DNA from: Thermodesulfobacteriota bacterium
GTDB taxonomy: Bacteria > Desulfobacterota > UBA8473
Direction: 5' to 3'
NCBI GenBank assembly: GCA_040757775.1
Contig: JBFLWQ010000017.1
Coordinates: forward strand, 1-64,000
Length of the DNA stretch: 64,000 bases
Shown: positions 1 to 64,000 of the stretch, piece after piece
Layout: each line of letters starts with the position of its first letter
How positions within the stretch are numbered: the stretch's first letter is position 1
Made by a program: the position numbers and the translations under genes
The notes under the pieces: generated by a model
Seen by the model: only the letters and a program-made list of their open reading frames with translations
What the model was told of the DNA's origin: nothing
Databases searched by the model: none

Positions 1-691
1 GAGTGCAGTACTTTATATACTCCGAGGCTACCTTCAATGAATTCTCAGGCAAGAATGAACGCAGGTCCCAACAGGTTTGTCTGTAAAAGTTGGCAACAGT
101 ATGTCCACGCAGCTTGTGGGCAGGAAATCCCATATTTTCAGCAGTAACCTGATACATTGCCAGTGTTGGAAGAGATGTATCATACGTTGCGTACACAACC
201 CCGGTCTTATCCAGGGGAAGATCATGAAAGAGGACTTCCATGTCCCTTGTGTTGCTCCAATTGCTTCCTACAAGACCAACCTGCCCTTTGGCAGCAGGAT
301 TGTCAGGGTCATAGCCCTCCTGAACAACCGCATCAGGGACAATAAAATATTGGGGAACCATGCCCTCATGGGCATCCAAACCCTCTTTCCTTAATAAATC
401 GTATCGTTTGCGGGTTTTTTCTGGGGTACCGTATCCCAAACCCTGCTGTGTTGTCCACATAGAAAACTGATACATCAGAGGATAAGTCCCCCGGGTATAA
501 GGATAAATACCGGGCATCGTGATCTGCTCGGCATGAGTTTCCTCAACATCTCCGGGTATATATACAGGTTTTATCTCAATGCCGGAATCTGTAAATAATG
601 AGAGTTTTCTGCCTTTGTAATACCTTTCGCACTCTTTATCCCACTCTTTTTTAAACCTGTCTGTTTCTTCTATAGTTTTTTTATCAAACAT
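1..691 (-). CDS. Divergent B12-dependent acyl-CoA mutase, large subunit (N-terminal part)
   Basis: The minus frame is open from an ATG at 691 to the window edge, giving the first 230 residues. The ATG follows AAGGAG. The N-terminal part matches the methylmalonyl-CoA mutase family: a helical start, then PGIYPYTRGTYPLMY (family form YPYTRGxYPTMY) and a conserved DM..LF...PLDK stretch. These enzymes isomerise acyl-CoA carbon skeletons by radical chemistry with adenosylcobalamin. Several otherwise near-invariant blocks are changed: the usual WTMRQYAGF reads WTTQQGLGY, the usual AFDLPTQ region reads MVPQYFIVPD, and the usual GTIQNDILKE reads GHTVANFYRQ. The substrate is therefore probably not methylmalonyl-CoA. 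It lies 17 bp after a hydroxyacid dehydrogenase gene, so they are likely co-transcribed. The C-terminal part, and any B12-binding domain, is outside the window. Confidence 0.8.
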   Translation of the reverse strand, partial: MFDKKTIEETDRFKKEWDKECERYYKGRKLSLFTDSGIEIKPVYIPGDVEETHAEQITMPGIYPYTRGTYPLMYQFSMWTTQQGLGYGTPEKTRKRYDLLRKEGLDAHEGMVPQYFIVPDAVVQEGYDPDNPAAKGQVGLVGSNWSNTRDMEVLFHDLPLDKTGVVYATYDTSLPTLAMYQVTAENMGFPAHKLRGHTVANFYRQTCWDLRSFLPENSLKVASEYIKYCT

Positions 692-708
692 CTCTTTTCT
701 CCTTTATC

Positions 709-1743
709 TTACCTCCATTTTCCCAGAAATTTCTCCCTCACCTGCGGGTTCCGGAAGGCTATTTCCCTGGGCCAGCCGCCTTTCATTACGCTTACTATAT
801 CTTGACTTGGGTTCGTTCGTATTTGAGCATCCGCTTCTACAGAATACTGAGCAGTGTGAGGCGTAACGATGATATTGGGAAGTTTGAGCATAGGGTCGTC
901 TAGTTGAGGAGGCTCCGGATCCCATACATCAACAGCTGCTCCAGCGATAATCCCCTGGGAAAGAGCAGCATATAAAGCTTGCGCATCTACCAGGCCACCA
1001 CGGGCGGTATTCACTAAAAAGGCTGTAGGCTTCATCATCTTGAAATGCTCTAAGGTAATCATGTGGCGGGTTTCCTCAGTGAGGGCAGCGTGAAGCGAGA
1101 CACAGTCAGAATCCTTGAGGAGGGTGCCCAAATCAGCAGGCTCTACTCCAAACTCTTCAATCACATTTCCGGCTACATAGGGGTCATAGGCTATGATCCT
1201 GGAGAAGAAGGGCTTGGCGCGAGGAACAACGCTACGAGGGATATGGCCAAAGCCGATAAGCCCCAAAGTCTGTTTGCTCAGACGAAATACCGGGGGCAAT
1301 ACCTTACTACGTATAGTATGAAAGCCAACCCTATCCCATTTTCCCTCCTTCACCGCTTCTATGGTGGGGATAAGTTTTCTTGTTGCTGCAAGCAGCAGAA
1401 GCATGGTATGATTTGCCACCTCCTCGGCACCGTAGTCAGGATTGTTAATAACAATTATACCATTTTCCGTTGCCGCCTTCAGATCCACTCCCTCATAGCC
1501 CATGCCTGGAATAGCAACCATCCTGCATTTCCCTAGTTTGTTTATAGTCTCTTTCGAGAGGGTCAGAATTCCATCAGTAAATACACCAATAACGACATCA
1601 CCATCGGCAGCAGCAGCCAGGATCTCCTCCTCGGTCTGACACACCGTGGGTATATATTCCCCTCCTGCCCGTCTGATAATCTCTTCTCCTTCTGTAAAAG
1701 GAAACATCGGAAATGAAGTTACATTAACTACCTTAAAGCTCAT
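709..1743 (-). CDS. D-isomer-specific 2-hydroxyacid dehydrogenase family protein
   Basis: This 344-residue protein is an NAD(P)-dependent 2-hydroxyacid dehydrogenase (PGDH/CtBP family), interconverting a 2-oxo acid and a D-2-hydroxy acid. The Rossmann motif is near residue 165 (LGLIGFGHIPRSV), followed by an acidic NAD-ribose ligand in AYDPY. The catalytic Arg is in NTARGG, the Glu in WDPEPP and the His in TPHTAQY. The third glycine of the usual GxGxxG is a proline (GFGHIP), which is unusual. The gene starts after AGGAGG and lies between a LivK-type binding protein gene and a B12-type mutase gene on the same strand. It may therefore act on the substrate or product of that mutase. Substrate unknown. 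Confidence 0.85.
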   Translation of the reverse strand: MSFKVVNVTSFPMFPFTEGEEIIRRAGGEYIPTVCQTEEEILAAAADGDVVIGVFTDGILTLSKETINKLGKCRMVAIPGMGYEGVDLKAATENGIIVINNPDYGAEEVANHTMLLLLAATRKLIPTIEAVKEGKWDRVGFHTIRSKVLPPVFRLSKQTLGLIGFGHIPRSVVPRAKPFFSRIIAYDPYVAGNVIEEFGVEPADLGTLLKDSDCVSLHAALTEETRHMITLEHFKMMKPTAFLVNTARGGLVDAQALYAALSQGIIAGAAVDVWDPEPPQLDDPMLKLPNIIVTPHTAQYSVEADAQIRTNPSQDIVSVMKGGWPREIAFRNPQVREKFLGKWR

Positions 1744-1816
1744 TTGTTGCCCTCCTGTTAATTCAAGATTCTCTAATTATCAAAAACCTCAAAAAAAAGG
1801 ATTAAAGTATCTTACC

Positions 1817-3022
1817 TTAAAAACTGGGTTTTCTCCAATCAGTAATTGGCACAAACTGTACATTTTTCAAATCAACTTTAAAAAGCTTACATAAATCCAT
1901 TGGTTTATGACTTTTGGAAGTATATGTTATAAACCCAGTAAGACCATTTGTGTCAAAGTTCTTTATACTCTCAAGAGCATTCACAAAACTCTCAACATTC
2001 AGGTCATTGCCTGCCCTTTTCATAGCCTCTACATGCGTTACGGCAGTTACCCAACCATGGACATATTCTGATGATCTACCTTTTTTTTCAGGCTGATACC
2101 TTAATGTTACTTCTCTCAATTTGCCCATACCCGGACTTTTATCATCCCATGAACTAAAGCAATCGACGCTGATAAAATTTTCAGAGGCCTTTTTGGCTAT
2201 TTCTATCAAGTCTTTTGAACAGGTAAAACGAGTCCCAAAAAAATTGGTCTTAAAGTTGAATTTTCTAGCATCCCGAAGCAGTGCCGCTGCATTGTCTGCT
2301 ATGCCATGGATTATAACAAAGTCAGGTTCCACCCTCTTTAGGTTTAGAACTTGAGGAGTCGTATCCAAAACAGTAAGGGGACAAATTTCGACACCTGGGG
2401 GTTTGATGCCGTGAAATTTAGCTGACTCCCTGGCAGCCTTCAATCCAACGTGACCCATTTCACTGTCTGGACCTACGTAGACAATCTTCGGATCTTTTGC
2501 CTTCAGGTCCTTCATTATATAATCATAGATCAGCTTCACATTATCCTCATATGACGCTGCACTGCCAAAGACATACCTTTTGTATGGCTCGGTTATTATA
2601 TCGGATAGACTGCCTGGTGTGTATATGACCTTTTGCTTTTCAATCTGCCGGAAAAGAGCACTGGCTGACGCAGTAGCAACGCTTGCCCATATGCCCAATA
2701 CCCCATCCCTGAAAACAAGCTTTTTGAAAGCCGCTATAGATGAAGGTACTGAATAATGGTCGTCTTCTACAATCACATTAAACTTTCTTCCGTGAACCCC
2801 ACCCTGGTCATTCATGTGAAGCAGATAGTTTTTAAACCCCCACATATGGTCTGTTGATGGCCTCGCAGCTGGTCCAGACAGGTCACATATGATTCCATAA
2901 TTTATAGTATCCTTGCTTATACCTCTGACCTCCTTCGCGTATCCCACTGTGGTTGCAAAAAAGAATGAAACTGATACTAGAATAATCATGGCTAAAAACA
3001 CTTCTCTCATCTTCATAATCAA
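1817..3022 (-). CDS. LivK-type ABC transporter substrate-binding protein
   Basis: This 401-residue periplasmic binding protein belongs to the type I fold used by branched-chain amino acid and aromatic/carboxylic acid importers (Peripla_BP_6). Residues 1-29 are a Sec signal peptide ending in VGYA before KEVRG. The mature start EVRGISKDTI is shared by all the binding proteins in this window. Later family blocks include GGVHGRKFNVIVEDD and AAFKKLVFRD, and the protein ends in PITDWRKP. It is the first gene of a probable operon with the dehydrogenase and mutase genes downstream. No permease or ATPase gene is adjacent. The ligand cannot be read from sequence, but the neighbours suggest an organic acid. 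Confidence 0.88.
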   Translation of the reverse strand: MIMKMREVFLAMIILVSVSFFFATTVGYAKEVRGISKDTINYGIICDLSGPAARPSTDHMWGFKNYLLHMNDQGGVHGRKFNVIVEDDHYSVPSSIAAFKKLVFRDGVLGIWASVATASASALFRQIEKQKVIYTPGSLSDIITEPYKRYVFGSAASYEDNVKLIYDYIMKDLKAKDPKIVYVGPDSEMGHVGLKAARESAKFHGIKPPGVEICPLTVLDTTPQVLNLKRVEPDFVIIHGIADNAAALLRDARKFNFKTNFFGTRFTCSKDLIEIAKKASENFISVDCFSSWDDKSPGMGKLREVTLRYQPEKKGRSSEYVHGWVTAVTHVEAMKRAGNDLNVESFVNALESIKNFDTNGLTGFITYTSKSHKPMDLCKLFKVDLKNVQFVPITDWRKPSF

Positions 3023-3284
3023 CTCTCCTTTTTAAAAATTATCTTATACTCATGTGTAACTCTGAGATTTAACCCAGTAAAAGAGTGAACGAGAGTTCCA
3101 TCTGCTGCCAGGGCATAAGTTGTAAGAAATGGGTTTAAGCTATAAAAACGGGGGACTTAGGATTTAACCCAGTGCAGGTCCCCGACACATACCACAGATA
3201 CGGACCAGCGTCAACCTTTCTTTATGGTTCAGAAATCAGGAGTCTATATTTTTATATTCCATCTAGTATGTCCTATTAGTTATG
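3023..3284. other. Intergenic region between efp and the binding-protein gene
   Basis: These 262 bp should carry the promoter of the minus-strand binding-protein operon and the 3' end of the efp operon. Two lines near 3069-3080 and 3171-3182 repeat the phrase atttaaccca, in a short degenerate duplication. I see no ORF or RNA gene. Confidence 0.4.
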
Positions 3285-3857
3285 CTATGTTTGTCTTTTG
3301 TTAATCCTTTCAATGTAACCCCGTGTTCGGGTATCAATCTTTAGTACATCGCCTTCTTCTATAAACAAAGGTACCTGAATAACAGCCCCGGTTTCCAGCG
3401 TAGCAGGTTTGCTCCCTCCGGATGCTGTATCACCCCTTAACCCAGGGCCGGTTTTGGAAACGGTCAGTTCAACAAAGAACGGAAGCTCAATACCAATAGG
3501 CTGATTATTGTAGAAAAGGATATCAATAACGATATTCTCCTGCAGAAAATCCTTACCATCTCCCAATTGCTCTGGTGTAAGGTAAATCTGTTCATATGTC
3601 TCCTGATCCATAAAGTAAAATCTCTTTTCGGCATTATACAGATACTGCATTTTTCTTTCCTGAAGATCGGGTTTGCCAACCTTCTCCCCAGACCTAAATG
3701 TCCTCTCTATAACGTTACCGCCAATAAGGTTCTTTAATTTAGTCCTGACAAATGCACCACCCTTTCCAGGTTTTACATGTAGAAAATCCACTATCTCGTG
3801 AGGTCTTCCATCCAGTTCGATCTTTAAGCCTTTACGAAAATCTGGTGTTGAATACAT
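3285..3857 (-). CDS. efp: Elongation factor P
   Basis: EF-P binds between the P and E sites of stalled ribosomes and promotes peptide bonds at consecutive prolines. The 190-residue length is typical. Domain I carries the conserved loop [15 protein letters not shown], with K32 at the tip that is lysylated, rhamnosylated or otherwise modified in different phyla. A Lys here fits a lysine-type modification or an unmodified short-loop type; no modification enzyme is in the window. The C-terminal OB domains end in [12 protein letters not shown], typical of the family. Gene order aroQ, peptidase, efp is a common bacterial arrangement, and the three genes are almost contiguous. Confidence 0.97.
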
Positions 3858-3866
3858 AATTCCTCT

Positions 3867-4940
3867 CTAGTCAATCACCTGCAGCTCCTTTGGTAAAAAT
3901 GTCAATCTTTCATATCCCCGGGAGGTAACCCTTACCATATCCTCTATCCTGACCCCTCCCCATTTTGGTATATAGATGCCAGGCTCTATAGTAAATACCA
4001 TTCCTTCCTCTATTAACCCCTTGCCTAAAGGAGAAATATAGGGCATTTCATGAACCGCCAATCCTACTCCATGACCTGTTCCATGCCCGAAATACTTTCC
4101 AAAACCGGCTTTGCCAATATAATCCCTTGCTGCAGAATCAACTTTTATAACACTTACTCCAGGTTTAATAGCTTCAAAAGCTTTTTCCTGAGCCTCTTTT
4201 ACTATTTGATAAATCTTCTTTTGTTTGGTTGTAGGTCTACCAACAACCAAAGTCTGGGTCTCATCAGAGTAATAACCATGGTATCTGGCTCCAAAGTCTA
4301 TTACAATAAATCCCCCCTTTTCTATCCTTTTGCTGGTAGCAATACCGTGTGGCAAGGCTGATCTTCTGCCAGAGGCAACTATAGTATCAAAGGACACTTT
4401 TTCTGCCCCCTTTTTTCTCATGAGATATTCTATTTCCAGGGCAACTTCTCTCTCTTCTATGCCAACCCTGATCCTGCCTGCAACATCAAGGTAGCTCTCT
4501 GATGCAATCCTTACAGCATCTTTTATGAGTTTAAGTTCAGAACTTTCTTTTTTATCCCTCAAGCTGTCCAATCCCTCAGCAATGGGAATCAATTTGGTAT
4601 CCTGCAGCCTTTCCAACAGCTTGTTGTAAACCTCAAAAGTAACGTATTGTGGTTCGAATCCCAGGTTCTTAATATTAAGTTTAAGGACTAGTTTCCCTAT
4701 TTCTTCTTCCCTGTTGTCATACTCCCTGATGATAAAACCATCAGCCTGTTCTGATGCCTGGGTTGTGTACCTGGTACCTGTCAAAAAGTAGTTCCCATTT
4801 TGAGAGATTAATATGGCACCCTCACTTCCGGTAAAGCCACTCAGGTATCTTACATTGTCCAGATTTGAAACAATAACAGCATCTAAACTATGCTTTTGAA
4901 ACCTTTCTCTTATCTTCTTAAGGGCAGTCTCCCTCAACAT
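3867..4940 (-). CDS. Xaa-Pro aminopeptidase / M24 family peptidase
   Basis: This 357-residue cytosolic metallopeptidase has a creatinase-like N-domain (about 1-125) and a pita-bread M24 domain. The five metal ligands are all visible: D215 and D226 ([16 protein letters not shown]), H290 (HGTGHG), E319 (IEPG) and E333 (RIED). It releases an N-terminal residue next to proline, or cleaves Xaa-Pro dipeptides. Its ORF overlaps the end of aroQ by 7 bp and stops 9 bp before efp, so the three genes are probably one transcript. Fine substrate class (PepP versus PepQ) is not decidable here. Confidence 0.93.
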
Positions 4941-5383
4941 CTCCCTCCCTTTTTCACAATACCGATTGCTGCTCTTAACCCCAGAAGATAGCTGTCCAAC
5001 CCAAAACCAGCAATCTGCCCCACAACAACATCTGCCAATATTGATTTCTTACGAAACTCCTCCCTCTGATATATATTAGACAGATGAACCTCTACAGTGG
5101 GTATACCTACGGCAACAATAGCATCTCTGATAGCCACACTAGTATGAGTATAACCACCGGGATTTATAACTATGGCATGAAATTTTCCCATTGCCTCTTG
5201 TACCCTGGTAACCAGATCCCCTTCAGAATTTGATTGAAAGGTTTCAACAGATACCTTTTCTTTCTTAGCAAGTTCCTCTATTTCTTTGTTGATTTCATCT
5301 AAACCGAGCTTACCATATATTTGAGGTTCTCTTTTCCCCAATAAATTTAGGTTGGGGCCATGCAATACAAGAATTCTTTTCAT
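4934..5383 (-). CDS. aroQ: 3-dehydroquinate dehydratase, type II
   Basis: It converts 3-dehydroquinate to 3-dehydroshikimate, the third step of the shikimate pathway, in the cytosol. The 149-residue length and the motifs are those of the dodecameric type II enzyme: [14 protein letters not shown] with catalytic Y23 and R18, [10 protein letters not shown] around N74, and VEVHLSN with E98 and H100. It opens the aroQ-peptidase-efp cluster; aroB lies two genes upstream on the same strand. Confidence 0.97.
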
Positions 5384-5452
5384 TTGAAAATACCCCTTTG
5401 ATCCGCCTCTGGCGGAAGACGCCTGTCCTACTGATTATAGATCACCATCCTT
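5384..5452 (+). repeat. Dispersed intergenic repeat, copy 1
   Basis: The segment has a short palindrome CCGCCTCTGGCGG followed by gacgcctgtcctactgatta and tagatcaccat. The same blocks occur in inverted orientation near 38755-38842, including the flanking tttgaaaatNcccc stretch. It sits between the TPR gene and aroQ. The size, palindrome and two intergenic copies suggest a small non-autonomous element or a REP-like repeat. Confidence 0.6.
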
Positions 5453-5459
5453 ACCTGAA

Positions 5460-6059
5460 TTACATTGTTTGTTCCTTTAACCTTTCAATGTTGCCTAGCC
5501 ATTTATTAAGGGTAGTTATGATCCTTCCAGTTTTAGAAGAGTCAAGGGGGATGTCCACCTCTGTTGAATCAGATCCCTTTATCTTTTCCATTAAACCCTC
5601 TATTTTCTCTCGGATTGCAGTATTCTCCGGATCCGCGGCCAGCATAACCCGGTAAATTTCCAATGCTCTCTTAAGGTGCCCCTGTTTTATGTAAATCTCC
5701 GCAATTGTATTTGTAGAAATTTTTATCTTACCATTGGTTTTTTCTTCAATTTCTTTTAATAAGGTTTTTTCTGAATTCAATATAACATCAATCTCTGAAC
5801 ACTCTGAACCATATGCAGAGAAAATATGATAAAACCTTTCAGCTTCTTCTATGTTCCCTTCTTTTTCATAAATCTCTCCTAACATCTTATAAATAATTAC
5901 ATTATTAGAAATAACGTTGGCAACCTTTTCCAGCTCTCTCTGAGCATCTTTCAGCATTCCCTTTTCAAAGTACAATCTGCCCAAACTCAATCTGGCATTC
6001 CAATCTCCTGGATTGACCTTTAGCCTGTCGAGGCATATCTGAATGACCCTGTCTAGCAT
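5460..6059 (-). CDS. Tetratricopeptide repeat protein
   Basis: This 199-residue protein has no signal peptide and consists of TPR-type helical pairs. One clear repeat is about residues 18-50 (NARLSLGRLYFEKGMLKDAQ), one about 55-85 (IYKMLGEIYEKEGNIEEAE) and one about 125-158 (IAEIYIKQGHLKRALEIYR). The C-terminal 40 residues are charged and may be a tail or linker. TPR proteins are protein-protein scaffolds, so a specific role cannot be given. It follows aroB by 8 bp and is probably co-transcribed with it. Confidence 0.8.
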   Translation of the reverse strand: MLDRVIQICLDRLKVNPGDWNARLSLGRLYFEKGMLKDAQRELEKVANVISNNVIIYKMLGEIYEKEGNIEEAERFYHIFSAYGSECSEIDVILNSEKTLLKEIEEKTNGKIKISTNTIAEIYIKQGHLKRALEIYRVMLAADPENTAIREKIEGLMEKIKGSDSTEVDIPLDSSKTGRIITTLNKWLGNIERLKEQTM

Positions 6060-6067
6060 ACCATCCT

Positions 6068-7138
6068 TTAATTTAGATACTTAGAGATATCTTCTGCCCC
6101 TAAATCAGCAAATTTAACACGGCCAATATCCTCTGCCAAAACAAACTTTACCTTATTGCTTCTCATCTTTTTATCCAGTTCTATAACACTGACGTATTCA
6201 TCTCTGGAGAATTCAGGCAGATCGGTTGGCAGACCGGCTCTTTGAATCAACGCCTTAATCCTGTGAAAAACATTTTTATTACAGATACCCATTTCAACTG
6301 ATAAATGGGTTGCAGTTACCATACCTATAGCCACTGCTTCACCGTGTTTATAACTCTTATAATCCGTCAATGCCTCTATCGCGTGACCTATTGTATGCCC
6401 AAAATTCAAGATCGATCTTACTCCACTCTCTTTTTCGTCCTCCTCAACAACCTTTGCCTTAACAGAGCAACACCTTTTTACTATCCTCAAGACGTATTTT
6501 TGGTCCAACCCGAGGATTCTTCCCAGATTATCCTCTAAGTCCTTGAACAGAACGGAGTCCCATATAATTCCATACTTTATTACCTCAGCTAAACCAGAAA
6601 TAAACTCTAATTTAGGGAGGGTCTTAAGTGTATCCACATCTATAAAAACAAGACTTGGCTGATAAAAGGCACCGATCAGGTTTTTACCCTTTGGATGGTT
6701 TACTCCTGTTTTTCCACCGACACTGCTATCCACCTGGGCAAGGAGGGTTGTAGGGACTTGAACATAAGGGATCCCCCGAAGGAAGGTCGCTGCAACAAAA
6801 CCGGTAATATCTCCAATAACCCCCCCACCCAAAGCAACCAGGGCAGACTTACGATCCATCTTGAGAGAGACAAGTTTGTCATAAAGTATGCTTGTCCATT
6901 CCAGTGATTTGTATTCTTCTCCATCCGGGATTTCAATCGGAAAGACATTGAAGCCTGCATCTCGCAAGCTCCTCTCTACAGTATTTAAAAAAAACCCTGC
7001 CACTTCAGGATTTGTGACAATGCTGATTCTATCACTGAAATCAAATTCCCTTATGACCTTACCTAATTCGGTAAGGTTATTATAACCAAAGCATATGGGA
7101 TAGCTTCTGTTACCAAGATTTACCGTTATCTTGTCCAT
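6068..7138 (-). CDS. aroB: 3-dehydroquinate synthase
   Basis: It cyclises DAHP to 3-dehydroquinate (second shikimate step) using NAD+ and a divalent metal. The 356 residues are of standard length. Visible motifs are PDGEEYKSLE, the NAD-binding ALGGGVIGDITGF, PTTLLAQVDSSVGGKTG, and the metal-ligand segments LAEVIKYG, NFGHTIGHAIE and HGEAVAIGM. It works between the DAHP synthase encoded at 36.4 kb and the aroQ product. Confidence 0.97.
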   Translation of the reverse strand: MDKITVNLGNRSYPICFGYNNLTELGKVIREFDFSDRISIVTNPEVAGFFLNTVERSLRDAGFNVFPIEIPDGEEYKSLEWTSILYDKLVSLKMDRKSALVALGGGVIGDITGFVAATFLRGIPYVQVPTTLLAQVDSSVGGKTGVNHPKGKNLIGAFYQPSLVFIDVDTLKTLPKLEFISGLAEVIKYGIIWDSVLFKDLEDNLGRILGLDQKYVLRIVKRCCSVKAKVVEEDEKESGVRSILNFGHTIGHAIEALTDYKSYKHGEAVAIGMVTATHLSVEMGICNKNVFHRIKALIQRAGLPTDLPEFSRDEYVSVIELDKKMRSNKVKFVLAEDIGRVKFADLGAEDISKYLN

Positions 7139-7322
7139 TAAAATCCTTCGCTAATAATTGTTTCCCCCTGGACGGATGGTTTGAGACCTTTGAAAAATAC
7201 GCACTTTGTCATTTCGACTGGAAGGAGAAATCTTATAAGTGACAGTTTGTATAGATTTTCAACGTTTTCTTAAGAAATGGGAACAACCGGTTATAGGAAG
7301 CAACTCTGGATCGAAAGAAAGG

Positions 7323-8252
7323 TTAACGCCTTTTACCTTTCCCTTTCTTGCCTGGGAAAAATTTCTCCCATAAGATTACTATGGGGCTAGCTACAAAAAC
7401 AGTTGAATAGGTACCGGCAATGACCCCGACTATTAAGGCAAAGGCAAAGTCATGTATCACACTGCCACCCAGGATGAATAATGCAACAACTACAAAAAGG
7501 ACTGTACCGGATGTAAGAATAGTCCTGCTAAGTGTCTCGTTAATACTGGAATTTATAATTACTTCCAGTTTTTTCCCGGCCATCTTTCTAAGGTTCTCTC
7601 TGATCCTATCGTATATGACTATAGTATCGTTTATTGAGAAGCCCACAATGGTCAGGACGGCAGCCAAAACCGGCAGGGTAAACTCTCTATCTGTTATAGA
7701 AAATGCACCTATAGTAATAATTGTATCATGAACCAGTGCCAGCACGCCCCCCAGGGCAAACCTGAATTCAAATCTAAATGTGATATATGCCAGAATACCG
7801 ATCATCCCATAGATAAGAGCCATAAGCGCTTTATAACGCAGTTCCTTTTCTACCTGAGGGCCAACCATCTCTACCCGCCTTATCTCGAATCCATACTGCC
7901 CATACCTTTTTTGAAACGTTTCCTGAATCCTGTCTGACAATCCTTCATTGACAGAGGATGTATTTTTAACCCTGATTATATACTCATCGCCTTCCTTTTC
8001 GCTGTATTGCTGAATAATGCTGTCCCCCAACCCTATATCTCTTAAACCCCTCCTTATTTCACTTGAGCTGGTCTTCTCTTTGAATTTTATCTGAACTAAT
8101 GTCCCTCCAGCAAAGTCTATACCAAAATTCAGGCCACCTTTAAGTATTATCGACAAAATACTGACTACAATCAATATGGAAGAGAGCAAAAAGGCGATCC
8201 ATCTTTTCCCGACAAAATCTATGTTTATTTCAGGCTTAATAATCCTTATCAT
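7323..8252 (-). CDS. secF: Protein translocase subunit SecF
   Basis: SecF pairs with SecD to use the proton-motive force for the late stage of Sec-dependent export. The 309-residue protein has an N-terminal membrane segment (about 18-38), a periplasmic domain and five C-terminal membrane segments. Family motifs include GGLNFGIDFAGGT near residue 40 and VGFSINDTIVIYDRIRENLR near 205. The start overlaps the secD stop by 4 bp (ATGA), so translation is probably coupled. The tail is very basic (GKKGKGKRR). Confidence 0.97.
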   Translation of the reverse strand: MIRIIKPEINIDFVGKRWIAFLLSSILIVVSILSIILKGGLNFGIDFAGGTLVQIKFKEKTSSSEIRRGLRDIGLGDSIIQQYSEKEGDEYIIRVKNTSSVNEGLSDRIQETFQKRYGQYGFEIRRVEMVGPQVEKELRYKALMALIYGMIGILAYITFRFEFRFALGGVLALVHDTIITIGAFSITDREFTLPVLAAVLTIVGFSINDTIVIYDRIRENLRKMAGKKLEVIINSSINETLSRTILTSGTVLFVVVALFILGGSVIHDFAFALIVGVIAGTYSTVFVASPIVILWEKFFPGKKGKGKRR

Positions 8253-9844
8253 ATGCTCAGTGCCCTCACTCTCCTCTTTGTCATGAGCAGATCGTATATA
8301 AACCTGGTTACAAAGATTGCAGTAAAGAAACTTACTAGAATACCAATGGTTAAGGTAACTGCAAATCCTTTAACAGGCCCTGTGCCAAATTGAAATAAGA
8401 GGGCAGCCGTAATCAATGTAGTAAGATTGGAATCGAGTATCGTCAGGAATGCCCTATCGTATCCAGCATCAATGGCGGATCTGGGTGTTTTACCAAGCAA
8501 AAGTTCCTCTCTTGTGCGCTCGAGTATCAGAATGTTAGCATCTACGGCCATACCTATAGTCAAAACGATCCCTGCTATTCCAGGCAGAGTGAGAGTTGCC
8601 TGAAAGGCTGCCATTGCTGCCATTATCAGTATGATATTAAGGACAAGGGCTATATTCGCAATAACACCAGAGAGCTTATAGTAGAAGGTCATAAAGAAGA
8701 TAACAACTATCCCACCAATAATTACAGATACAATGCCGCTATGGATAGAATCTCTGCCCAGAGATGGGCCAACAGTCCTCTCTTCAATATACCTCACAGG
8801 GGCTGGAAGAGAGCCTGCCCGAAGAACAATGGCAAGATCATGTGCCTCCTCAGTAGTAAACGACCCTGTAATCTGAGCACTACCGCCTGATATCCTCTCC
8901 TGGATAACCGGTGCAGAATAGATATTTTTGTCCAGGACTATGGCAAGTCTCTTATTTACATTTGCAGCGGTAATCCTGTCAAACAATCGTTTCCCTCTGT
9001 TATCAAACTCCATAGTCACATACGGTGTTTGATACTGGCTGTCAATCCGCACTTTTGCATCGGTTATAACATCACCGGTCATCAAGGTCTTCTCTTTTAA
9101 CAGATAAGGCTTTTTTACAACTCTCTCAGTCTCTCTATTCACAACCTTCTGGTATAGAACCTCGTCTCCTGAAGGGATGTTTCCCCCCAATGCATCCTCA
9201 ATACTATGCTCATCGTCGACTAACTTGAATTCCAGGAGGGCAGTCTTTCCTATAAGGTCTTTGGCTCTATTTATATCTTTAATGCCAGGAAGCTGCACAA
9301 GAATATTTTTTTCACCCTGTCTCTGAATAATCGGCTCGCTGACACCGAATTGGTCAATCCTGTTTCTGATGGTCTCCAGACTCTGGTCAACTGCAAGCTT
9401 CTCTATATGTTCGACCTCCTTATTAGAAAACCCTAATCTAACTGAGAATCTTCCATCATAATCTTTTGTAGTCAGTTCCTTTAGATTGAAGAATTCAGAA
9501 TCAAGAACTTCTTTAAATTTATCCACATAAGCGGAGTTTTGAAACTCAACCAGTATCTCATTACCACTGACCCTTTCCAGCTTACTATATCTGATTCCTT
9601 TCTTCAAAAGGCTATCTTTTAAATCCCCTGAAACTCTCTCAACCGCATTTTCTACTGCCTTAGAAGTTTCTACCTCTAAAAGCAGATGAGTACCCCCTTG
9701 AAGATCTAAACCCAATTTTATCTTTTTCTTTGGCCACCATCCAGGCAATTGATCAGAAATTGAAGCAGCTAAATAAACCAAAGCAACTATGGTAACTATC
9801 ACAATCAGCAAGGCTTTCCATCTTAGATTACCGGGCATACCCAC
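8249..9844 (-). CDS. secD: Protein translocase subunit SecD
   Basis: This 531-residue inner-membrane protein is the larger partner of SecF. Residues about 10-30 form the first membrane segment. The LGLDLQGGTHLLLEV motif follows near residue 43, then the periplasmic P1 domain with IRNRIDQFGVSEPIIQRQG. The C-terminal half has five membrane helices with TIGMAVDANILILERTREEL. Gene order yajC, methyltransferase, secD, secF is compact. Confidence 0.97.
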   Translation of the reverse strand: MGMPGNLRWKALLIVIVTIVALVYLAASISDQLPGWWPKKKIKLGLDLQGGTHLLLEVETSKAVENAVERVSGDLKDSLLKKGIRYSKLERVSGNEILVEFQNSAYVDKFKEVLDSEFFNLKELTTKDYDGRFSVRLGFSNKEVEHIEKLAVDQSLETIRNRIDQFGVSEPIIQRQGEKNILVQLPGIKDINRAKDLIGKTALLEFKLVDDEHSIEDALGGNIPSGDEVLYQKVVNRETERVVKKPYLLKEKTLMTGDVITDAKVRIDSQYQTPYVTMEFDNRGKRLFDRITAANVNKRLAIVLDKNIYSAPVIQERISGGSAQITGSFTTEEAHDLAIVLRAGSLPAPVRYIEERTVGPSLGRDSIHSGIVSVIIGGIVVIFFMTFYYKLSGVIANIALVLNIILIMAAMAAFQATLTLPGIAGIVLTIGMAVDANILILERTREELLLGKTPRSAIDAGYDRAFLTILDSNLTTLITAALLFQFGTGPVKGFAVTLTIGILVSFFTAIFVTRFIYDLLMTKRRVRALSI

Positions 9845-9865
9845 TCTCCAATTGTCTTTATGGTC

Positions 9866-10543
9866 TTATTGTTCCCCAATCCTTGAGTTTCCTACCTTAG
9901 TTCCTTGAATCACTTTGTACAATTTAAAAGGCCTTACAGGGACTACCTGATCAACATTAATACCGCTTGACTCTAATGGTTCCAACACATTTAGATCAGT
10001 AGCAAACCCTACCTTCCAGCATAAAGGAGAAATTATATCTTCAAGTTTGCCCAGAAACCCATTTCCACTCCTTGAGTGATTCACAACGATTATCTGTCCC
10101 CCTTCTTTACATACCCTCTTCATTTCGTGACATACTCTCAAGGGGTCACTTACTGTTGTAACTACATAGGAAGCAACAACCGCATCAAAGGTGTCATCCT
10201 CAAACTCCAGATTAAGTGCATCCATAATCTTAAAGGTAATGTTGTTGTAATTCCTAACCTTAGAAGCCCTCTTCATTGCCTTTGTAAGCATCTTTTCAGA
10301 TATGTCAATTCCAACTATGCTGCAATCCGGTGGGTATAAACCAATAGTTAAACCTGTCCCCACACCAATCTCCAGAATCTTTAAGCCTCCATTTGCATTC
10401 AGCATGCTAATTGCCTTCTTCCTCCCTTGTTCCATAATCTTGCCGAATATTAAGTCATAAACTGGAGAATACAAAGAGTACACTTTTCCAATGTAATTCG
10501 AGTTTATCTTGACCACCCCCTTTACCTGTTTATTCCTTATCAT
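9866..10543 (-). CDS. Class I SAM-dependent methyltransferase
   Basis: This 225-residue protein has a Rossmann methyltransferase fold. Motif I is ILEIGVGTGLTIG near residue 55, followed by an acidic residue in CSIVGIDISEKML; FDAVVASYVVTTV corresponds to motif II/post-II. The start YSLYSPVYDLIF resembles UbiE and PmtA-type phospholipid or quinone methyltransferases (family knowledge). Its start overlaps the yajC 3' end by 14 bp, an odd insertion into the usual yajC-secD pair. Substrate not determined. Confidence 0.85.
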   Translation of the reverse strand: MIRNKQVKGVVKINSNYIGKVYSLYSPVYDLIFGKIMEQGRKKAISMLNANGGLKILEIGVGTGLTIGLYPPDCSIVGIDISEKMLTKAMKRASKVRNYNNITFKIMDALNLEFEDDTFDAVVASYVVTTVSDPLRVCHEMKRVCKEGGQIIVVNHSRSGNGFLGKLEDIISPLCWKVGFATDLNVLEPLESSGINVDQVVPVRPFKLYKVIQGTKVGNSRIGEQ

Positions 10544-10868
10544 TTACCTTACCCAAGCCTGCAATCTGGCCTCTGGAAACCCTTATACGAACCTTATCTG
10601 CTATCTCCAGGGTAACTATTGTATCGGTCAACCCTGTAATCCTTCCATGAATACCACCAGCGGTTACAACCGTGTCACCCTTTCTGAGATTTTTTAGAAC
10701 CTCTCTGTGTTCTTTTGCCCTTTTTTGCTGTGGCCTTATCAATAAGAAGTAAAAAATCACAAACATCAAAATCAATGGAATAAAAGCACCTATCCCCCCT
10801 AGCCCCTTTGCACCACCGACAGCAGCATCACCGCCCATGGCATAAGCAATACCAACCAAAAAAATCAC
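10530..10868 (-). CDS. yajC: Preprotein translocase accessory subunit YajC
   Basis: YajC is a small one-helix inner-membrane partner of SecDF. The 112-residue protein has a glycine/alanine-rich periplasmic start, one membrane segment at about 28-47 (PLILMFVIFYFLLIRPQQK) and a basic cytosolic part with RKGDTVVTAGGIHGRI, the usual YajC signature. It heads the secDF group. Confidence 0.95.
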   Translation of the reverse strand: MIFLVGIAYAMGGDAAVGGAKGLGGIGAFIPLILMFVIFYFLLIRPQQKRAKEHREVLKNLRKGDTVVTAGGIHGRITGLTDTIVTLEIADKVRIRVSRGQIAGLGKVNDKE

Positions 10869-10999
10869 CTCCTCGTTAATGGTTTATTTTCAAGTTTTTA
10901 TCTTTACCTGACTTACGACTTACGAACAATTCATATCAATTTAATTGAACCCTTATATCCTAATCCTCAGCTATAGTCAAATATTATGTCTCAGAATTT

Positions 11000-13188
<2,189 letters not shown>

Positions 13189-13255
13189 CATGACCTCAAC
13201 TGGTAAACCGTTTTCATCTTTATTCGACTTACAATTCACGATTCACGGCTTACGA

Positions 13256-13447
13256 TTATTCCCCTCCCCTTGAAATATAGATGAAGAGAATGCCTGCACC
13301 CATGGCGATAAACCCAAACAACCTTAGCACATTGTCTGAAACCTCTGGAAGCTTACTTACCATCTTCTTAAACTTATCAGGAAAGGCAAAATACGGCAAC
13401 CCCTCAATTATTAATACCAGACCCAAAACAGACAAAAAATACCTCAA
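13256..13447 (-). CDS. Small DUF2065 membrane protein
   Basis: This 63-residue protein has two predicted membrane segments, at about 3-22 and 40-58. It matches the DUF2065 (YjeT-like) family in length and pattern, including a GLxLIxEGLPYFAFP-like start. Function is unknown in the family. It sits just upstream of queA on the same strand. Confidence 0.8.
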   Translation of the reverse strand: MRYFLSVLGLVLIIEGLPYFAFPDKFKKMVSKLPEVSDNVLRLFGFIAMGAGILFIYISRGGE

Positions 13448-13869
13448 AATATTCCCCTATTTAAGGGTTGTTACCCAAAAGGAAATTCCTTTGAGCACAG
13501 TCCCTTTATACAAGACTGTTGGGAAAGCATCTTAATTTTTTCTTTGATCATTGTCAAGAAATTACAGAGAAGCTCTGTGATTCAGGCATCAGACCTTAGA
13601 CTGAAGACTGGCGAAGAATTATGGGCAAAAGCTCAAGAAGCCTTGAGAATACTCTCTACGAGATGGAATGCCAAGGGTTAATTATCGTATATAGAAAAGT
13701 CTGGTGTCTAAAGTCTTACGTCCAGTGTATGAATTGCAGATTGGAAAGATTTTCCGTTGAATTATTCCTTACCTTCTGATAGGATATTAAATAATCTCAG
13801 TTGATAGTTGTCGCTTATCTATAAAAAGAAATCAAAAAATCAGTTAAGCAAAGCAGAGTTAAGTTCTCT
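13448..13869. other. Gap between divergent genes, no supported gene
   Basis: These 422 bp separate the minus-strand queA group from the plus-strand permease and should hold both promoters. A 51-codon ATG frame at 13621-13776 has no ribosome-binding site or family signature that I recognise, so I do not call it. The phrase aaattcctttgag near 13481 recurs near 36101. I see no terminator with a clear T-run. Confidence 0.4.
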
Positions 13870-15867
13870 ATGCCTTCAAACTCCCTTTACGCACGTATTA
13901 AAAATGCCCTTCTGGGAGAGACCCGTAACCCCTTAGACCCCAATATATTTCATACCCTGGCTTTGACTGCCTTCCTTGCATGGGTTGGGCTTGGTGCCGA
14001 TGGGCTGTCATCCTCCTGCTATGGACCTGAAGAGGCTTTCCATGCCCTGGGCACCCACCGTTACCTGGCACTATATCTAAGCGCAGCCACAGCAATAACC
14101 ATCTTTGTTATCTCTGCCAGCTATTCCCAGTTAATCGAACTCTTCCCTTCCGGAGGCGGGGGGTATTTAGTAGCCTCCAAGCTGCTGGGAAGTAAAATCG
14201 GTCTGGTTTCAGGTACCGCCCTTGTAGTGGACTACGTTCTGACCATCGCTGTTTCTATGGCCAGCGGGACAGATGCCATCTTCAGTTTCCTTCCCCTCGA
14301 CTTTCAACCTTATAAATTAATGGTCACCATATTTCTTACTTTACTCTTAATCCTTCTTAATCTGAAAGGGGTCAAAGAATCAATCCAGTTTTTACTCCCC
14401 ATCTTTATGGTCTTTCTCCTGACCCACATGGTGGTGGTCTTTTACGGGATATTTCGGCATGTAGGAGACTTGCCAAGCTTGATAGTAACAACAAAGGATA
14501 GAACCCTCACCGATGTCCAAACCCTGGGGTTTTTCCCTGTCCTCTACATCTTCATGAGGGCATTTTCTCTTGGTGGCGGCACCTTTACCGGAATAGAAGC
14601 AGTAAGTAACGGGATGCAGGCATTGAAAGAACCTCGTGTTCATACAGGGCGTCGAACAATGCTTTACATGTCCATCTCCCTGGCTTTCATGGCCGGTGGG
14701 ATTATCCTCTCCTATCTTTTAAATCAAACCTACCCTAAAGCCGGACAGACCCTCAATGCCACTCTGGTGCAGGGCCTGATCAATTCATGGAACCTGGGTT
14801 CTAACCACTTTGGATATGTTTTCTGGCTTATAGTCCTGCTTTCTGAAGGGGCATTGCTTTTTGTGGCTGCCCAGAGTGGGTTTGTTGCTGGACCGCGTGT
14901 TTTGGCAAATATGGCTGTGGACAACTGGGTGCCCAGACAGTTTTCTCATCTTTCTGAAAGGCTGGTCATTAAAAATGGTATTTATATCATGGGGTTTTCT
15001 TCTATCGCTATTCTTCTGGTTGCCAGGGGTAAGGTAAGTTTTCTGATCGTCCTTTACAGCATTAACGTCTTTATTACTTTTTCGCTGGCTCAGTTGGGTA
15101 TGTGTATCCACTGGTGGCAAGTCCGCCAGCAGGACCAGCGCTGGTCAAAAAAGATAGGTATTACCTTAATAGGCCTCATAGTAACTGTATCTATCCTGAT
15201 AGTAACCCTTTCCATAAAATTCTTTGAAGGAGGCTGGCTGACCGTCCTGATTACCGGCTCTTTTGTCATAGGCTGTCTGATGACCCGTAAACATTATAAT
15301 GGGGTGGAATGCTGTTTAAGAAGTCTGGATGACATTTTATTGAGTCTGCCCACCCCGGAAATGCCTGCTGAAAGACCATGCCGTAACCCTCAGTCACCCA
15401 CAGCAGTCTTACTTGTTTCAGCTTACAGCGGGTTGGGGGTTCATTCCTTTCTCTCTATTCAAAAACTATTCCCGAATTATTATAAGAATTTTATCTTTAT
15501 ATCAGCCGGTGTAGTAGATTCCAGCCGCTTTAAAGGGGTAGAAGAGTTGGCTCAGCTGCAAAAATCCGTGGAGACGATGCTGCTCCAATATGTAAACCTG
15601 GCTACCCGCTTCGGATTCCATGCCGAATTTCGATGCCGCTTCGGGACTGACCGGCTGGATGAACTCGAGGCATTATGCCAGGATGTAGTCAAGGAATTCC
15701 CTCGTGCCGTCTTTTTTGCAGGCAAATTGATCTTCCAGCAAGAAAACTGGTTAAACCGATTCTTACATAATCAGGCTGCCTTCGCCACACAACGAAGGTT
15801 ACAGTATCAGGGTTTACAGATGGTTGTCTTACCTATTCGGACCATGCCCAGAGAAACATCTTCGTAA
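13870..15867 (+). CDS. KimA-like APC-superfamily permease
   Basis: The 665-residue protein has about 12 membrane segments in residues 30-480 and a soluble C-terminal domain of about 180 residues. The start LTAFLAWVGLGADGLSSSCYG and the segment FPSGGGGYLVASKLLG match the APC-type YdaO/KimA group, whose best-known member is a high-affinity K+/H+ symporter. VVDYVLTIAVSMASGTDAI is a further family block. The soluble part may be regulatory. Amino-acid transport is the alternative. It is a single gene, transcribed away from its neighbours. Confidence 0.8.
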   Translation: MPSNSLYARIKNALLGETRNPLDPNIFHTLALTAFLAWVGLGADGLSSSCYGPEEAFHALGTHRYLALYLSAATAITIFVISASYSQLIELFPSGGGGYLVASKLLGSKIGLVSGTALVVDYVLTIAVSMASGTDAIFSFLPLDFQPYKLMVTIFLTLLLILLNLKGVKESIQFLLPIFMVFLLTHMVVVFYGIFRHVGDLPSLIVTTKDRTLTDVQTLGFFPVLYIFMRAFSLGGGTFTGIEAVSNGMQALKEPRVHTGRRTMLYMSISLAFMAGGIILSYLLNQTYPKAGQTLNATLVQGLINSWNLGSNHFGYVFWLIVLLSEGALLFVAAQSGFVAGPRVLANMAVDNWVPRQFSHLSERLVIKNGIYIMGFSSIAILLVARGKVSFLIVLYSINVFITFSLAQLGMCIHWWQVRQQDQRWSKKIGITLIGLIVTVSILIVTLSIKFFEGGWLTVLITGSFVIGCLMTRKHYNGVECCLRSLDDILLSLPTPEMPAERPCRNPQSPTAVLLVSAYSGLGVHSFLSIQKLFPNYYKNFIFISAGVVDSSRFKGVEELAQLQKSVETMLLQYVNLATRFGFHAEFRCRFGTDRLDELEALCQDVVKEFPRAVFFAGKLIFQQENWLNRFLHNQAAFATQRRLQYQGLQMVVLPIRTMPRETSS

Positions 15868-15998
15868 CAAACCAAACCCAGCACCGCAGGATTCTTCTTG
15901 ACATACTATATGTTGTAGTGTAGATTAGCAATTACACAATATAGCAGTAACTAACTCGCTGTTACCAAAAACACATTAAAATCAGGGGGGACACCAAA

Positions 15999-16796
15999 AT
16001 CAATTTAAAACTCTGTACCCTCGCCAGTGGAAGTAAAGGAAATGCAATCTATGTTGAAGCCGGCAAAACAAAGGTTCTTATCGATGCTGGTTTAAGCGGG
16101 AGGGAAACCCGCAGGAGGCTCCAGAGTATAAATGTTCATGCAGAAGACCTGGATGCTATCATCGTTTCTCATGAGCATACCGACCATATTAAGGGGCTCA
16201 ACGTGTTATCCAGCCAGCTGAACCTGCCTGTATACATAAACTATTCTACTCTTTCCAATATGAAAGGACCGGGAATCAAAGGAGAAGTAAGGGAATTTAA
16301 TACAGGAGAAGTGTTCTTACTTCAAGACCTGCTCTTCCAGTCATTTTCAGTTCCCCATGATGCTGCTGATCCCGTTGGGTTTACAATAGAATACAAAGAA
16401 TTAAAGATAGGTATCGCTACGGATCTGGGGTTTCCAACGAGGCTTGTAACAGAGAGGTTAAAAAAATGTAACCTCCTTATCCTGGAGTCTAATCACGATG
16501 AAGAGATGCTAAAGTTGGGACCGTATCCATGGGAAGTAAAACAGAGGATTAAAAGCCGCCTCGGACATCTCTCTAATCATCAGGCAGAAATCCTCATCAA
16601 AGAGGTATATCATGCAGGTCTCAGGCATGTCATTTTATTCCATCTTAGTGAGATAAATAATAGTCCCCAAAAGGCCGGTGAAGGGATCGGTCTTCTCCTA
16701 AAAAACCCCAAATATAATCCAATTAGCCTCTCTCTAGCAGTGCAGCACACAGTTGGTAAAATGCTCTCCCTCGCCCCTGAAAAGAAGTGGATATGA
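15999..16796 (+). CDS. WalJ/YycJ-like MBL-fold hydrolase with probable ATC start
   Basis: The coding frame runs from a stop at 15948 to 16796 but has no ATG, GTG or TTG before the GTG at 16203, which is downstream of the metal site. The segment KLCTLASGSKGNAIYVEAG is the standard N-terminus of this family, and SHEHTDH (the HxHxDH metal motif) ends near residue 58. The best start is therefore ATC at 15999, 8 bp after a GGGGGG run, giving 265 residues. Later motifs are ESNHDEEML, RLGHLSNHQAE and HLSEINNSP. WalJ-like proteins are zinc hydrolases linked to cell-wall or DNA processing. A broken start codon is the alternative. Confidence 0.85.
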   Translation: MNLKLCTLASGSKGNAIYVEAGKTKVLIDAGLSGRETRRRLQSINVHAEDLDAIIVSHEHTDHIKGLNVLSSQLNLPVYINYSTLSNMKGPGIKGEVREFNTGEVFLLQDLLFQSFSVPHDAADPVGFTIEYKELKIGIATDLGFPTRLVTERLKKCNLLILESNHDEEMLKLGPYPWEVKQRIKSRLGHLSNHQAEILIKEVYHAGLRHVILFHLSEINNSPQKAGEGIGLLLKNPKYNPISLSLAVQHTVGKMLSLAPEKKWI

Positions 16797-16821
16797 GAAA
16801 AAAATATCTCTGAGAACAAAT

Positions 16822-17928
16822 TCATAACTTCACCAGCTTATACTTTCTTGTCCCCAGCCCGATCTCCTCTCCATACTCCAATTGGGTTCTCCAATCCAGG
16901 TGCGGATATACGCCTTTGAACTTATCCTCTCCAGGATCGAAGTTGCCCTTCAATGCCGAATTTCGATTGCCCGTCTGCTGATTAACCAGGTCTACGGATG
17001 CCTGGTCAATAGCCACAGGATCAGTGGAAATAACGATACCCACGTCAGGGACAATAGGTACATCAGAACATGGATAACAGTCACATGCAGGGCTAACATG
17101 GGTAATGAAATTTATAAATATTGACTTCTTTTCTTTGCCCTTAAGCACACCAAGGGTATATTCTACCATCTTCTTCTGGAAAACGCTGCCCGTCTCATTC
17201 CATTTGACCTGAATAGCCCCTTCTTTACAGATCAAAAAACATTCTCCACAACCTACGCATCTTTCAGGATCAATCCTTGACTTTTTATCCACGATTGACA
17301 TAGCCCCCTGAGCACACCAGCTGAGGCACTCACCGCAGCCAACACAGATTTTTGTGTTAACCACTGGATTGACATTTGAATGCTGTTGGAGCTTCCCTAC
17401 CCGGGAGGCACAGCCCATCCCAACGTTCTTTATGGTTCCTCCAAAGCCAGCAAGCTCATGTGCCTTAAAATGTGCGACGCTGATTATGCTGTCACTATGA
17501 AATATATCATGTCCGATACTTACCTCTTTAAGCATTCCTTTGTTGATCTTGACCTTAACAGAACTGCCCCCATTGAGCCCGTCACCGATTATCAAAGGTG
17601 CACCGACTACAGAATAGTCAAAACCGTTCTCAATAGCCGTTATTATATGAGAGACGGCATCACCCCTGCCCAGGTGGTAAAGGGTGCTGCAGTCAGTGAG
17701 AAACGGCTTTCCTCCATGTTCCTTCACAGTGTTAACTATCTGCCTTATCAAAACAGGACTTATATAACTCGTATTACCCCGTTCACCAAAATGCACCTTT
17801 ATAGCAACTAAACTTCCTTTCTTGATTTTAGAATTTAAACCTATACGATCCAAGAGAGAAGCCAATTTAACGAAGATATTTTCTTTGGGAGTAACCCGTA
17901 AGTCCGAGTAAAATACCTGGCTAGCCAT
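16822..17928 (-). CDS. DUF362 protein with two 4Fe-4S motifs
   Basis: This 368-residue protein has the DUF362 domain in residues 1-180 and a ferredoxin-like insert. The two CX2CX2CX3C motifs are KICVGCGECLSWC near residue 193 and RCVGCGECFLIC near 223. A conserved VAIKVHFGERGNTSYI and AHELAGFGGTIKN mark the domain. DUF362 proteins are common in anaerobes and are thought to act in redox or Fe-S transactions; no reaction is established. The gene is monocistronic here. Confidence 0.88.
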   Translation of the reverse strand: MASQVFYSDLRVTPKENIFVKLASLLDRIGLNSKIKKGSLVAIKVHFGERGNTSYISPVLIRQIVNTVKEHGGKPFLTDCSTLYHLGRGDAVSHIITAIENGFDYSVVGAPLIIGDGLNGGSSVKVKINKGMLKEVSIGHDIFHSDSIISVAHFKAHELAGFGGTIKNVGMGCASRVGKLQQHSNVNPVVNTKICVGCGECLSWCAQGAMSIVDKKSRIDPERCVGCGECFLICKEGAIQVKWNETGSVFQKKMVEYTLGVLKGKEKKSIFINFITHVSPACDCYPCSDVPIVPDVGIVISTDPVAIDQASVDLVNQQTGNRNSALKGNFDPGEDKFKGVYPHLDWRTQLEYGEEIGLGTRKYKLVKL

Positions 17929-18003
17929 AAATAATCCCTCCTATAATTTTGGTTAATTATTCGAGCCCCTTGCACAACCTGCCAAGAGATTTGAAGAAGT
18001 CCC

Positions 18004-20118
18004 CTATTTTCCAGCCTCACTAAGACCGGTAAGGGAAAAGAAAATCATGAATCTCTGTTCCCTTCTGTCTTCATTCTCAACTACCCTATCTGAATAGTCT
18101 CCCCTTACCCCCCAGCATTGGGCTTTATAGTTAATGCCAAAAATCGTCTCTAAAGATAATTTTTCCAGCGTTGAGTATCTATTTTCTATATTCAAGTCCA
18201 CGGAATCCGAAAGCTTAACTTTTAGCTTTGTATTAATATTCTCAAATTGCCCCTTTGTATCCCTGTATTCGAGATCAAGGGAATCTCCCCGTTCATCCTT
18301 TAAGCCTATCAAGACATTATATGCTGTAAATTCGCTATCGTAAGTATTATACTCCCCATCCAGCCTTAAGGAGGTGTTTTTAGTTGGATATATGTCCAGT
18401 TCGCCCGACACTGGAGAGAAGACACGGTGAGACTCATCGGTAGATGTTCCTGCTTCAGAGAAATTGTAGCTCTGGCTGAGTTTTACCCTGACAAGATTGT
18501 GGTAATACGGGTCATCTGTTCCTTCATATATTTTCCCTGTGAGATTGCTGATAAGGGAATAGGTAAGGGAGTTTTTTTTATCAATTCTATCAACAGAATC
18601 AAAGTTTGGAAGGCTTCCCTGGTCCACATCCGGGATAAACATATACTTTAACTCTGGTTTAATGGAGTGTTTTAATTTTTTAAGTCTTTCTCCATCAACA
18701 TCAAATATCCTTTGAAATCCAGTAGTTAATCCAAGATTAAGATCATAGATTCCTCTGGTATAAATCTTATCCTCTCCTTCACTGAGCCTGTATATTGTCT
18801 CTCTACCCCCGATCTCCGGCTTTAATTCAAAATAGTCCGTATGAAAAGTATACAGCAACTTTGGATAAATATCTACCCTCTGTCCTCTTTCTCCTTCTTC
18901 CCGCCAAAAATTATCTAAAGCAGATGTAAGACTATAAAACAGAGGGGACCCCAGAATACTCTGTTTTGAAGCGTTAAACTCCACCCTTGGGAGACTCTGG
19001 AGGGTAGCTTTATCCTCTTTTTCCAGGTCTTCGGTATACATAAACGCGGAATTTAGGCTAAATTTCTGCCAGAGTTTAGTTGCAAAAACAGTCGATTCCA
19101 GTTTTTCTTTGGATCTGTCATCAACAACTTTGCCAAAATCTTTGAAAAAGTCCCTATCACTTACATGGGTAACATCAGCCTTCGCATAGAAGGAAGGATC
19201 GAAATACTGTTCATGCCGGTACCTGAGCATCGTCCTATCATTGCCACTAATGAGCTCTTCTCCCTTCCTTTCTTCCTTCCAATCTCTGTAACTGTCTGTC
19301 TCTCTCATATTATAGAGATAAAAGTTCCCAAAACTATTCCTGCTGAATATATAACGGTACTCCAGTGCCTCTCCTACCCCTCTTTTGCTTCGGTAATCCA
19401 GGGAAAAAGTGGCATCCATGTTCTCTGAGATTGCCCAAAAGAAAGGAAGGGTTATCTCTTCCCCCCCTTCATTGGAATATCCAATAGAGGGGATCAAAAG
19501 ACCTGTCTGCCTTTTGATCTTCGCAGGGTAAATTATGTAGGGCAGATAGAGAACAGGTATATCTTTTATATAGAAGGCGGCATGTTTAACAGTGGCATAA
19601 CCCTCTATGGTTACATTTACTTCTTTAGCGGTAAATTTCCATGGAGGAGAGGGACTATCGCATGTGGTAAACGCCCCATCAATTATACGATACCTGTCTT
19701 TATCCCATTTCTCAATCTTTTTCCCAGTCAGGTGCAAATTCTCTCTCTTAAAAAATAGCCTCCCATCATAGATAGTGCCCCTCTGGGTGTCCAGGTTAAT
19801 CTCCATCCTGTTAGTCTTCAACGTATCCTCTTCAGTGGTCAAGGTAATATTGCCAGTTGCTTCCGCCTCTTTAGTCTCCTGATTTAACTTTATCATATCT
19901 GCCTTTAATACCCTGTTGTCCTGGACAATTTCCACATTTCCCTCGGTTGTATATGTATTCTTTTTGCTATCAAACTCTAACTTATCTGCTTTTATCTTTA
20001 TAGGTCCTTTATCGATCTTTTGATCCCCTAATATTATGTCTTGAGAGAAGGAATACCCATAACACCAGACGAGAATCCATATGACCAAAAATAGGGAAAG
20101 GGGAGCTAAATTTTTCAT
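18004..20118 (-). CDS. lptD: LPS assembly protein LptD
   Basis: This 704-residue outer-membrane protein has a signal peptide (about 1-25), an LptA-like OstA domain (about 38-150; KIKADKLEFDSKKNTYTTEGN) and a long C-terminal beta-barrel rich in aromatic and alternating residues. It inserts lipopolysaccharide into the outer leaflet with LptE. The C-terminal strand ends in GEAG..K with an aromatic pattern typical of barrels. It shows that the organism makes LPS or a similar outer leaflet. Confidence 0.93.
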   Translation of the reverse strand: MKNLAPLSLFLVIWILVWCYGYSFSQDIILGDQKIDKGPIKIKADKLEFDSKKNTYTTEGNVEIVQDNRVLKADMIKLNQETKEAEATGNITLTTEEDTLKTNRMEINLDTQRGTIYDGRLFFKRENLHLTGKKIEKWDKDRYRIIDGAFTTCDSPSPPWKFTAKEVNVTIEGYATVKHAAFYIKDIPVLYLPYIIYPAKIKRQTGLLIPSIGYSNEGGEEITLPFFWAISENMDATFSLDYRSKRGVGEALEYRYIFSRNSFGNFYLYNMRETDSYRDWKEERKGEELISGNDRTMLRYRHEQYFDPSFYAKADVTHVSDRDFFKDFGKVVDDRSKEKLESTVFATKLWQKFSLNSAFMYTEDLEKEDKATLQSLPRVEFNASKQSILGSPLFYSLTSALDNFWREEGERGQRVDIYPKLLYTFHTDYFELKPEIGGRETIYRLSEGEDKIYTRGIYDLNLGLTTGFQRIFDVDGERLKKLKHSIKPELKYMFIPDVDQGSLPNFDSVDRIDKKNSLTYSLISNLTGKIYEGTDDPYYHNLVRVKLSQSYNFSEAGTSTDESHRVFSPVSGELDIYPTKNTSLRLDGEYNTYDSEFTAYNVLIGLKDERGDSLDLEYRDTKGQFENINTKLKVKLSDSVDLNIENRYSTLEKLSLETIFGINYKAQCWGVRGDYSDRVVENEDRREQRFMIFFSLTGLSEAGK

Positions 20119-20322
20119 TTTTCAGAACAGGCTAATAATATTGAAATTTAAAGTAGTGGCTACTAAAATGATTGTAATTTTAGCTTGTTAGAGAGCATTT
20201 AAAGGACAGAATTGTTTATAAAAAGAGTATTAGAAGTGGGAAAGGATGTCAAGGTAAAAAAGGTGAGGGTTGAATTGGGGGGCTTATGTCCGACCGTTTA
20301 ATCTGCAGCGACGATTTGTAGC

Positions 20323-20398
20323 CGTGTGTGGGGAACATTGAGCAACGAGTGATGAGCAATGAGCAAGAAGCGGTTCATCCCCACGTGTGCGGGAAACA
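20323..20398. CRISPR. Relic of a type I-E-like CRISPR array
   Basis: Positions 20371-20398 read cggttcatccccacgtgtgc plus gggaaaca, very close to type I-E repeats, with a CCCCAC stem partner. A second copy of the 3' half, CGTGTGTGGGGAACA, lies at 20323-20337, exactly 61 bp upstream, leaving a 33-nt spacer (20338-20370). A 28 + 33 pitch is that of type I-E arrays. The 5' half of the first repeat is degenerate. No cas gene is in the window, so this is probably a dead remnant. Confidence 0.55.
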
Positions 20399-20955
20399 TG
20401 GATGATATTAACGGTGATTCTAAGAGAAAAGGGCAAAAAATACACCTAGTTATACATAACCCTCTATGACAAAATACAAAAAAGACTGGATTTTACCCGA
20501 TAATTGAGGTATAGGTAAGTAGATGGTTGATTAACAGTGATAATTTTGTAACCCTTAATCACAGCGGGGTAATTATGAAGGCGTCTTTCTTTAGTTCCTG
20601 AGATTACAGAGAGCAAAGAAGAAGGGCGCTTTTATTGTTTAAGACTAGTCGTATTACGTTAAAGAATACAATGTGGAAATGGAGAGTAAATAAAATAATA
20701 AGTAGGAACGTCCATTTGTGAATTAGTTTACAATTTTTAGAATAGCAAGGGGACGGATGCTTCGACCGCAAAAGCAGGGGTCGAAAAAGAAACATGGCTG
20801 AGTTGAGTATTGTGTCCCCAGAACTGACATGCACTTAAGTCAAAGCTTTCCGAAAAAATTGAGGATGTGATTGATGGTTTGGAGAGCCGTCCTTTAGGGG
20901 AGCTGGATCTACTTTTTTTGTAGCAGACCCAACCCTACCGTAATAATGCAAGAAA
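20399..20955. other. Gap with no supported gene
   Basis: About 560 AT-rich bases between the CRISPR relic and the BglII-like gene. Near 20752-20820 a block beginning ggggacggatgcttcgaccg and ending gtgtcccc could fold back on itself and looks like a decayed mobile-element end. No ORF with a ribosome-binding site is visible. Confidence 0.35.
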
Positions 20956-21867
20956 ATGGTATTGCATAACTTACTGAAGGTGGATCATGAAATGACGGTG
21001 ATATTCAAGCATCTTATCGGAAAATCGACTCTCAAAGAAGGAATCACTATACATAAAAACTTTGAGAGTTTTTTTGACAGCCCTGATTCGGGTCAAAAAA
21101 AGGAAATTACGCTCTTATATAGTAATAACCAATCAGTAACTGCCATACTCAGAAGATTGGATAACGTTAGAAAACATGTCCAGATTAAATATACTAACAA
21201 AACGCATGCGTCTTTTGTGGATTGGCTGAACGAAGTTTTTGTCGAAACAAAGAATGGTTCAATTGGCGAATTCCTCGAGTTTCGGAAGTTAGCACCCGAT
21301 ATTTTCAAGTTATTACCGATCACCATTGGTATGTCACATAATACGAAGCTCTATGTTGCAGATTCCATGTATCACAAGACGAATCAAGCCTCCTTAAAGG
21401 GAGATGCTACCTTTGAGGAAGTAGAAAAAATAATAAACGGGATTAGCTTCAAAGTGGATGAAGGCCAATCGTTCTACAATCGCGAAATCGAACGGGGATT
21501 TTCAGAGCATGAATGGTTGAGGGAAATCAAAGCTATTCCGGAGCTTGATCTAAAATGTGATTTCAGAAAAGATAGCATTCAGGTTGAAGTTGAATTTGGT
21601 AACGCAAGAGCCTATTATCAGGACTATATTAAATTCATGCTTTCATATTTCTCAAAGCAGATTCATTTAGGAATCCTTGTCACACCGACGCTGGGTTTTG
21701 CGAATGTTCTATGTGAGATTGGGAAACAGAAAGCATTACAGAGGGGCTGTAAGACTTATTCCGGAATGATGCATTTTGACAAAGCCTTCAAGGAGTTCAA
21801 ATATCTGCACCAACTATTTGATATGCCGATTGTTCTGCTCGGCATAGACATATGCCCTTTATCTTAA
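20956..21867 (+). CDS. BglII-family restriction endonuclease-like protein
   Basis: This 303-residue protein has a C-terminal part that resembles the BglII endonuclease core. ELDLKCDFRKDSIQVEVEFGN aligns with the BglII active-site segment, placing D202, E211 and E213 as candidate metal-binding residues. Downstream blocks LGILVTP, FKYLHQLFDMPIVLLGI match the rest of the fold. The first 150 residues are of unknown origin and could be a DNA-binding or targeting domain. No cognate methyltransferase is adjacent. It sits in an accessory scar next to CRISPR and IS relics. The call rests on pattern recognition of the core. Confidence 0.6.
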   Translation: MVLHNLLKVDHEMTVIFKHLIGKSTLKEGITIHKNFESFFDSPDSGQKKEITLLYSNNQSVTAILRRLDNVRKHVQIKYTNKTHASFVDWLNEVFVETKNGSIGEFLEFRKLAPDIFKLLPITIGMSHNTKLYVADSMYHKTNQASLKGDATFEEVEKIINGISFKVDEGQSFYNREIERGFSEHEWLREIKAIPELDLKCDFRKDSIQVEVEFGNARAYYQDYIKFMLSYFSKQIHLGILVTPTLGFANVLCEIGKQKALQRGCKTYSGMMHFDKAFKEFKYLHQLFDMPIVLLGIDICPLS

Positions 21868-21957
21868 TTCCTGCTGTAATAATCTGAAATTATATCTAGC
21901 ATTTCACTGACAGCGCGGCCACGAGGTCCAATTTGTTAAGGAATTGGATCAGTGCGT

Positions 21958-22173
21958 CTACGGCAAATTATGGGACAGAATATATATAACGACCACGTTC
22001 AGTTTCCACTGGGCAGAAACTATCAAGACCCTTATTAAAAAAGCAATATTCTGAGAGGGAATATCTAGATAAAAATGCCTTACAAGTTCCCTAAATTTTG
22101 CCTCAGAAATTCTTGAACGTTTTACATACTTGTTTTTCATTGTCATGACTAGGTTTATACCACATTTGAACAC
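21958..22173 (-). pseudogene. IS1595-type transposase N-terminal relic
   Basis: The 71-codon frame contains MKNKYVKRSRISEAKFRELV, a characteristic N-terminus of IS1595/ISXO2-like transposases. After about residue 45 the homology fails and the frame ends. No catalytic core or terminal inverted repeats are visible nearby. It is a decayed insertion-sequence fragment; a core fragment of the same family lies at 30508-30696. Confidence 0.65.
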
Positions 22174-22246
22174 TATGTTCTAGTCAAGACCCATTAAATG
22201 GGGAAAGAGACCATTTAATTTGATACGCAAAAAGATGGGATTTTCT

Positions 22247-22330
22247 CTATTCTAACGACAGAAGTTCGGTAAGCTTTTTTGCTATATCTTTCTTCCTCAT
22301 CAAACTCTAACCGATTAGAAAGGCATGTGT
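22247..22330 (-). pseudogene. Relic of the trpC 3' end
   Basis: Read on the minus strand, this encodes THAFLIG, a TAG stop, then SLMRKKDIAKKLTELLSLE and a stop. It aligns without gaps to the last 28 codons of the intact trpC at 24630-25421 (AHAFLIGESLMRERDIAKKLTELLSIQ). The intact Glu codon GAG is TAG here. It is a diverged, truncated duplicate of trpC located about 2.3 kb downstream of the real gene on the same strand. Confidence 0.8.
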
Positions 22331-22358
22331 CCCTCAACTTTTTAGCTCTTTAAATACC
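22331..22358 (-). repeat. Direct repeat flanking the ATPase gene, left copy
   Basis: This 28-bp block matches 23719-23746, the 3' end of the nucleotidyltransferase gene, at 24 of 28 positions without gaps. The two copies are direct and flank the ATPase gene. The left copy overlaps the ATPase stop codon. It appears to be the tail of a second nucleotidyltransferase copy joined to the trpC relic. Confidence 0.65.
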
Positions 22359-23630
22359 ACCAAGTAAGAGCCAGTCAGGAACTGCCCAGATATTCTTTCT
22401 TATTTCAACGACCTCTCTGCCCGAATAAACGATAAGTCCTATCGGCGCATGTTTTCTGTAATCAATCATAAAAGATTCCATACTTCTACCATCAGCGTGA
22501 GCAATTTGAGATGAATATTTCACCTCAATGGGCAACAGTATTTCTTCTCCTGTTATCAGGAAATCTATTTCCATACCTCCTGCGGTCCGATAAAAATATA
22601 TGTCAGGCTCTACAAGCTGCAAGTGTTTCCATTTGAGAAGCTCCGAGAAGACCCAAGTTTCATAAGTAGCCCCTGAGTTTATTGCCATCTCTCCCAGTAT
22701 CACTCTATTCAGACCAAGATCAGGAAAATATATTTTAGGGCTTTTAACGAAACGCTTGCCTATATTTTCGTAATATGGAGGTACTAAATAGCATTGAAAA
22801 GACATTACCAGCAGATTTATGTATCTTTTTACTGTATTTACTGCCACGGATAAATCCCGGGCAACCTCACTGATTGAAAGGAGTTGTCCCGTGCGGGCGC
22901 ATAGAAACTTCTGAGCTAAAGCAAAGGTATCTATATTTGTTACCTGCCCAACATCCGAAATGTCCCTCTCCAGGTATGTTTTTCGATAGTCCTTCAGCCA
23001 ATTAATTTTATCTGAGGCATCCTTCATCTGCCATACGGGAGGATAGCCTCCCCATTTTTGATGTTCTCTGGTCACAGCCGTCACGCTGCGAATTTTTTCG
23101 GGGGGAAAAATGTTTGGCACTTCAACATCTTCTTTTTCTAACTTACCCTGTTTCCAGATTCTTGTGAGCAGTGGAGTCGGGGGACCTTCCGAGACCTCAG
23201 AAAGTGAAAATGGAAATAGATTCAATAAAGCAACTCTTCCTGCAAGGGTTTCCTTGACATCCTTAAGTAAAAGCAGTTGTGATGATCCTGTCAGAATGAA
23301 AACCTTTTTTTGAGAAGCCAGGTTTCTTTTCTGCCTGTCTATGACATATTTTAATGAATCAAACAATGCTGGTATCTTCTGAACTTCATCGAGTATTACT
23401 AAAGGAGTGTCAAGCAACTCAAGGATAGATATTGCCGAGTTTTGAAATCGAAGCCTCTCATCAGGGTCATCAAAGGATATATAGGTATGGGGTTGATTTA
23501 TGCATTGAGGAAGAATACCTTCACAAAGAGTCGTTTTACCCGTCTGCCTGGCTCCGGTAAGTACAACTGTCCGCTCTTGCTTTATTTTCGACAAAAAAAC
23601 ATCGGTAATGTTTCGCTTTATAAATTCCAT
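22350..23630 (-). CDS. AAA ATPase with DUF4143 domain
   Basis: This 426-residue protein has an N-terminal AAA_14 ATPase domain with Walker A VLTGARQTGKTTL near residue 24 and Walker B PLVILDEVQ near 75, plus TGSSQLLL sensor-type residues. The C-terminal half is the DUF4143 domain, with DFLITGEEILLPIEVKYSS, a nuclease-like E-V-K end. The family is mobile, often isolated, and of unsettled function; defence or toxin-like roles have been suggested. The last residues lie in a junction with a nucleotidyltransferase relic, so the native end may have been altered. Confidence 0.88.
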   Translation of the reverse strand: MEFIKRNITDVFLSKIKQERTVVLTGARQTGKTTLCEGILPQCINQPHTYISFDDPDERLRFQNSAISILELLDTPLVILDEVQKIPALFDSLKYVIDRQKRNLASQKKVFILTGSSQLLLLKDVKETLAGRVALLNLFPFSLSEVSEGPPTPLLTRIWKQGKLEKEDVEVPNIFPPEKIRSVTAVTREHQKWGGYPPVWQMKDASDKINWLKDYRKTYLERDISDVGQVTNIDTFALAQKFLCARTGQLLSISEVARDLSVAVNTVKRYINLLVMSFQCYLVPPYYENIGKRFVKSPKIYFPDLGLNRVILGEMAINSGATYETWVFSELLKWKHLQLVEPDIYFYRTAGGMEIDFLITGEEILLPIEVKYSSQIAHADGRSMESFMIDYRKHAPIGLIVYSGREVVEIRKNIWAVPDWLLLGGI

Positions 23631-23646
23631 ATCGAGATACTACCAT

Positions 23647-23683
23647 TTGCATTGCAAAATTGCAAGGTAAATTTGCAATGCAA
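23647..23683. promoter_or_regulatory. Perfect 12-bp inverted repeat upstream of the ATPase gene
   Basis: TTGCATTGCAAA at 23647-23658 is repeated in inverse as TTTGCAATGCAA at 23672-23683, with a 13-bp centre that holds another TTGCAA. It begins 17 bp upstream of the ATPase start. Position and symmetry suit an autorepressor operator; an element end is the alternative. Confidence 0.6.
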
Positions 23684-23718
23684 TTGAAATGCTCTGTTTT
23701 GTACTGGAACACTCAACT

Positions 23719-23746
23719 CCCTCAACCCTCTAACTCTTTAAATACC
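23719..23746 (-). repeat. Direct repeat flanking the ATPase gene, right copy
   Basis: This is the 3' end of the intact nucleotidyltransferase gene, encoding the EVFKELEG tail and the stop codon. The matching block at 22331-22358 lies beyond the far end of the ATPase gene. Confidence 0.65.
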
Positions 23747-24282
23747 TCCTCAAATGTCCTCAAAAACTCCTTTTCGCCAGAAGATGCATCGAATTCCTTA
23801 AGCCAGACTCGTATGTGTTGAATATCGATCTTCGGGTTTTTCAGAATAATTGTCTTAACATCCTCTATGTCCCTAGGTCTGCCTGAGAAGATTTTGTGGA
23901 TTATCAGATCTTCGGCAGAGGCAAAATTGACTTTCTGGTCCAGTATCGTTACCTTTTCTGCTCTTTTTATTGCTTCTGTTTCATAAGGAGTAAATGAGAA
24001 GATAAAGTCAACCCTTATGCCGGTAGCTTCATCTAAGGCGGGCAGAACCATGGTTTGTGTAACAAATGATTCTATATCGTTGGGGATAGGTTTGAGTTGG
24101 AGTTCTTGTAGAACAGAAAGAAGTTCACCGAGACAATCGGTATTCACACCTAGAGTAATATCTATATCTCTGGTGAGGCGGGGTTCTCCGTGAAGCAATA
24201 CAGCCTGTCCCCCGATAATCATATAGGGAAGACTGTATCTGTCTAGGCTTGCACCTATTTGGCACAGGAGTTTTTCAAACAT
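23722..24282 (-). CDS. Nucleotidyltransferase-fold protein
   Basis: This 186-residue protein has the minimal nucleotidyltransferase signature YMIIGGQAVLLHGEPRLTRDIDITLG near residue 20: GG, then the DxD (DID) metal pair. A third acidic residue occurs in IRVDFIFS near residue 90. It resembles AbiEii/MNT-type toxins or antitoxin partners that modify a target with a nucleotide. It overlaps the small gene upstream by 28 bp, forming a tight pair. Confidence 0.75.
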   Translation of the reverse strand: MFEKLLCQIGASLDRYSLPYMIIGGQAVLLHGEPRLTRDIDITLGVNTDCLGELLSVLQELQLKPIPNDIESFVTQTMVLPALDEATGIRVDFIFSFTPYETEAIKRAEKVTILDQKVNFASAEDLIIHKIFSGRPRDIEDVKTIILKNPKIDIQHIRVWLKEFDASSGEKEFLRTFEEVFKELEG

Positions 24283-24476
24283 GAATTAAGCACTTTCGCA
24301 ATCTTTATATCTACATCTATTCCTTCCAAAGGTTCTTTAGGAGGAAGCACACCAAGTGTTACCCCCTCGTTCCACATAGATGTAAAGAGCTTAATGGACT
24401 GTTGAAAGGGTAGCTTTCCTTCATCCCTAACAAGGCTATTTTCGAATTTTTTAAGTAGTTCCGGGTTTTTTATCAT
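24255..24476 (-). CDS. Small partner of the nucleotidyltransferase
   Basis: This 73-residue protein starts MIKNPELLKKFE and contains EGIDVDIKIAKVLNS. It belongs to a family of short proteins that precede nucleotidyltransferase genes (from my memory of such pairs). The overlapping start suggests translational coupling, as in toxin-antitoxin or substrate-adaptor pairs. No catalytic motif is seen. Confidence 0.6.
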   Translation of the reverse strand: MIKNPELLKKFENSLVRDEGKLPFQQSIKLFTSMWNEGVTLGVLPPKEPLEGIDVDIKIAKVLNSCLKNSCAK

Positions 24477-24629
24477 CTTCTTAAGATATAGTTTACTATA
24501 AATACGTTGTAATTTCTACTCTTATCTTTGCCTGAAGTTTTGAAAGAGGATATTGCCTTGATTAAGTTATTAAGAGTAATTAATGTTAAAATGGTATCGT
24601 AAATAAAGGGTAAGTGTATGAGTTCTCTA

Positions 24630-25421
24630 TTATTGTATAGACAGGAGTTCGGTGAGCTTTTTGGCTATATCCCTCTCCCTCATAAGACTCTCGCCTATGA
24701 GAAAGGCATGTGCCCCGCACTCCCTTAACCTTGAAATATCTTCGGCTGTATTGATGCCGCTTTCACTCACCACAATCTTATCCTGCGAGATTTCTTTGAT
24801 GAGACGTTCTGTTGTTGCTATGTCGGTTTTGAAGGTTTTCAGATCCCGGTTGTTTATGCCGATAATTTCAGCCTCTGTTTGAAGAACCCTCTTCAATTCT
24901 TCAAGGTTGTGGACTTCCACAAGAGCCTGCATGCCCAGCTCTCTTCCGGTTTTTAAAAGATCCTTCAACTCACTATCGTTCAATATCGCTGCAATCAATA
25001 AGAAGGCATCGGCACCGTAAGTACGTGCCTGATAAACCTGATACTCATCAAAGATAAAATCCTTACCCAGAAGAGGAATAGCAGTCATCTCTCTTATTTT
25101 TTTGAGGTAATCGAGGCTTCCATAAAAGAAGTTCTCTTCGGTAAGTACGGATATGGCCGATGCCCCATTGGCCTCATATATCTTTGCAATCTCAACCGGA
25201 TCAAAATCTTCCCTGATTATCCCTTTGGATGGCGATGCCTTCTTTACCTCGGCAATAATCTTTATTGGGGTTGACGGCGATGTCAGAGCAAACTTGATGT
25301 CTCTTACAGGAGGTGGCTTGCTTATCCGGCTTTTGAGCTCATCGATCGAACACTTCTTTTTTGTCTCAAAAAGTTCTTTCTTTTTATGGTTGATAATCTC
25401 ATCTAAAAAAATACCTTTCAC
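24630..25421 (-). CDS. trpC: Indole-3-glycerol phosphate synthase
   Basis: It forms indole-3-glycerol phosphate from CdRP in Trp synthesis. The 263-residue TIM barrel has the N-terminal catalytic segment IIAEVKKASPSKG, EDFDP, LLGKDFI, LVEVHN, GINNRDLKTF and VSESGI. It is a separate enzyme, not fused to trpF. It is the last Trp gene of the operon. A diverged duplicate of its 3' end lies at 22247-22330. Confidence 0.97.
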   Translation of the reverse strand: MKGIFLDEIINHKKKELFETKKKCSIDELKSRISKPPPVRDIKFALTSPSTPIKIIAEVKKASPSKGIIREDFDPVEIAKIYEANGASAISVLTEENFFYGSLDYLKKIREMTAIPLLGKDFIFDEYQVYQARTYGADAFLLIAAILNDSELKDLLKTGRELGMQALVEVHNLEELKRVLQTEAEIIGINNRDLKTFKTDIATTERLIKEISQDKIVVSESGINTAEDISRLRECGAHAFLIGESLMRERDIAKKLTELLSIQ

Positions 25422-25448
25422 CTTTCACCTTTTACCTTTTCCCGTTCA

Positions 25449-26459
25449 CTATTTATTGCTAATTTTCACAAGCCCTTCCAGTTTCTTCATGGCAGAACCG
25501 CTGTCTATGGACTCTTCTGCAACCCTGACACCTTCGATAAAAGTTTCTGCCTTTCCACCGGCTACAATAGCGGCGGCGGCATTGAGGAGAATTATATCCC
25601 TTTTCGGTCCTTTTTCACCCCTGAGAACCCCCAGAGTAATACTGGCGTTTTCTTCAGGGCTTCCTCCAAGCAGGTCTTCAGCCCGGCATCGCTCAATACT
25701 GAAATCCTCTGGTTTTATCCAATAGGTATCCACCTTTCCGTTCTTTAGCTCAGAGACTTTTGTCTTAGAACTTAGACTGATCTCGTCCAGCCCATCCTCA
25801 CCATGGACTACAAAGGCATGTTGGCTCCCCAGATTACCCAAAACAGCAGCCAATTTTTCTGTCAGCTCTTTGGAATATATACCTATCACCTGGGCAGAAG
25901 CCCCTGCAGGGTTGGTCAATGGCCCCAATATATTGAAGACAGTTCTTATACCAATCTCCCGCCGGGGTCCGATTGCATATTTCATTGCTCCGTGAAGCAG
26001 AGGAGCAAAGAGGAAGCCGATACCATTTTCATTGAGGCATCTTTCTACTATGCTTGCACCTGCTTCGATGTTTACTCCCAAAGCCTTTAAGACATCTGCG
26101 CTTCCACAGTTGCTTGATACAGATCTGTTCCCGTGTTTTGCTACAGTTATACCAGCCCCTGCTGCTACAAATGCTGAAGTGGTAGATATGTTAAAGGTAT
26201 TGGCCCCATCTCCACCGGTTCCGCATGTATCTATAACCGTGGGAGAGTTTGTGTTTATCTTGATAGCCTTTTCACGCATAACCCTGGCTGCACCGGTAAT
26301 CTCCTCTATGGTTTCTCCCTTCATTCGCAGGGCAGTAATGAACGAGGCTATCTGGGCAGGGGTTGCCTCTCCGCTCATTATCTGGTTCATTACTCCTACC
26401 ATCTCTGATTCGGACAGGTTATTCCCCTCGATCACCTTTCCTATTGCCTCTGTAATCAT
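25449..26459 (-). CDS. trpD: Anthranilate phosphoribosyltransferase
   Basis: It transfers phosphoribose from PRPP to anthranilate. The 336 residues carry the [21 protein letters not shown]-binding loop, KHGNRSVSS and a conserved [13 protein letters not shown]. The order trpG-trpD is kept and the two are separate proteins. About 61 bp separate it from trpG. Confidence 0.97.
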
Positions 26460-26520
26460 GATAGCTGTCTCCTCTTGATATTCAATAGTAGCAATTGCAA
26501 TTCAGAAATTGGACTTTAGT

Positions 26521-27108
26521 CTATGGTCTACTGTCTAAATCACTGATACTCTTCAGAAAATTCTTCAAAAGGCCTTTTCCCACCCTGGTCAGGATAGACT
26601 CCGGGTGGAATTGAATCCCCTCTATGGGGTATTCTTTGTGCCTGACTCCCATTATTTCGCCATCTTCACTCTCTGCACTTACCTTGAGACAGGCAGGAAG
26701 AGTGGCTTTATCGATGACCAATGAGTGGTATCTTGTAGCCTCGAAGGGATTTGGCAGGTCTTTATAGACCCCTTCATTGTCATGATGTATAAGGGAGGTC
26801 TTACCATGCATTATGTTTTTAGCTTTAATGACCCTTCCGCCGAATGCCTCTCCAATCGACTGATGCCCTAAGCATACACCAAGGATTGGTATCTTGCCGG
26901 CGAAGTGTCTGATTGCAGCCAATGAGATGCCAGCTTCTTTGGGTCTGCCAGGCCCAGGTGAAATAGTCAGTCCCCGGGGTTTCAGACTGTCAATATCTTC
27001 CATACTTATCTTATCGTTTCTAAACACCCTGACTTCCTCACCCAGTTCTTCAAGGTACTGGACCAGGTTATAAGTAAAAGAATCATAATTATCAATCATC
27101 AAAAGCAT
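26521..27108 (-). CDS. trpG: Anthranilate synthase, glutamine amidotransferase subunit
   Basis: This 195-residue class I glutamine amidotransferase supplies ammonia to TrpE. The nucleophile is in [16 protein letters not shown], and the His-Glu pair is in [10 protein letters not shown]. The [19 protein letters not shown] start is canonical. It could also serve a PabB, as in some bacteria. It starts 4 bp after the trpE stop. Confidence 0.96.
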
Positions 27109-27111
27109 CTT

Positions 27112-28593
27112 TTAACCCAATCCATCTTTAGCCATCTCAAGGGCTTTCATCATAGCCTTAGCCTTATTTACTGTTTCCGACCACTCTTTATCTGGTTCTG
27201 AATCAGCAACGATACCGGCGCCTACCTGAATATATATAGTGCGATCCTTTATTATCACTGTCCTAATTGTAATACAAAAATCCATATTGGCGGAAAAGCT
27301 AAAGTACCCTACGGCACCGGCATAAGGGCCTCTCCTGGCAGGTTCCAAATCTTCGATTATCTCCATCGCCCTCACTTTAGGAGCACCGGAAACCGTTCCT
27401 GCGGGGAAACATGCCTTAAGAACATCAAAACAATCCTTATCGTCAGCAAGAACTCCCTGGACATTTGAGACTATATGCATTACATGGGAGTATCTTTCTA
27501 TTACCATAAGTTCGTTGACGTTGACTGTTGCTGTTTTTGCTACTCTACCCACATCATTTCGCCCAAGGTCTACCAGCATTATATGTTCTGCAATCTCCTT
27601 AGGGTCCTGAAGCAAATCCTTCTCCAGTGCCTGGTCATCTTCAGGGGTTTTACCCCTTGGGCGCGTGCCAGCAATAGGTCTAAGGGCAATGCGATTGTTT
27701 TCAACCCTAACCATAACCTCCGGGGATGATCCTACTACCATCAAGTCATCGAACTTTAAGTAGAACATATAGGGTGAGGGATTTATAATCCTTAAACTCC
27801 GATAGATGTTCATGGGGTCTATATCAGCCTGTGTCTGGAATCGCTGTGAAAGGACTACCTGTATAATATCCCCTGCCACGATATGCTCTTTTGCTTTTGC
27901 TACTATATTTTCAAACTCCTCTTTTGAAAGATTCGATGTGATATTGAGGCTTGGTTGACGGGTAATCGGTATTGATTCTCTGCTCAGAGGTTCTTTTAAC
28001 TTTGAGACTATGGAATCTATCTTTCTTGCAGCCTCTCTGTATACGCTCTCCAGGTCACACCCATCGTTTAAGTAAACATTGGACACAACTTTCATGGTTT
28101 GTTTCAGGCTGTCAAATATCAGGATGGTGTCTGTAATCACAAAGAAGCTGTCGTATATGTTAAGGTCATCGGTGGTATTGTCGGGTAATTCTTCAAAGAA
28201 TCTCACCATGTCATAACTCAAATAGCCCACCGCTCCGCCAAAAAACCTGGGGAGTCCGTCCATCGTTACAGGTTTATATTCCCTCATTAAATCCCTTAAT
28301 TTATCGAGGGGGGATTTCACATTTTTCCACTCTTCTGTATTTTTGCCACTGATAATTTCTACCGTGTTCCCTTTGCTTCTAAAGATTATAGAGGGGTTGA
28401 AGCCAAGGAAACTGTATCTGGCCCATTTTTCACCCCCCTCCACGCTTTCCAGCAGGAATGAATATTTGCCGCCGTTTATCTTTTGAAATGCAGAGACCGG
28501 GGTCTCCATATCTGCCAGGATATCTCTGTATACAGGTATAAGGTTACCTTCTTTTGCTTTTCTGGAAAACTCTTCAAAAGAGGGGAAGTACAT
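27112..28593 (-). CDS. trpE: Anthranilate synthase component I
   Basis: It converts chorismate to anthranilate. The 493-residue protein has the Trp-binding feedback site LLESVEGGEKWARYSF near residue 46 (LLES motif) and NPSPYMFYL near 275. The catalytic C-domain contains GTRPRGKTPEDD and GAPKVRAMEIIEDLEP. The presence of LLES suggests feedback inhibition by Trp. It follows trpB2 with a 94-bp gap that holds two small hairpins. Confidence 0.97.
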   Translation of the reverse strand: MYFPSFEEFSRKAKEGNLIPVYRDILADMETPVSAFQKINGGKYSFLLESVEGGEKWARYSFLGFNPSIIFRSKGNTVEIISGKNTEEWKNVKSPLDKLRDLMREYKPVTMDGLPRFFGGAVGYLSYDMVRFFEELPDNTTDDLNIYDSFFVITDTILIFDSLKQTMKVVSNVYLNDGCDLESVYREAARKIDSIVSKLKEPLSRESIPITRQPSLNITSNLSKEEFENIVAKAKEHIVAGDIIQVVLSQRFQTQADIDPMNIYRSLRIINPSPYMFYLKFDDLMVVGSSPEVMVRVENNRIALRPIAGTRPRGKTPEDDQALEKDLLQDPKEIAEHIMLVDLGRNDVGRVAKTATVNVNELMVIERYSHVMHIVSNVQGVLADDKDCFDVLKACFPAGTVSGAPKVRAMEIIEDLEPARRGPYAGAVGYFSFSANMDFCITIRTVIIKDRTIYIQVGAGIVADSEPDKEWSETVNKAKAMMKALEMAKDGLG

Positions 28594-28595
28594 TT

Positions 28596-28687
28596 GTAAT
28601 TTCGTTCCTTTCAGACAGGGGAACAGCCCTTACGGGCTGCCCCCATTCTTGTCAGTTTACACACAGCGGGCTTAAGCCCGTTGTTGT
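28596..28687. repeat. Two small palindromes between trpB2 and trpE
   Basis: The gap contains AGCCCttACGGGCT and CGGGCttaaGCCCG, separated by about 30 bp. Neither is followed by a T-run on the minus strand, so they are unlikely to be terminators. They may be processing sites or REP-like repeats in the trp transcript. Confidence 0.4.
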
Positions 28688-30043
28688 TTAAATATTCGGC
28701 AGATTCTTCAATGCCTCTTTTATCATCTCCTCAGGATACTCAAAATCTTCGAGTTTACCTGCAATGTAGGCATCGTAAGCTGCCAGGTCAAAGTGTCCAT
28801 GGCCACTGAAGGCAATAACAATACACTTTTCCTCTCCTGTCTCTTTACATCTCAAAGCTTCGTCAACAGCGCCCTTTATTGCATGGGCTGTTTCAGGAGC
28901 AGGAATAATTCCTTCGGTTTGGGCAAATCGCATCGCTGCTTCAAAGACGGGATTTTGATGATATGCCCTTGCTTCAATAACCCCTTGATTTACCAAAAGA
29001 CAGAGAAGAGGAGCATCACCGTGATACCTCAATCCTCCGGCATGGATGCCTGGCGGAACAAAGGTATGTCCTAAGGTGTACATCATTAATAGTGGTGTCA
29101 TCTGGGCAGTGTCACCAAAATCATAGCGGTAAGGTCCCTTGGTCAATGTAGGACATGAGGTAGGTTCTACCGCAATTATCCTCATATCTTTACCGTCCAG
29201 CTTATCTTTGACAAATGGGAAACAGAACCCTGCAAAGTTGCTCCCTCCGCCAACACAACCGATCAGAATATCCGGGGATTCCCCTGCTAATTTCAGCTGT
29301 TCTTTTACCTCTAAACCAATAATGGTTTGATGTAATAAAACATGATTTAACACGCTCCCCAGAGAATATTTGGTATCATCGTGGGTAGCTGCATCCTCTA
29401 TTGCTTCTGAAATGGCTATCCCAAGACTTCCTAACGTATTTGGGTCTTTTTCTAGAATGGTCCTCCCGGCATTGGTCAGTTTAGTCGGAGATGGATGTAC
29501 TGTTGCCCCCCATGCGTGCATCAAAGACCTTCGGTAAGGTTTTTGCTCATAGCTCACCTTTACCATATAGACGGTGCATTCTATATCAAAGAGCTTACAG
29601 GCAAAAGCCAGAGCGCTTCCCCACTGTCCTGCCCCTGTCTCCGTAGCAATCCTTCTCACTCCTTCTTTCTTGTTGTAATATGCCTGGGCAACAGCAGTAT
29701 TTGGCTTATGGCTTCCCGGAGGGCTAACACTCTCGTTCTTATAGTATATTCTGGCAGGGGTTCCTAATGCCTTTTCCAGTCTCTTTGCTCTATGCAAAGG
29801 AGTTGGCCTCCACAATTTGTAAATATCCAGGATTTCATCCGGTATCTCTATCCAGCGTTCCTGGCTTACCTCTTGTTCAATAAGCCCCATAGGAAATATT
29901 GGAGCCAGGTCCTGAGGACCTACTGGTTGACCTGTTCCTGGATTTAATGGCGGCATAAGCGGTTTGGGCAGATCCGCCTGGACGTTATACCACTTCTGAG
30001 GCAACTCTTTTTCACTCAACAATATCTTAGTTTCTTTCATCAT
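28688..30043 (-). CDS. Tryptophan synthase beta-type protein, TrpB2 group
   Basis: This 451-residue PLP enzyme makes Trp from indole and serine. The PLP lysine is K113 in [13 protein letters not shown], and the phosphate-binding loop is [13 protein letters not shown]. The length and the start [13 protein letters not shown] mark the longer TrpB2 type, which does not rely on TrpA. It is first in the operon, behind the attenuator. No trpA, trpF or TrpB1 gene is in the window. Two adjacent ATG codons are possible starts. Confidence 0.93.
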
Positions 30044-30192
30044 CTTCTCCTTTTATCCAAAAGAATTTGCTGGAGGAATATCCTTCCAGTTATCCCTAAA
30101 ATCATTTCTGGAAATGCTATGTTATTCACCTCCTTTCTAAATAAATAGCTATTGGCTAAATTAATCTTTTGTTGAAAGATCTCCTTATAAAA

Positions 30193-30226
30193 AAAGCCAT
30201 GAGCAACAGAGGATGCCCATGGCTTT
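30193..30226 (-). terminator. Second tandem terminator in the trp leader
   Basis: On the minus strand AAAGCCATgggc pairs with gctcATGGCTTT over a 10-nt loop and is followed by seven T. It lies between the attenuator and trpB2. Its likeness to the second hairpin in the DAHP synthase leader is notable. Confidence 0.75.
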
Positions 30227-30270
30227 AAAATAAAAAAGAAAAGCCGTGGGCTTCAGGATTTGCCCACGGC
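30226..30270 (-). terminator. Attenuator terminator of the trp operon
   Basis: On the minus strand GCCGTGGGC pairs perfectly with GCCCACGGC over a 10-nt loop, followed by TTTTCTTTTTT. The loop and 5' arm GGGCAAATCC can instead pair with GGATTTGTCC inside the leader peptide gene (30316-30325) over 10 bp with one G-U pair, forming an antiterminator. Confidence 0.85.
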
Positions 30271-30299
30271 CCTTTTGTCGGGTTTAAATGTTAATATCA

Positions 30300-30392
30300 T
30301 CAGGGGGATGGAGGCGGACAAATCCCTAGTATGTAATTGTTCCACCACCACCAATTGCTATCGTAACTACAGGAAAACTCTTTATTGCTCAT
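30300..30392 (-). CDS. trpL: Trp operon leader peptide
   Basis: A 30-codon frame starts at ATG 30392 after AGGGGG and ends TGA at 30302-30300. It begins MSNKEFSC, has four consecutive Trp codons at residues 14-17 (SNWWWWNN) and ends GICPPPSP. It is too short for usual gene callers. When charged tRNA-Trp is scarce the ribosome would stall at the Trp run, which can otherwise pair with CCGCCTCCA downstream. Stalling would free GGATTTGTCC to form the antiterminator with the terminator's 5' arm. This is the E. coli-type trp attenuation logic applied to a trpB2-led operon. Confidence 0.92.
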   Translation of the reverse strand: MSNKEFSCSYDSNWWWWNNYILGICPPPSP

Positions 30393-30420
30393 ACTATTAA
30401 AGCCCCCTAAATAAAGTGTA

Positions 30421-30453
30421 TATTTCAGTAACATAATAGATTCCGATTGTCAA
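30421..30453 (-). promoter_or_regulatory. Probable trp promoter
   Basis: On the minus strand TTGACA (30453-30448) is a perfect -35. The -10 is weak and probably lies in TATGTTACTGA at the usual distance. It is about 60 bp upstream of the leader peptide start. The -35 abuts a 14-bp block GCATTTTCTGATTT that also flanks the DAHP synthase promoter. Confidence 0.65.
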
Positions 30454-30507
30454 GCATTTTCTGATTTTTGTCTGTTTTTTTCAGATATTTTCTCTTGACT
30501 TTTCTCA

Positions 30508-30696
30508 TCAAACTTTGCTAAATGGAACCATAAGAAAAAAACAGACATTTAACCCATTTCTTTCAAAGATACCAAAGACAGGGATCTTGTTGAGTGTAGC
30601 TTTATCCCTTTTCCTTTTGCGTCTACCTCCGAAGTAATTCTCATCAAGTTCAACCTCCCCTCTGAGAAGTTCATAGTCTCTGCTGGTATTGGTCAA
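30508..30696 (-). pseudogene. IS1595-type transposase core relic
   Basis: The 62-codon frame contains LLRGEVELDENYFGGRRK and IPVFGIFERNG, matching the ISXO2-like transposase core with one catalytic Asp (ELDE). The rest of the core, the N-terminal domain and the element ends are absent. It lies in the spacer between the trp leader and the DUF35 gene. Confidence 0.75.
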
Positions 30697-30812
30697 AATA
30701 TTCTAAAACTATTTACATTCATAGACATCTTTATACTTTTGTACAAGATTTTCACAATCATCAAGCTTGAATAACAAAAAGAAATAATTCATCTGAAAGG
30801 AGGGGTATTCTT

Positions 30813-31223
30813 ATGGCAGAAAACTTACCAGCGCCGCCGTCGCCGTTTCATTGGAGATTACAGCCGGAAACCTATCGTCTGATAGGTTCGAAATGTGCTG
30901 ACTGTGGTCACATTACCTATCCACGGAGAAAGATCTGTCCGATCTGTGGGAGCTTTAACAACAATGAGCATAAACTGAATAGAAGGGGGACTGTGCACAC
31001 ATACTGCATAAACTATGTCTTGCCTCCCCAGATTGAACCACCGGCAGCCCTTGCCATAGTCGATCTCGACGGTGGTGGAAGGTATCAGGGTTTGATTACC
31101 GATGTGAAAAGTCCGGAAGATGTCAAAATAGGAGCGAAGGTTGAACTGGTTTTCAGGAAGATACTAAGTGACAGGGGAGTGGATCTGTATGGATATAAAT
31201 TTAGATTAATGGAGGAGGGTTAA
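30813..31223 (+). CDS. DUF35 zinc-ribbon/OB-fold acyl-CoA-binding subunit
   Basis: This 136-residue protein has a rubredoxin-like zinc ribbon with C28, C31, C42 and C45 (KCADCG and ICPICG), then an OB fold from about residue 55 (GTVHTYCINYVLPPQ). DUF35 proteins hold the CoA substrate and bridge thiolase and synthase subunits, as in the archaeal acetoacetyl-CoA thiolase/HMG-CoA synthase complex, PhlB and BbsA. It starts behind GGAGG and is 1 bp from the thiolase gene, so a complex is likely. Confidence 0.9.
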   Translation: MAENLPAPPSPFHWRLQPETYRLIGSKCADCGHITYPRRKICPICGSFNNNEHKLNRRGTVHTYCINYVLPPQIEPPAALAIVDLDGGGRYQGLITDVKSPEDVKIGAKVELVFRKILSDRGVDLYGYKFRLMEEG

Positions 31224-31224
31224 G

Positions 31225-32412
31225 ATGAGCATCAGGGGAAAGGTTGCTATCGTAGGTGCCGGGATGATCCCGTTCGGGGAGTGGTATGATAAGAGCCTGG
31301 AAACCATGGCTCAGGAGGCATTTATTGATTGTATAAAGAGTGTAGATAAGGGAATCGATCCAAAAGAGATTAAAGCAGCCTGGCTGGCAAATTCTGGTAT
31401 ATCGCAATTTGGGGCTACTGCTTTTAGCGGTTCATGGCTCTCTTCTCAGATAGGTAATGCAGAGATACCGATTACCAGGGTTGAAAATGGTTGTCCGACA
31501 GGTTCCGATGCGGTGAGGCACGGAGCAATCGGGGTTGCTTCGGGTCTTTACGATGTTGTCCTGGTACTTGGGACAGAGAAGATGAGGGAGAAACCTGGTT
31601 CAGAGTCACTCATTGCAATCGGGTCCGCCGGCTTTGGGGGAAGCCCTGCATGGACATGGGGATCAACCGCTCCGGCGATGCAGGCTGTCTATGCTGTGAG
31701 GCAGATGCACGAGTTTGGGTGTACTATGGAGCAGTTTGCACGGGTTGCCGTGAAGAACCACCACAATGGGTCGTTAGATCCCCTTGCTCATTACAGATAT
31801 GAGGTTACCATAGAGGACGTATTGAAGAGTCCCATGGTTTGCTGGCCCCTGCATCTTCTGGACTGTTGTCCCCAGACGGATGGTGCGGCTGCGGTTGTTC
31901 TCTGCCGTTCTGATATTGCTACAAGATATACCGATAAACCGGTCTATATCCTCGGTACACATGTGGGTATGGATCATTCCTTTTACTGGGACAAACACAA
32001 TTTCACAGAGATGTTGGCTACGGTGAGAGCTGCCAGGGGGGCATTTGAAATGGCAGGGATAAAACCTGGGGATGTGGACTTCGCAGAGGTTCACGATTGT
32101 TTTACCAATACAGAGCTTATGAATATTGAAGACATAGGTTTTTGCAGGAAGGGTGAGGCTGGAAAATTAATGATGGAGGGATATTTTGATCTGAATGGGG
32201 AACTTCCCGTTCAGACTGCCGGTGGATTGAAGGCACACGGGCATCCGGTAGGGGCAACGGGCATTTCACAGGTATGTGAGTGTTACTGGCAGCTCCGGGA
32301 GGAAGTTGGAGAGAGGCAGGTAAAATTGAGAAACGGTATTGGTCTGCAACATAACGTCGGCGGTACGGGATTTGGTGTTTCTTGCATCAATATCCTGTCA
32401 CGAACACCGTAA
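31225..32412 (+). CDS. SCP-x-type thiolase
   Basis: This 395-residue thiolase-fold protein has nucleophile C90 in VENGCPTGSDA, H290 in EVHDCF and the GGLKAHGHPVGATG block with H340. The length and motifs fit the SCP-x/archaeal thiolase branch, not the FadA type. It may condense or cleave beta-ketoacyl-CoA, or acylate a carbon nucleophile as PhlC does. It is encoded between DUF35 and the inactive HMG-CoA-synthase-like protein, which argues for a three-subunit complex. Confidence 0.92.
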   Translation: MSIRGKVAIVGAGMIPFGEWYDKSLETMAQEAFIDCIKSVDKGIDPKEIKAAWLANSGISQFGATAFSGSWLSSQIGNAEIPITRVENGCPTGSDAVRHGAIGVASGLYDVVLVLGTEKMREKPGSESLIAIGSAGFGGSPAWTWGSTAPAMQAVYAVRQMHEFGCTMEQFARVAVKNHHNGSLDPLAHYRYEVTIEDVLKSPMVCWPLHLLDCCPQTDGAAAVVLCRSDIATRYTDKPVYILGTHVGMDHSFYWDKHNFTEMLATVRAARGAFEMAGIKPGDVDFAEVHDCFTNTELMNIEDIGFCRKGEAGKLMMEGYFDLNGELPVQTAGGLKAHGHPVGATGISQVCECYWQLREEVGERQVKLRNGIGLQHNVGGTGFGVSCINILSRTP

Positions 32413-32434
32413 ATATTGAGAAGGAGGTCAACCG

Positions 32435-33460
32435 ATGGTTGGTATTTTAGGATATGGTGTGTATATTCCCAGATATAGGCTCAAAAAGGAGGAACCGGTC
32501 AAGGTATGGGGTGGAGGAGAGAAAGGGGAAAAATCAGTATGCGGAACGGATGAAGACGTTGTAACTATGGCCGTCGAGGCGGCAGATAAGGCCATCAAAC
32601 ATAGCGGAATCCAGCCGTCAGAGATAGGTTCCATACACATAGGAACCAGTTCTTCTCCGTATATAGAGAAGTACCTCTCCACAATCATTGCGGAAATATT
32701 CGAATTGGACACCAAGGCGTCGATGGTTGACTATTCCGGTTCTCTCAATGCGGGTGCAGCAGCGTTGCTGGGTTGTATGGACGCAATAAATGCAAAGAGA
32801 ATCGGTTACGGGCTGGTAATTGGAGCGGAAAATAGGGCAGCAGCCCCGGGTTCAGAAGGGGAAGTGAGTTTTGGTGCGGGTGCAGTGGCGCTCGTGGTCG
32901 GCAAAGATGGAGCTATATGCTGCATTGAAGACGTAAATAGTTACTTCACGGTGATTACAGACAGATGGCGCGCTGTATCTGATTCACATGTGTCGGATTA
33001 TTTTGATAACAGGTTTGGCAGGGAACAGGGATACGAAAAACATACACTGGAGGCAGCTAGCGGACTTCTTAAGAAGTTGGGCAAGAAGAGCGGTGACTAC
33101 AGTTATATGATTTTCCAGCAACCCGACCCGAAATTACCGGCATCAGTGGCGAAAAAATTGGGGGCAACAAAGGAACAGACAGCCTTAGGCATGATTTATC
33201 CATTCTTTGGCGATTTAGGTTCATGCTCAATCTTTGCTGGTCTGGCTGCAGTACTGGGAAAAGCGAAGGCACGAGAGCGCATACTGCTGGTCTCTTACGG
33301 TTCTGGTATCAGCAGTGCCATTAGTATTCTCGTTGATGGTGAAATAGAGAGGAAGAGGGATAAAGCCTTTCCCATAGAACAGTACGTAGAAAAGAAGGAG
33401 TATATTGACTACGCCACATACCTGAAGATGACACAGGCGATAAAGAGGGCTTCTTATTGA
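32435..33460 (+). CDS. HMG-CoA synthase-like protein lacking catalytic residues
   Basis: This 341-residue thiolase-superfamily protein aligns along its length with archaeal HMG-CoA synthases (start VGILGYGVYIPRYRL, IGTSSSPYIEKYLSTIIAE, FQQPDPKLPASVAKKLGA). The catalytic Glu of GSES is S72, the nucleophilic Cys position is L104 (S103 next to it), and the His of FHQP is Q228. It is thus probably not a synthase but a structural or acyl-handling partner of the thiolase. Such loss is consistent with ketosynthase-like subunits of PhlACB-type complexes. It follows the thiolase gene by 22 bp. Confidence 0.85.
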   Translation: MVGILGYGVYIPRYRLKKEEPVKVWGGGEKGEKSVCGTDEDVVTMAVEAADKAIKHSGIQPSEIGSIHIGTSSSPYIEKYLSTIIAEIFELDTKASMVDYSGSLNAGAAALLGCMDAINAKRIGYGLVIGAENRAAAPGSEGEVSFGAGAVALVVGKDGAICCIEDVNSYFTVITDRWRAVSDSHVSDYFDNRFGREQGYEKHTLEAASGLLKKLGKKSGDYSYMIFQQPDPKLPASVAKKLGATKEQTALGMIYPFFGDLGSCSIFAGLAAVLGKAKARERILLVSYGSGISSAISILVDGEIERKRDKAFPIEQYVEKKEYIDYATYLKMTQAIKRASY

Positions 33461-33523
33461 TGACGGTCTTTCTGAATGTATTTTCCCATAAACACAGTCT
33501 CTGTTAAACAGGGGGGAGGTAAT

Positions 33524-34735
33524 ATGATGAAGGTAATTTTCAAATTGCTTTCCAGCATCTGTGTAGCAATTATATGTTTATTGGCATTGACCAGAACAGA
33601 GGGATATGCTGGGGAAACAAGAGGTGTAACCGATGATACATTAAAGATCGGGGTAATTTTGGATCAAACCGGCCCCGCTGCAAATGTCACCGTGCCCATG
33701 ACAGACGCTATAAAAAGGGTTTTCAGATATGCCGATGAACAGGGTGGAATTCATGGCAGGAAGGTAAAGGTTATAGTTGAAGACGACAGGTATGCAGTCC
33801 CCATGGCAATAGCTGCCTTCAAAAAACTGCTTTACAGGGATAATATATTAGCATTAATTGGTCCAAGTTCATCGACAGCAACCTTGAGTCTCCTTCGACA
33901 TATGGAAAAAGAGAAGCTCCCCACTATGCCGATACCGCCTCAGGAGCGATGCGTCTTGCCTCTAAAAAGATACGTCTTTGGTGTCTATGAAATCTATCAA
34001 AACACGATGAGGACGCTCGTCGATTACATGGTAAAAAACCTTGACACTACAGCCCCCAGGATAGCTTTAGTCTATCCTGATAATGAGACAGGGAAACTGG
34101 ACCTCGATCCTGCAATTGAGAGACTGAAATTCCATAAACTGACTCCCGTAACAAAAGAGATATTAAACCCTGGTTCTCTTGATGCCACATCCCAGGTAAT
34201 GAGTATAAAAAGAGAAAAAGTAAACAATATTATATTGTGTGGCTTTATCCCCCAACCTGCCGGTTTATTGCTCCGGGAATTGAAAAAGTTCGGCATGAAC
34301 GTGCCTGTCTTTGCGAATGTGGCAGCAGCATCTGAGGAGGTCATACATATGGCTGCCGTGGGAGCAGAAAAATACTATGTAATATCTATCTGGGCATCGT
34401 GGTATGATGAGGGTGAGGGTATAGCCCTTATGAGGAAGGTAACACTCAAATATGCGCCTGGTACAGAAAAACCATATCGGGGAAAAATCCACACAGGCGC
34501 CTGGATATGGGCAACAGTCTTGAAAGAGGGGCTTTTAAGGGCAGGCAGAGATATAGATGGAGAGCGGTTGGTAACGGCTCTTGAGACACTGAAAGATTTT
34601 GATATGAAGGGGCTCTGTGGTCCTATAAATTTTAATTCTACCAATCATAAAGGAATGAGTTCAGGGCAAATCTCTAAGGCTGACCCGGCAAGCGGGAAGT
34701 TCATCCCTGTAACTGGATGGATAAAAACCGACTAA
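33524..34735 (+). CDS. LivK-type ABC transporter substrate-binding protein
   Basis: The start is put at ATG 33524, directly after GGGGGGAGGT, giving 403 residues with a signal peptide of about 30 (ending YAGET). The mature protein starts TRGVTDDTLKIGVILDQTGP and carries GGIHGRKVKVIVEDDRY and ends PVTGWIKTD, as in its paralogs. It lies between the HMG-CoA-synthase-like gene and an acyl-CoA dehydrogenase gene, so its ligand may feed that pathway. No ABC permease is nearby. Confidence 0.9.
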   Translation: MMKVIFKLLSSICVAIICLLALTRTEGYAGETRGVTDDTLKIGVILDQTGPAANVTVPMTDAIKRVFRYADEQGGIHGRKVKVIVEDDRYAVPMAIAAFKKLLYRDNILALIGPSSSTATLSLLRHMEKEKLPTMPIPPQERCVLPLKRYVFGVYEIYQNTMRTLVDYMVKNLDTTAPRIALVYPDNETGKLDLDPAIERLKFHKLTPVTKEILNPGSLDATSQVMSIKREKVNNIILCGFIPQPAGLLLRELKKFGMNVPVFANVAAASEEVIHMAAVGAEKYYVISIWASWYDEGEGIALMRKVTLKYAPGTEKPYRGKIHTGAWIWATVLKEGLLRAGRDIDGERLVTALETLKDFDMKGLCGPINFNSTNHKGMSSGQISKADPASGKFIPVTGWIKTD

Positions 34736-34918
34736 CTTGGTATTCAATTTTTTATGGTTTCGAATTTAGAAGCATCTTAATAGGTATGGACCAAACCCCC
34801 ATGAGTTCCACAGATCAGAGTGATGTGATCAGGGCACTTTGGGAGGGGTTTTGTGCTGGCGTTAACATAGTTTCAAACTCACTAAGAGGTCGTGAATCAA
34901 GAGAGGGAGGTAACGAGC

Positions 34919-36082
34919 ATGAGAGGCAATGATATCTTTTATTCAGGAGAAGAGATTAAGTTCAGGGCTGAGGTGAAGGAATATGCGGCTGCTGAGATTC
35001 TACCTCTGTCAAACGATTTTGATGAAGGCACTATAAAAATCAGGGAGATTGTTAAAAAGCTGGGAGAAAAAGGTTACATGGGTGTATCCATGCCAAAAGA
35101 GTATGGCGGTCAGGGTAAGAGTGTAGTATTTGAGATGATCCTGTGTGAAGAGCTGGGCGCCATAAATTATGGGGTAGCCGCTGTCCACATTGCATCATCC
35201 CTCTTTCTCGGGTATCCTCTCGTTCGTTTTGGCACTGAGGAGCAAAAAAAGAAATACTTAGTCCCGATTACAACAGGACAAAGGGTTTCAGGCATGGGTA
35301 TGACAGAACCTACGGCCGGGTCTGATGTGGCAGGGACAAAGACTGAAGCTGTTTTAGAGGGAGACTTTTATATACTAAAGGGGGAAAAACGCTTTATTGG
35401 CTGTGGCAGCGAAGCGGATTTCCTTCTTACCTTCGCAATTACAGACCCATCTGTGCATGCGCATAAAGGAATGACTGCGTTTATTGCGGAGACTTCAGAT
35501 CCGGGTTTTGAACTGGTGAAAGTCTTTGATCTTTTGGGCTGGGTGGGCGTTGGTGTTTCCCATCTAAGATACAACAATCTCAAAGTTCCCAGAGATAACA
35601 TTCTGGGCAAACTCAATCATGGCTTTATAGTTGCCGGTTATGAGCTTGATGCAGAGAGGGTAGCAGCTGCCGCAGCGGGTATCGGAATGGCAAGGGCTGC
35701 TTTTGAGATAGCAGTCAAATATTCCTCTGAGAGAAAGCAGTTTGATGTTCCTATTAGGACATTTGAGGGAGTTAATTTCAAGGTTGCTGACATGGCTATA
35801 GGTTTGGAGGCTATGTCGCTCCTGAACCTTAAGGTAGCGAGGATGATAGAAGAAGGGGTTACGGCCTCTAAAGAATCAGCTATTTCTAAGTTGTTTGCAG
35901 CGGAAGGAACTTTTAGTGTTGTAAACGATGCATTGCAGATTATGGGGGGTATCGGTTTGACAAAAGAGTATCCCATAGAAAAGTTTTTCAGAGATGCCAG
36001 GGCTTTGTCAATAGCGGGGGGGACAAACGAGATTTTGAAATATCTCATACAGAGGGAAGTTTATAAGGAGTTCGGACTTTAA
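34919..36082 (+). CDS. Acyl-CoA dehydrogenase
   Basis: The start is ATG 34919 after GAGGGAGG, giving 387 residues. It oxidises an acyl-CoA at C2-C3, passing electrons to ETF. Family blocks are GMGMTEPTAGSD, YSSERKQFDVPI and the C-terminal GGTNEILKYLIQREV. At the MCAD base position (YEGT) it has AGGT, and it has a Glu in LDAERV, the position used by LCAD and IVD enzymes, so it should be active. It ends the acyl-CoA cluster. Substrate unknown. Confidence 0.92.
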   Translation: MRGNDIFYSGEEIKFRAEVKEYAAAEILPLSNDFDEGTIKIREIVKKLGEKGYMGVSMPKEYGGQGKSVVFEMILCEELGAINYGVAAVHIASSLFLGYPLVRFGTEEQKKKYLVPITTGQRVSGMGMTEPTAGSDVAGTKTEAVLEGDFYILKGEKRFIGCGSEADFLLTFAITDPSVHAHKGMTAFIAETSDPGFELVKVFDLLGWVGVGVSHLRYNNLKVPRDNILGKLNHGFIVAGYELDAERVAAAAAGIGMARAAFEIAVKYSSERKQFDVPIRTFEGVNFKVADMAIGLEAMSLLNLKVARMIEEGVTASKESAISKLFAAEGTFSVVNDALQIMGGIGLTKEYPIEKFFRDARALSIAGGTNEILKYLIQREVYKEFGL

Positions 36083-36145
36083 AAGGCTTTTGTACAAGAA
36101 AATTCCTTTGAGTGTCAACAGCATTTTCTGATTTATATTTTTTTC

Positions 36146-36172
36146 TTGACAAATCAATCAGCAGTATATAAA
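36146..36172 (+). promoter_or_regulatory. Promoter of the DAHP synthase leader
   Basis: TTGACA at 36146-36151 and TATAAA at 36167-36172 are separated by 15 bp. The leader peptide starts 21 bp downstream with AGGAG between. The block TGTCAAcaGCATTTTCTGATTT at 36113-36134 precedes it. Confidence 0.7.
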
Positions 36173-36193
36173 AAAGCAAGAAAGGAGTTGGTT

Positions 36194-36280
36194 ATGTTGT
36201 TTTATTTTACAAATTTTATATTCGAGACATTTTGCTGGCGATTTTATTTTATCTTTATAAAGTCTGCCCGGCATCCTTGA
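36194..36280 (+). CDS. Phe-rich leader peptide upstream of DAHP synthase
   Basis: A 28-codon frame starts at ATG 36194 after AAAGGAG and ends TGA 36278-36280. It begins MLFYFTNFIFETFCW and continues RFYFIFIKSARHP, with eight Phe, two Tyr and one Trp. It resembles pheA-type leader peptides. Codons 23-26 contain AGTCTGCCC (36261-36269), which is perfectly complementary over 9 bp to GGGCAGACT (36322-36330) in the first terminator. Stalling at Phe codons should expose it and prevent termination. Confidence 0.88.
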   Translation: MLFYFTNFIFETFCWRFYFIFIKSARHP

Positions 36281-36317
36281 ACTACATTTGTAAGATAAAA
36301 CAGAACATATTTCAAGG

Positions 36318-36358
36318 CCATGGGCAGACTGAAAGCAAAGCCCATGGTTTTTATTTTA
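36318..36358 (+). terminator. Attenuator terminator 1 of DAHP synthase
   Basis: CCATGGGC (36318-36325) pairs with GCCCATGG (36340-36347), followed by TTTTTATTTTA. Its 5' arm and loop contain GGGCAGACT, the partner of the leader strand at 36261-36269, so terminator and antiterminator are mutually exclusive. Confidence 0.88.
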
Positions 36359-36380
36359 TAAACTGTATTTAGTCTATATT

Positions 36381-36411
36381 AAGCCATGGGTAAAAACTCA
36401 TGGCTTTTTTA
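36381..36411 (+). terminator. Tandem terminator 2 of DAHP synthase leader
   Basis: AAGCCATG (36381-36388) pairs with CATGGCTT (36399-36406) over a 10-nt loop, followed by a T-run. It nearly matches the second hairpin in the trp leader. Confidence 0.78.
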
Positions 36412-36443
36412 TTTATTTTAAAGGCTATTTAGGAGGTAGGGGG

Positions 36444-37460
36444 ATGATAATTGTAATGAAAGCAAAGGCAACAAAAGATGACCTGGAGGAGGTTGTGAGA
36501 AAGATAGAAAAATTGGGATATAAACCCCATGTTATCCAAGGGGTAGAAAGGAATGTTATTGGGGCCGTCGGTGATGAAAGGGGAAAGGCAAAACTTCAAT
36601 CCCTGGAAGTCCTTTCTGGGGTTGATAAGGTCGTTCCTATCCTTAAGCCTTATAAACTCGCTAGTCGTGACATAAAACCAGAAGGGACTATTGTCAGTAT
36701 CGATGACAAAGTAGAAATTGGCGGTAATAAGATAGTAGTTATCGCAGGGCCTTGTTCTGTTGAGAGTGAAGACCAGATTATAAAATCAGCTTATATTGTA
36801 AAAGAAGCTGGTGCAGATATTCTGCGTGGCGGTGCCTTCAAACCCCGGACTTCTCCGTACAGTTTTCAAGGCTTAGAAAAAAAGGGGCTGATTTTACTAG
36901 CTAAAGCCAAAGAAAAGGTTGGGCTCCCTGTTGTAACGGAGATAATGAACCCTAAAGACGTGGACCTGGTTGCAGAATATTCAGATATTATGCAGGTCGG
37001 GGCACGGAATGTCCAAAACTTTGCCCTTCTGAAAAAACTTGGAAGGTACAATAAACCCATATTATTAAAACGAGGCATGTCTACTACTATAGAGGAATTC
37101 TTGATGTCAGCAGAATACATACTCTCAGAAGGAAACAAAGACGTGATTTTGTGTGAGAGAGGCATAAGGACATTTGAAACCGCTACAAGAAATACCCTGG
37201 ACTTGAGTTGTATTCCGGTTTTAAAAGAAAGGACCCATCTGCCTATAATTGTAGACCCAAGTCATGCTACAGGGTTTTGGTCATATGTAGCTCCGATGTC
37301 GTATGCAGCAATTGCAGCAGGAGCCGATGGCCTGATGATAGAGGTACATCCCAATCCAGAAGATGCTGAAAGCGACGGTATTCAGTCCCTGAAACCCCAT
37401 AAATTTACTGCTCTGATGGAAAATCTAAAAGCCTATATAGCAGCCGCAGGAAGGATATGA
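36444..37460 (+). CDS. 3-deoxy-7-phosphoheptulonate synthase with N-terminal ferredoxin-like domain
   Basis: This 338-residue enzyme makes DAHP from PEP and erythrose-4-phosphate, the entry to the shikimate pathway. Residues 1-75 are the ferredoxin-like regulatory domain of the Thermotoga-type (AroF/DAHPS Ib) enzyme, implicated in feedback control. The TIM barrel has [29 protein letters not shown] and DPSHATG. It starts after TAGGAGG at 36444 and follows a Phe-rich attenuator. The next shikimate enzymes, AroB and AroQ, are encoded at 5-7 kb. Confidence 0.95.
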
Positions 37461-37502
37461 TCATAGAGTGTTAGCAACAAGGATGAATAGGCTATGGCTA
37501 GC

Positions 37503-38546
37503 TCATTGCTTATTTTTGTGCTCATTAAGAAATTTGCGCGCAAGGATAGCAGCGTGGGTCTTGGGATAACGTTTTATCACTGATTGCAAAATCTGTTTTG
37601 ATTTCTGATGATTGTGAAGATTAAAATAACTTAGACCCACCTTCAATAGGGCATCGGCAAGTTTATTGCCTTCCTTGAAATTAATCAAAACCGCTTGAAA
37701 GGCTTTAATGGCATCCTTGTATTTTCTTTGTGAGTATAAACACTCTCCTATCCAGTATTGAACGTTGTCACTTAGACTGTGGTCAGGAAACATTTCCAAG
37801 AATCGTTGAAATGTTATTAGCGACGTTTTATAGTCTTGTTGTTTGTATAAATAGAATGCCTCCTTATATAGTGTCTCTGGCTCAATGGTCTTTGGTTCAG
37901 GAGCCTTTGGTTTAGTAGTCTTTAGTTCAATGGTCTTTGATTCAGGGGTTTTTAGTTCAGTAGCCTTTAATTCAGGGGACCTGGGTTTAATGGTCTTTGA
38001 TTCAGGAGTTTTTAGTTCAGTAGCCTTTGGTTCAGTAATCTTTAATTCAGGGGGTTTTGGTTTAATGGTCTTTGGTTCAGGGGCTTTTGATTCCTCTATG
38101 ACTAATTTTTGCCCGGGCTGTTCCCTCTCTTTTTGAAGCGCCTCCTGAGTAGACTTTAGACTGCTTGTGTTGCTGCCAAGCAATATACTCTCTTTTTTTG
38201 ACTGATCTCTTTGGTTCTGGACCTTTTTAATAGCATTTTCTGCTGCCTCTTTAGCAAGCAATGCATCTTTAATAGACATCCTTTTTAGAGCATCAGATTC
38301 GCGAAAAAAAGCAACCATACCTGTTGCACTGGGTTCTTCCTGAAGAGAAAGCTTGGCCTGCTCATAGTAGAGCTCGGCGCTGTTAATTTCCGTTGGAGCT
38401 ATAGATTGAGCTCCCATTGATTTGGCTGCTTTTATAGCTGCTTCAGCCTCTATAAGCCTCCTTTCCGCAATACCTGTAGAAGCACAACCACCCTGAAAAT
38501 AAAGAAAAAAGAAAAACAAAGGACCTATTATGAATATGTGTTTCAT
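37503..38546 (-). CDS. Lipoprotein with repetitive linker and TPR C-domain
   Basis: The start is ATG 38546, after GAGGAGG, so the lipobox cysteine is near residue 21 (FQGGC|AST). An alanine-rich helical N-domain similar to DUF4398 follows. A low-complexity linker of about 75 residues is built from shuffled KxxELKTPESKTI and KPKAPEPK units, encoded by tandem DNA repeats near 37885-38095. The C-terminus has TPR/YbgF-like repeats (ALYKEAFYLYKQQDY..., YWIGECLYSQRKYKDAI...). This looks like an outer-membrane lipoprotein that reaches peptidoglycan or Tol-Pal. The repeats may vary in number. Confidence 0.8.
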   Translation of the reverse strand: MKHIFIIGPLFFFFLYFQGGCASTGIAERRLIEAEAAIKAAKSMGAQSIAPTEINSAELYYEQAKLSLQEEPSATGMVAFFRESDALKRMSIKDALLAKEAAENAIKKVQNQRDQSKKESILLGSNTSSLKSTQEALQKEREQPGQKLVIEESKAPEPKTIKPKPPELKITEPKATELKTPESKTIKPRSPELKATELKTPESKTIELKTTKPKAPEPKTIEPETLYKEAFYLYKQQDYKTSLITFQRFLEMFPDHSLSDNVQYWIGECLYSQRKYKDAIKAFQAVLINFKEGNKLADALLKVGLSYFNLHNHQKSKQILQSVIKRYPKTHAAILARKFLNEHKNKQ

Positions 38547-38754
38547 GTTAGTCCTCCTCAAGGTCTGAAAGCCCCTGTTCTCCTTGCAAAAGGGGAATAG
38601 GGTAGTAAAATAATAATACCTCTTTATAGATACAAGAGAGTCGCCCTAAATATATAAAGGGAACTGCTTAATGAAACATTCATGACCCATTGGCTCACAA
38701 AGAATGATGAAAACCTGTTCCTGACAGATTCAGGAATTGCAGCAAGGACAGCCG

Positions 38755-38842
38755 ATCCGCCTCTGGCGGGCTACTATAGGTGGTGATCTTATAACCAGTA
38801 GGACAGGCGTCCCGCCTGTCAAATGGGGATTTTCAAGTAAAA
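38755..38842 (-). repeat. Dispersed intergenic repeat, copy 2 (inverted to copy 1)
   Basis: It contains ccgcctctggcgggc, then ggtggtgatcttataaccag and taggacaggcgtc, then aaatggggattttcaag. In reverse complement these match the blocks of 5384-5452. It lies between the lipoprotein and the thioesterase gene. Confidence 0.6.
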
Positions 38843-38873
38843 ATTCCAAAGATTATTTATTAGCATATACTGT

Positions 38874-38946
38874 TTGGAAATGCAAGTACTATCCAATTCT
38901 GAAGAAGCTGAGACCATATGTAAACGCAGCAGGAAGGATATTACAA
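38874..38946 (+). pseudogene. Possible relic of a DAHP synthase 3' end
   Basis: The frame here reads PILKKLRPYVNAAGRI, similar to the C-terminus of the DAHP synthase at 36444-37460 ([14 protein letters not shown]), and gcaggaaggatat is identical in DNA. The rest of the 487-bp gap between 38546 and 39049 shows no gene. The match is short, so this is tentative. Confidence 0.35.
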
Positions 38947-39048
38947 GGAATACGACAATTCCTTGACTTTTATGTCTTTTTGATTTACTCTCTGAATAAA
39001 GGGAGAGTGTATTTGTCGCCCGATATTATAAGCTGATGGAGAGAAAAG

Positions 39049-39471
39049 ATGGATAAAAAAGTCCTGGAGGTTTTGTCCAGCAAAATCCAAAATGACCCCT
39101 ATGCACGGTTTTTAGGCATTGAATTGATAGAGATCAATAAGGGTTATTCAAAACTGAGGATGCAGCTAAAAGGCTGTATGAACAATTTTGTGGGCATTGC
39201 TCATGGCGGCGCCATCTTCAGCCTGGCAGATCACGCTTTCGCAGCAGCATCAAATTCTCACGGTACACTGGCTGTCGCCTTAAATATGAGTATTACTTAT
39301 ATTTCTGCTACTCCGGAGGGTTCACTTCTGACAGCAGAGGCGAAAGAGGTAAGTTTAACATCAAGGACAGCCTTATACAGGATAGATGTATCGACTGAGG
39401 ACAACAAGCTTATTGCCTCATGCCAGGGAATTGTTTATAGGAAAAAGAACCCTATACCCGGTATTGATTGA
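39049..39471 (+). CDS. PaaI-type hotdog thioesterase
   Basis: This 140-residue hotdog-fold protein has NFVGIAHGGAIFSLADHAFAAASN near residue 45, the catalytic block of PaaI thioesterases. It hydrolyses acyl-CoAs, probably including aromatic or hydroxylated ones, to release CoA. It starts after GATGGAGAG. Its only nearby metabolic context is a phosphoesterase and nfo, so it may act as a housekeeping enzyme. Confidence 0.88.
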   Translation: MDKKVLEVLSSKIQNDPYARFLGIELIEINKGYSKLRMQLKGCMNNFVGIAHGGAIFSLADHAFAAASNSHGTLAVALNMSITYISATPEGSLLTAEAKEVSLTSRTALYRIDVSTEDNKLIASCQGIVYRKKNPIPGID

Positions 39472-39502
39472 ACTAACGAGAGATTGAAAAAGGAATAAAG
39501 AG

Positions 39503-40231
39503 TTGAAATGGGCAGTCCTATCGGATATTCACGGAAATTTGGAGGCATTTAATGCCGTTTTGGATTGTCTCTATAAAGAGGACATTGACAGAGTAGCATT
39601 TTTGGGAGACATTGTTGGGTATGGGGCAAATCCCAATGAATGTATTGATCTCCTTAAGGATATTGCGGATATACTGGTAGCAGGTAACCACGATTACGGA
39701 GCCGTTGGATTAACTGATACCTCCGGTTTCAACTCTGCAGCAAGGGCTGCCATTGAATGGACGGCAAAGGAGTTATCAACCATAAATCGCAACTTCCTGT
39801 CAGGGGTTCACTTAATTTCCATTAGGGACGATATTACATTTGTTCACTCTACACCATACAATCCACAAAATTGGGACTACCTCTTTTACCGTGATGAGGT
39901 AACTATGAATTTTAATTCATTTCAAACCCGAATCTGTTTTATAGGACATTCTCATGTTCCTGCTGTATTCATAAGAGACGATAAAGGAAAGGTTTCCTCT
40001 TCAAAAGCCTTAATAGTTAGGCTGGAAGAGGAAGACAGGTATATTATTAACGTGGGAAGTGTGGGACAACCCCGAGATGGTATTCCTGATGCTGCCTTTG
40101 GCATCTATGATGCGAAAGAATGCGAGTTCACACTTAAGAGGTCCTCTTATGACATTGGGACTGCCCAAAAAAAGATTATGAAGGCTGGATTACCGGAACG
40201 TCTGGCGGCAAGGATAGCTATAGGCAGGTAA
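39503..40231 (+). CDS. Metallophosphoesterase
   Basis: This 242-residue calcineurin-like phosphoesterase begins at TTG 39503 with KWAVLSDIHGNLEAF. Motifs SDIHGN, GDIVGYG, AGNHDYG and GHSHVPAVF are all present, giving a two-metal site. It resembles YfcE/ApaH-type phosphodiesterases. It ends 20 bp before nfo, with which it may be co-transcribed. Confidence 0.88.
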   Translation: MKWAVLSDIHGNLEAFNAVLDCLYKEDIDRVAFLGDIVGYGANPNECIDLLKDIADILVAGNHDYGAVGLTDTSGFNSAARAAIEWTAKELSTINRNFLSGVHLISIRDDITFVHSTPYNPQNWDYLFYRDEVTMNFNSFQTRICFIGHSHVPAVFIRDDKGKVSSSKALIVRLEEEDRYIINVGSVGQPRDGIPDAAFGIYDAKECEFTLKRSSYDIGTAQKKIMKAGLPERLAARIAIGR

Positions 40232-40251
40232 GAAAAAGGGGGTTATCTCTA

Positions 40252-41118
40252 TTGCGAATAGGGGTTCATGTCTCTATCTCAGGAAAGATATTTAACTCTA
40301 TTGATAGAGCAAAGGCTCTGGGGTGCTCCGCTATACAGATATTCTCCCATAACCCCCGGGGCTGGAAGGTGCCCCCGCTTATTGATGATGACGTTAGGAT
40401 ATTTAGAAAAAGATTAAAAAAAAGTGGGCTACATCCCTTGGCAGTCCACACATCCTATCTCATTAATCTTGCTTCACCTGATGACGATTTATATGAAAGA
40501 TCCATCGACTCTTTCAAAGTCGATTTAGATAGGGCGAAAAGGCTGGATGCAACCTTCCTGGTAACCCATCTTGGGAGTTCCAGGGATAAAGATGCGCAAT
40601 ACGGGATAAAGAGAGTACGTGATGCGTTAAATCTGGTGCTAAAAAACGGCGGGCATAGAAATATAAAGATTTTGTTGGAGAATACTGCCGGTTCCGGTTC
40701 AACAATCGGTTATAATCTGTATCAAATAAGGGAGATCATCGATGCTGTGAAGGACAGAGATTCACTTGGATTATGTTTCGATACCTGTCATGGTTTCGCT
40801 TCAGGTTATGATTTTAGAGATACCAGGTCATTAGACAGCTTAATAGAGGAGATTGGTAGAATTTTAGGATTGGATAGGCTGGGGCTAATTCACCTGAATG
40901 ATTCAAAGGAGGGGATAGGGGCAGGAATAGACCGACACGAACATATCGGCAAAGGTAAAATAGGCATTAAGGGGTTCGGGCTTCTAATAAACCACCCTTC
41001 ATTGCGAGATATCCCCATGATACTGGAGACTCCTAAAAAATCCGACAAAGACGATATCAGGAACCTGTCCATAATAAAGGGTTTAAGAAAGAAGCAGGAG
41101 AAGGGCAGATGGAGTTAG
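40252..41118 (+). CDS. nfo: Deoxyribonuclease IV (AP endonuclease)
   Basis: It cleaves DNA 5' to abasic sites in base-excision repair. The 288-residue TIM barrel starts at TTG 40252 (RIGVHVSIS) and has the zinc-ligand blocks AVHTSYLIN, VTHLGSS, LLENTAGSG, CFDTCHGFASGYD and IHLNDSKEG. It overlaps larB by 10 bp. Confidence 0.94.
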   Translation: MRIGVHVSISGKIFNSIDRAKALGCSAIQIFSHNPRGWKVPPLIDDDVRIFRKRLKKSGLHPLAVHTSYLINLASPDDDLYERSIDSFKVDLDRAKRLDATFLVTHLGSSRDKDAQYGIKRVRDALNLVLKNGGHRNIKILLENTAGSGSTIGYNLYQIREIIDAVKDRDSLGLCFDTCHGFASGYDFRDTRSLDSLIEEIGRILGLDRLGLIHLNDSKEGIGAGIDRHEHIGKGKIGIKGFGLLINHPSLRDIPMILETPKKSDKDDIRNLSIIKGLRKKQEKGRWS

Positions 41119-41858
41119 GACAGCTAAAATGCCTGTTAGAAGGGGTTAAAAAAGGGGATGTTGGGATTGATGAAGCATTGGAGTCCTTGAAGACTTTACC
41201 CTTTGAAGATATTGGTAATGCAACCATCGATCACCACCGCCATTTGAGGCTTGGGTTCCCGGAGGTAATATTCGGTGAGGGAAAGTCGGATGGGGATATC
41301 ATGGCTATAGCCCAAAGGATGGTTGAGAAGGGAGAGAACATCTTAATAACCAGGATAGAGAAAAAGAAAGCCCTTAAAATAAAAAAGGCTTTCCCAGAGG
41401 CAAAATACTATCCAAAACCACGGGCAATTACAATAATAAATCAACAAATAAAAGAAGAGGGGAAGGGCACTATCCTGGTCATAAGTGCTGGTACATCAGA
41501 CATCCCGGTTGCTGACGAGGCTGTACTCGTTGCTGAGATGATGGGCAACCGGGTAGATCGCCTTTATGATGTTGGAGTTGCTGGTATACATCGGTTGGTG
41601 AGTCAGCGGGAAAGGCTTCTGCAAGCCAGTGTTCTGGTGGTTGTGGCAGGAATGGAAGGAGCGCTGCCAAGTGTAGTCGGTGGACTCGTATCGAAACCAA
41701 TCATTGCAGTTCCCACTAGCATTGGCTATGGAGCAAATTTTGGAGGAGTAACTGCCTTACTTGGGATGCTGAATTCCTGTGCCCCCGGGGTTGCTGTGGT
41801 CAATATAGACAATGGCTTCGGGGCAGGATATATTGCGGGCTTGATAAATAGGGTGTAA
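41109..41858 (+). CDS. larB: Pyridinium-3,5-biscarboxylic acid synthase, LarB
   Basis: LarB carboxylates and hydrolyses nicotinic acid adenine dinucleotide in synthesis of the nickel-pincer cofactor. The 249 residues include a PurE-like core with VISAGTSDIPVADEA and VAGMEGALPSVVGGLVSKPIIAVPTS. It is followed by larC after 4 bp. LarE and a LarA-type racemase are not in the window. Confidence 0.93.
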   Translation: MELGQLKCLLEGVKKGDVGIDEALESLKTLPFEDIGNATIDHHRHLRLGFPEVIFGEGKSDGDIMAIAQRMVEKGENILITRIEKKKALKIKKAFPEAKYYPKPRAITIINQQIKEEGKGTILVISAGTSDIPVADEAVLVAEMMGNRVDRLYDVGVAGIHRLVSQRERLLQASVLVVVAGMEGALPSVVGGLVSKPIIAVPTSIGYGANFGGVTALLGMLNSCAPGVAVVNIDNGFGAGYIAGLINRV

Positions 41859-41862
41859 GGGT

Positions 41863-43041
41863 ATGAAAATAGCCTATCTTGACTGCTTTTCCGGTATTAG
41901 TGGAAATATGATTCTGGGTGCTATGATGGATTTGGGACTGCCCAAGACCAAATTAGAAGAGGAGCTTGATAAGCTGTCCTTAAGCGGGTATGAAATAACC
42001 TGTTCAACCGAAGCCAGGATGGAGATTAACGGCTCAAGAGTTAAAGTAATCCTGAAAGAGACAGACTCTCATCACCGAAGCTTTTCTGATATTAAAAACC
42101 TTATTAACGGAAGTTCATTGGATAAAGACACAAAAGAGCTTAGTATCAGGGTGTTCCAGCGTTTAGCGGAAGCAGAAGCTAAAATCCACAAAAAGGATAT
42201 TGACGATATACATTTCCATGAAGTAGGTGCTGTTGATTCTATCGTTGATGTTGTTGGGGCAGCAGTTGGAATAAAACATTTTGGAATTCAGGAGATATAC
42301 GCTTCCAGGATTCCTTTAGGTTCAGGATTCGTAACCTGTCAGCACGGGGCACTACCCCTACCGGCACCGGCAACCATGGAACTTCTGAAGGGGAAACCGG
42401 TCTATGAATCGGGTATAATGGGAGAACTGGTTACCCCTACCGGGGCAGCCATAATTACCACATTAACGGATAAGTTTGGCAGAATGCCTTCGATGATAAT
42501 AAGTGATATAGGCTATGGTGTGGGGGACAAAGAGTTTCAAGAGGTTCCCAATTTACTCAGAGTTGTTCTTGGAGACGATGAAAGAGAAAGAGAGACTGAC
42601 AGGGTAACTGTCGTTGAAACTAACATTGACGACATGAATCCTGAGGTCTATGACTTTTTAATGGAAAGGCTCTTTGAGGAAGGCGCCCTTGATGTCTCTC
42701 TATCGCCCCTTCAGATGAAGAAGAACAGACCTTCGGTAATGTTAAGGGTAATTTGTCATGGAGGGGATAAATCCCGCGTGATTGATACCATTCTTAAGGA
42801 ATCAACATCTTTTGGGGTTCGTTATTATGAAGTGGATAGGGTGAAGGTACCCCGCAGATTGAAAGAGGTTGAAACAAGGTTTGGGAAGGTCAAGGTAAAA
42901 ATTTATCAGGATAATGATGCGGTAATTAATGTATCACCTGAATATGAAGACTGTAAGAAGATAGCAAAGGAAAAGAAAGTCCCATTGAAGAGAGTTTATA
43001 ATGAGGCGGTCAAAGAGGTTCTATCTTCTTCTAAGAATTGA
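41863..43041 (+). CDS. larC: Nickel insertion protein LarC
   Basis: LarC inserts Ni into the pincer cofactor, using CTP. The 392-residue protein begins with AYLDCFSGISGNMILGAMMDLG and has the acidic/His metal block IDDIHFHEVGAVDSIVDVVGA. In Lactiplantibacillus LarC is made by programmed frameshift; here the whole length is in one frame. The C-domain (RVTVVETNIDDMNPE) is included. Confidence 0.93.
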   Translation: MKIAYLDCFSGISGNMILGAMMDLGLPKTKLEEELDKLSLSGYEITCSTEARMEINGSRVKVILKETDSHHRSFSDIKNLINGSSLDKDTKELSIRVFQRLAEAEAKIHKKDIDDIHFHEVGAVDSIVDVVGAAVGIKHFGIQEIYASRIPLGSGFVTCQHGALPLPAPATMELLKGKPVYESGIMGELVTPTGAAIITTLTDKFGRMPSMIISDIGYGVGDKEFQEVPNLLRVVLGDDERERETDRVTVVETNIDDMNPEVYDFLMERLFEEGALDVSLSPLQMKKNRPSVMLRVICHGGDKSRVIDTILKESTSFGVRYYEVDRVKVPRRLKEVETRFGKVKVKIYQDNDAVINVSPEYEDCKKIAKEKKVPLKRVYNEAVKEVLSSSKN

Positions 43042-43117
43042 AATATTTAATTATGACTGCTTTTAAAACTTTTAATATTATGATATAGTTTCCTTAACAT
43101 TGATGGAGGTAAAAAAC

Positions 43118-43306
43118 ATGTTTGGGGTAAAACAGGAAGTCATAAAATTGGTCAAATCTCTTCCAGATGAAGTCACTGTTGATGACATAATGGCGGAATT
43201 GTATTTTAAATTGCAGGTTGATGCCGGATTAAAGGAACTTGATGAGGGGAAGGGGATCCCGCATGAAGAAGTTGAAAACCGGATGTCAAAATGGCTCTCA
43301 AGATAA
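43118..43306 (+). CDS. Antitoxin-like protein of a ParE/RelE module
   Basis: The start is ATG 43118, after ATGGAGG, giving 62 residues. The short helical protein contains VTVDDIMAELYFKLQVDAGL, similar to prevent-host-death/addiction antitoxins paired with RelE/ParE toxins. It overlaps the toxin gene by 16 bp. Confidence 0.7.
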   Translation: MFGVKQEVIKLVKSLPDEVTVDDIMAELYFKLQVDAGLKELDEGKGIPHEEVENRMSKWLSR

Positions 43307-43584
43307 AATGGTCTCCAAGGGCAGTTTCTAACCTGGAAGAAATCTGCAGTTATATCGCTAAAGATTCTGGATATTACGCCATCCTTTTTGCCAAAAAAGT
43401 AATCAAAATAGTTAAAGCTATCCCTCAATTTCCCAAATCAGGCAGGATAGTTCCGGAATATGGAGATGAGAACATAAGAGAAAAGATTTACGGAAACTAC
43501 AGGATTATCTATCGTATCAAAGACGAACTTATCGAAATTGTTGCTATCAGTTATGGCACAAAACCTTTAAATAGTATAAAGTAG
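43291..43584 (+). CDS. RelE/ParE-family toxin
   Basis: This 97-residue protein starts LKIKWSPRAVSNLEEICSYIA and contains FPKSGRIVPEYGDENIRE and YRIIYRIKDELIEIVAI, the ParE/RelE pattern. Such toxins cleave mRNA or inhibit gyrase. The pair abuts a truncated restriction gene, so it may have been inserted or retained in the decaying locus. Confidence 0.85.
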   Translation: MALKIKWSPRAVSNLEEICSYIAKDSGYYAILFAKKVIKIVKAIPQFPKSGRIVPEYGDENIREKIYGNYRIIYRIKDELIEIVAISYGTKPLNSIK

Positions 43585-43600
43585 GCGGCCATAACTTCAA

Positions 43601-44377
43601 ATGGATGGAAAATCTTTGGATATAACCGAAGAAAAACTTGGCAGGAATACAGAAACATTAAAATTTCCGAAACCTTCTGATGTAATCAAAATACTTATAG
43701 AACAAGGTGGTGGGTTTAATGATAACGATATCATCCTCGATTTCTTCTCCAGTCCAGCCACTAACGCCCACGCTTTCTTAGCCCTTAACAAAGAAGATAA
43801 CGACAACCGCAAATTCATCATGGTTCAGCTTCCCGAAAAATGCGATGAAAACTCGGAGGCTTATAAAGCCGGTTATAAAACCATCGCGGAAATCGGAAAA
43901 GAGCGCATCCGCAGGGTAATCAATAAAATCAAAGGAGAGCAGGAAGGTAACCTCGACCTGTACGGCAACGCGGAAAAACAAGACCTGGGATTTAAGGTTT
44001 TCAAGCTTCGGGAGTCTAACTTCAAAATCTGGCGTTCGGGAATAGAGACTGAAGAAGAGCTGGTCGAGCAGCTACAGCAACACCTTGAGCCTCTCGATGC
44101 GCGCGCAAAGACAGAAGATGTGCTTTATGAACTGTTTCTGAAATCCGGCGTTCCGCTTACGGCAAGGATTGAAAAAAAGAACGGCTATGTACTAGTAAAT
44201 GATAAAGAAATAGCTTTGATGCTGGGAAAAGTGAATGAAGGCATTATCAAAAAGGTTATTGCGGAAAATCCGGGGAAAGTCATTACCCTCGATAGGCTTT
44301 TTAAAAACAACGACCAGTTAAAAACCAATACCGCATTGCAGATGAAAGATTCTGGGATAGAGTTTAAGGCGGTGTGA
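43601..44377 (+). pseudogene. Type III restriction-modification methyltransferase, C-terminal remnant
   Basis: The 258-residue frame matches the C-terminal third of Mod proteins: IILDFFSSPATNAHAFLALN in place of the usual FSGSGTTAHA SAM motif, then NRKFIMVQLPE and GYKTIAEIGKERIRRVINKI. The catalytic DPPY/target domains are missing, and the motif itself has decayed. The N-terminus is cut near the ParE/RelE module. Confidence 0.85.
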
Positions 44378-44419
44378 CCAGTGAGCGTCTAATATTATCG
44401 TTTTATTTCAGGAGAGGGC

Positions 44420-45295
44420 ATGCCGGATAAAAATTTAGTATCACTAGGAAGCAATTCTTTTGAAGACCTGAAGAAAATAAATGATTATGGAGCAGAGTAT
44501 TGGAGCGCAAGGGAAATTCAGCCTCTTTTGGGATATACACAATGGAGGAGATTTGAAGACGCCATTAAAAGAGCGATAACCTCTTGTAAAAATTCAAGTA
44601 ATGAACCCTCATATCACTTTGCCGGCGCCGGCAAACCGATAGAAGGCGGAAAAGGCGCGGTACAATTGGTTAATGACTATCATTTATCCCGTTTTGCTTG
44701 TTATTTAATCGCGCAAAATAGCGATCCCAGAAAACCCGAAATCGCCAATGCTCAGAAGTATTTTGCAATTCAAACCCGCAGGCAGGAAATCACGGACGTA
44801 ATTGTTGCTGATATTGAGCGGTTGGAACTTCGCAAGCAGACATCTGAAGAATTTAAGGCATTGTCAGGCGCAGCACGTGATGCAGGAGTGCATGACAGGA
44901 TGTTCGGAGTCTTCCATGATGCCGGATATAAAGGCATGTATTGAGGGCTTGGCAGGGATGCGATAAAGAAACGGAAGAGGATACCTGAAAAAGAAAATCT
45001 CATAGACCGCATGGATACAACAGAATTGGCGGCAAACCAGTTTCGTATGACCCAGACGCGGGACAAACTAACTAGGGAACGGATAAAGGATCAACAGACA
45101 GCAATAAGAACACACGAAAATGTCGGTAAAGAAGTTAGAGAAGCAATTAAACGAATCGGCGGGACACCACCTGAACAGCTTTCCCCTGCAGAGCATATCA
45201 AACAGGTCGAAAAGCGTGTAAAAAGCGCCGCTCCTAAACTGGAACTGGAAGGAAAAGACGCAAAGGGATTGACCGGCAAACATGAAGAGGAATGA
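44420..45295 (+). pseudogene. dinD: dinD-like gene with an in-frame TGA
   Basis: Residues 1-174 (44420-44944) start PDKNLVSLGSNSFEDL and contain YWSAREIQPLLGYTQW, a BRO-N-like start, and VHDRMFGVFHDAGYKGMY. A TGA follows, then the same frame resumes with GLG.DAIKKRKRIPEKENL and continues to 45295 (QFRMTQTRDKL, QTAIRTHENVGKEVREAIKRIGG). Homologs read YGGLG here, so a single GGA-to-TGA change explains the stop. DinD is SOS-induced and inhibits RecA-filament steps in E. coli. Such genes often lie between mod and res of type III systems. Confidence 0.85.
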
Positions 45296-45344
45296 AGGAA
45301 ATCAAATATTCACGATACAAGATAATGATTCTTGAAGGGGTATT

Positions 45345-45707
45345 ATGAAACTCCACTTTGACCCGCACCAGCAATTCCAGCTTGACGCAATAGATTCCAT
45401 AGTCGGAATCTTTGAAGGACAGCCGTTAAACCGTGGCGATTTTGATTTTTCCATCGCCTATGAGAGTTACTTTTTACAGGAAGGCGGCATAGGAAACCGC
45501 CTGACGCTCGGCGAGGAACAGATCCTTGAAAATGTAAAAGTGATTCAAGAAAGAAACGAACTTGCCGTGTCGGATAGACTGGACGGAATGAACTTTTCCG
45601 TTGAGATGGAAACAGGCACGGCAGACAGGTGCGTACACGCACAGGCAGGTGGATATAAAACAGGCAAGTTTTTTAAAGATAGGAGGTTGAAGGATGCCGA
45701 TATATGA
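45345..45707 (+). pseudogene. Type III restriction enzyme Res, N-terminal remnant
   Basis: About the first 93 residues match Res N-termini: MKLHFDPHQQFQLDAIDSI, GIGNRLTL and FSVEMETGT. Homology stops exactly at METGT, where GKT of Walker A should follow; after position about 45628 the frame reads non-homologous ADRCVHAQAG. The helicase and nuclease parts are deleted. The frame runs into the fmdB-like gene by 14 bp. Confidence 0.88.
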
Positions 45708-45912
45708 ATATAGATGTGACCTTTGCGGGGAAGAATTTGAGGAACTGGTTTTTGGAAGTTCTCCAGAGGTGAATTGTCCAAAATGTAAAAAGGCAAAGGT
45801 TACGAAGTTGATGTCTGCCTGTAGCTTCAAAAGCGGCGGTAATTTTTCAAGCTCTGCCGGGAACAGCAGTTGTGGAACATGTTCATCACACAACTGCAGT
45901 TCGTGTCATTAA
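45694..45912 (+). CDS. FmdB-family zinc ribbon protein
   Basis: This 72-residue protein starts PIYEYRCDLCGEEFEELVF and has CPKCKKAKVTKLMS, the FmdB/RPA-like zinc ribbon. The tail is Ser/Cys rich (SSCGTCSSHNCSSCH). It is preceded by GGAGG. Function unknown in the family. It lies just after the res deletion junction, so its promoter may have been replaced. Confidence 0.88.
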   Translation: MPIYEYRCDLCGEEFEELVFGSSPEVNCPKCKKAKVTKLMSACSFKSGGNFSSSAGNSSCGTCSSHNCSSCH

Positions 45913-46012
45913 AGTATGCTCTGAAAACTTGAACCCTTGACCACTTGAATCCTTTTTTGCAACTAAATCCCGTTAGAGATTTGTTTCTGAACGGGATAAA
46001 TAGGAGAAGAGC

Positions 46013-46684
46013 TTGAAATACTACCCTATAAATGTAGACATAACCGACAAGAGATGCGTTGTACTCGGTGGTGGAGGGGTTGCTGAAAGGAAGGTAGAAT
46101 CACTTTTAAGATGCATGGGGAGAGTCACCGTAATAAGTCCTGATTTGACTCCCCGGTTAAAAGAGCTCCTATCCCATAGCAAAATTCAGCACATATGCAG
46201 AGAATACAAGCGGGGAGATTTTGAGGATGCCTTCCTGGTTTTTGTTGCCACTAATGATTCCAGGGTAAATGCCGAAGCCAGCCAGGAGGCTCTGGGAAAA
46301 GGGATCCTGGTTAATACAGTGGACAAACCAAAGAGATGTAATTTTATCGTCCCTTCTGTGGTAGATCGAGATGATTTGGTTATAACCGTCTCTACCTCTG
46401 GGAAAAGTCCTGCCCTTGCTAAAAAAATAAGGGAAGACCTGGAAGCCAGCTACGGAGAGGAGTATAGTATCTTTCTGACCATAATGGGTGCTGTGCGCGA
46501 AAGGCTGTTAAAAACTAGTAATAATTCAGAAAAAAACAGAACAATATTTTATAGACTGGTAGACTCAAACATGCTTGTTCTTATAAAGGAAGGGAAAAGG
46601 GAGCAGATAAATAATATCCTTGCAGAGATTCTGGGTGAGGGGTACTCGTTGGACGAATTGAAGATCGGCATCTCGGGGTTATAA
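46013..46684 (+). CDS. Siroheme synthase N-domain protein (precorrin-2 dehydrogenase/ferrochelatase)
   Basis: This 223-residue protein starts at TTG 46013 and matches Met8p/CysG-N: KRCVVLGGGGVAERKVESLL is the NAD-binding motif, and TVSTSGKSPALAKKIREDLE is the second block. It oxidises precorrin-2 and can insert iron to give siroheme. An 8-bp hairpin (ATCCCGTT/AACGGGAT at 45967-45997) lies just upstream. ccsA and hemA follow, so the group serves tetrapyrrole and cytochrome formation. Confidence 0.93.
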   Translation: MKYYPINVDITDKRCVVLGGGGVAERKVESLLRCMGRVTVISPDLTPRLKELLSHSKIQHICREYKRGDFEDAFLVFVATNDSRVNAEASQEALGKGILVNTVDKPKRCNFIVPSVVDRDDLVITVSTSGKSPALAKKIREDLEASYGEEYSIFLTIMGAVRERLLKTSNNSEKNRTIFYRLVDSNMLVLIKEGKREQINNILAEILGEGYSLDELKIGISGL

Positions 46685-46695
46685 AGGGTTCGAAG

Positions 46696-47514
46696 ATGAA
46701 TACACTGTTTTTCAAGATCGTAGTGGTCTTTTATCTAGCCGGAACATTTAGCTATCTATTGTATCTTTTTAAGCAAAAACCCCATATTTCTAAGGCTGCT
46801 ACTATTATCCTGACCAGTGGTTTTGTTTTTCATACCATAAGTCTAATCGTTAGGTACTTTGAAGCTGGGTATACACCAATCACCAGCCTTTATGAAGCAC
46901 CATCATTCTTAGCATGGACAATAGTTGGTGTCTATCTGTTTATTCAATTTAAATACAGGATAACTTCTCTTGGCTCTTTTATTTCACCTGTTGCATCTAT
47001 CTTAACCCTTGTCTCTTCTGCCTTTTCCAAAGAGATCGTCCCCCTCTCACCTGTATTGAGGAGTTTCTGGCTGCCTATTCATGTAATTCTGGCATTTCTT
47101 GGGGATGCTATTTTTGCCCTAGCTTTCTGTGCTGGAGTTATGTATCTGATACAGGAACACCAGATAAAGTCAAAGAAGATCGGCTCCTTTTACCATAGGC
47201 TGCCTTCTTTAAAGCTACTGGATGATATAAATCATTATTCTCTGACTATAGGGTTCCTTTTGCTTACCATGGCAATGGTTACCGGTTCAATATGGGCAAG
47301 GCATGCATGGGGAGCCTTCTGGAGCTGGGATGCCAAACAGGTCTGGTCATTGCTTACATGGGTCTTTTACGCAGCCTTGCTCCATGGAAGGATAAATATA
47401 GGTTGGAGAGGCAGGGTGGCTGCCGTTTTTGCAATTCTTGGTTTTTTTGCGGTTATGTTTTCTTTCCTTGGTGTAAATACTCTGCTTTCAGGGTTACATA
47501 CGTATGATAGATGA
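46696..47514 (+). CDS. Cytochrome c biogenesis membrane protein CcsA-like
   Basis: This 272-residue protein has about eight membrane segments and the haem-handling WWD-type motif HAWGAFWSWDAKQVWSLLTW near residue 200. It resembles HemX/CcsA-type proteins found next to hemA. It is likely in a system II cytochrome c maturation complex or in haem-linked control of HemA. It starts 11 bp after the siroheme gene. Confidence 0.88.
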   Translation: MNTLFFKIVVVFYLAGTFSYLLYLFKQKPHISKAATIILTSGFVFHTISLIVRYFEAGYTPITSLYEAPSFLAWTIVGVYLFIQFKYRITSLGSFISPVASILTLVSSAFSKEIVPLSPVLRSFWLPIHVILAFLGDAIFALAFCAGVMYLIQEHQIKSKKIGSFYHRLPSLKLLDDINHYSLTIGFLLLTMAMVTGSIWARHAWGAFWSWDAKQVWSLLTWVFYAALLHGRINIGWRGRVAAVFAILGFFAVMFSFLGVNTLLSGLHTYDR

Positions 47515-47599
47515 TAAAAGTAAAAAGTGAAAGGTTAAAGGTGATTGTATGGTTGTTAGCCTTTAACCCTTTGCTTGAATCTTTGAGTACGGATATAGA

Positions 47600-48871
47600 A
47601 TGCACAACATAATCGTTGTAGGTTTAAATCATAAGACGGCTCCTATTGAATTGAGGGAGAAGCTCTACTTTCCATCAGAACACATTGAAGACCCTCTGAA
47701 AAGGGTAGCAAGCCTCCCCCATCTCAGCGAGGCATTGATACTATCTACCTGTAATAGGGTAGAGATTGTAGCAGTCACCAAAAATATTCGAGAAGGAACA
47801 GAGGAAATCAGGAATTTCCTGTCTTCCTATCATGGTATATCAATGAACCAGTTAGTCTCCTGCCTGTACTCTTATGACTCTTACGATGCTATTAAACATA
47901 TATTCCATGTTGCTTCCGGCTTAGATTCTATGGTTGTTGGAGAACCTCAGATATTAGGCCAGTTGAAAGATGCCTATAGTTTGGCTAACAAGCATAAAAC
48001 CTCTGATGTAATACTCCATAGGTTTCTTCACAGGGCTTTTTCAGTTGCCAAAAAAGTAAGAACAGAGACCAAAATCGCTACGTCTGCGGTCTCTATAAGC
48101 TATGCTGCTGTTGAATTGGCCAAAAAGATTTTTGATAGTTTAAAGGATAAGGTCGTTATGCTCATTGGTGCGGGAGAGATGTCTGAACTGGCAGCCAGAC
48201 ATCTACTGAGCCATGGAGTAAGGGAAATCCTGATTGCCAACAGAACGCATAGTAGGGCAGTAAAGTTAGCAGAAGAGCTAGGTGGCAGACCTGTTGTTTT
48301 CGAAGATCTTACCCTGTTTCTGTCCCAGGTAGATATTGTGATAAGTTCTACCGCTTCTGCCCATTATATCATAAGGTCTGATGATGTGGTGAGAGTCCTT
48401 AAGATACGAAAGTACAAACCTATGTTCTTTATTGATATTGCCGTGCCCCGGGATATTGACCCCAGGATAAACGATATTAGCAATGTCTACCTTTACGATA
48501 TAGACGACCTGAAAGGGGTAGTTGATACCAATATAAAAATGCGGGAGGAAGAGGCAAAAAAGGCTGAAAGGATTATAGAAAAGGAAATAGAGCAGTTCAA
48601 TAAATGGTTGGGGACGTTAAATGCTGTTCCTACGGTTATTTCTCTCAGGGAAAGATTCGAGGAAATCAGAAAGAAGGAAGTGGAAAAGGCTATCTCCAGT
48701 TTGAATGGAAGTTCAGAGATTGATGCAAAAGTGCTGGATGCTCTGACGATTTCAATTATTAATAAGATTCTTCACTATCCTGTAACTAAATTAAAGATGC
48801 TGGATAATACCCGTGAGGGAAATTACTTTGTTGATGCTGTGAGGAAACTATTCGACCTGGAAGAGAAATAG
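47600..48871 (+). CDS. hemA: Glutamyl-tRNA reductase
   Basis: It reduces Glu-tRNA to glutamate-1-semialdehyde, starting tetrapyrrole synthesis by the C5 route. The 423 residues contain GLNHKTAPIELREKL, the catalytic Cys in LSTCNRVEIVA, MVVGEPQILGQLKDAY and NADPH-binding LIGAGEMSELAARHLL. The C-terminal dimerisation domain is intact. Confidence 0.97.
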   Translation: MHNIIVVGLNHKTAPIELREKLYFPSEHIEDPLKRVASLPHLSEALILSTCNRVEIVAVTKNIREGTEEIRNFLSSYHGISMNQLVSCLYSYDSYDAIKHIFHVASGLDSMVVGEPQILGQLKDAYSLANKHKTSDVILHRFLHRAFSVAKKVRTETKIATSAVSISYAAVELAKKIFDSLKDKVVMLIGAGEMSELAARHLLSHGVREILIANRTHSRAVKLAEELGGRPVVFEDLTLFLSQVDIVISSTASAHYIIRSDDVVRVLKIRKYKPMFFIDIAVPRDIDPRINDISNVYLYDIDDLKGVVDTNIKMREEEAKKAERIIEKEIEQFNKWLGTLNAVPTVISLRERFEEIRKKEVEKAISSLNGSSEIDAKVLDALTISIINKILHYPVTKLKMLDNTREGNYFVDAVRKLFDLEEK

Positions 48872-48949
48872 TAGTAAGAAGTATACATTGTTCTTGACAC
48901 AAAAAGGTGAAAGTGCATAAACTTTTTGACAGAAAAGAGAATTATCATC

Positions 48950-50311
48950 GTGAAGAGAATATTAACAATAGCAGGTTCTGATTCCGGAGGAGGGGCAGGT
49001 ATTCAGGCAGATTTGAGGACCATCGCCCTTCTGGGTGGTTTCGGGATGAGTGTAATTACTGCCCTGACTGCTCAAAATACGCTGGGAGTTCAGGATATCT
49101 ATCCCATACCCCCTGAATTTATAGGAAAACAGATAGATTCCGTCATTGCAGATATAGGGGTGGATGCAGTTAAAACCGGGATGTTGGTTAATTCCCAAAT
49201 AGTCAATGTCGTTGCCAGGAAGATCGAAGAGTACAGGATAGAAAAGCTCATCGTAGACCCGGTTATAATTGCCAAGGGAGGAGAGACTTTACTGTCCAAA
49301 GATGCGCTTGATGCTCTTGTTGAAAAGCTGATACCCCTGGCTTTTCTCATTACCCCGAACCTTCATGAGGCATCAGTTGTCTGTAGAAAGCCGGTCGAAA
49401 ATCTGGACGAAATGAGGGAAGCTGCCAAAAATATCTACCAAAAGGGAGCAAAGAATGTCCTTATCAAGGGAGGCCATTTGCCGGGAATGCCAGTAGACAT
49501 TCTCTTTGATGGGAGAAATTTCCATGAATATGATTCTGAAAGGATAGATAGTGAGAACACCCATGGAACCGGGTGTGTATATTCGGCAGCCCTGGCATTT
49601 GAGATTGCAAAGGGTAAACATATTTACCAGGCTGTGAAGAACGCTAAAGAGTTTGTAACCAGTGCCATTAGAAACTCTTTCTCTTTGGGTGGAGGACATG
49701 GCCCTGTCAACCCTTATGCTCTCTTCTCAAAAGATATTCAACGTTACCATGTTATCTCTCAGGTTAAAGAGGCAATCGGATTATTAAAAGAAGACAAAAT
49801 AGGACATCTTATCCCGGAAGTTCAATCAAATCTTGGTATGGCTCTTCCCTATGCCGAGAAAATTGAAGATATCGCCGCTTTACCAGGCCGTATTATCCGT
49901 TTCGGGGATACTGTTAAAACTGTATCAGACCCTGAATTTGGAGCATCCCAGCATATAGCCCAAATCATCCTGGCTGTGATGAGGTACCAAGGCGATATGA
50001 GATCTGCTATGAATATAAAATACACAGTGGATATTATTGAAAAATGCAGCAATATAGGGTTAAGGGTTAGATATTTTGACAGGAGAAGAGAGCCAGACCA
50101 TGTTAAGGAAGTGGAAGGGTCTTCTCTAGAATGGGTAGTGGAGAATTCCCTGAAGCAGGAAAAAGGAATTCCTGATGTTATCTATGATACAGGAGATGTT
50201 GGCAAAGAACCAATGGTCAGAATACTAGGCAAAGATGCGATGGAGGTTGTTGGGAAGGTTTTGAAGATTGCAAAGCAACCAGCTTGCCATATAGGGGGAA
50301 AAAGTGACTAA
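48950..50311 (+). CDS. thiDN: Bifunctional HMP-P kinase / thiamine-phosphate synthase ThiDN
   Basis: The first about 265 residues are ThiD (KRILTIAGSDSGGGAGIQADLR; ENTHGTGCVYSAALA), phosphorylating HMP-P. The last about 175 are ThiN, a ThiE-independent thiamine-phosphate synthase domain. I prefer GTG 48950, which gives the standard N-terminus, over TTG 48926, which adds eight residues. Its end overlaps thiC by 8 bp, so thiamine genes are coupled. Confidence 0.92.
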   Translation: MKRILTIAGSDSGGGAGIQADLRTIALLGGFGMSVITALTAQNTLGVQDIYPIPPEFIGKQIDSVIADIGVDAVKTGMLVNSQIVNVVARKIEEYRIEKLIVDPVIIAKGGETLLSKDALDALVEKLIPLAFLITPNLHEASVVCRKPVENLDEMREAAKNIYQKGAKNVLIKGGHLPGMPVDILFDGRNFHEYDSERIDSENTHGTGCVYSAALAFEIAKGKHIYQAVKNAKEFVTSAIRNSFSLGGGHGPVNPYALFSKDIQRYHVISQVKEAIGLLKEDKIGHLIPEVQSNLGMALPYAEKIEDIAALPGRIIRFGDTVKTVSDPEFGASQHIAQIILAVMRYQGDMRSAMNIKYTVDIIEKCSNIGLRVRYFDRRREPDHVKEVEGSSLEWVVENSLKQEKGIPDVIYDTGDVGKEPMVRILGKDAMEVVGKVLKIAKQPACHIGGKSD

Positions 50312-51587
50312 ATTATCAGACGCTAAAAGGGGAATAATCACTGATGAGATGAAGAGATGCGCCCTGGATGAAGGGGTGGAGGAAGAATTTATGCGCAGGG
50401 GTATTTCAGAGGGTAATACGATTATTGCCCGTAATATTAAGCATAAATCCATAAGACCTCTCGCTATTGGCAAGGGTTTAAGAACCAAGATAAATGCTAA
50501 TATCGGGACATCCAAAGACCATGTCGATGTAAGTGAAGAGCTCGAAAAGATGAGGGTAGCCATAAAAGCAGGCGCTGATACAATTATGGACTTGAGCACA
50601 TGGGGAGAAGTAGATGAGATAAGAAAAGAGGTTATAAAAGAGTCCTCTGTCCCTGTTGGGACCGTCCCTATCTATCAAGCGGCTGTTGAGACTGTACAGA
50701 AGAAAAAGGAGTCCATAGTACACATGACGGTAGAGGATATCTTTAAAGTAATAGAGAAACACGTTGAAGACGGTATTGATTTTATTACAGTCCACTGCGG
50801 TGTAACCCGCGAATCCGTTGGCAGACTCAAGAAGGAAGGCAGGTTAATGGATATTGTCAGTCGGGGAGGGGCATTTTTAGTCGAGTGGATGGCATACAAT
50901 AACAAAGAGAACCCCCTTTTTGAATACTTTGATAGCTTACTGGATATAGCCAGGGAGTACGATGTTGCTCTTAGTCTGGGAGATGGCCTCCGGCCTGGTT
51001 CCCTAGCTGATGCAACAGACAGAGGGCAGATTCAGGAGCTGATCCTCCTTGGGGAACTTACAGAAAGGGCGTGGGCAGTGGACGTACAGGTTATGATCGA
51101 AGGACCTGGGCATGTACCTATGAATCAGATTGAAGCCAATGTCCTTTTAGAGAAAAGGCTATGTCATGGGGCACCCTTTTATGTTTTAGGGCCATTGGTT
51201 ACCGATTTAGCCCCGGGGTATGACCATATAACCTCTGCTATTGGAGGGGCAATTGCAGCGTCAGCCGGTGCAGATTTTCTTTGCTATGTTACCCCTTCAG
51301 AACATCTGGGCTTACCATCCATCGATGATGTAAGAGAAGGGGTAATTGCCTCAAAAATTGCTGCTCATGCTGCGGATATAGCAAAAGGGATAAAAGGTGC
51401 TATAGAAGAAGACAACAGGATGGCTATGAGCCGGAAGAAACTGGACTGGGAAAGTCAAATCAACCTGGCTCTGGATCCGGAAAAAGCTAGAAGAATAAGG
51501 AACAGTAGAAAGCCAGAGGACAGCGATGTCTGTACCATGTGCGGCGAGTTTTGTGCTATTAAGACTGCCAGTAGAGGGTTAGAGTAA
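50304..51587 (+). CDS. thiC: Phosphomethylpyrimidine synthase
   Basis: This radical SAM enzyme rearranges AIR into HMP-P. The 427-residue form is short, without the long N-terminal extension of E. coli ThiC. CTMCGEFCAIKT near the C-terminus is the CX2CX4C cluster motif; GPGHVPMNQIEANV is a conserved core block. I looked upstream of the thi genes for a TPP riboswitch and saw none. Confidence 0.97.
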   Translation: MTKLSDAKRGIITDEMKRCALDEGVEEEFMRRGISEGNTIIARNIKHKSIRPLAIGKGLRTKINANIGTSKDHVDVSEELEKMRVAIKAGADTIMDLSTWGEVDEIRKEVIKESSVPVGTVPIYQAAVETVQKKKESIVHMTVEDIFKVIEKHVEDGIDFITVHCGVTRESVGRLKKEGRLMDIVSRGGAFLVEWMAYNNKENPLFEYFDSLLDIAREYDVALSLGDGLRPGSLADATDRGQIQELILLGELTERAWAVDVQVMIEGPGHVPMNQIEANVLLEKRLCHGAPFYVLGPLVTDLAPGYDHITSAIGGAIAASAGADFLCYVTPSEHLGLPSIDDVREGVIASKIAAHAADIAKGIKGAIEEDNRMAMSRKKLDWESQINLALDPEKARRIRNSRKPEDSDVCTMCGEFCAIKTASRGLE

Positions 51588-51845
51588 ATTCTCAGACTGA
51601 AAATTTGAACATTTTTCTTGAAATACATTTTATTCTATGTTATCTTATGACATATTTCGATTAATCTGACCTTAATATCTGCTCCAGTTTAGTAAATTCC
51701 TTGTTTTCTCTGATTCCCTCTGAATCCGGGCTCCTGATAAAATGAAAACTTTTAACATCAATGTACCTTTTTACAAAGCAATTAATGCTAACTATTCCTC
51801 TTTTGAATCCTTTCTTTATTAATAGCAGAAAGGAGGTGAATATAA

Positions 51846-52058
51846 ATGCGATTTATTTATTGGCTCGCAAATATTCTCATAATAATCGGTATTGTTAGTC
51901 TATTAGTTGGTCTAGGTGTGAAGGTTTTTGCTCCTGAAGGTTTTAGCTGGGCAGGATTAGGACCTGGTGGATTTCTGCGGTTTGCTGATACTTGTATACT
52001 AATAAGTATTGCGCTTTACGTAAAAGAAATTGTATGTGAGAAGATTAAGAAAGAATAG
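51846..52058 (+). CDS. Small membrane protein
   Basis: This 70-residue protein has two hydrophobic segments, about 5-27 and 43-62, and a short Lys/Glu tail. It follows a strong ribosome-binding site AAAGGAGGTGAATATAAATG. No family is recognised. The 258 bp upstream, after thiC, contain no gene that I can support. Confidence 0.6.
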   Translation: MRFIYWLANILIIIGIVSLLVGLGVKVFAPEGFSWAGLGPGGFLRFADTCILISIALYVKEIVCEKIKKE

Positions 52059-52114
52059 CCCCCAACAGTTGTCAATTTTCATGTATGGAAAGGATTCTTA
52101 AGAGGAACCTATTT

Positions 52115-52558
52115 TTATACTTTTTCGCAGTATACCTTAAATACCACATTCCCCAGCCCGCCATTTCTCACGCTGCTGTCCATACAACAGGCTTGATTTC
52201 GCCACATTTCGTTGGGATCCAGGTCCGAAAGGATACGATCCATAACCATATAAGTCAGAGGAGCTATTCCAGCCAAAGCCCAGAGGCATACACCGGGGAA
52301 AGTTGATTCTTTGGCACTCAGCATGCACGCTCCATAGAAAACATACTTATCCCCAATTTTTGGCATGAGTTCACAACGGTCATTTATTTGAACAACCTCT
52401 GCTATCATTTTATATGACCTGAATTTATGCATCCTATCTATAAATGACCATTGTTTTGGTGTCAGCCTGTTAAGTTCTTCATCTGTCCAGCCAATATTCC
52501 TTTTCATCTTTTCTCTGAGACTGCAAATCCGCTCGCTTGGTATCATCTCATCCGCCAT
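52115..52558 (-). CDS. TIGR04076-like small protein
   Basis: The start is put at ATG 52558 (MADEMIPSER), after AAGGAG, giving 147 residues. The core MPKIGDKYVFYGACML and LSDLDPNEMWRNQACCMDSSVRNGG resembles the TIGR04076 family of unknown function, with several conserved cysteines. An N-terminal helical region precedes it. Metal or Fe-S binding is possible. Confidence 0.55.
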   Translation of the reverse strand: MADEMIPSERICSLREKMKRNIGWTDEELNRLTPKQWSFIDRMHKFRSYKMIAEVVQINDRCELMPKIGDKYVFYGACMLSAKESTFPGVCLWALAGIAPLTYMVMDRILSDLDPNEMWRNQACCMDSSVRNGGLGNVVFKVYCEKV

Positions 52559-53046
52559 AATAATGCTCCTTTTTAAGTGCTTGACATTGTTTAACACGAA
52601 AATCCCCACCCACCCCTCCCCTTCAAGGGGGGAGGGTGAGGGAGGGGGTAGTTTTCATCATTCGTGGTGCCCGCCTCAGGCGGGCATAAGGGTTTCAAAA
52701 GGATTTAATTCGTCCCGGGTTTTTCTCAACTCCACTTCACAGATACTAAAATATACAATATTAAAAAGTCAATATTAATTTTACAAAAACCTTCACGGAG
52801 TTTTGCCCAAATCTCTTTTCGCCTGTTCAAAACGTTTTTTGATGACCGCTCAAAGGAAGTTTTGTTTGGGCAGCCTATTTTTTATGATTGACAAATATTG
52901 CTTTCACAATGTAGAGTTAGCGAAGATGTAACCTGAGAAAGTTGTCTAGAGAAATCACACTCCGATGTTCGAAAGTGCCTGATGCAGAGTAATGGTTGAT
53001 TTCGGAGATATGCTAATTAATCACAGGGTAATATGAGGAGGACTGA
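52559..53046. other. Gap with G-rich tract and palindromes
   Basis: This 488-bp gap divides divergent genes. At 52627-52648 a run GGGGGG-A-GGG-TGA-GGG-A-GGGGG forms a canonical G-quadruplex motif; the same block can fold back with the preceding CCCCTCCCC. At 52669-52685 there is a perfect GCCCGCCT/AGGCGGGC palindrome. The rest holds no ORF. Confidence 0.6.
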
Positions 53047-54165
53047 GTGTACAAATTTGATGTTATTCGCAAGGGAGAAGAAAACGGAGTCGGGACACTC
53101 TTCGCTCTCGAGACATCCCGGGGAACCAAAATCTTTGGTCTGCCTACCCTAAATTTTTATGGGGGTGATTGGGACCTTGGGCCGACCTGGAATTATCTAA
53201 TCGTATCCGGGAACCTGACCCTCTTTGATACGGGCAGACGAGGAGAAGGAAAAGCACTCATGGAGATGATAGCTAAGGTGGGTTATGATCCTAAAGAACT
53301 GCACAGGGTCATAGTCAGCCACGGGCATGAAGATCATGATGGGGGGCTTTCAGAAATCGTTGCCGGAACTGGTGCCAATCTTGCAGCTCATGGGATTTAT
53401 GGACGACTGATATCTTATTATTCCGGGGCATACCTTCCTGAAGGAGTAAAAACTCACTTCCCTGCCTCATGCTGGCACTGTATTATGCCTGATTCTTTTT
53501 CCTCGCTTCATTGTATGGAATATCATAGCGAAAGGAGCTCTCTGGAGGTCAGTATACCCATTGAAGATGGCTCCTCTTTAGATGGAGGAGCATTGCAGTT
53601 CTGCCATATCCCGGGCCATGCTCCAGACTCTGTCGCATTACTCGTTGATGGTGAGGTTCTCCTTTGCGGAGATACCGTCCTACCTGAAATTACTCCTCAT
53701 CCAAGCAGAGAGGCTTCCTATTGTCTCACCAGGCATGTCCTTCCCGAACAGTATAGCAGGGAAAACGCTCTGTATGGGCTTAAAGCCTATATCCGTTCCA
53801 TCAAGAAGCTTTGTAAATGGATAGACTATGAAGTTACAACTCTTCCCGCTCATAGATTGTACTATATGGGCTGCTGGAACTGGATAAACCTCAGAGAGCG
53901 GGTAACAGAGATTATAGACCACCATATCGAACGGTGCAAGCATATCCTCTCTCTGATTAATGAGGGGAGCAATACGGTGGATCAGATCGCCAGGGGCCAT
54001 TTCGAGCCTTCCATGTTAAAGGGTGCAGGTATGGGGATGGCAAGGAATGAGATTCACAGCCATCTGGAGTTACTTGAGGCGACAGGGGATGTAAAATGGG
54101 CAGATGGAGAACATTTGGAATGTGGCAAAACATATCAGTTTGAGAAGTCCATTCGTTTGCTATAG
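53047..54165 (+). CDS. MBL-fold metallo-hydrolase
   Basis: This 372-residue protein starts at GTG 53047 after GAGGAG. The metal motif is VSHGHEDHDGG (HxHxDH), with a further His in FCHIPGHAPDSVALL and the Asp in LLCGDTVLP. The C-terminal 100 residues hold a winged-helix-like segment. It resembles LACTB2-type hydrolases with a thioester or lactone specificity. It is a single gene just before tRNA-Thr. Confidence 0.88.
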   Translation: MYKFDVIRKGEENGVGTLFALETSRGTKIFGLPTLNFYGGDWDLGPTWNYLIVSGNLTLFDTGRRGEGKALMEMIAKVGYDPKELHRVIVSHGHEDHDGGLSEIVAGTGANLAAHGIYGRLISYYSGAYLPEGVKTHFPASCWHCIMPDSFSSLHCMEYHSERSSLEVSIPIEDGSSLDGGALQFCHIPGHAPDSVALLVDGEVLLCGDTVLPEITPHPSREASYCLTRHVLPEQYSRENALYGLKAYIRSIKKLCKWIDYEVTTLPAHRLYYMGCWNWINLRERVTEIIDHHIERCKHILSLINEGSNTVDQIARGHFEPSMLKGAGMGMARNEIHSHLELLEATGDVKWADGEHLECGKTYQFEKSIRLL

Positions 54166-54177
54166 CTATTATCCAAT

Positions 54178-54252
<75 letters not shown>

Positions 54253-54703
54253 GGAAAATCAATAACTATTCTATCCATTATGAAGAGTATATTTAAATTT
54301 TTTTTATGTTATTGGTTTGAAGTTGGTTAAGGGACTAGGGAGGCAATAAATTTCAGTATTAGGCCCATGGTTTTTAAGTAAATATTGAGGACCTTTTCTG
54401 GAACCTGGCGAAATAGGTTTTAACATTAAGGGGCATTTAGACATGGCAAAAACCTTGAACTAAGCAGGTGCTTGTAGAAACTATTGGTGGTATGAATATG
54501 TTTGGGCGGGTATCTTTTTTATCGAATCTTTTTACGAAAGCTAACCATTCATCCCCGTCCACAGGACGGGGATGAATGGTCCTGTAAAATATATCAGGAA
54601 ATCGCGGTAGCGACAGCCATGAATTCGGCGCAATGCCCTGCCTTGTAGTCGGGGATAGTCGAATTCAAGCGATTTATTTACTGAGTTTAGTTTCAACTAA
54701 CAA
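54253..54703. other. Gap with a perfect 16-bp hairpin
   Basis: CCATTCATCCCCGTCC (54545-54560) and its exact complement (54564-54579) flank a 3-nt ACA loop. A smaller hairpin TCCTG/CAGGA follows. The next 100 bp, containing gccatgaattcggcgcaatg, look like a mobile-element end, perhaps IS200/IS605. No transposase frame is present. The hairpin lies beyond the stop of the minus-strand binding-protein gene and is not followed by a T-run. Confidence 0.5.
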
Positions 54704-55909
54704 TTACTCTGGCTTTCTCCAGTCTGTCATAGGGATGAACTTCCCAGCTGCAGGGTCTGCCTTGTATATCCTCCATGAATCCCCACCTTTATGGCTTTGT
54801 GAACTATAAGTGATAGGAGCACAGAGCCCACCGGTATTATAATTCTTCATACTCTCAAGGGAATCTACTAGAGTTTCTGCGTCGAGATTCTTGCCGGCCC
54901 TCTTCATCCCCTCTACCATAACAGTCGTCATGACCCATGCGTGGGTGTGTACTGTTCCACGATATGGTTTTTCTGTTCCAGGGTGATATTTAAGCGTGAT
55001 TTTTCTCATCTCTTCAACGCCAGTACCTTTACCATACCAGGGAGACGTGGCATGAACAGAGTAGAATTGGTTTGCTGCTTCACCGATTGCGTTTAGTTCC
55101 TCTCCAAGCATTGCCCCAAAACTGGCAAATACTGGTATATTCAATCCGAACTTCTTTAATTCCCTGAGTAATGTGATTGTTGTTGGGGTAATAGTTCCAA
55201 TATGAAGCACGCAATTAGCATTGTACCTCCTGATGCTCATTACTTGAGTGCTGGCATCCACTGCGGTAGGATTTAGTATCTCCTTTGTTACAGGTGTTAT
55301 ATTGTATTTTTTAAACCTCTCTGCTGCAGCCACGGAGTCTATCTTACCAACTTCACTGTCAGGATAAACCAGAGCAACCTTTTGTTCCTTCAGTTTGAAG
55401 TCCTTGAGCATATAATCGGTAATGGCATTCACCTGGCCAGGATAGGTGTCAGTGATGATAAATATATACTTCTTATAAGGGTTAACGGCGACTTCAGGTA
55501 TTGCAAAGGGGATATTAGGTAACTTATCCTTTTCAATATTCTTCCACATGGCATTGACCTGGTTTGCAGACCCTGGCCCAAGCAGGGCAAATATCTCGTC
55601 TCTGTAAACCAGCTTCTTAAGAGCGGCAATAGCAGGTGGGATCGAGTAACGGTCGTCTTCTACAATTAAATTCAACCGTCTTCCATTGACACCGCCACTA
55701 TCGTTAATATGCCTGATATATATCCTCATTGCCTCGAGCCCCACAGTACCAAGACTTGCTGCAGGACCTGTTATAGGAAAACACACCCCTATTGTTATCG
55801 ACTTATCCGTTACTCCCCTGACTTCTTTTGCGTGGCTCAAAGTGCCGTAAATCAAAAAAATACTCACCAACAATCCAGCTACCAACAATACATCCTTTCT
55901 CAACTTCAT
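54704..55909 (-). CDS. LivK-type ABC transporter substrate-binding protein
   Basis: I start at ATG 55909, behind AAAGGAGATTTAGT, giving 401 residues; an in-frame ATG at 55972 would add 21 residues without signal-peptide character. Signal peptide about 1-27 (ending SHAKE), mature start EVRGVTDKSITIGV. It has GGVNGRRLNLIVEDDRYSIPP and ends PMTDWRKPE. It is closest in window to the 57497-58696 paralog (shared WKHIEK/WKNIEK, NPTAVDASTQVMSI-type blocks). No transport partner genes are nearby. Confidence 0.9.
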   Translation of the reverse strand: MKLRKDVLLVAGLLVSIFLIYGTLSHAKEVRGVTDKSITIGVCFPITGPAASLGTVGLEAMRIYIRHINDSGGVNGRRLNLIVEDDRYSIPPAIAALKKLVYRDEIFALLGPGSANQVNAMWKNIEKDKLPNIPFAIPEVAVNPYKKYIFIITDTYPGQVNAITDYMLKDFKLKEQKVALVYPDSEVGKIDSVAAAERFKKYNITPVTKEILNPTAVDASTQVMSIRRYNANCVLHIGTITPTTITLLRELKKFGLNIPVFASFGAMLGEELNAIGEAANQFYSVHATSPWYGKGTGVEEMRKITLKYHPGTEKPYRGTVHTHAWVMTTVMVEGMKRAGKNLDAETLVDSLESMKNYNTGGLCAPITYSSQSHKGGDSWRIYKADPAAGKFIPMTDWRKPE

Positions 55910-56019
55910 ACTAAATCTCCTTTCTTTGTTGTCACCTTCAAGGAATGGGGAAAAACCCCCACTTTTACTCAAAGACTTTAGCTTTTTATCCTGTTATCTC
56001 TTGTTCGGCAATCCATATA

Positions 56020-56067
56020 GATTCGTAATCAGCAGGTCGGGGGGTTCAAATCCCCCCACAGGTTCCA
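56020..56067 (+). repeat. Relic of the tRNA-Thr 3' half
   Basis: The segment reads gattcgtaatcag...ttcaaat...ccccccacaggttcca, matching 54206-54252 of the intact tRNA-Thr with a few changes and one extra G. Flanking ggaaa is also shared. The D arm and 5' acceptor strand are missing, so it cannot be a functional tRNA. Confidence 0.85.
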
Positions 56068-56096
56068 GGAAATCTTAATCTCTTTAAAGCTGCACT

Positions 56097-56162
56097 CTCT
56101 CGCTCTACTGGACAACCATTAATCAATAGTCTTCCAGCCGGTCAGAGCGGTCCATTTTCGGC
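56097..56162 (-). pseudogene. Relic of a binding-protein gene 3' end
   Basis: This block matches 57475-57540, the 3' end and downstream flank of the 57497-58696 binding-protein gene, at 63 of 66 positions. Read on the minus strand it encodes RKWTALTGWKTID and a stop. It abuts the stop codon of the next gene (56164). The near identity suggests a recent duplication. Confidence 0.88.
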
Positions 56163-56163
56163 C

Positions 56164-57360
56164 TTAATCTTTCTCTTTAGGCTCCCTCCATCCTGTAAGA
56201 GGAACCAGCAACCCTTTCTCCACATCAGATTTGAAAAATCTGCATTGTTTTCCACCTATATGGTCACCTTTCTTAAAGGTGATTGGAGGACAAAGACCTT
56301 TTGTATCAAAATCCCTGAAGCCCTCCAGAGACTCCACCATCGTATCGTAATTCAGTTCTTTCCCTGCCCTTTTCATAGCCTCTGTATAGATCATTGCATT
56401 AATCCAGCCCTCAGTATAAAATTTATTTCGCATCCCTTTACCCGGCTGGTATTTTTCAGCAATCTCCCTTAACGTGGTCATCCCACGACCTTCATCATAC
56501 CAGGAATTAATATAATGAACCCCTATGAATTTCTCCGCTGCCTTACCCGCCAATTTCACGATTTCCTCGAAAGAAGCAGCATATCCCCCGAGAAAAGCAG
56601 GGTCAAATGAATACTTCCTTGCCTCCCTCAACAACACCACGGTAGTTCCGATCTCCTGATGGGCTATTACATTCTTGAGTTTATTTTTCTTTAACTTAAG
56701 AATCTGAGAGGTAGCATCGAGGGCACCCGGGTTTAGTACCTCATTATATATTTGGATGTCATACAACTTGGCCTGTTCTCTGGCTGCGGAAAGGCCATTT
56801 CTGCCGTAGTCATTGTCAAAGGTAGTAAAACCGATCCTCGATCCCTTTCCCTTTAAGTCATTGGCTATGTAGTCGACGGTTGTTCTAATCCCATCCTCAT
56901 AAGGGAGCGCCATAACGAAGATATATTTCTTCTCCTTCCACATTCTGGATATGCTCAGGGTTATAACCGGAACTTTCAATTTATCAATCTGTGCTGATAA
57001 GGCTACTGTTTGCGGGGTTCCTGCGGGCCCGAGAAGAGCCAGTACCCTATCCCTGTACAGGAGTTTTTTGAAGGCTGCCATAGCTACGGGAATAGAATAG
57101 CGGTCATCTTCAACAATTAATTTTACTTTTCTTCCATTAATTCCACCCTGCTCATTTACGTACCGGAAGTAATTTCTTGCCGCTTCAAGGTAGGGTATAG
57201 TGTTTACAGCAATAGGGCCTGTAAGATCAACTATTACCCCAAGTTCAATAGTGTCGTCTGTTACCCCTCTTGCTTCTTTAGCATAAGTAAATTTGCCTGA
57301 AGACAATAAAACCGTTAAACTTAAAACAAATCCGATTATAAAAAAATTCTTGGCATTCAT
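56164..57360 (-). CDS. LivK-type ABC transporter substrate-binding protein
   Basis: This 398-residue protein has a signal peptide ending about residue 27 (TYAKE) and mature start EARGVTDDTIELGV. Family blocks GGINGRKVKLIVEDD and AAFKKLLYRDRVLALLG are present; it ends PLTGWREPKEKD. It is more distant from the two paralogs on each side than they are from each other. It was probably fused next to the 3' relic by recombination. Confidence 0.9.
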   Translation of the reverse strand: MNAKNFFIIGFVLSLTVLLSSGKFTYAKEARGVTDDTIELGVIVDLTGPIAVNTIPYLEAARNYFRYVNEQGGINGRKVKLIVEDDRYSIPVAMAAFKKLLYRDRVLALLGPAGTPQTVALSAQIDKLKVPVITLSISRMWKEKKYIFVMALPYEDGIRTTVDYIANDLKGKGSRIGFTTFDNDYGRNGLSAAREQAKLYDIQIYNEVLNPGALDATSQILKLKKNKLKNVIAHQEIGTTVVLLREARKYSFDPAFLGGYAASFEEIVKLAGKAAEKFIGVHYINSWYDEGRGMTTLREIAEKYQPGKGMRNKFYTEGWINAMIYTEAMKRAGKELNYDTMVESLEGFRDFDTKGLCPPITFKKGDHIGGKQCRFFKSDVEKGLLVPLTGWREPKEKD

Positions 57361-57496
57361 CCCTTTCTCCTATCCTTTTCATCTCTCTGGTCAGTTTTAA
57401 TAAAGCTTACTACCTCCAGGTACTCTTGATTCATCCCGTAAGTGGTTATTTTCTTAACATCTTTAAGCCTCATCCTCTCGTTCTACTGGACAACCA

Positions 57497-58696
57497 TTAA
57501 TCAACAGCCTTCCAGCCGGTCAGAGCGGTCCATTTTCGGCTGATGGGGTCGGCCTTGTATATCTTCCATGAGTTTCCACCTTTATGGCTGGTAGAACTAT
57601 AGGTGATAGGACCACAGAGTCCACCAGTATCATAGTTTTTGATGCCCTCAAGGGCACTTATCAGAGCTTCTTCGTCCAGATTCTTCCCGGCCCTCTTGAG
57701 ACCCTCTACCAGCATGTTAATACAGATCCATGTGTGTGTGTACATGCTACCCCTAGGGGTTTTCCCCGTTCCCGGGTGATACTGGAGTGTTATTTTTCTC
57801 ATGGTTTCTACACCATGCCCTTCACCGTCCCACTGAGATGTGGCATGGACAGAGTAGAATTGGTTTGCTGCTTCACCAATTAGGTTTATATCCTCCGCAA
57901 TCATCGCCCCCCAACTGCCGAAGACCGGTATCTTTAATCCATACTTCCTTAAATCCTTGAGCAGGGGAACTGTTGTTGTCGGAATGGTTCCGACATGGAC
58001 TACGGCATTTGCCTGGTACCTTTTTATGTTCATTACCTGCGAGCTCGCATCAATAGCCCCCGGATTCAGTACTTCTTTCGTTACAGGCGTTAAATTGTAT
58101 TTCTTGAGCCTCTCTATTGTAGGTACAAGGTCAATCTTCCCTGTCTCAGTGTCAGGATATACTACTGCAATCATGGGATCCTTCAGTTTGAAGTCTTTTA
58201 TCATATAGTCGACAAGAAGCTTCACCTGTCCCGGATAGATATCCATGACGCCAAATATGTACCTCTTTGCCGGGCTAAAAGCTACCTCAGGCATTACAAT
58301 CGACATGGTCGGTAGCTTTTCTTTCTCGATGTGCTTCCACAAAACGTTAAGGCAACTGGCAGATCCGGGTCCTATCATAGTAAAAACCTTATCTCTATAT
58401 ACCAGCTTTTTAAGAGCCGCAAGGGCAGGTGGGATTGAATAACGGTCATCCTCTATACATAGGTCCAACTGCCTGCCATTGACACCACCGTGATCGTTGA
58501 TATACCTGACATAAGTCCTTGCCGCCTCAGTTACCTGGACACCAAGATTTGCTGTGGGGCCTGTTATACCAAAAATAATACCTATCTTTATTGCCCTGTT
58601 TGTTACCCCTCGTACTTCAGCATTAACAGGTTGTGCACAGAATAGAGTCAAAACTGTAAACAAAGCTACAACCACCACAAGAATATTTTTCATCAT
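57497..58696 (-). CDS. LivK-type ABC transporter substrate-binding protein
   Basis: This 399-residue protein starts at either of two adjacent ATGs after GGAGGAGG. Signal peptide about 1-26 (PVNAEV), mature start EVRGVTNRAIKIGI. Blocks GGVNGRQLDLCIEDDRYSIPP and AALKKLVYRDKVFTMIG are shared with the 54704-55909 protein. It ends ALTGWKAVD. Its 3' end is duplicated at 56097-56162. Confidence 0.9.
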   Translation of the reverse strand: MMKNILVVVVALFTVLTLFCAQPVNAEVRGVTNRAIKIGIIFGITGPTANLGVQVTEAARTYVRYINDHGGVNGRQLDLCIEDDRYSIPPALAALKKLVYRDKVFTMIGPGSASCLNVLWKHIEKEKLPTMSIVMPEVAFSPAKRYIFGVMDIYPGQVKLLVDYMIKDFKLKDPMIAVVYPDTETGKIDLVPTIERLKKYNLTPVTKEVLNPGAIDASSQVMNIKRYQANAVVHVGTIPTTTVPLLKDLRKYGLKIPVFGSWGAMIAEDINLIGEAANQFYSVHATSQWDGEGHGVETMRKITLQYHPGTGKTPRGSMYTHTWICINMLVEGLKRAGKNLDEEALISALEGIKNYDTGGLCGPITYSSTSHKGGNSWKIYKADPISRKWTALTGWKAVD

Positions 58697-58922
58697 GAAC
58701 CTCCTCCTTTATATAGAATAGCTTTCTCAGCCCTTTTCGCTAGTGGGATGTCCCTTTAATACCTTTACTATGAATTACTATAAATATTCCCTTCCTCTTG
58801 ATGAGACTGTGTCATAATCCCTTTTTTTTCATTTCGAGCAAAGCAAGAAATCTAAATCATTAGTAATATTAAGATGTTAAGATTCCTCACGGAGTCTGCC
58901 CCGAGCAAAGTAACGAGATTCC
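58697..58922. other. Gap with decayed repeat-like sequence
   Basis: The 226 bp contain ggagtctgccccgagcaaag and the repeated word attcctcac (58882 and 58919), typical of decayed intergenic repeats. No ORF or promoter is clear. Confidence 0.3.
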
Positions 58923-60442
58923 TCACCGCATGTATTCCGGGAGTATTTTCAGGCAATCTTTACCTGTCACCGCTGAGGCGCAAATAACTGCGCCATGTGC
59001 CGCACCACTGGTGCCCACATCCCATTGACTAACGGTATCACCGGTAAAGAACAGGTTTTTAATATATGGATGCTTGACGCCCGGCCTTCTGTCACCCACC
59101 TGGCCGGGAATGGAGCTACAGCCATACAGGGATTCAACGGCCGTAGTAATATACCACTCAAGAATTTCATCAAACCGTGGCCACTGTTTTCGTATAAAAT
59201 CAAGTTGTGCCTTGTTCGCCTTTTGCATAAGCTCTTTATTGTGAATTTCATCAGGGTTTTTTGTCTTAATGCACATATATGTCTGAGTAAGACATCCTTT
59301 GCCTTTAATTATTCTCGTTGGATCAACTTCGCTGATTTGCTCGAAGCCCCAGGGGGGATTTCCGCCATCTAACTCAATTCCCGGCAAACGACTTATAAGA
59401 TAAATGCCCTTGGGCCATTTCTTCTCAAGCGGCTCACTGGCCTTTATACTCATCAGGATACCCCCCACGGATTCATAATTCTTAATTCTTCCAACAAGTT
59501 CCGTCGGGAAATAATTTTCCGGAATTATACTGAATACCTGATTCATCTGAAGATTGGATACTACGTTCTTTGCATCTATCTTTCTTTCTTTTCCGTTTTC
59601 CTTTACCAAAACACCTGTGGCATTGTAATTTTTAATGATAACTTCTTTGACTTTTGCCTTCGTAATTATTTCCCCACCATTCTCCTTGATAATATCAGCA
59701 AACACACGGGCAACAAGTTTCGTTCCACCTCTCACATCGCCCATACCGCCGCCATGCGAAAGATGCCTGCCGGTTGCACTCGTCATGTTATTTCAAAGGA
59801 TCCAATCGCCTGCTGATATTTTGCTCTCGTCATTAATGCACATCTGCCATCGTGCCAATGTCGTGTAAAAGTCTATAACCCTTTTGTCATCCGTCATGCT
59901 GCTAAGATAATCTTTTAGACTCACATGAAAATATTCAAAAGCCTCACTGCGGGAAAGCGTAGCTCTTTCCGCAGCAATTTTGTTACGTTCCAGATGCGAT
60001 TCTTTTGGCCAATCTTTAAAATAGTCCTGAAACTCGATCCATTCTCCATCACGCCAAAAAAGGAAGCCAATTGGATTATCAAGGGGAAGCCTTTTACCCA
60101 GCGCTCTGGCTACCAATGCATATCTGCAACGATCGCCTGCCGACGTGCCATGCCATCCCCCTTCTACGATGTAGTCCCTGAAAATACCATTTTCAATGAG
60201 CTCGAAAGAGCTGGCTGCGAATCTATGACCCAAGTTCCCATAGCCCCGTAGAGAAGGCACCGGTATTCCTTTTCGGAGTAGTCTCCATAAGGACCTCCGA
60301 AAGTCATAATTCGTCCTCCTATTTCACTTTCTTTCTCGAGGATCAACACCTTCATTCCTTCCTGCTTTGCTAAGATAGCACCGGTTATCAAGCCGCCCAT
60401 CCCTGCTCCTATGATTACCGTATCATAGAGATTGTCTTTCAT
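58923..60442 (-). pseudogene. FAD-dependent oxidoreductase (phytoene-desaturase-like), broken
   Basis: Read as one gene of about 505 residues, it starts NLYDTVIIGAGMGGLITGAILAK (FAD Rossmann motif GxGxxG), then EKESEIGGRIM, and ends with NLFFTGDTVSQWDVGTSGAAHGAV. Two lesions break it. Near 60247 a frame change separates residues 1-64 from RGYGNLGHRF onward. At 59793-59795 an in-frame TGA follows GDWIL, and two codons later MTSATGRHLSHGG continues. Family members oxidise or saturate isoprenoid or acyl chains, and are often near acyl-CoA genes. A sequencing error could explain the frame change but less easily the TGA. Confidence 0.85.
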
Positions 60443-60621
60443 TTTTAGCTCCCTCAGTAATATTTTTTTTCTCCTCTTTTCTTTGACTTATCTCCCTCTC
60501 TGGTCTTTCTTTATTTTCGGTTTGTCTGGATGAGGATATGGATGGCAAAATCTGTCTACCGAAAATATGCCAGATAGTTTTTTTAGATGCTAATTTTGAG
60601 CTTACTGACTCTTCAGGATTC

Positions 60622-61830
60622 TTATTTTTTTGACGCTTTTATCCATCCTGAAACAGGAACCATCACTTTCTTTTTCACATCTGCCCTGAATATCCTGCAG
60701 GCTTCGGCCGGTTTGTGGTTTGTAGGACTCAAACTTAAAGGAGCACCTATTCCACCCAAATCCAGGTTTCTTGTTGATTCAAGGGCACTCATAAAGCTCT
60801 CTCTACTGAGGTTCCTTCCTGCTCTTTTGAGAGCGTCCTCTACCATCATAGAAATTACCCAGCCATCGGTAAAGATTCTATCAGTAGCATCATAACCGGG
60901 ATAATACCTGCCTGTAATCTTCCTTGCTTTGATCATTCCCGGGGCATTATCAAACCACGATACATAGGCATGAACTCCCAGGAGTCCCTCAGCAAGATCG
61001 CCAGCAGCCTGCAAGGTAGTTTCCGCACATGCATAATAATGACCGAAAAGTTGAGGCTTGTAGTTATATTTGACTGCATCCTTGAGAAAAGCAATTGCCC
61101 CTGCTGCAATTTGAACCAGGATTACATGCGTAGCCCCAGCCCTCTGCAAATTAAGCACCTGGGATGAAGCATCTATGGCGCCAAAGTTTAGAACCTCTTT
61201 ACGCGCCAGCTCCAAACCATGCAGCTTAATCTGGGCAGCCGCTGCCTCCGTAACCCACTTACCATAGGCATTATCAGGGTATACAATGCCTATTTTAGGA
61301 TCTTTTGCCCCTGTATCTTTAACGATGTAGTCAACCAGAGCCCTCGCCATATCCTCATAAGAAGGGCCTCCGGTGAATATGTATCTCTTTAATGGTGTAG
61401 TCATTGTTTCGGCCTTGCTTACAATAATACAAGGCAATTTACTCTTTTCTATCATTTGGAACATCGCAAATGTCTGTCCTGTCCCTCCCATTGTGAGACC
61501 TGCAAATATATTATCTTTAAAAACAAGTTTCTTAAATGCAGCAATGCATCTTGGAATCGCGTAACCATCATCTTCTTTCAGGAAGTTAATCTTTCTTCCA
61601 TTCACTCCACCTCTTTCATTGAGATCTTTAAAATAGGCTTCCATTGCATTATTGTAATGCATCGTAGAGTCGACGACAGGACCTGTGTACGCAAATATGT
61701 GTCCGATTTTTATTGAATTATCGGTTACCCCTGTCGTATCAGCAGCATGTATGACACGACTTCCAAAAAATCCCCACAATAAAACCGAGGCTGTGATTGC
61801 TAAAGATAAAAATATAATTTTCCCTTTCAT
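60622..61830 (-). CDS. LivK-type ABC transporter substrate-binding protein
   Basis: This 402-residue protein has a signal peptide to about residue 30 (VIHAAD) and mature start TTGVTDNSIKIGHI. It has GGVNGRKINFLKEDDGYAIPR and AAFKKLVFKDNIFAGLTM, and ends PVSGWIKASKK. It is upstream of the broken FAD oxidoreductase gene. A promoter with an operator-like palindrome lies at 61993-62038. Confidence 0.9.
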   Translation of the reverse strand: MKGKIIFLSLAITASVLLWGFFGSRVIHAADTTGVTDNSIKIGHIFAYTGPVVDSTMHYNNAMEAYFKDLNERGGVNGRKINFLKEDDGYAIPRCIAAFKKLVFKDNIFAGLTMGGTGQTFAMFQMIEKSKLPCIIVSKAETMTTPLKRYIFTGGPSYEDMARALVDYIVKDTGAKDPKIGIVYPDNAYGKWVTEAAAAQIKLHGLELARKEVLNFGAIDASSQVLNLQRAGATHVILVQIAAGAIAFLKDAVKYNYKPQLFGHYYACAETTLQAAGDLAEGLLGVHAYVSWFDNAPGMIKARKITGRYYPGYDATDRIFTDGWVISMMVEDALKRAGRNLSRESFMSALESTRNLDLGGIGAPLSLSPTNHKPAEACRIFRADVKKKVMVPVSGWIKASKK

Positions 61831-61992
61831 CCTTACTCCTCCTTATACATGTTTGGATCAATGTTCAACTATTCTTAGTTTAACTTAATACCCTTATCTA
61901 GTTCCCTATATTCACCAGTCACTGCCACTTAACCTTAACACTAGTTATTCACCTCCTTTTTTCTTATATTGTAATACTGTTAATATTTGTCG

Positions 61993-62038
61993 ATTAATCG
62001 TTTGATTAATAATACCGAAAACAGATTATCTAAGTCAA
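61993..62038 (-). promoter_or_regulatory. Promoter with operator-like palindrome
   Basis: On the minus strand TTGACT (62038-62033) and TATTAT (62014-62009) are 18 bp apart. Overlapping the -10 is ATTAATC-aaac-GATTAAT (62010-61993), a 7-bp inverted repeat suited to a TetR- or MarR-type repressor. It should drive the binding-protein gene at 61830. Confidence 0.65.
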
Positions 62039-62099
62039 GGATATAAGTAGAATATAAATAGTATAAACCACAGAGGGAGAATTTGCGGGAGCAAAGCCG

Positions 62100-62452
62100 T
62101 CACTTCGCTTGTAGATGTGGGACAAAAAAGGTAAATACTTCGTCTCTATAAAGCAATTTTTTGAAGGCTGCCACTGCCCTGGGCATCGAGTAACCAGCAT
62201 CCTCAGAAATAATCTTTATTTTTCGACCGTGGACGCCGCCTGTTCCTTTATCTAGCGAACATAATTTTTAACCCCCTCTGAAAGAGACTGGGAATCTTTT
62301 GCAATGGGCCCTGTGTCGGCGTTTAGATTACCCATTATGATTGTGTCCTTCGTCACCCCTCTTACCTCTCCGGCATAAGAGGATACAACTCCTAAAAGGA
62401 CCACGATTGAAACTGAGGTAACCATTTTCAAAAAAACATACGTAATCTTCAT
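62100..62452 (-). pseudogene. Binding-protein gene, N-terminal relic with frame change
   Basis: Residues 1-66 (62452-62252) form a signal peptide and EVRGVTKDTIIMGNLNADTGP, ending KNYVR and a TAG. In another frame the family continues: LDKGTGGVHGRKIKIISED, AVAAFKKLLYRDEVFTFF, then a stop at 62102-62100. The remaining two thirds of the protein are missing. Confidence 0.85.
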
Positions 62453-62512
62453 AAGTTTCCTCCATTCTAGGCTTAATGTTAATGCCGCTAACTCTCCCCC
62501 CTCTTGTTAAGG

Positions 62513-62638
62513 TTATGCCCCGGGCTTCTTACCCGACCTCTTCATAGCCTCAGAATATAACAATGCAGCAACCCAGCCCACGGTGTAATATCTGTTATGA
62601 GTTTTCCCGGGATGATATTTTAAAGAAACCTCCCTCAT
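62513..62638 (-). pseudogene. Binding-protein gene, C-terminal-domain relic
   Basis: An open 41-residue frame reads MREVSLKYHPGKTHNRYYTV then GWVAALLYSEAMKRSGKKPG, matching the region about 110 residues before the C-terminus of the paralogs (GWVTAVTHVEAMKRAG type). The rest of that gene is absent. It lies between the truncated oxidoreductase and the N-terminal relic. Confidence 0.8.
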
Positions 62639-62646
62639 CTAAATTG

Positions 62647-63465
62647 TTATGCAATTGCTATTCTCTTTTTTATGTCCTCAACCACAATACTAGCACTTTC
62701 GGCACAACCCTCTGCCATGACGTAGCCCCGAGGTTTTACCCCATCACCAACATTATAAAGGTTCTTTACCGGTGTTTTCTGAGAAACGTCATACCCTTGC
62801 TGTGCATAATTAACAGGCCAACCGCTGCGATAACTTTGTACAGTTAAAAGCTCACCGTGCTTGTCAATCCCAGGGAATTTCTCTTTGGCCTCTCCTATTG
62901 CAACTTTAATATCTTCCTCCAAATTGTCGCTTCGGACAGCTGCCCAGCACCATAAGCAATTCTTATCTTCAGGAGCATAATCAGGCCAGGTTATACTAGG
63001 ATCCATTGCGCAGAAGAGCAACTCGTTCTCAGGAAAATTGAGACAGACTGGAGACTTGATAAGTGGTTTATCGGAACCAAAGAAGAAAGATATACCACGA
63101 GTAGGTATAGCACGCTGTTTGACTTCCTTTAAATACCCCTTGTCAAAATTCTGCTCTCCTGCCAGCATAACTGTTTGCATCGGTCCAATATTACTAACTA
63201 CAGCATCACAGGTGATCTCTAGCGTTTTTTCTTTCCTTTCAGCAATCACACCCTTAACGGTTCCCTCTTCAACTATAATTTGTTTAACACAGGCTGAGGT
63301 CAGAACTGTACCACGTTTTTCTTGAATCACTTCCGCAAGGGCATCTATAACAGCCCTAAGGTGACCTTCTGGATAACAGTAAGAACCGCCAAACTTACCA
63401 AAGCTCCGGAGAACTCTAACAAATTCTCCAGCCGGAACTTCATATGTCCAGAGTTTTTTCTTCAA
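62647..63465 (-). CDS. FAD-dependent oxidoreductase, N-terminally truncated
   Basis: This 272-residue frame begins at a TTG (63465) with KKKLWTYEVPAGEFVRVLRS and continues through GGSYCYPEGHLRAVIDALAEVI and VVSNIGPMQTV, to NLYNVGDGVKPRGYVMAEGCAESA. That is the C-terminal half of the same family as 58923-60442; the first about 200 residues with the FAD motif are missing. A TAG lies just upstream in frame. It is probably a non-functional remnant. Confidence 0.8.
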   Translation of the reverse strand: MKKKLWTYEVPAGEFVRVLRSFGKFGGSYCYPEGHLRAVIDALAEVIQEKRGTVLTSACVKQIIVEEGTVKGVIAERKEKTLEITCDAVVSNIGPMQTVMLAGEQNFDKGYLKEVKQRAIPTRGISFFFGSDKPLIKSPVCLNFPENELLFCAMDPSITWPDYAPEDKNCLWCWAAVRSDNLEEDIKVAIGEAKEKFPGIDKHGELLTVQSYRSGWPVNYAQQGYDVSQKTPVKNLYNVGDGVKPRGYVMAEGCAESASIVVEDIKKRIAIA

Positions 63466-64000
63466 AAGGATATAACGAAACTAATATCAGGGAGTTGGCC
63501 AAAGAAGCAGGAATACATTCTGCCACCATCTACCATTATTTCCAAAACAAGCAGGAAATACTGCGCCAGATATATGATGAAGGTATTGGAGAATTACTGG
63601 ATAATCTCACAAGAATAGTCAATTCTGACAAGCCACCAGATGAAAAAATGCGTGATATCATAAAAGAGCATGTAACCTTTGTCACAAACAGACAGCCCGT
63701 AATAAAGATACTTTTTCGTGAAGAAGAGGGACTTCCAGCCAATGTTTTAGAATTGATTCGGGCACAAAAGCGACAATATAACAAAATAATCGAGGAGGTA
63801 TTCGCGGAAGGTATAAGGGAAGAGTTATTTGAGCCAACATCAAGCCTATGGCTGCAAATGAATTCTATTCTAAGTATGTGTACCTGGGTTTACAAGTGGT
63901 ATAAACCACAGAGGGAATACAATGCTGAAAATATCTCTCAACACTTCATAGAGATTCTAGAGAACGGCTATTGTGTTTCAAAAAAGAAGGATGTGAACAA
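63444..64000 (+). CDS. TetR-family regulator, lacking usual N-terminus, runs off the window
   Basis: The frame is open from ATG 63444 to the window edge (185 residues). The helix-turn-helix is GYNETNIRELAKEAGIHSATIYHYF, TetR-type, but only seven residues precede it (MSRVFSS) where about 20 are normal. The C-domain (VFAEGIREELFEP, SILSMCTWVYKWYKPQREY) is typical of the AcrR group. It overlaps the truncated oxidoreductase start on the other strand by 22 bp, so a rearrangement probably removed both N-termini. Confidence 0.85.
   Translation, partial: MSRVFSSKGYNETNIRELAKEAGIHSATIYHYFQNKQEILRQIYDEGIGELLDNLTRIVNSDKPPDEKMRDIIKEHVTFVTNRQPVIKILFREEEGLPANVLELIRAQKRQYNKIIEEVFAEGIREELFEPTSSLWLQMNSILSMCTWVYKWYKPQREYNAENISQHFIEILENGYCVSKKKDVN

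Follow-up and report, generated by a model that had tools for sequence, protein, structure and literature searches.

Organization of the locus

The window, that is, the whole stretch of DNA analyzed here, comprises 64,000 nucleotides from a Thermodesulfobacteriota bacterium. It carries three contiguous genes coding for a DUF35 protein, a SCP2-type thiolase and a protein resembling HMG-CoA synthase (HMGS), followed by the genes of a substrate-binding protein and an acyl-CoA dehydrogenase (Table 1). A check of the open reading frames bore out the layout described in an earlier note on this DNA. Both neighbors are present and the genes of the trio are intact and arranged end to end, with gaps of 1 bp (DUF35/thiolase) and 22 bp (thiolase/HMGS-like). 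All three starts are preceded by good ribosome-binding sites and the trp genes upstream of the trio have the opposite orientation. Given the terminator-like hairpin detected after the dehydrogenase gene, it is likely that the trio, the binding protein and the dehydrogenase constitute a five-gene unit. The binding protein and the dehydrogenase are the only such companions, and no ligase, hydratase or hydroxyacyl dehydrogenase was found at the trio locus.

Table 1. Features at the trio locus (positions within the window).
Feature	Position	Strand	Basis
DUF35 protein, zinc ribbon Cys28-x2-Cys31-x10-Cys42-x2-Cys45 plus OB fold; counterpart of PhlB, BbsA and archaeal DUF35	30813..31223	+	Pfam PF12172/PF01796
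SCP2-type thiolase, catalytic subunit; Cys90, His290-Asp-Cys292 (HDCF) and His340 (GHP) present	31225..32412	+	Domain and motif reading
Silent HMG-CoA-synthase-like subunit, Ser72/Leu104/Gln228 at the catalytic positions; counterpart of PhlA	32435..33460	+	Alignment, model, tree
Peripla_BP_6 (branched-chain amino-acid type) substrate-binding protein, 15 bp 3' of the trio	33476..34735	+	ORF and domain search
Acyl-CoA dehydrogenase, 156 bp 3' of the binding-protein gene	34892..36082	+	ORF and domain search
Terminator-like hairpin, 11 pairs, T-rich tail, 3' of the dehydrogenase gene	36381..36406	+	Consensus match only

The earlier note had proposed a role in degradation from these two neighbors. 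The role is probably catabolic (see below), and of the two neighbors the binding protein is weak evidence because the 3.1-Mb genome codes for about 75 paralogues, mostly without adjoining permease genes; we have therefore set it aside as a clue to the substrate. The window alone holds six copies, the one in Table 1 and those at 1817-3022, 54704-55972, 56164-57360, 57497-58696 and 60622-61830. No permease gene was found near the copy beside the trio, and no trio was seen near its closest paralogues in the regions examined. A truncated copy with 86% identity to it is located elsewhere in the genome (G000:C20:18720-19397). Amid the binding-protein genes of the window, frames similar to FAD amine oxidase or phytoene desaturase (58923-60260 and 62647-63465) appear by eye to be fragmented.

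The thiolase and DUF35 subunits

The thiolase (Thiolase_C_1, E 4.9e-42) contains all the motifs of SCP2-type CoA thiolases, NGC90PTG, VH290DC292F and GH340P. The catalytic residues Cys90 (TGT), His290 (CAC) and His340 (CAT) are thus retained, as the earlier reading had it, and Cys292 (TGT) is present too. The same Cys/His/His set is kept by the thiolase in all 28 trios with a silent HMGS-like subunit (see below) in which the adjacent thiolase could be read, the window included. The steroid aldolases Ltp2-ChsH2 and Sal-Shy (6OK1, 9MYR) also combine a thiolase fold with DUF35, but their retroaldol cleavage uses Tyr or Tyr/Cys, a set that is absent from the window thiolase. Where the Cys and the first His would be expected, two aldolase-like thiolase homologues, both outside the silent trios, show Gly/Tyr, as in the steroid aldolases.

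The DUF35 protein contains the domains zf-ChsH2 (E 6e-11) and OB_ChsH2_C (E 6e-14), and its PDB matches are 6esq_E, 9skh_E, 5m3k_B and 9vbo_H. The association of a SCP2-type thiolase with a DUF35 partner is also found in the benzoylsuccinyl-CoA thiolase BbsAB (7PXP), an enzyme of anaerobic catabolism that is not known to have a HMGS-like subunit. The window proteins are far from reaching the equivalog cut-offs of BbsA (41 of 250 bits) and BbsB (176 of 750 bits).

A HMG-CoA-synthase-like subunit without catalytic residues

The best PDB sequence match for all three subunits was 6ESQ, the acetoacetyl-CoA thiolase/DUF35/HMGCS complex of the archaeon Methanothermococcus thermolithotrophicus, which is made of the same three protein types. 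When the HMGS-like protein was aligned with the HMGCS of this archaeon, Ser72 (AGT), Leu104 (CTC) and Gln228 (CAG) fell on the catalytic Glu82, Cys114 and His238, and the loss of the three residues that had been reported could be corroborated. An AlphaFold2 model of the protein (pLDDT 92.6) had 6esq_I as its best structural match (TM 0.95, 1.4 A), followed by PhlA and MucABC chains. The earlier note had also considered that another Cys/His pair might occupy the modelled active site. None is conserved in the alignment with the archaeal enzyme and the relatives; the sole Cys or His near the former Asn loop in the sequence, Cys264, is Gly in the archaeal enzyme and variable among relatives. With the residues lost, the fold confidently predicted and Cys264 unconserved, the observation of a silent subunit stands.

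Automatic annotation would likely assign this trio to a true HMG-CoA synthase complex of the mevalonate pathway, since the protein passes the cut-off of PRK04262 (E 1.1e-96, 324 bits versus 244), although it stays under that of TIGR00748 (E 1e-81). We have rejected this assignment, which has a negligible probability in our judgement. Besides the disappearance of Glu, Cys and His, the genome carries ispG (E 2e-157), and HMG-CoA reductase (PF00368) had no match in it while the control genomes were positive, indicating that its HMGS-like proteins do not serve isoprenoid synthesis through mevalonate. Furthermore, the live archaeal HMGS form a group separate from the silent ones in the tree described in the next section. 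The archaeal complex has an active HMGS subunit within the mevalonate pathway, whereas the window has a silent one in a genome that follows the MEP route. The database name HMG-CoA synthase would introduce a mevalonate step into genomes without the pathway.

All-or-none loss of the HMGS active site

We have aligned 95 homologues besides the window protein to find out how the catalytic positions vary. The triad behaves as all-or-none: Glu, Cys and His are found together in 31, all archaeal HMG-CoA synthases, and the remaining 64 (PhlA and one MucABC chain among them) have none of the three, without a single intermediate. A survey of the Ser/Leu/Gln triad had been suggested, and this exact combination turned out to be exclusive to the window. 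The residues at the silent positions vary, Thr/Leu/Tyr being the commonest, and what the silent homologues have in common is that Glu, Cys and His are all missing.

With another HMGS type and FabH as the root, the tree gathered all the silent rows, PhlA and the window included, in one clade (96/98), within which PhlA and a Priestia sequence were sister to the others. A single loss of the HMGS active site is favored but not proven, given the weak root branch (75/74) and the length of some rows. An earlier unrooted tree placed PhlA beside the live group, showing that its position is uncertain.

The acyltransferase PhlACB (PpATase, 5M3K; CsATase, 9SKH) and MucABC (9VBO) resemble the window trio in having a thiolase-type catalytic subunit, a DUF35 linker and a silent HMGS-like subunit that lacks the same residues; PhlA has Cys83, Gly115 and a Gln at the three positions. 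The data support the type of complex proposed in the earlier note, similar to the archaeal one and to PhlACB. Its view of the silent subunit as a departure from PhlACB does not hold, because Glu, Cys and His are missing from PhlA too, and PhlA belongs to the same clade. PhlA is known to be devoid of the key Cys and Glu, acyl transfer uses residues of PhlC only, and activity requires the joint expression of all three subunits (PMC6392133).

These data also bear on whether the HMGS-like subunit is truly silent, or might catalyze another reaction, or hold a second site for CoA esters (regulatory or relay), through other residues. The fold is complete and the model confident, and 11 alignment columns do not vary among 44 relatives, some of them live, indicating that the protein is under constraint. 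However, the three catalytic positions vary freely among residues unable to substitute for the original ones, no conserved Cys or His moves in, and PhlA, a member of this clade, is not involved in acyl transfer. A subunit active in this way appears to us quite improbable.

The reverse situation was found in archaea. Among 29 loci with a live HMGS and a readable thiolase (one of them readable in part), seven have a silent thiolase (L094, L145, L153-L156 and L158), with Gly, Thr or Ser replacing the Cys and mostly Asp replacing the His of GHP. No locus among those examined had both sides silent. At the sequence level, this pattern fits with a complex whose halves depend on each other for structure and in which either of the active sites may be lost. 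It might be, although we put this forward only tentatively and as somewhat doubtful, that a two-site enzyme was silenced on either side, never both in this sample, and that the silent subunit was kept to complete a shared CoA/acyl pocket. If this were true, the silent subunit would allow a small acetoacetyl-CoA thiolase to serve, in bacteria and archaea, as a platform on which bulky substrates are handled.

Distribution of the family

The trio had been presented as a candidate new complex on its own. That claim had to be abandoned, as it is one of six in the genome and one member of a family spread across many bacteria and archaea. The same genome codes for five further silent HMGS-like proteins, each with a C-terminal DUF35 fusion and an adjoining live thiolase gene, and for two thiolase-DUF35 pairs without HMGS. 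Among 395 genomes of the phylum, 185 gave matches at 0.001 and, among the matches listed, about 109 did at 1e-20 or better. These relatives are mostly HMGS-DUF35 fusions of 470-500 amino acids. Some HMGS-DUF35 open frames (L121, L122) reach 800-930 amino acids, either by extra fused domains or by being merely long frames. Weaker relatives are found on proteobacterial and haloarchaeal plasmids (Novosphingobium, Variovorax, Azoarcus, Natrialba and others). Unfused silent trios appeared in Thermoplasmatota and, within the phylum, in one genome (L123).

That most relatives are natural fusions implies that the HMGS and DUF35 parts work together. One of the fused trios in the same genome, L010, contains both the sister of the window thiolase (SH-aLRT 99) and, as a fused domain, the nearest relative of the window DUF35 (114 bits). 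With the nearest thiolase and HMGS-like relatives located in fused trios, the division into separate genes, here arranged as DUF35-thiolase-HMGS, is probably secondary. Seven related genomes, including one that is 98% complete, gave no orthologue of the trio, and no close orthologue appeared in viral contigs or in a non-exhaustive scan of 84,980 species with short exact patterns.

The window trio can hence be placed, as an unfused case, in a widespread and apparently catabolic branch of thiolase/DUF35/silent-HMGS systems. Among the open-licence papers searched we found neither a description of this branch nor an activity measured for one of its members. Silent HMGS-like partners, so far known from a few natural-product enzymes, are an old and widespread part of apparently catabolic thiolases, especially in the phylum of the window, often with several copies per genome. 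The coexistence of natural fusions and splits provides material for testing what the silent subunit does for the thiolase.

Metabolic context and probable function

We have examined the neighborhoods of 20 trio loci of the phylum (10-15 kb per locus) for genes of ACAD, ECH, SDR, 3HCDH, MaoC, CoA ligase and CoA transferase types. As a raw count, 14 had at least one such beta-oxidation-type gene, and at the other six none was found with the seeds used. The neighbors of the paralogues in the same genome are CoA transferases, CoA ligases, dehydrogenases, MaoC/SDR pairs, B12 mutases or a branched-chain-type permease; L010 in particular is surrounded by a CoA transferase, a CoA ligase, a permease and a dehydrogenase. 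On the plasmids we found the orders ACAD-SDR-fusion-thiolase-ECH, SDR-MaoC-fusion-thiolase-ACAD-CoA-transferase and thiolase-fusion-3HCDH-ACAD-TRAP.

This context has to be weighed against a PhlACB-like function, i.e., a C-acyltransferase that would acylate aromatic or enol acceptors on carbon, either with CoA or without it. PpATase does not need CoA and its CoA-binding residues are missing (PMC6392133). The three-subunit make-up and the silent subunit are the same in the window, PhlA falls within the same silent clade, and the unfused relatives beside NRPS genes (Priestia plasmid, MucABC) are biosynthetic. On the other hand, the archaeal thiolase (6esq_A, E 3e-75) matches the window thiolase better than PhlC does (E 2e-27). 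The sister trios are accompanied by CoA ligases, CoA transferases, dehydrogenases and transporters, without polyketide synthase or NRPS genes, and a Thermofilum homologue (PhlC 30% identical) gave no formylation. PhlACB and MucABC make natural products by C-acetylation, while the window trio has an acyl-CoA dehydrogenase gene nearby and clusters with trios whose surroundings are catabolic. We therefore regard a C-acyltransferase as unlikely here.

The trio is probably a catabolic, CoA-dependent thiolase complex in which the chemistry takes place in the thiolase only, the HMGS-like and DUF35 proteins acting as a scaffold and perhaps as walls of the pocket. PhlACB, with PhlC as its only catalytic subunit, is a precedent, and in a relative the C88S change in the catalytic subunit abolished activity (PMC12955522). 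By analogy with the archaeal complex and PhlACB, the three proteins would assemble in the same way, with DUF35 holding the thiolase and the HMGS-like protein together. Cys90 of the thiolase would attack the ketone of a 3-oxoacyl-CoA to form an acyl-enzyme, from which a second CoA would release the shortened acyl-CoA. The HMGS-like subunit would have a structural role without chemistry, and by forming part of the wall of the CoA/acyl pocket it may make room for a bulky or branched acyl chain. The direction of thiolysis is what we infer, the sequence by itself being compatible with condensation as well. The adjoining acyl-CoA dehydrogenase would supply an earlier step of beta-oxidation. It contains a Glu in the motif ELDAERVAAA and a Gly in IAGGTNEI, a placement of the catalytic base that we take to be of the isovaleryl- or long-chain-acyl-CoA dehydrogenase type, and a branched-chain substrate would suit it.

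Three of the trio paralogues (L011, L012 and L108) cluster with methylmalonyl-CoA-mutase-type genes, B12-binding subunits and several acyl-CoA dehydrogenases, clusters that recall the acetone and branched-acid mutase pathways of sulfate reducers. In acetone-degrading sulfate reducers an acetone-induced DUF35 protein and a thiolase are clustered with a B12 mutase (PMC8084838). The parallel is suggestive, and bears on the L011 and L012 paralogues beside mutase genes rather than on the window locus.

Follow-up and report, generated by a model that had tools for sequence, protein, structure and literature searches.

The DAHP synthase gene at 36444-37460 of the window, by which we mean the whole 64,000-nucleotide stretch of DNA that was analysed, appears to be preceded by a ribosome-mediated attenuator in which alternative RNA pairings form a relay that lets a single leader peptide govern two successive intrinsic terminators. 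On the basis of sequence comparisons and folding models, we assign this reading a probability of about 0.7. Its two parts differ in strength. Comparison with relatives lends strong support to attenuation of this DAHP synthase by a leader peptide, which we regard as very likely; that the relay switches both terminators is probable.

From the elements of the leader, their conservation, the preference of pairing segments for partners in their own locus and the order of folding in silico, we infer the following course of events, in which promoter use, ribosome stalling, termination at either terminator and the amino acids sensed are all predicted. When charged aromatic tRNAs are ample, the ribosome would reach the stop codon of the leader and cover segment 2. 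Segments 3 and 4 would then pair to form the first terminator (T1, 3:4), and polymerases that read through it would meet the second (T2, 5:6). If any aromatic tRNA were scarce, the ribosome would stall in the run of Phe, Tyr and Trp codons, and segments 2 and 3 would pair before the 3' arm of T1 is transcribed. Segment 4 would thereby stay free and could capture segment 5 as it emerges, so that T2 would be disarmed as well. With no ribosome on the transcript, a stem designated P1 would sequester segment 2, and T1 and T2 would both form.

The leader frame and its pairing segments

The spacer at 36146-36443 is flanked by an acyl-CoA dehydrogenase gene, which ends at 36082, and by the DAHP synthase gene, whose product combines an N-terminal ferredoxin-like domain with a DAHP synthase I domain (PF18152 and PF00793). 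All features of this locus are on the + strand. A putative promoter is suggested by a -35-like TTGACA at 36146-36151, kept in the genus alignment, with AGTATATAA downstream. An AGGAG resembling a Shine-Dalgarno sequence (36183-36187) precedes the leader frame at 36194-36280 (ATG at 36194, stop at 36280), and the DAHP synthase gene has a Shine-Dalgarno sequence of its own, AGGAGG, at 36431-36436. The predicted peptide, MLFYFTNFIFETFCWRFYFIFIKSARHP, has 28 residues, is kept in frame in relatives and, as in known leader peptides, contains a run of codons for products of the regulated pathway. An earlier note on this DNA had described a 28-residue frame with eight Phe; both details are borne out, and two Tyr and one Trp are present in addition. 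Phe richness by itself is modestly unlikely and makes a weak item of evidence, as at least eight Phe within 28 amino acids arose in 141 of 5000 shuffles (2.8%) of this AT-rich spacer; it is the relatives that decide.

Several segments of the leader can pair in alternative ways. Stem P1 would join a 5' arm at the start of the leader (36198-36214) to a 3' arm after its stop codon (36286-36302), the two being 94% complementary in a 17-bp stem. Segment 2 consists of the antiterminator strand 2a, AGTCTGCCC, inside the frame at 36261-36269, and of 2b, CCTTGAA, at 36275-36281. Segment 3 (36311-36330) is the partner of segment 2, holds the 5' arm of T1 and is made up of TTCAAGG (36311-36317), CCAT and GGGCAGACT (36322-36330). 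Block 2b pairs with TTCAAGG, and 2a is the exact complement of GGGCAGACT, a stretch that coincides in part with the 5' arm and the loop side of T1; the earlier note had rightly described this nine-nucleotide strand as complementary to the loop side of the terminator. The 7-nt block 2b, the 17-bp stem P1 and the pairing of the T1 3' arm with the T2 5' arm (36341-36350 with 36381-36390) go beyond that description.

T1 was found by a terminator scan at 36314-36353, where CCATGGGC...GCCCATGG is followed by a U-tract. Its 3' arm, segment 4 (36340-36350), has an alternative partner in segment 5 (36381-36391), which is the 5' arm of T2 (36381-36412 with its U-tract; also delimited as 36381-36406), a local hairpin of -15.2 kcal with a U-rich tail. 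Two predicted intrinsic terminators are therefore placed between the leader frame and the gene, the position in which an attenuator has its terminator. The nine-nucleotide complement arose in 18 of 5000 shuffles of the leader. The whole 2:3 duplex reached -28.1 kcal, compared with a shuffle mean of -12.3 and a shuffle minimum of -25.0 (0 of 1000 as good), and the 241-nt leader folded with a z-score of -6.9.

Conservation of the leader in related bacteria

We compared 94 regions upstream of related DAHP synthases, drawn from the genus, from another genus of its family and, more widely, from many families across the phylum. Those relatives that are in the named collection are MAGs and carry the labels Deltaproteobacteria and Desulfobacterales; searches at the order and class levels yielded no additional genomes, and an alignment of the genus only was too narrow for covariation. 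An aromatic leader together with a terminator was present in 62 of the 94 regions and, counted by family, in 22 of 30. The regions had been picked for similarity to the DAHP synthase studied here and do not form a random sample. ORFs with at least seven aromatic residues per 12 amino acids occurred in 55 of the 94 regions, as against 0 of 94 reverse complements and 0.5% of shuffles.

In the alignment of the genus with L004, a locus from another genus of the family, the leader frame was kept and the sole indel inside it measured 6 nt; indels 3' of the leader stop measured 1, 2 and 8 nt. What was kept across families was the density of aromatic residues, the frame and the placement of segment 2 within the ORF; the sequence itself was not. 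The earlier note had named as evidence against its proposal a frame that was absent or poor in Phe in relatives retaining the terminators. This pattern was looked for and was not what we found in the genus, in L004 or in the 22 of 30 families.

Some relatives depart from the arrangement in the window. L004 carries approximately 150 nt of extra sequence between T2 and the start of the DAHP synthase gene. In a clade of family f33 (L171, L172, L174, L025, L164 and others), the leaders end in ...YYFWF..PPVG and one terminator follows, AGGCCGTGGGTGGTT...CCCACGGCCT; this clade provides a natural comparison for the contribution of T2. Aromatic-rich short ORFs, for example NSYYFYFFNWGFYFFSAGYFAL, were also observed before DAHP synthases in unrelated phyla (L053, L056, L057 (Vallitalea); L042, L043, L046, L048 (Bryobacterales); L049 (Acidimicrobiia); L084 and L097), and these are possibly convergent attenuators.

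The same genome encodes a paralogous DAHP synthase (L008, L192; contig C2) that is 62% identical and lies directly 3' of a prephenate dehydratase gene. A scan upstream of the paralogue revealed no aromatic leader and, as this second isoenzyme is without one, the two are probably regulated differently. Examination of the hisG and HMGL-like genes of the genome revealed no clear leader.

Within-locus preference of the antiterminator and proposed relay pairings

Segments 2 and 3 matched better within a locus than between loci. The mean 2:3 duplex was -23.5 kcal within loci and -19.0 kcal when partners were exchanged from locus to locus (p ≤ 0.0002, with no average as good in 5000 permutations), and the preference persisted with one locus per family (p = 0.001). 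The reversed-sequence control showed no significant own-locus preference for 2:3. At locus L023 the 2:3 stem was kept with a G-C to C-G swap.

Tandem terminators follow the leader at 33 loci representing 15 families, and at these the 3' side of T1 pairs with the 5' side of T2. The 4:5 duplex was -18.9 kcal within loci versus -15.3 kcal when swapped (p ≤ 0.0002; p = 0.001 at the level of the 15 families). At most loci the stability of the 4:5 hairpin roughly equalled or exceeded that of T2, the values in the window being -19.8 and -15.2 kcal. The palindrome CCATGG is often present in both terminators, and we therefore also counted the T2-loop bases, which the T2 stem does not need, that were paired with the 3' side of T1; there were 81, compared with 50.5 ± 6.8 in loop shuffles. 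Two loci (L136 and L145) have another T2 core and retain a TCTCCC:GGGAGA match. The reversed control for 4:5 gave a weak own-locus preference (p = 0.019; approximately 0.07 at the family level), and composition accounts for a small part of the preference. The 4:5 complementarity could also be due in part to duplication, given the CCATGG core that the two terminators often have in common. Several families that bear the leader have one terminator only, and T2 is therefore not essential to the design.

Simulated folding with a stalled ribosome

Stalls were simulated with a ribosome footprint that began 15 nt before the P site and reached 12 nt past the first nucleotide of the codon in the A site. 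Staged folding was judged the appropriate test because it detects the proven switches of hisL, trpL and pheL, whereas hisL and trpL fail the equilibrium test. With the RNA of the window extended to 36335, 2:3 formed with p = 1.0 for every aromatic A-site codon from F3 to F19. It formed with p = 0 when the ribosome was at F21, at the stop codon or absent, in which last case stem P1 can form instead. Once the T2 5' arm had emerged, 2:3 and 4:5 both formed with p = 1.0 in the F3-F19 stalls. In the complete leader of the window, T1 and T2 both formed when the ribosome sat at the stop codon and also when none was present. The models thus predict what attenuation asks of an antiterminator strand, namely that it be masked at the stop codon and free on a stall in the run.

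Among the relatives, 53 of 60 leaders gained at least 6 bp of 2:3 upon stalling in staged folding, and both 2:3 and 4:5 formed at 25 of the 33 tandem loci. The earlier note had envisaged a switch acting on one terminator. There are two in series, and the data indicate that they are switched jointly.

Full-length equilibrium folding was dropped as the main test on account of its failure with hisL and trpL. By this calculation the joint switch appeared at just 5 of the 33 tandem loci, and the window showed it for stalls between F8 and roughly W15 but for no others. Although the test is a poor one, its outcome lends no support.

A second instance upstream of the trp genes

A second leader of this kind lies on the - strand of the window. 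The trp leader MSNKEFSCSYDSNWWWWNNYILGICPPPSP, which includes WWWW, is at 30392-30300 and stands upstream of trp genes at 24630-30043, assigned by sequence as a TrpB2-type gene, trpE, trpG, trpD and trpC. Its leader region contains its own T1 (30274-30239) and T2 (30225-30194), and its alternative pairings were -23.7 kcal for 2:3 and -18.1 kcal for 4:5. In staged folding, a stall at each Trp codon formed both. Leaders with clustered Trp codons were present in 5 of 5 genus genomes searched, and the regions upstream of the next-closest homologues showed no clear leader of this type. The same design thus appears to serve two related pathways of this genome.

We lean towards the more general view that one stall switches two serial terminators by relay, and that one genome employs the design both for the shared aromatic pathway, where it would read Phe, Tyr and Trp, and for the trp operon, where it would read Trp, with the DAHP synthase version found in at least 15 families of the phylum. 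Serial terminators multiply leakiness. A relay that lifts both would, if true, permit a tighter off-state with the same on-state, and so widen the range of the attenuator. In a large bacterial group that has received little study, the first enzyme of the shikimate pathway would also be predicted to follow whichever aromatic tRNA is in short supply.

Amino acids probably sensed and alternative explanations

The earlier note had proposed a DAHP synthase leader that responds to Phe and perhaps Tyr. Attenuation is upheld by the 22 of 30 families, but the focus on Phe is probably too narrow, as Phe, Tyr and Trp occur together in 50 of the 60 leaders analysed (Phe in 59, Tyr in 58 and Trp in 53). 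For this reason it is likely that the leader reads all three aromatic amino acids and not Phe alone, and a sensor of all three end products would suit an enzyme that opens the common pathway, as DAHP synthase does. A leader that measures only charged Phe-tRNA, as in pheL, with incidental Tyr and Trp codons, would agree with the 8 Phe among the 11 aromatic residues of the window's leader and with the behaviour of AroR of Corynebacterium glutamicum, which reacts to limitation of Phe and not of Tyr (PMC11802643). We consider it rather unlikely, as the aromatic mix shifts toward Tyr across families, with nearly always one Trp. Leaders without Trp numbered 7, compared with about 20 expected (Poisson with the same mean; that is, 53 of 60 with Trp against about 40), a regularity that is inflated by sequence kinship and is to be taken as suggestive. 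Further, every Phe, Tyr and Trp stall up to F19 freed segment 2 in staged folding of the window.

The switching of T2 can also be questioned. The leader might control T1 only, as in a classical attenuator, and T2 might be an independent back-up that reduces basal read-through or ends transcripts arriving from outside. The leader-bearing families with a single terminator are compatible with this, as is the quality of T2 as a local hairpin with its U-rich tail. However, a strong T2 that was not switched would, lying between promoter and gene, shut off expression even with T1 disarmed, and the match between the 3' side of T1 and the 5' side of T2 within loci exceeds the levels in swapped loci and in loop shuffles; we therefore think independent action of T2 unlikely. 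In a third reading, the ORF would be a by-product of U-rich sequence and control would lie with a riboswitch, a T-box or a protein that binds the RNA. The AT-rich spacer and the 2.8% of its shuffles that give a Phe-rich ORF leave some room for this idea, but an Rfam scan matched no family to the leader region, a tRNA being its only match in the window. As aromatic density, frame and the place of segment 2 in the ORF are kept across families and the sequence is not, we hold control by a ligand, a tRNA or a protein to be highly improbable.

Comparison with known systems

The control of a DAHP synthase by a leader peptide has been published before, for AroR-aroF of C. glutamicum (Neshat 2014 in PMC11802643; PMC4046766), and is not novel as such. 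In that system, as in the relay attenuator proposed here, an aromatic leader (Phe-Tyr-Phe) precedes the DAHP synthase gene, and ribosome-mediated attenuation is reported. It differs in belonging to another phylum, in its three-codon run and in its response to Phe only (PMC11802643), and PMC11802643 and PMC4046766 do not describe tandem terminators or a relay. Homology is rarely visible between leaders of such small size. Literature searches on leader peptides combined with tandem terminators, with limited coverage of subscription journals, brought up no relevant work. Within that coverage we found no description of a leader-peptide relay running through two intrinsic terminators, and its novelty is provisional.

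Other systems share single features with the arrangement described here. uORFC-13-1, before aroF in Acholeplasma, is likewise a uORF with Phe codon(s) beside a terminator upstream of a DAHP synthase gene; it belongs to another phylum, has another structure with one terminator described, and is a prediction only (PMC8632094). The leader of mgtCBR in Salmonella likewise places one control point after another, here as two ORFs that act independently and involve no intrinsic terminators (PMC3641672). Tandem terminators serve as serial control points in the rimP leader, in which the second is without a link to a leader peptide (PMC2965389).

The attenuators of pheL-pheA and trpL-trp in Escherichia coli resemble the present leader in a peptide rich in the regulated amino acid, in a segment 2 within or after the ORF and in a terminator as the off-state, and differ from it in having one terminator each and in the genes regulated. 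A parallel to the relay is offered by enterobacterial hisL (pairings AB/CD/EF, alternative BC/DE), in which a chain of pairings is handed from the leader to a distal terminator (PMC10989985). The predicted 2:3 and 4:5 pairings would pass an alternative structure along in the manner of B:C and D:E. In hisL, however, a U-tract is found only after EF (PMC10989985), whereas T1, the equivalent of CD, has a U-tract of its own, and the terminator scan accordingly reported one terminator in hisL and two here.
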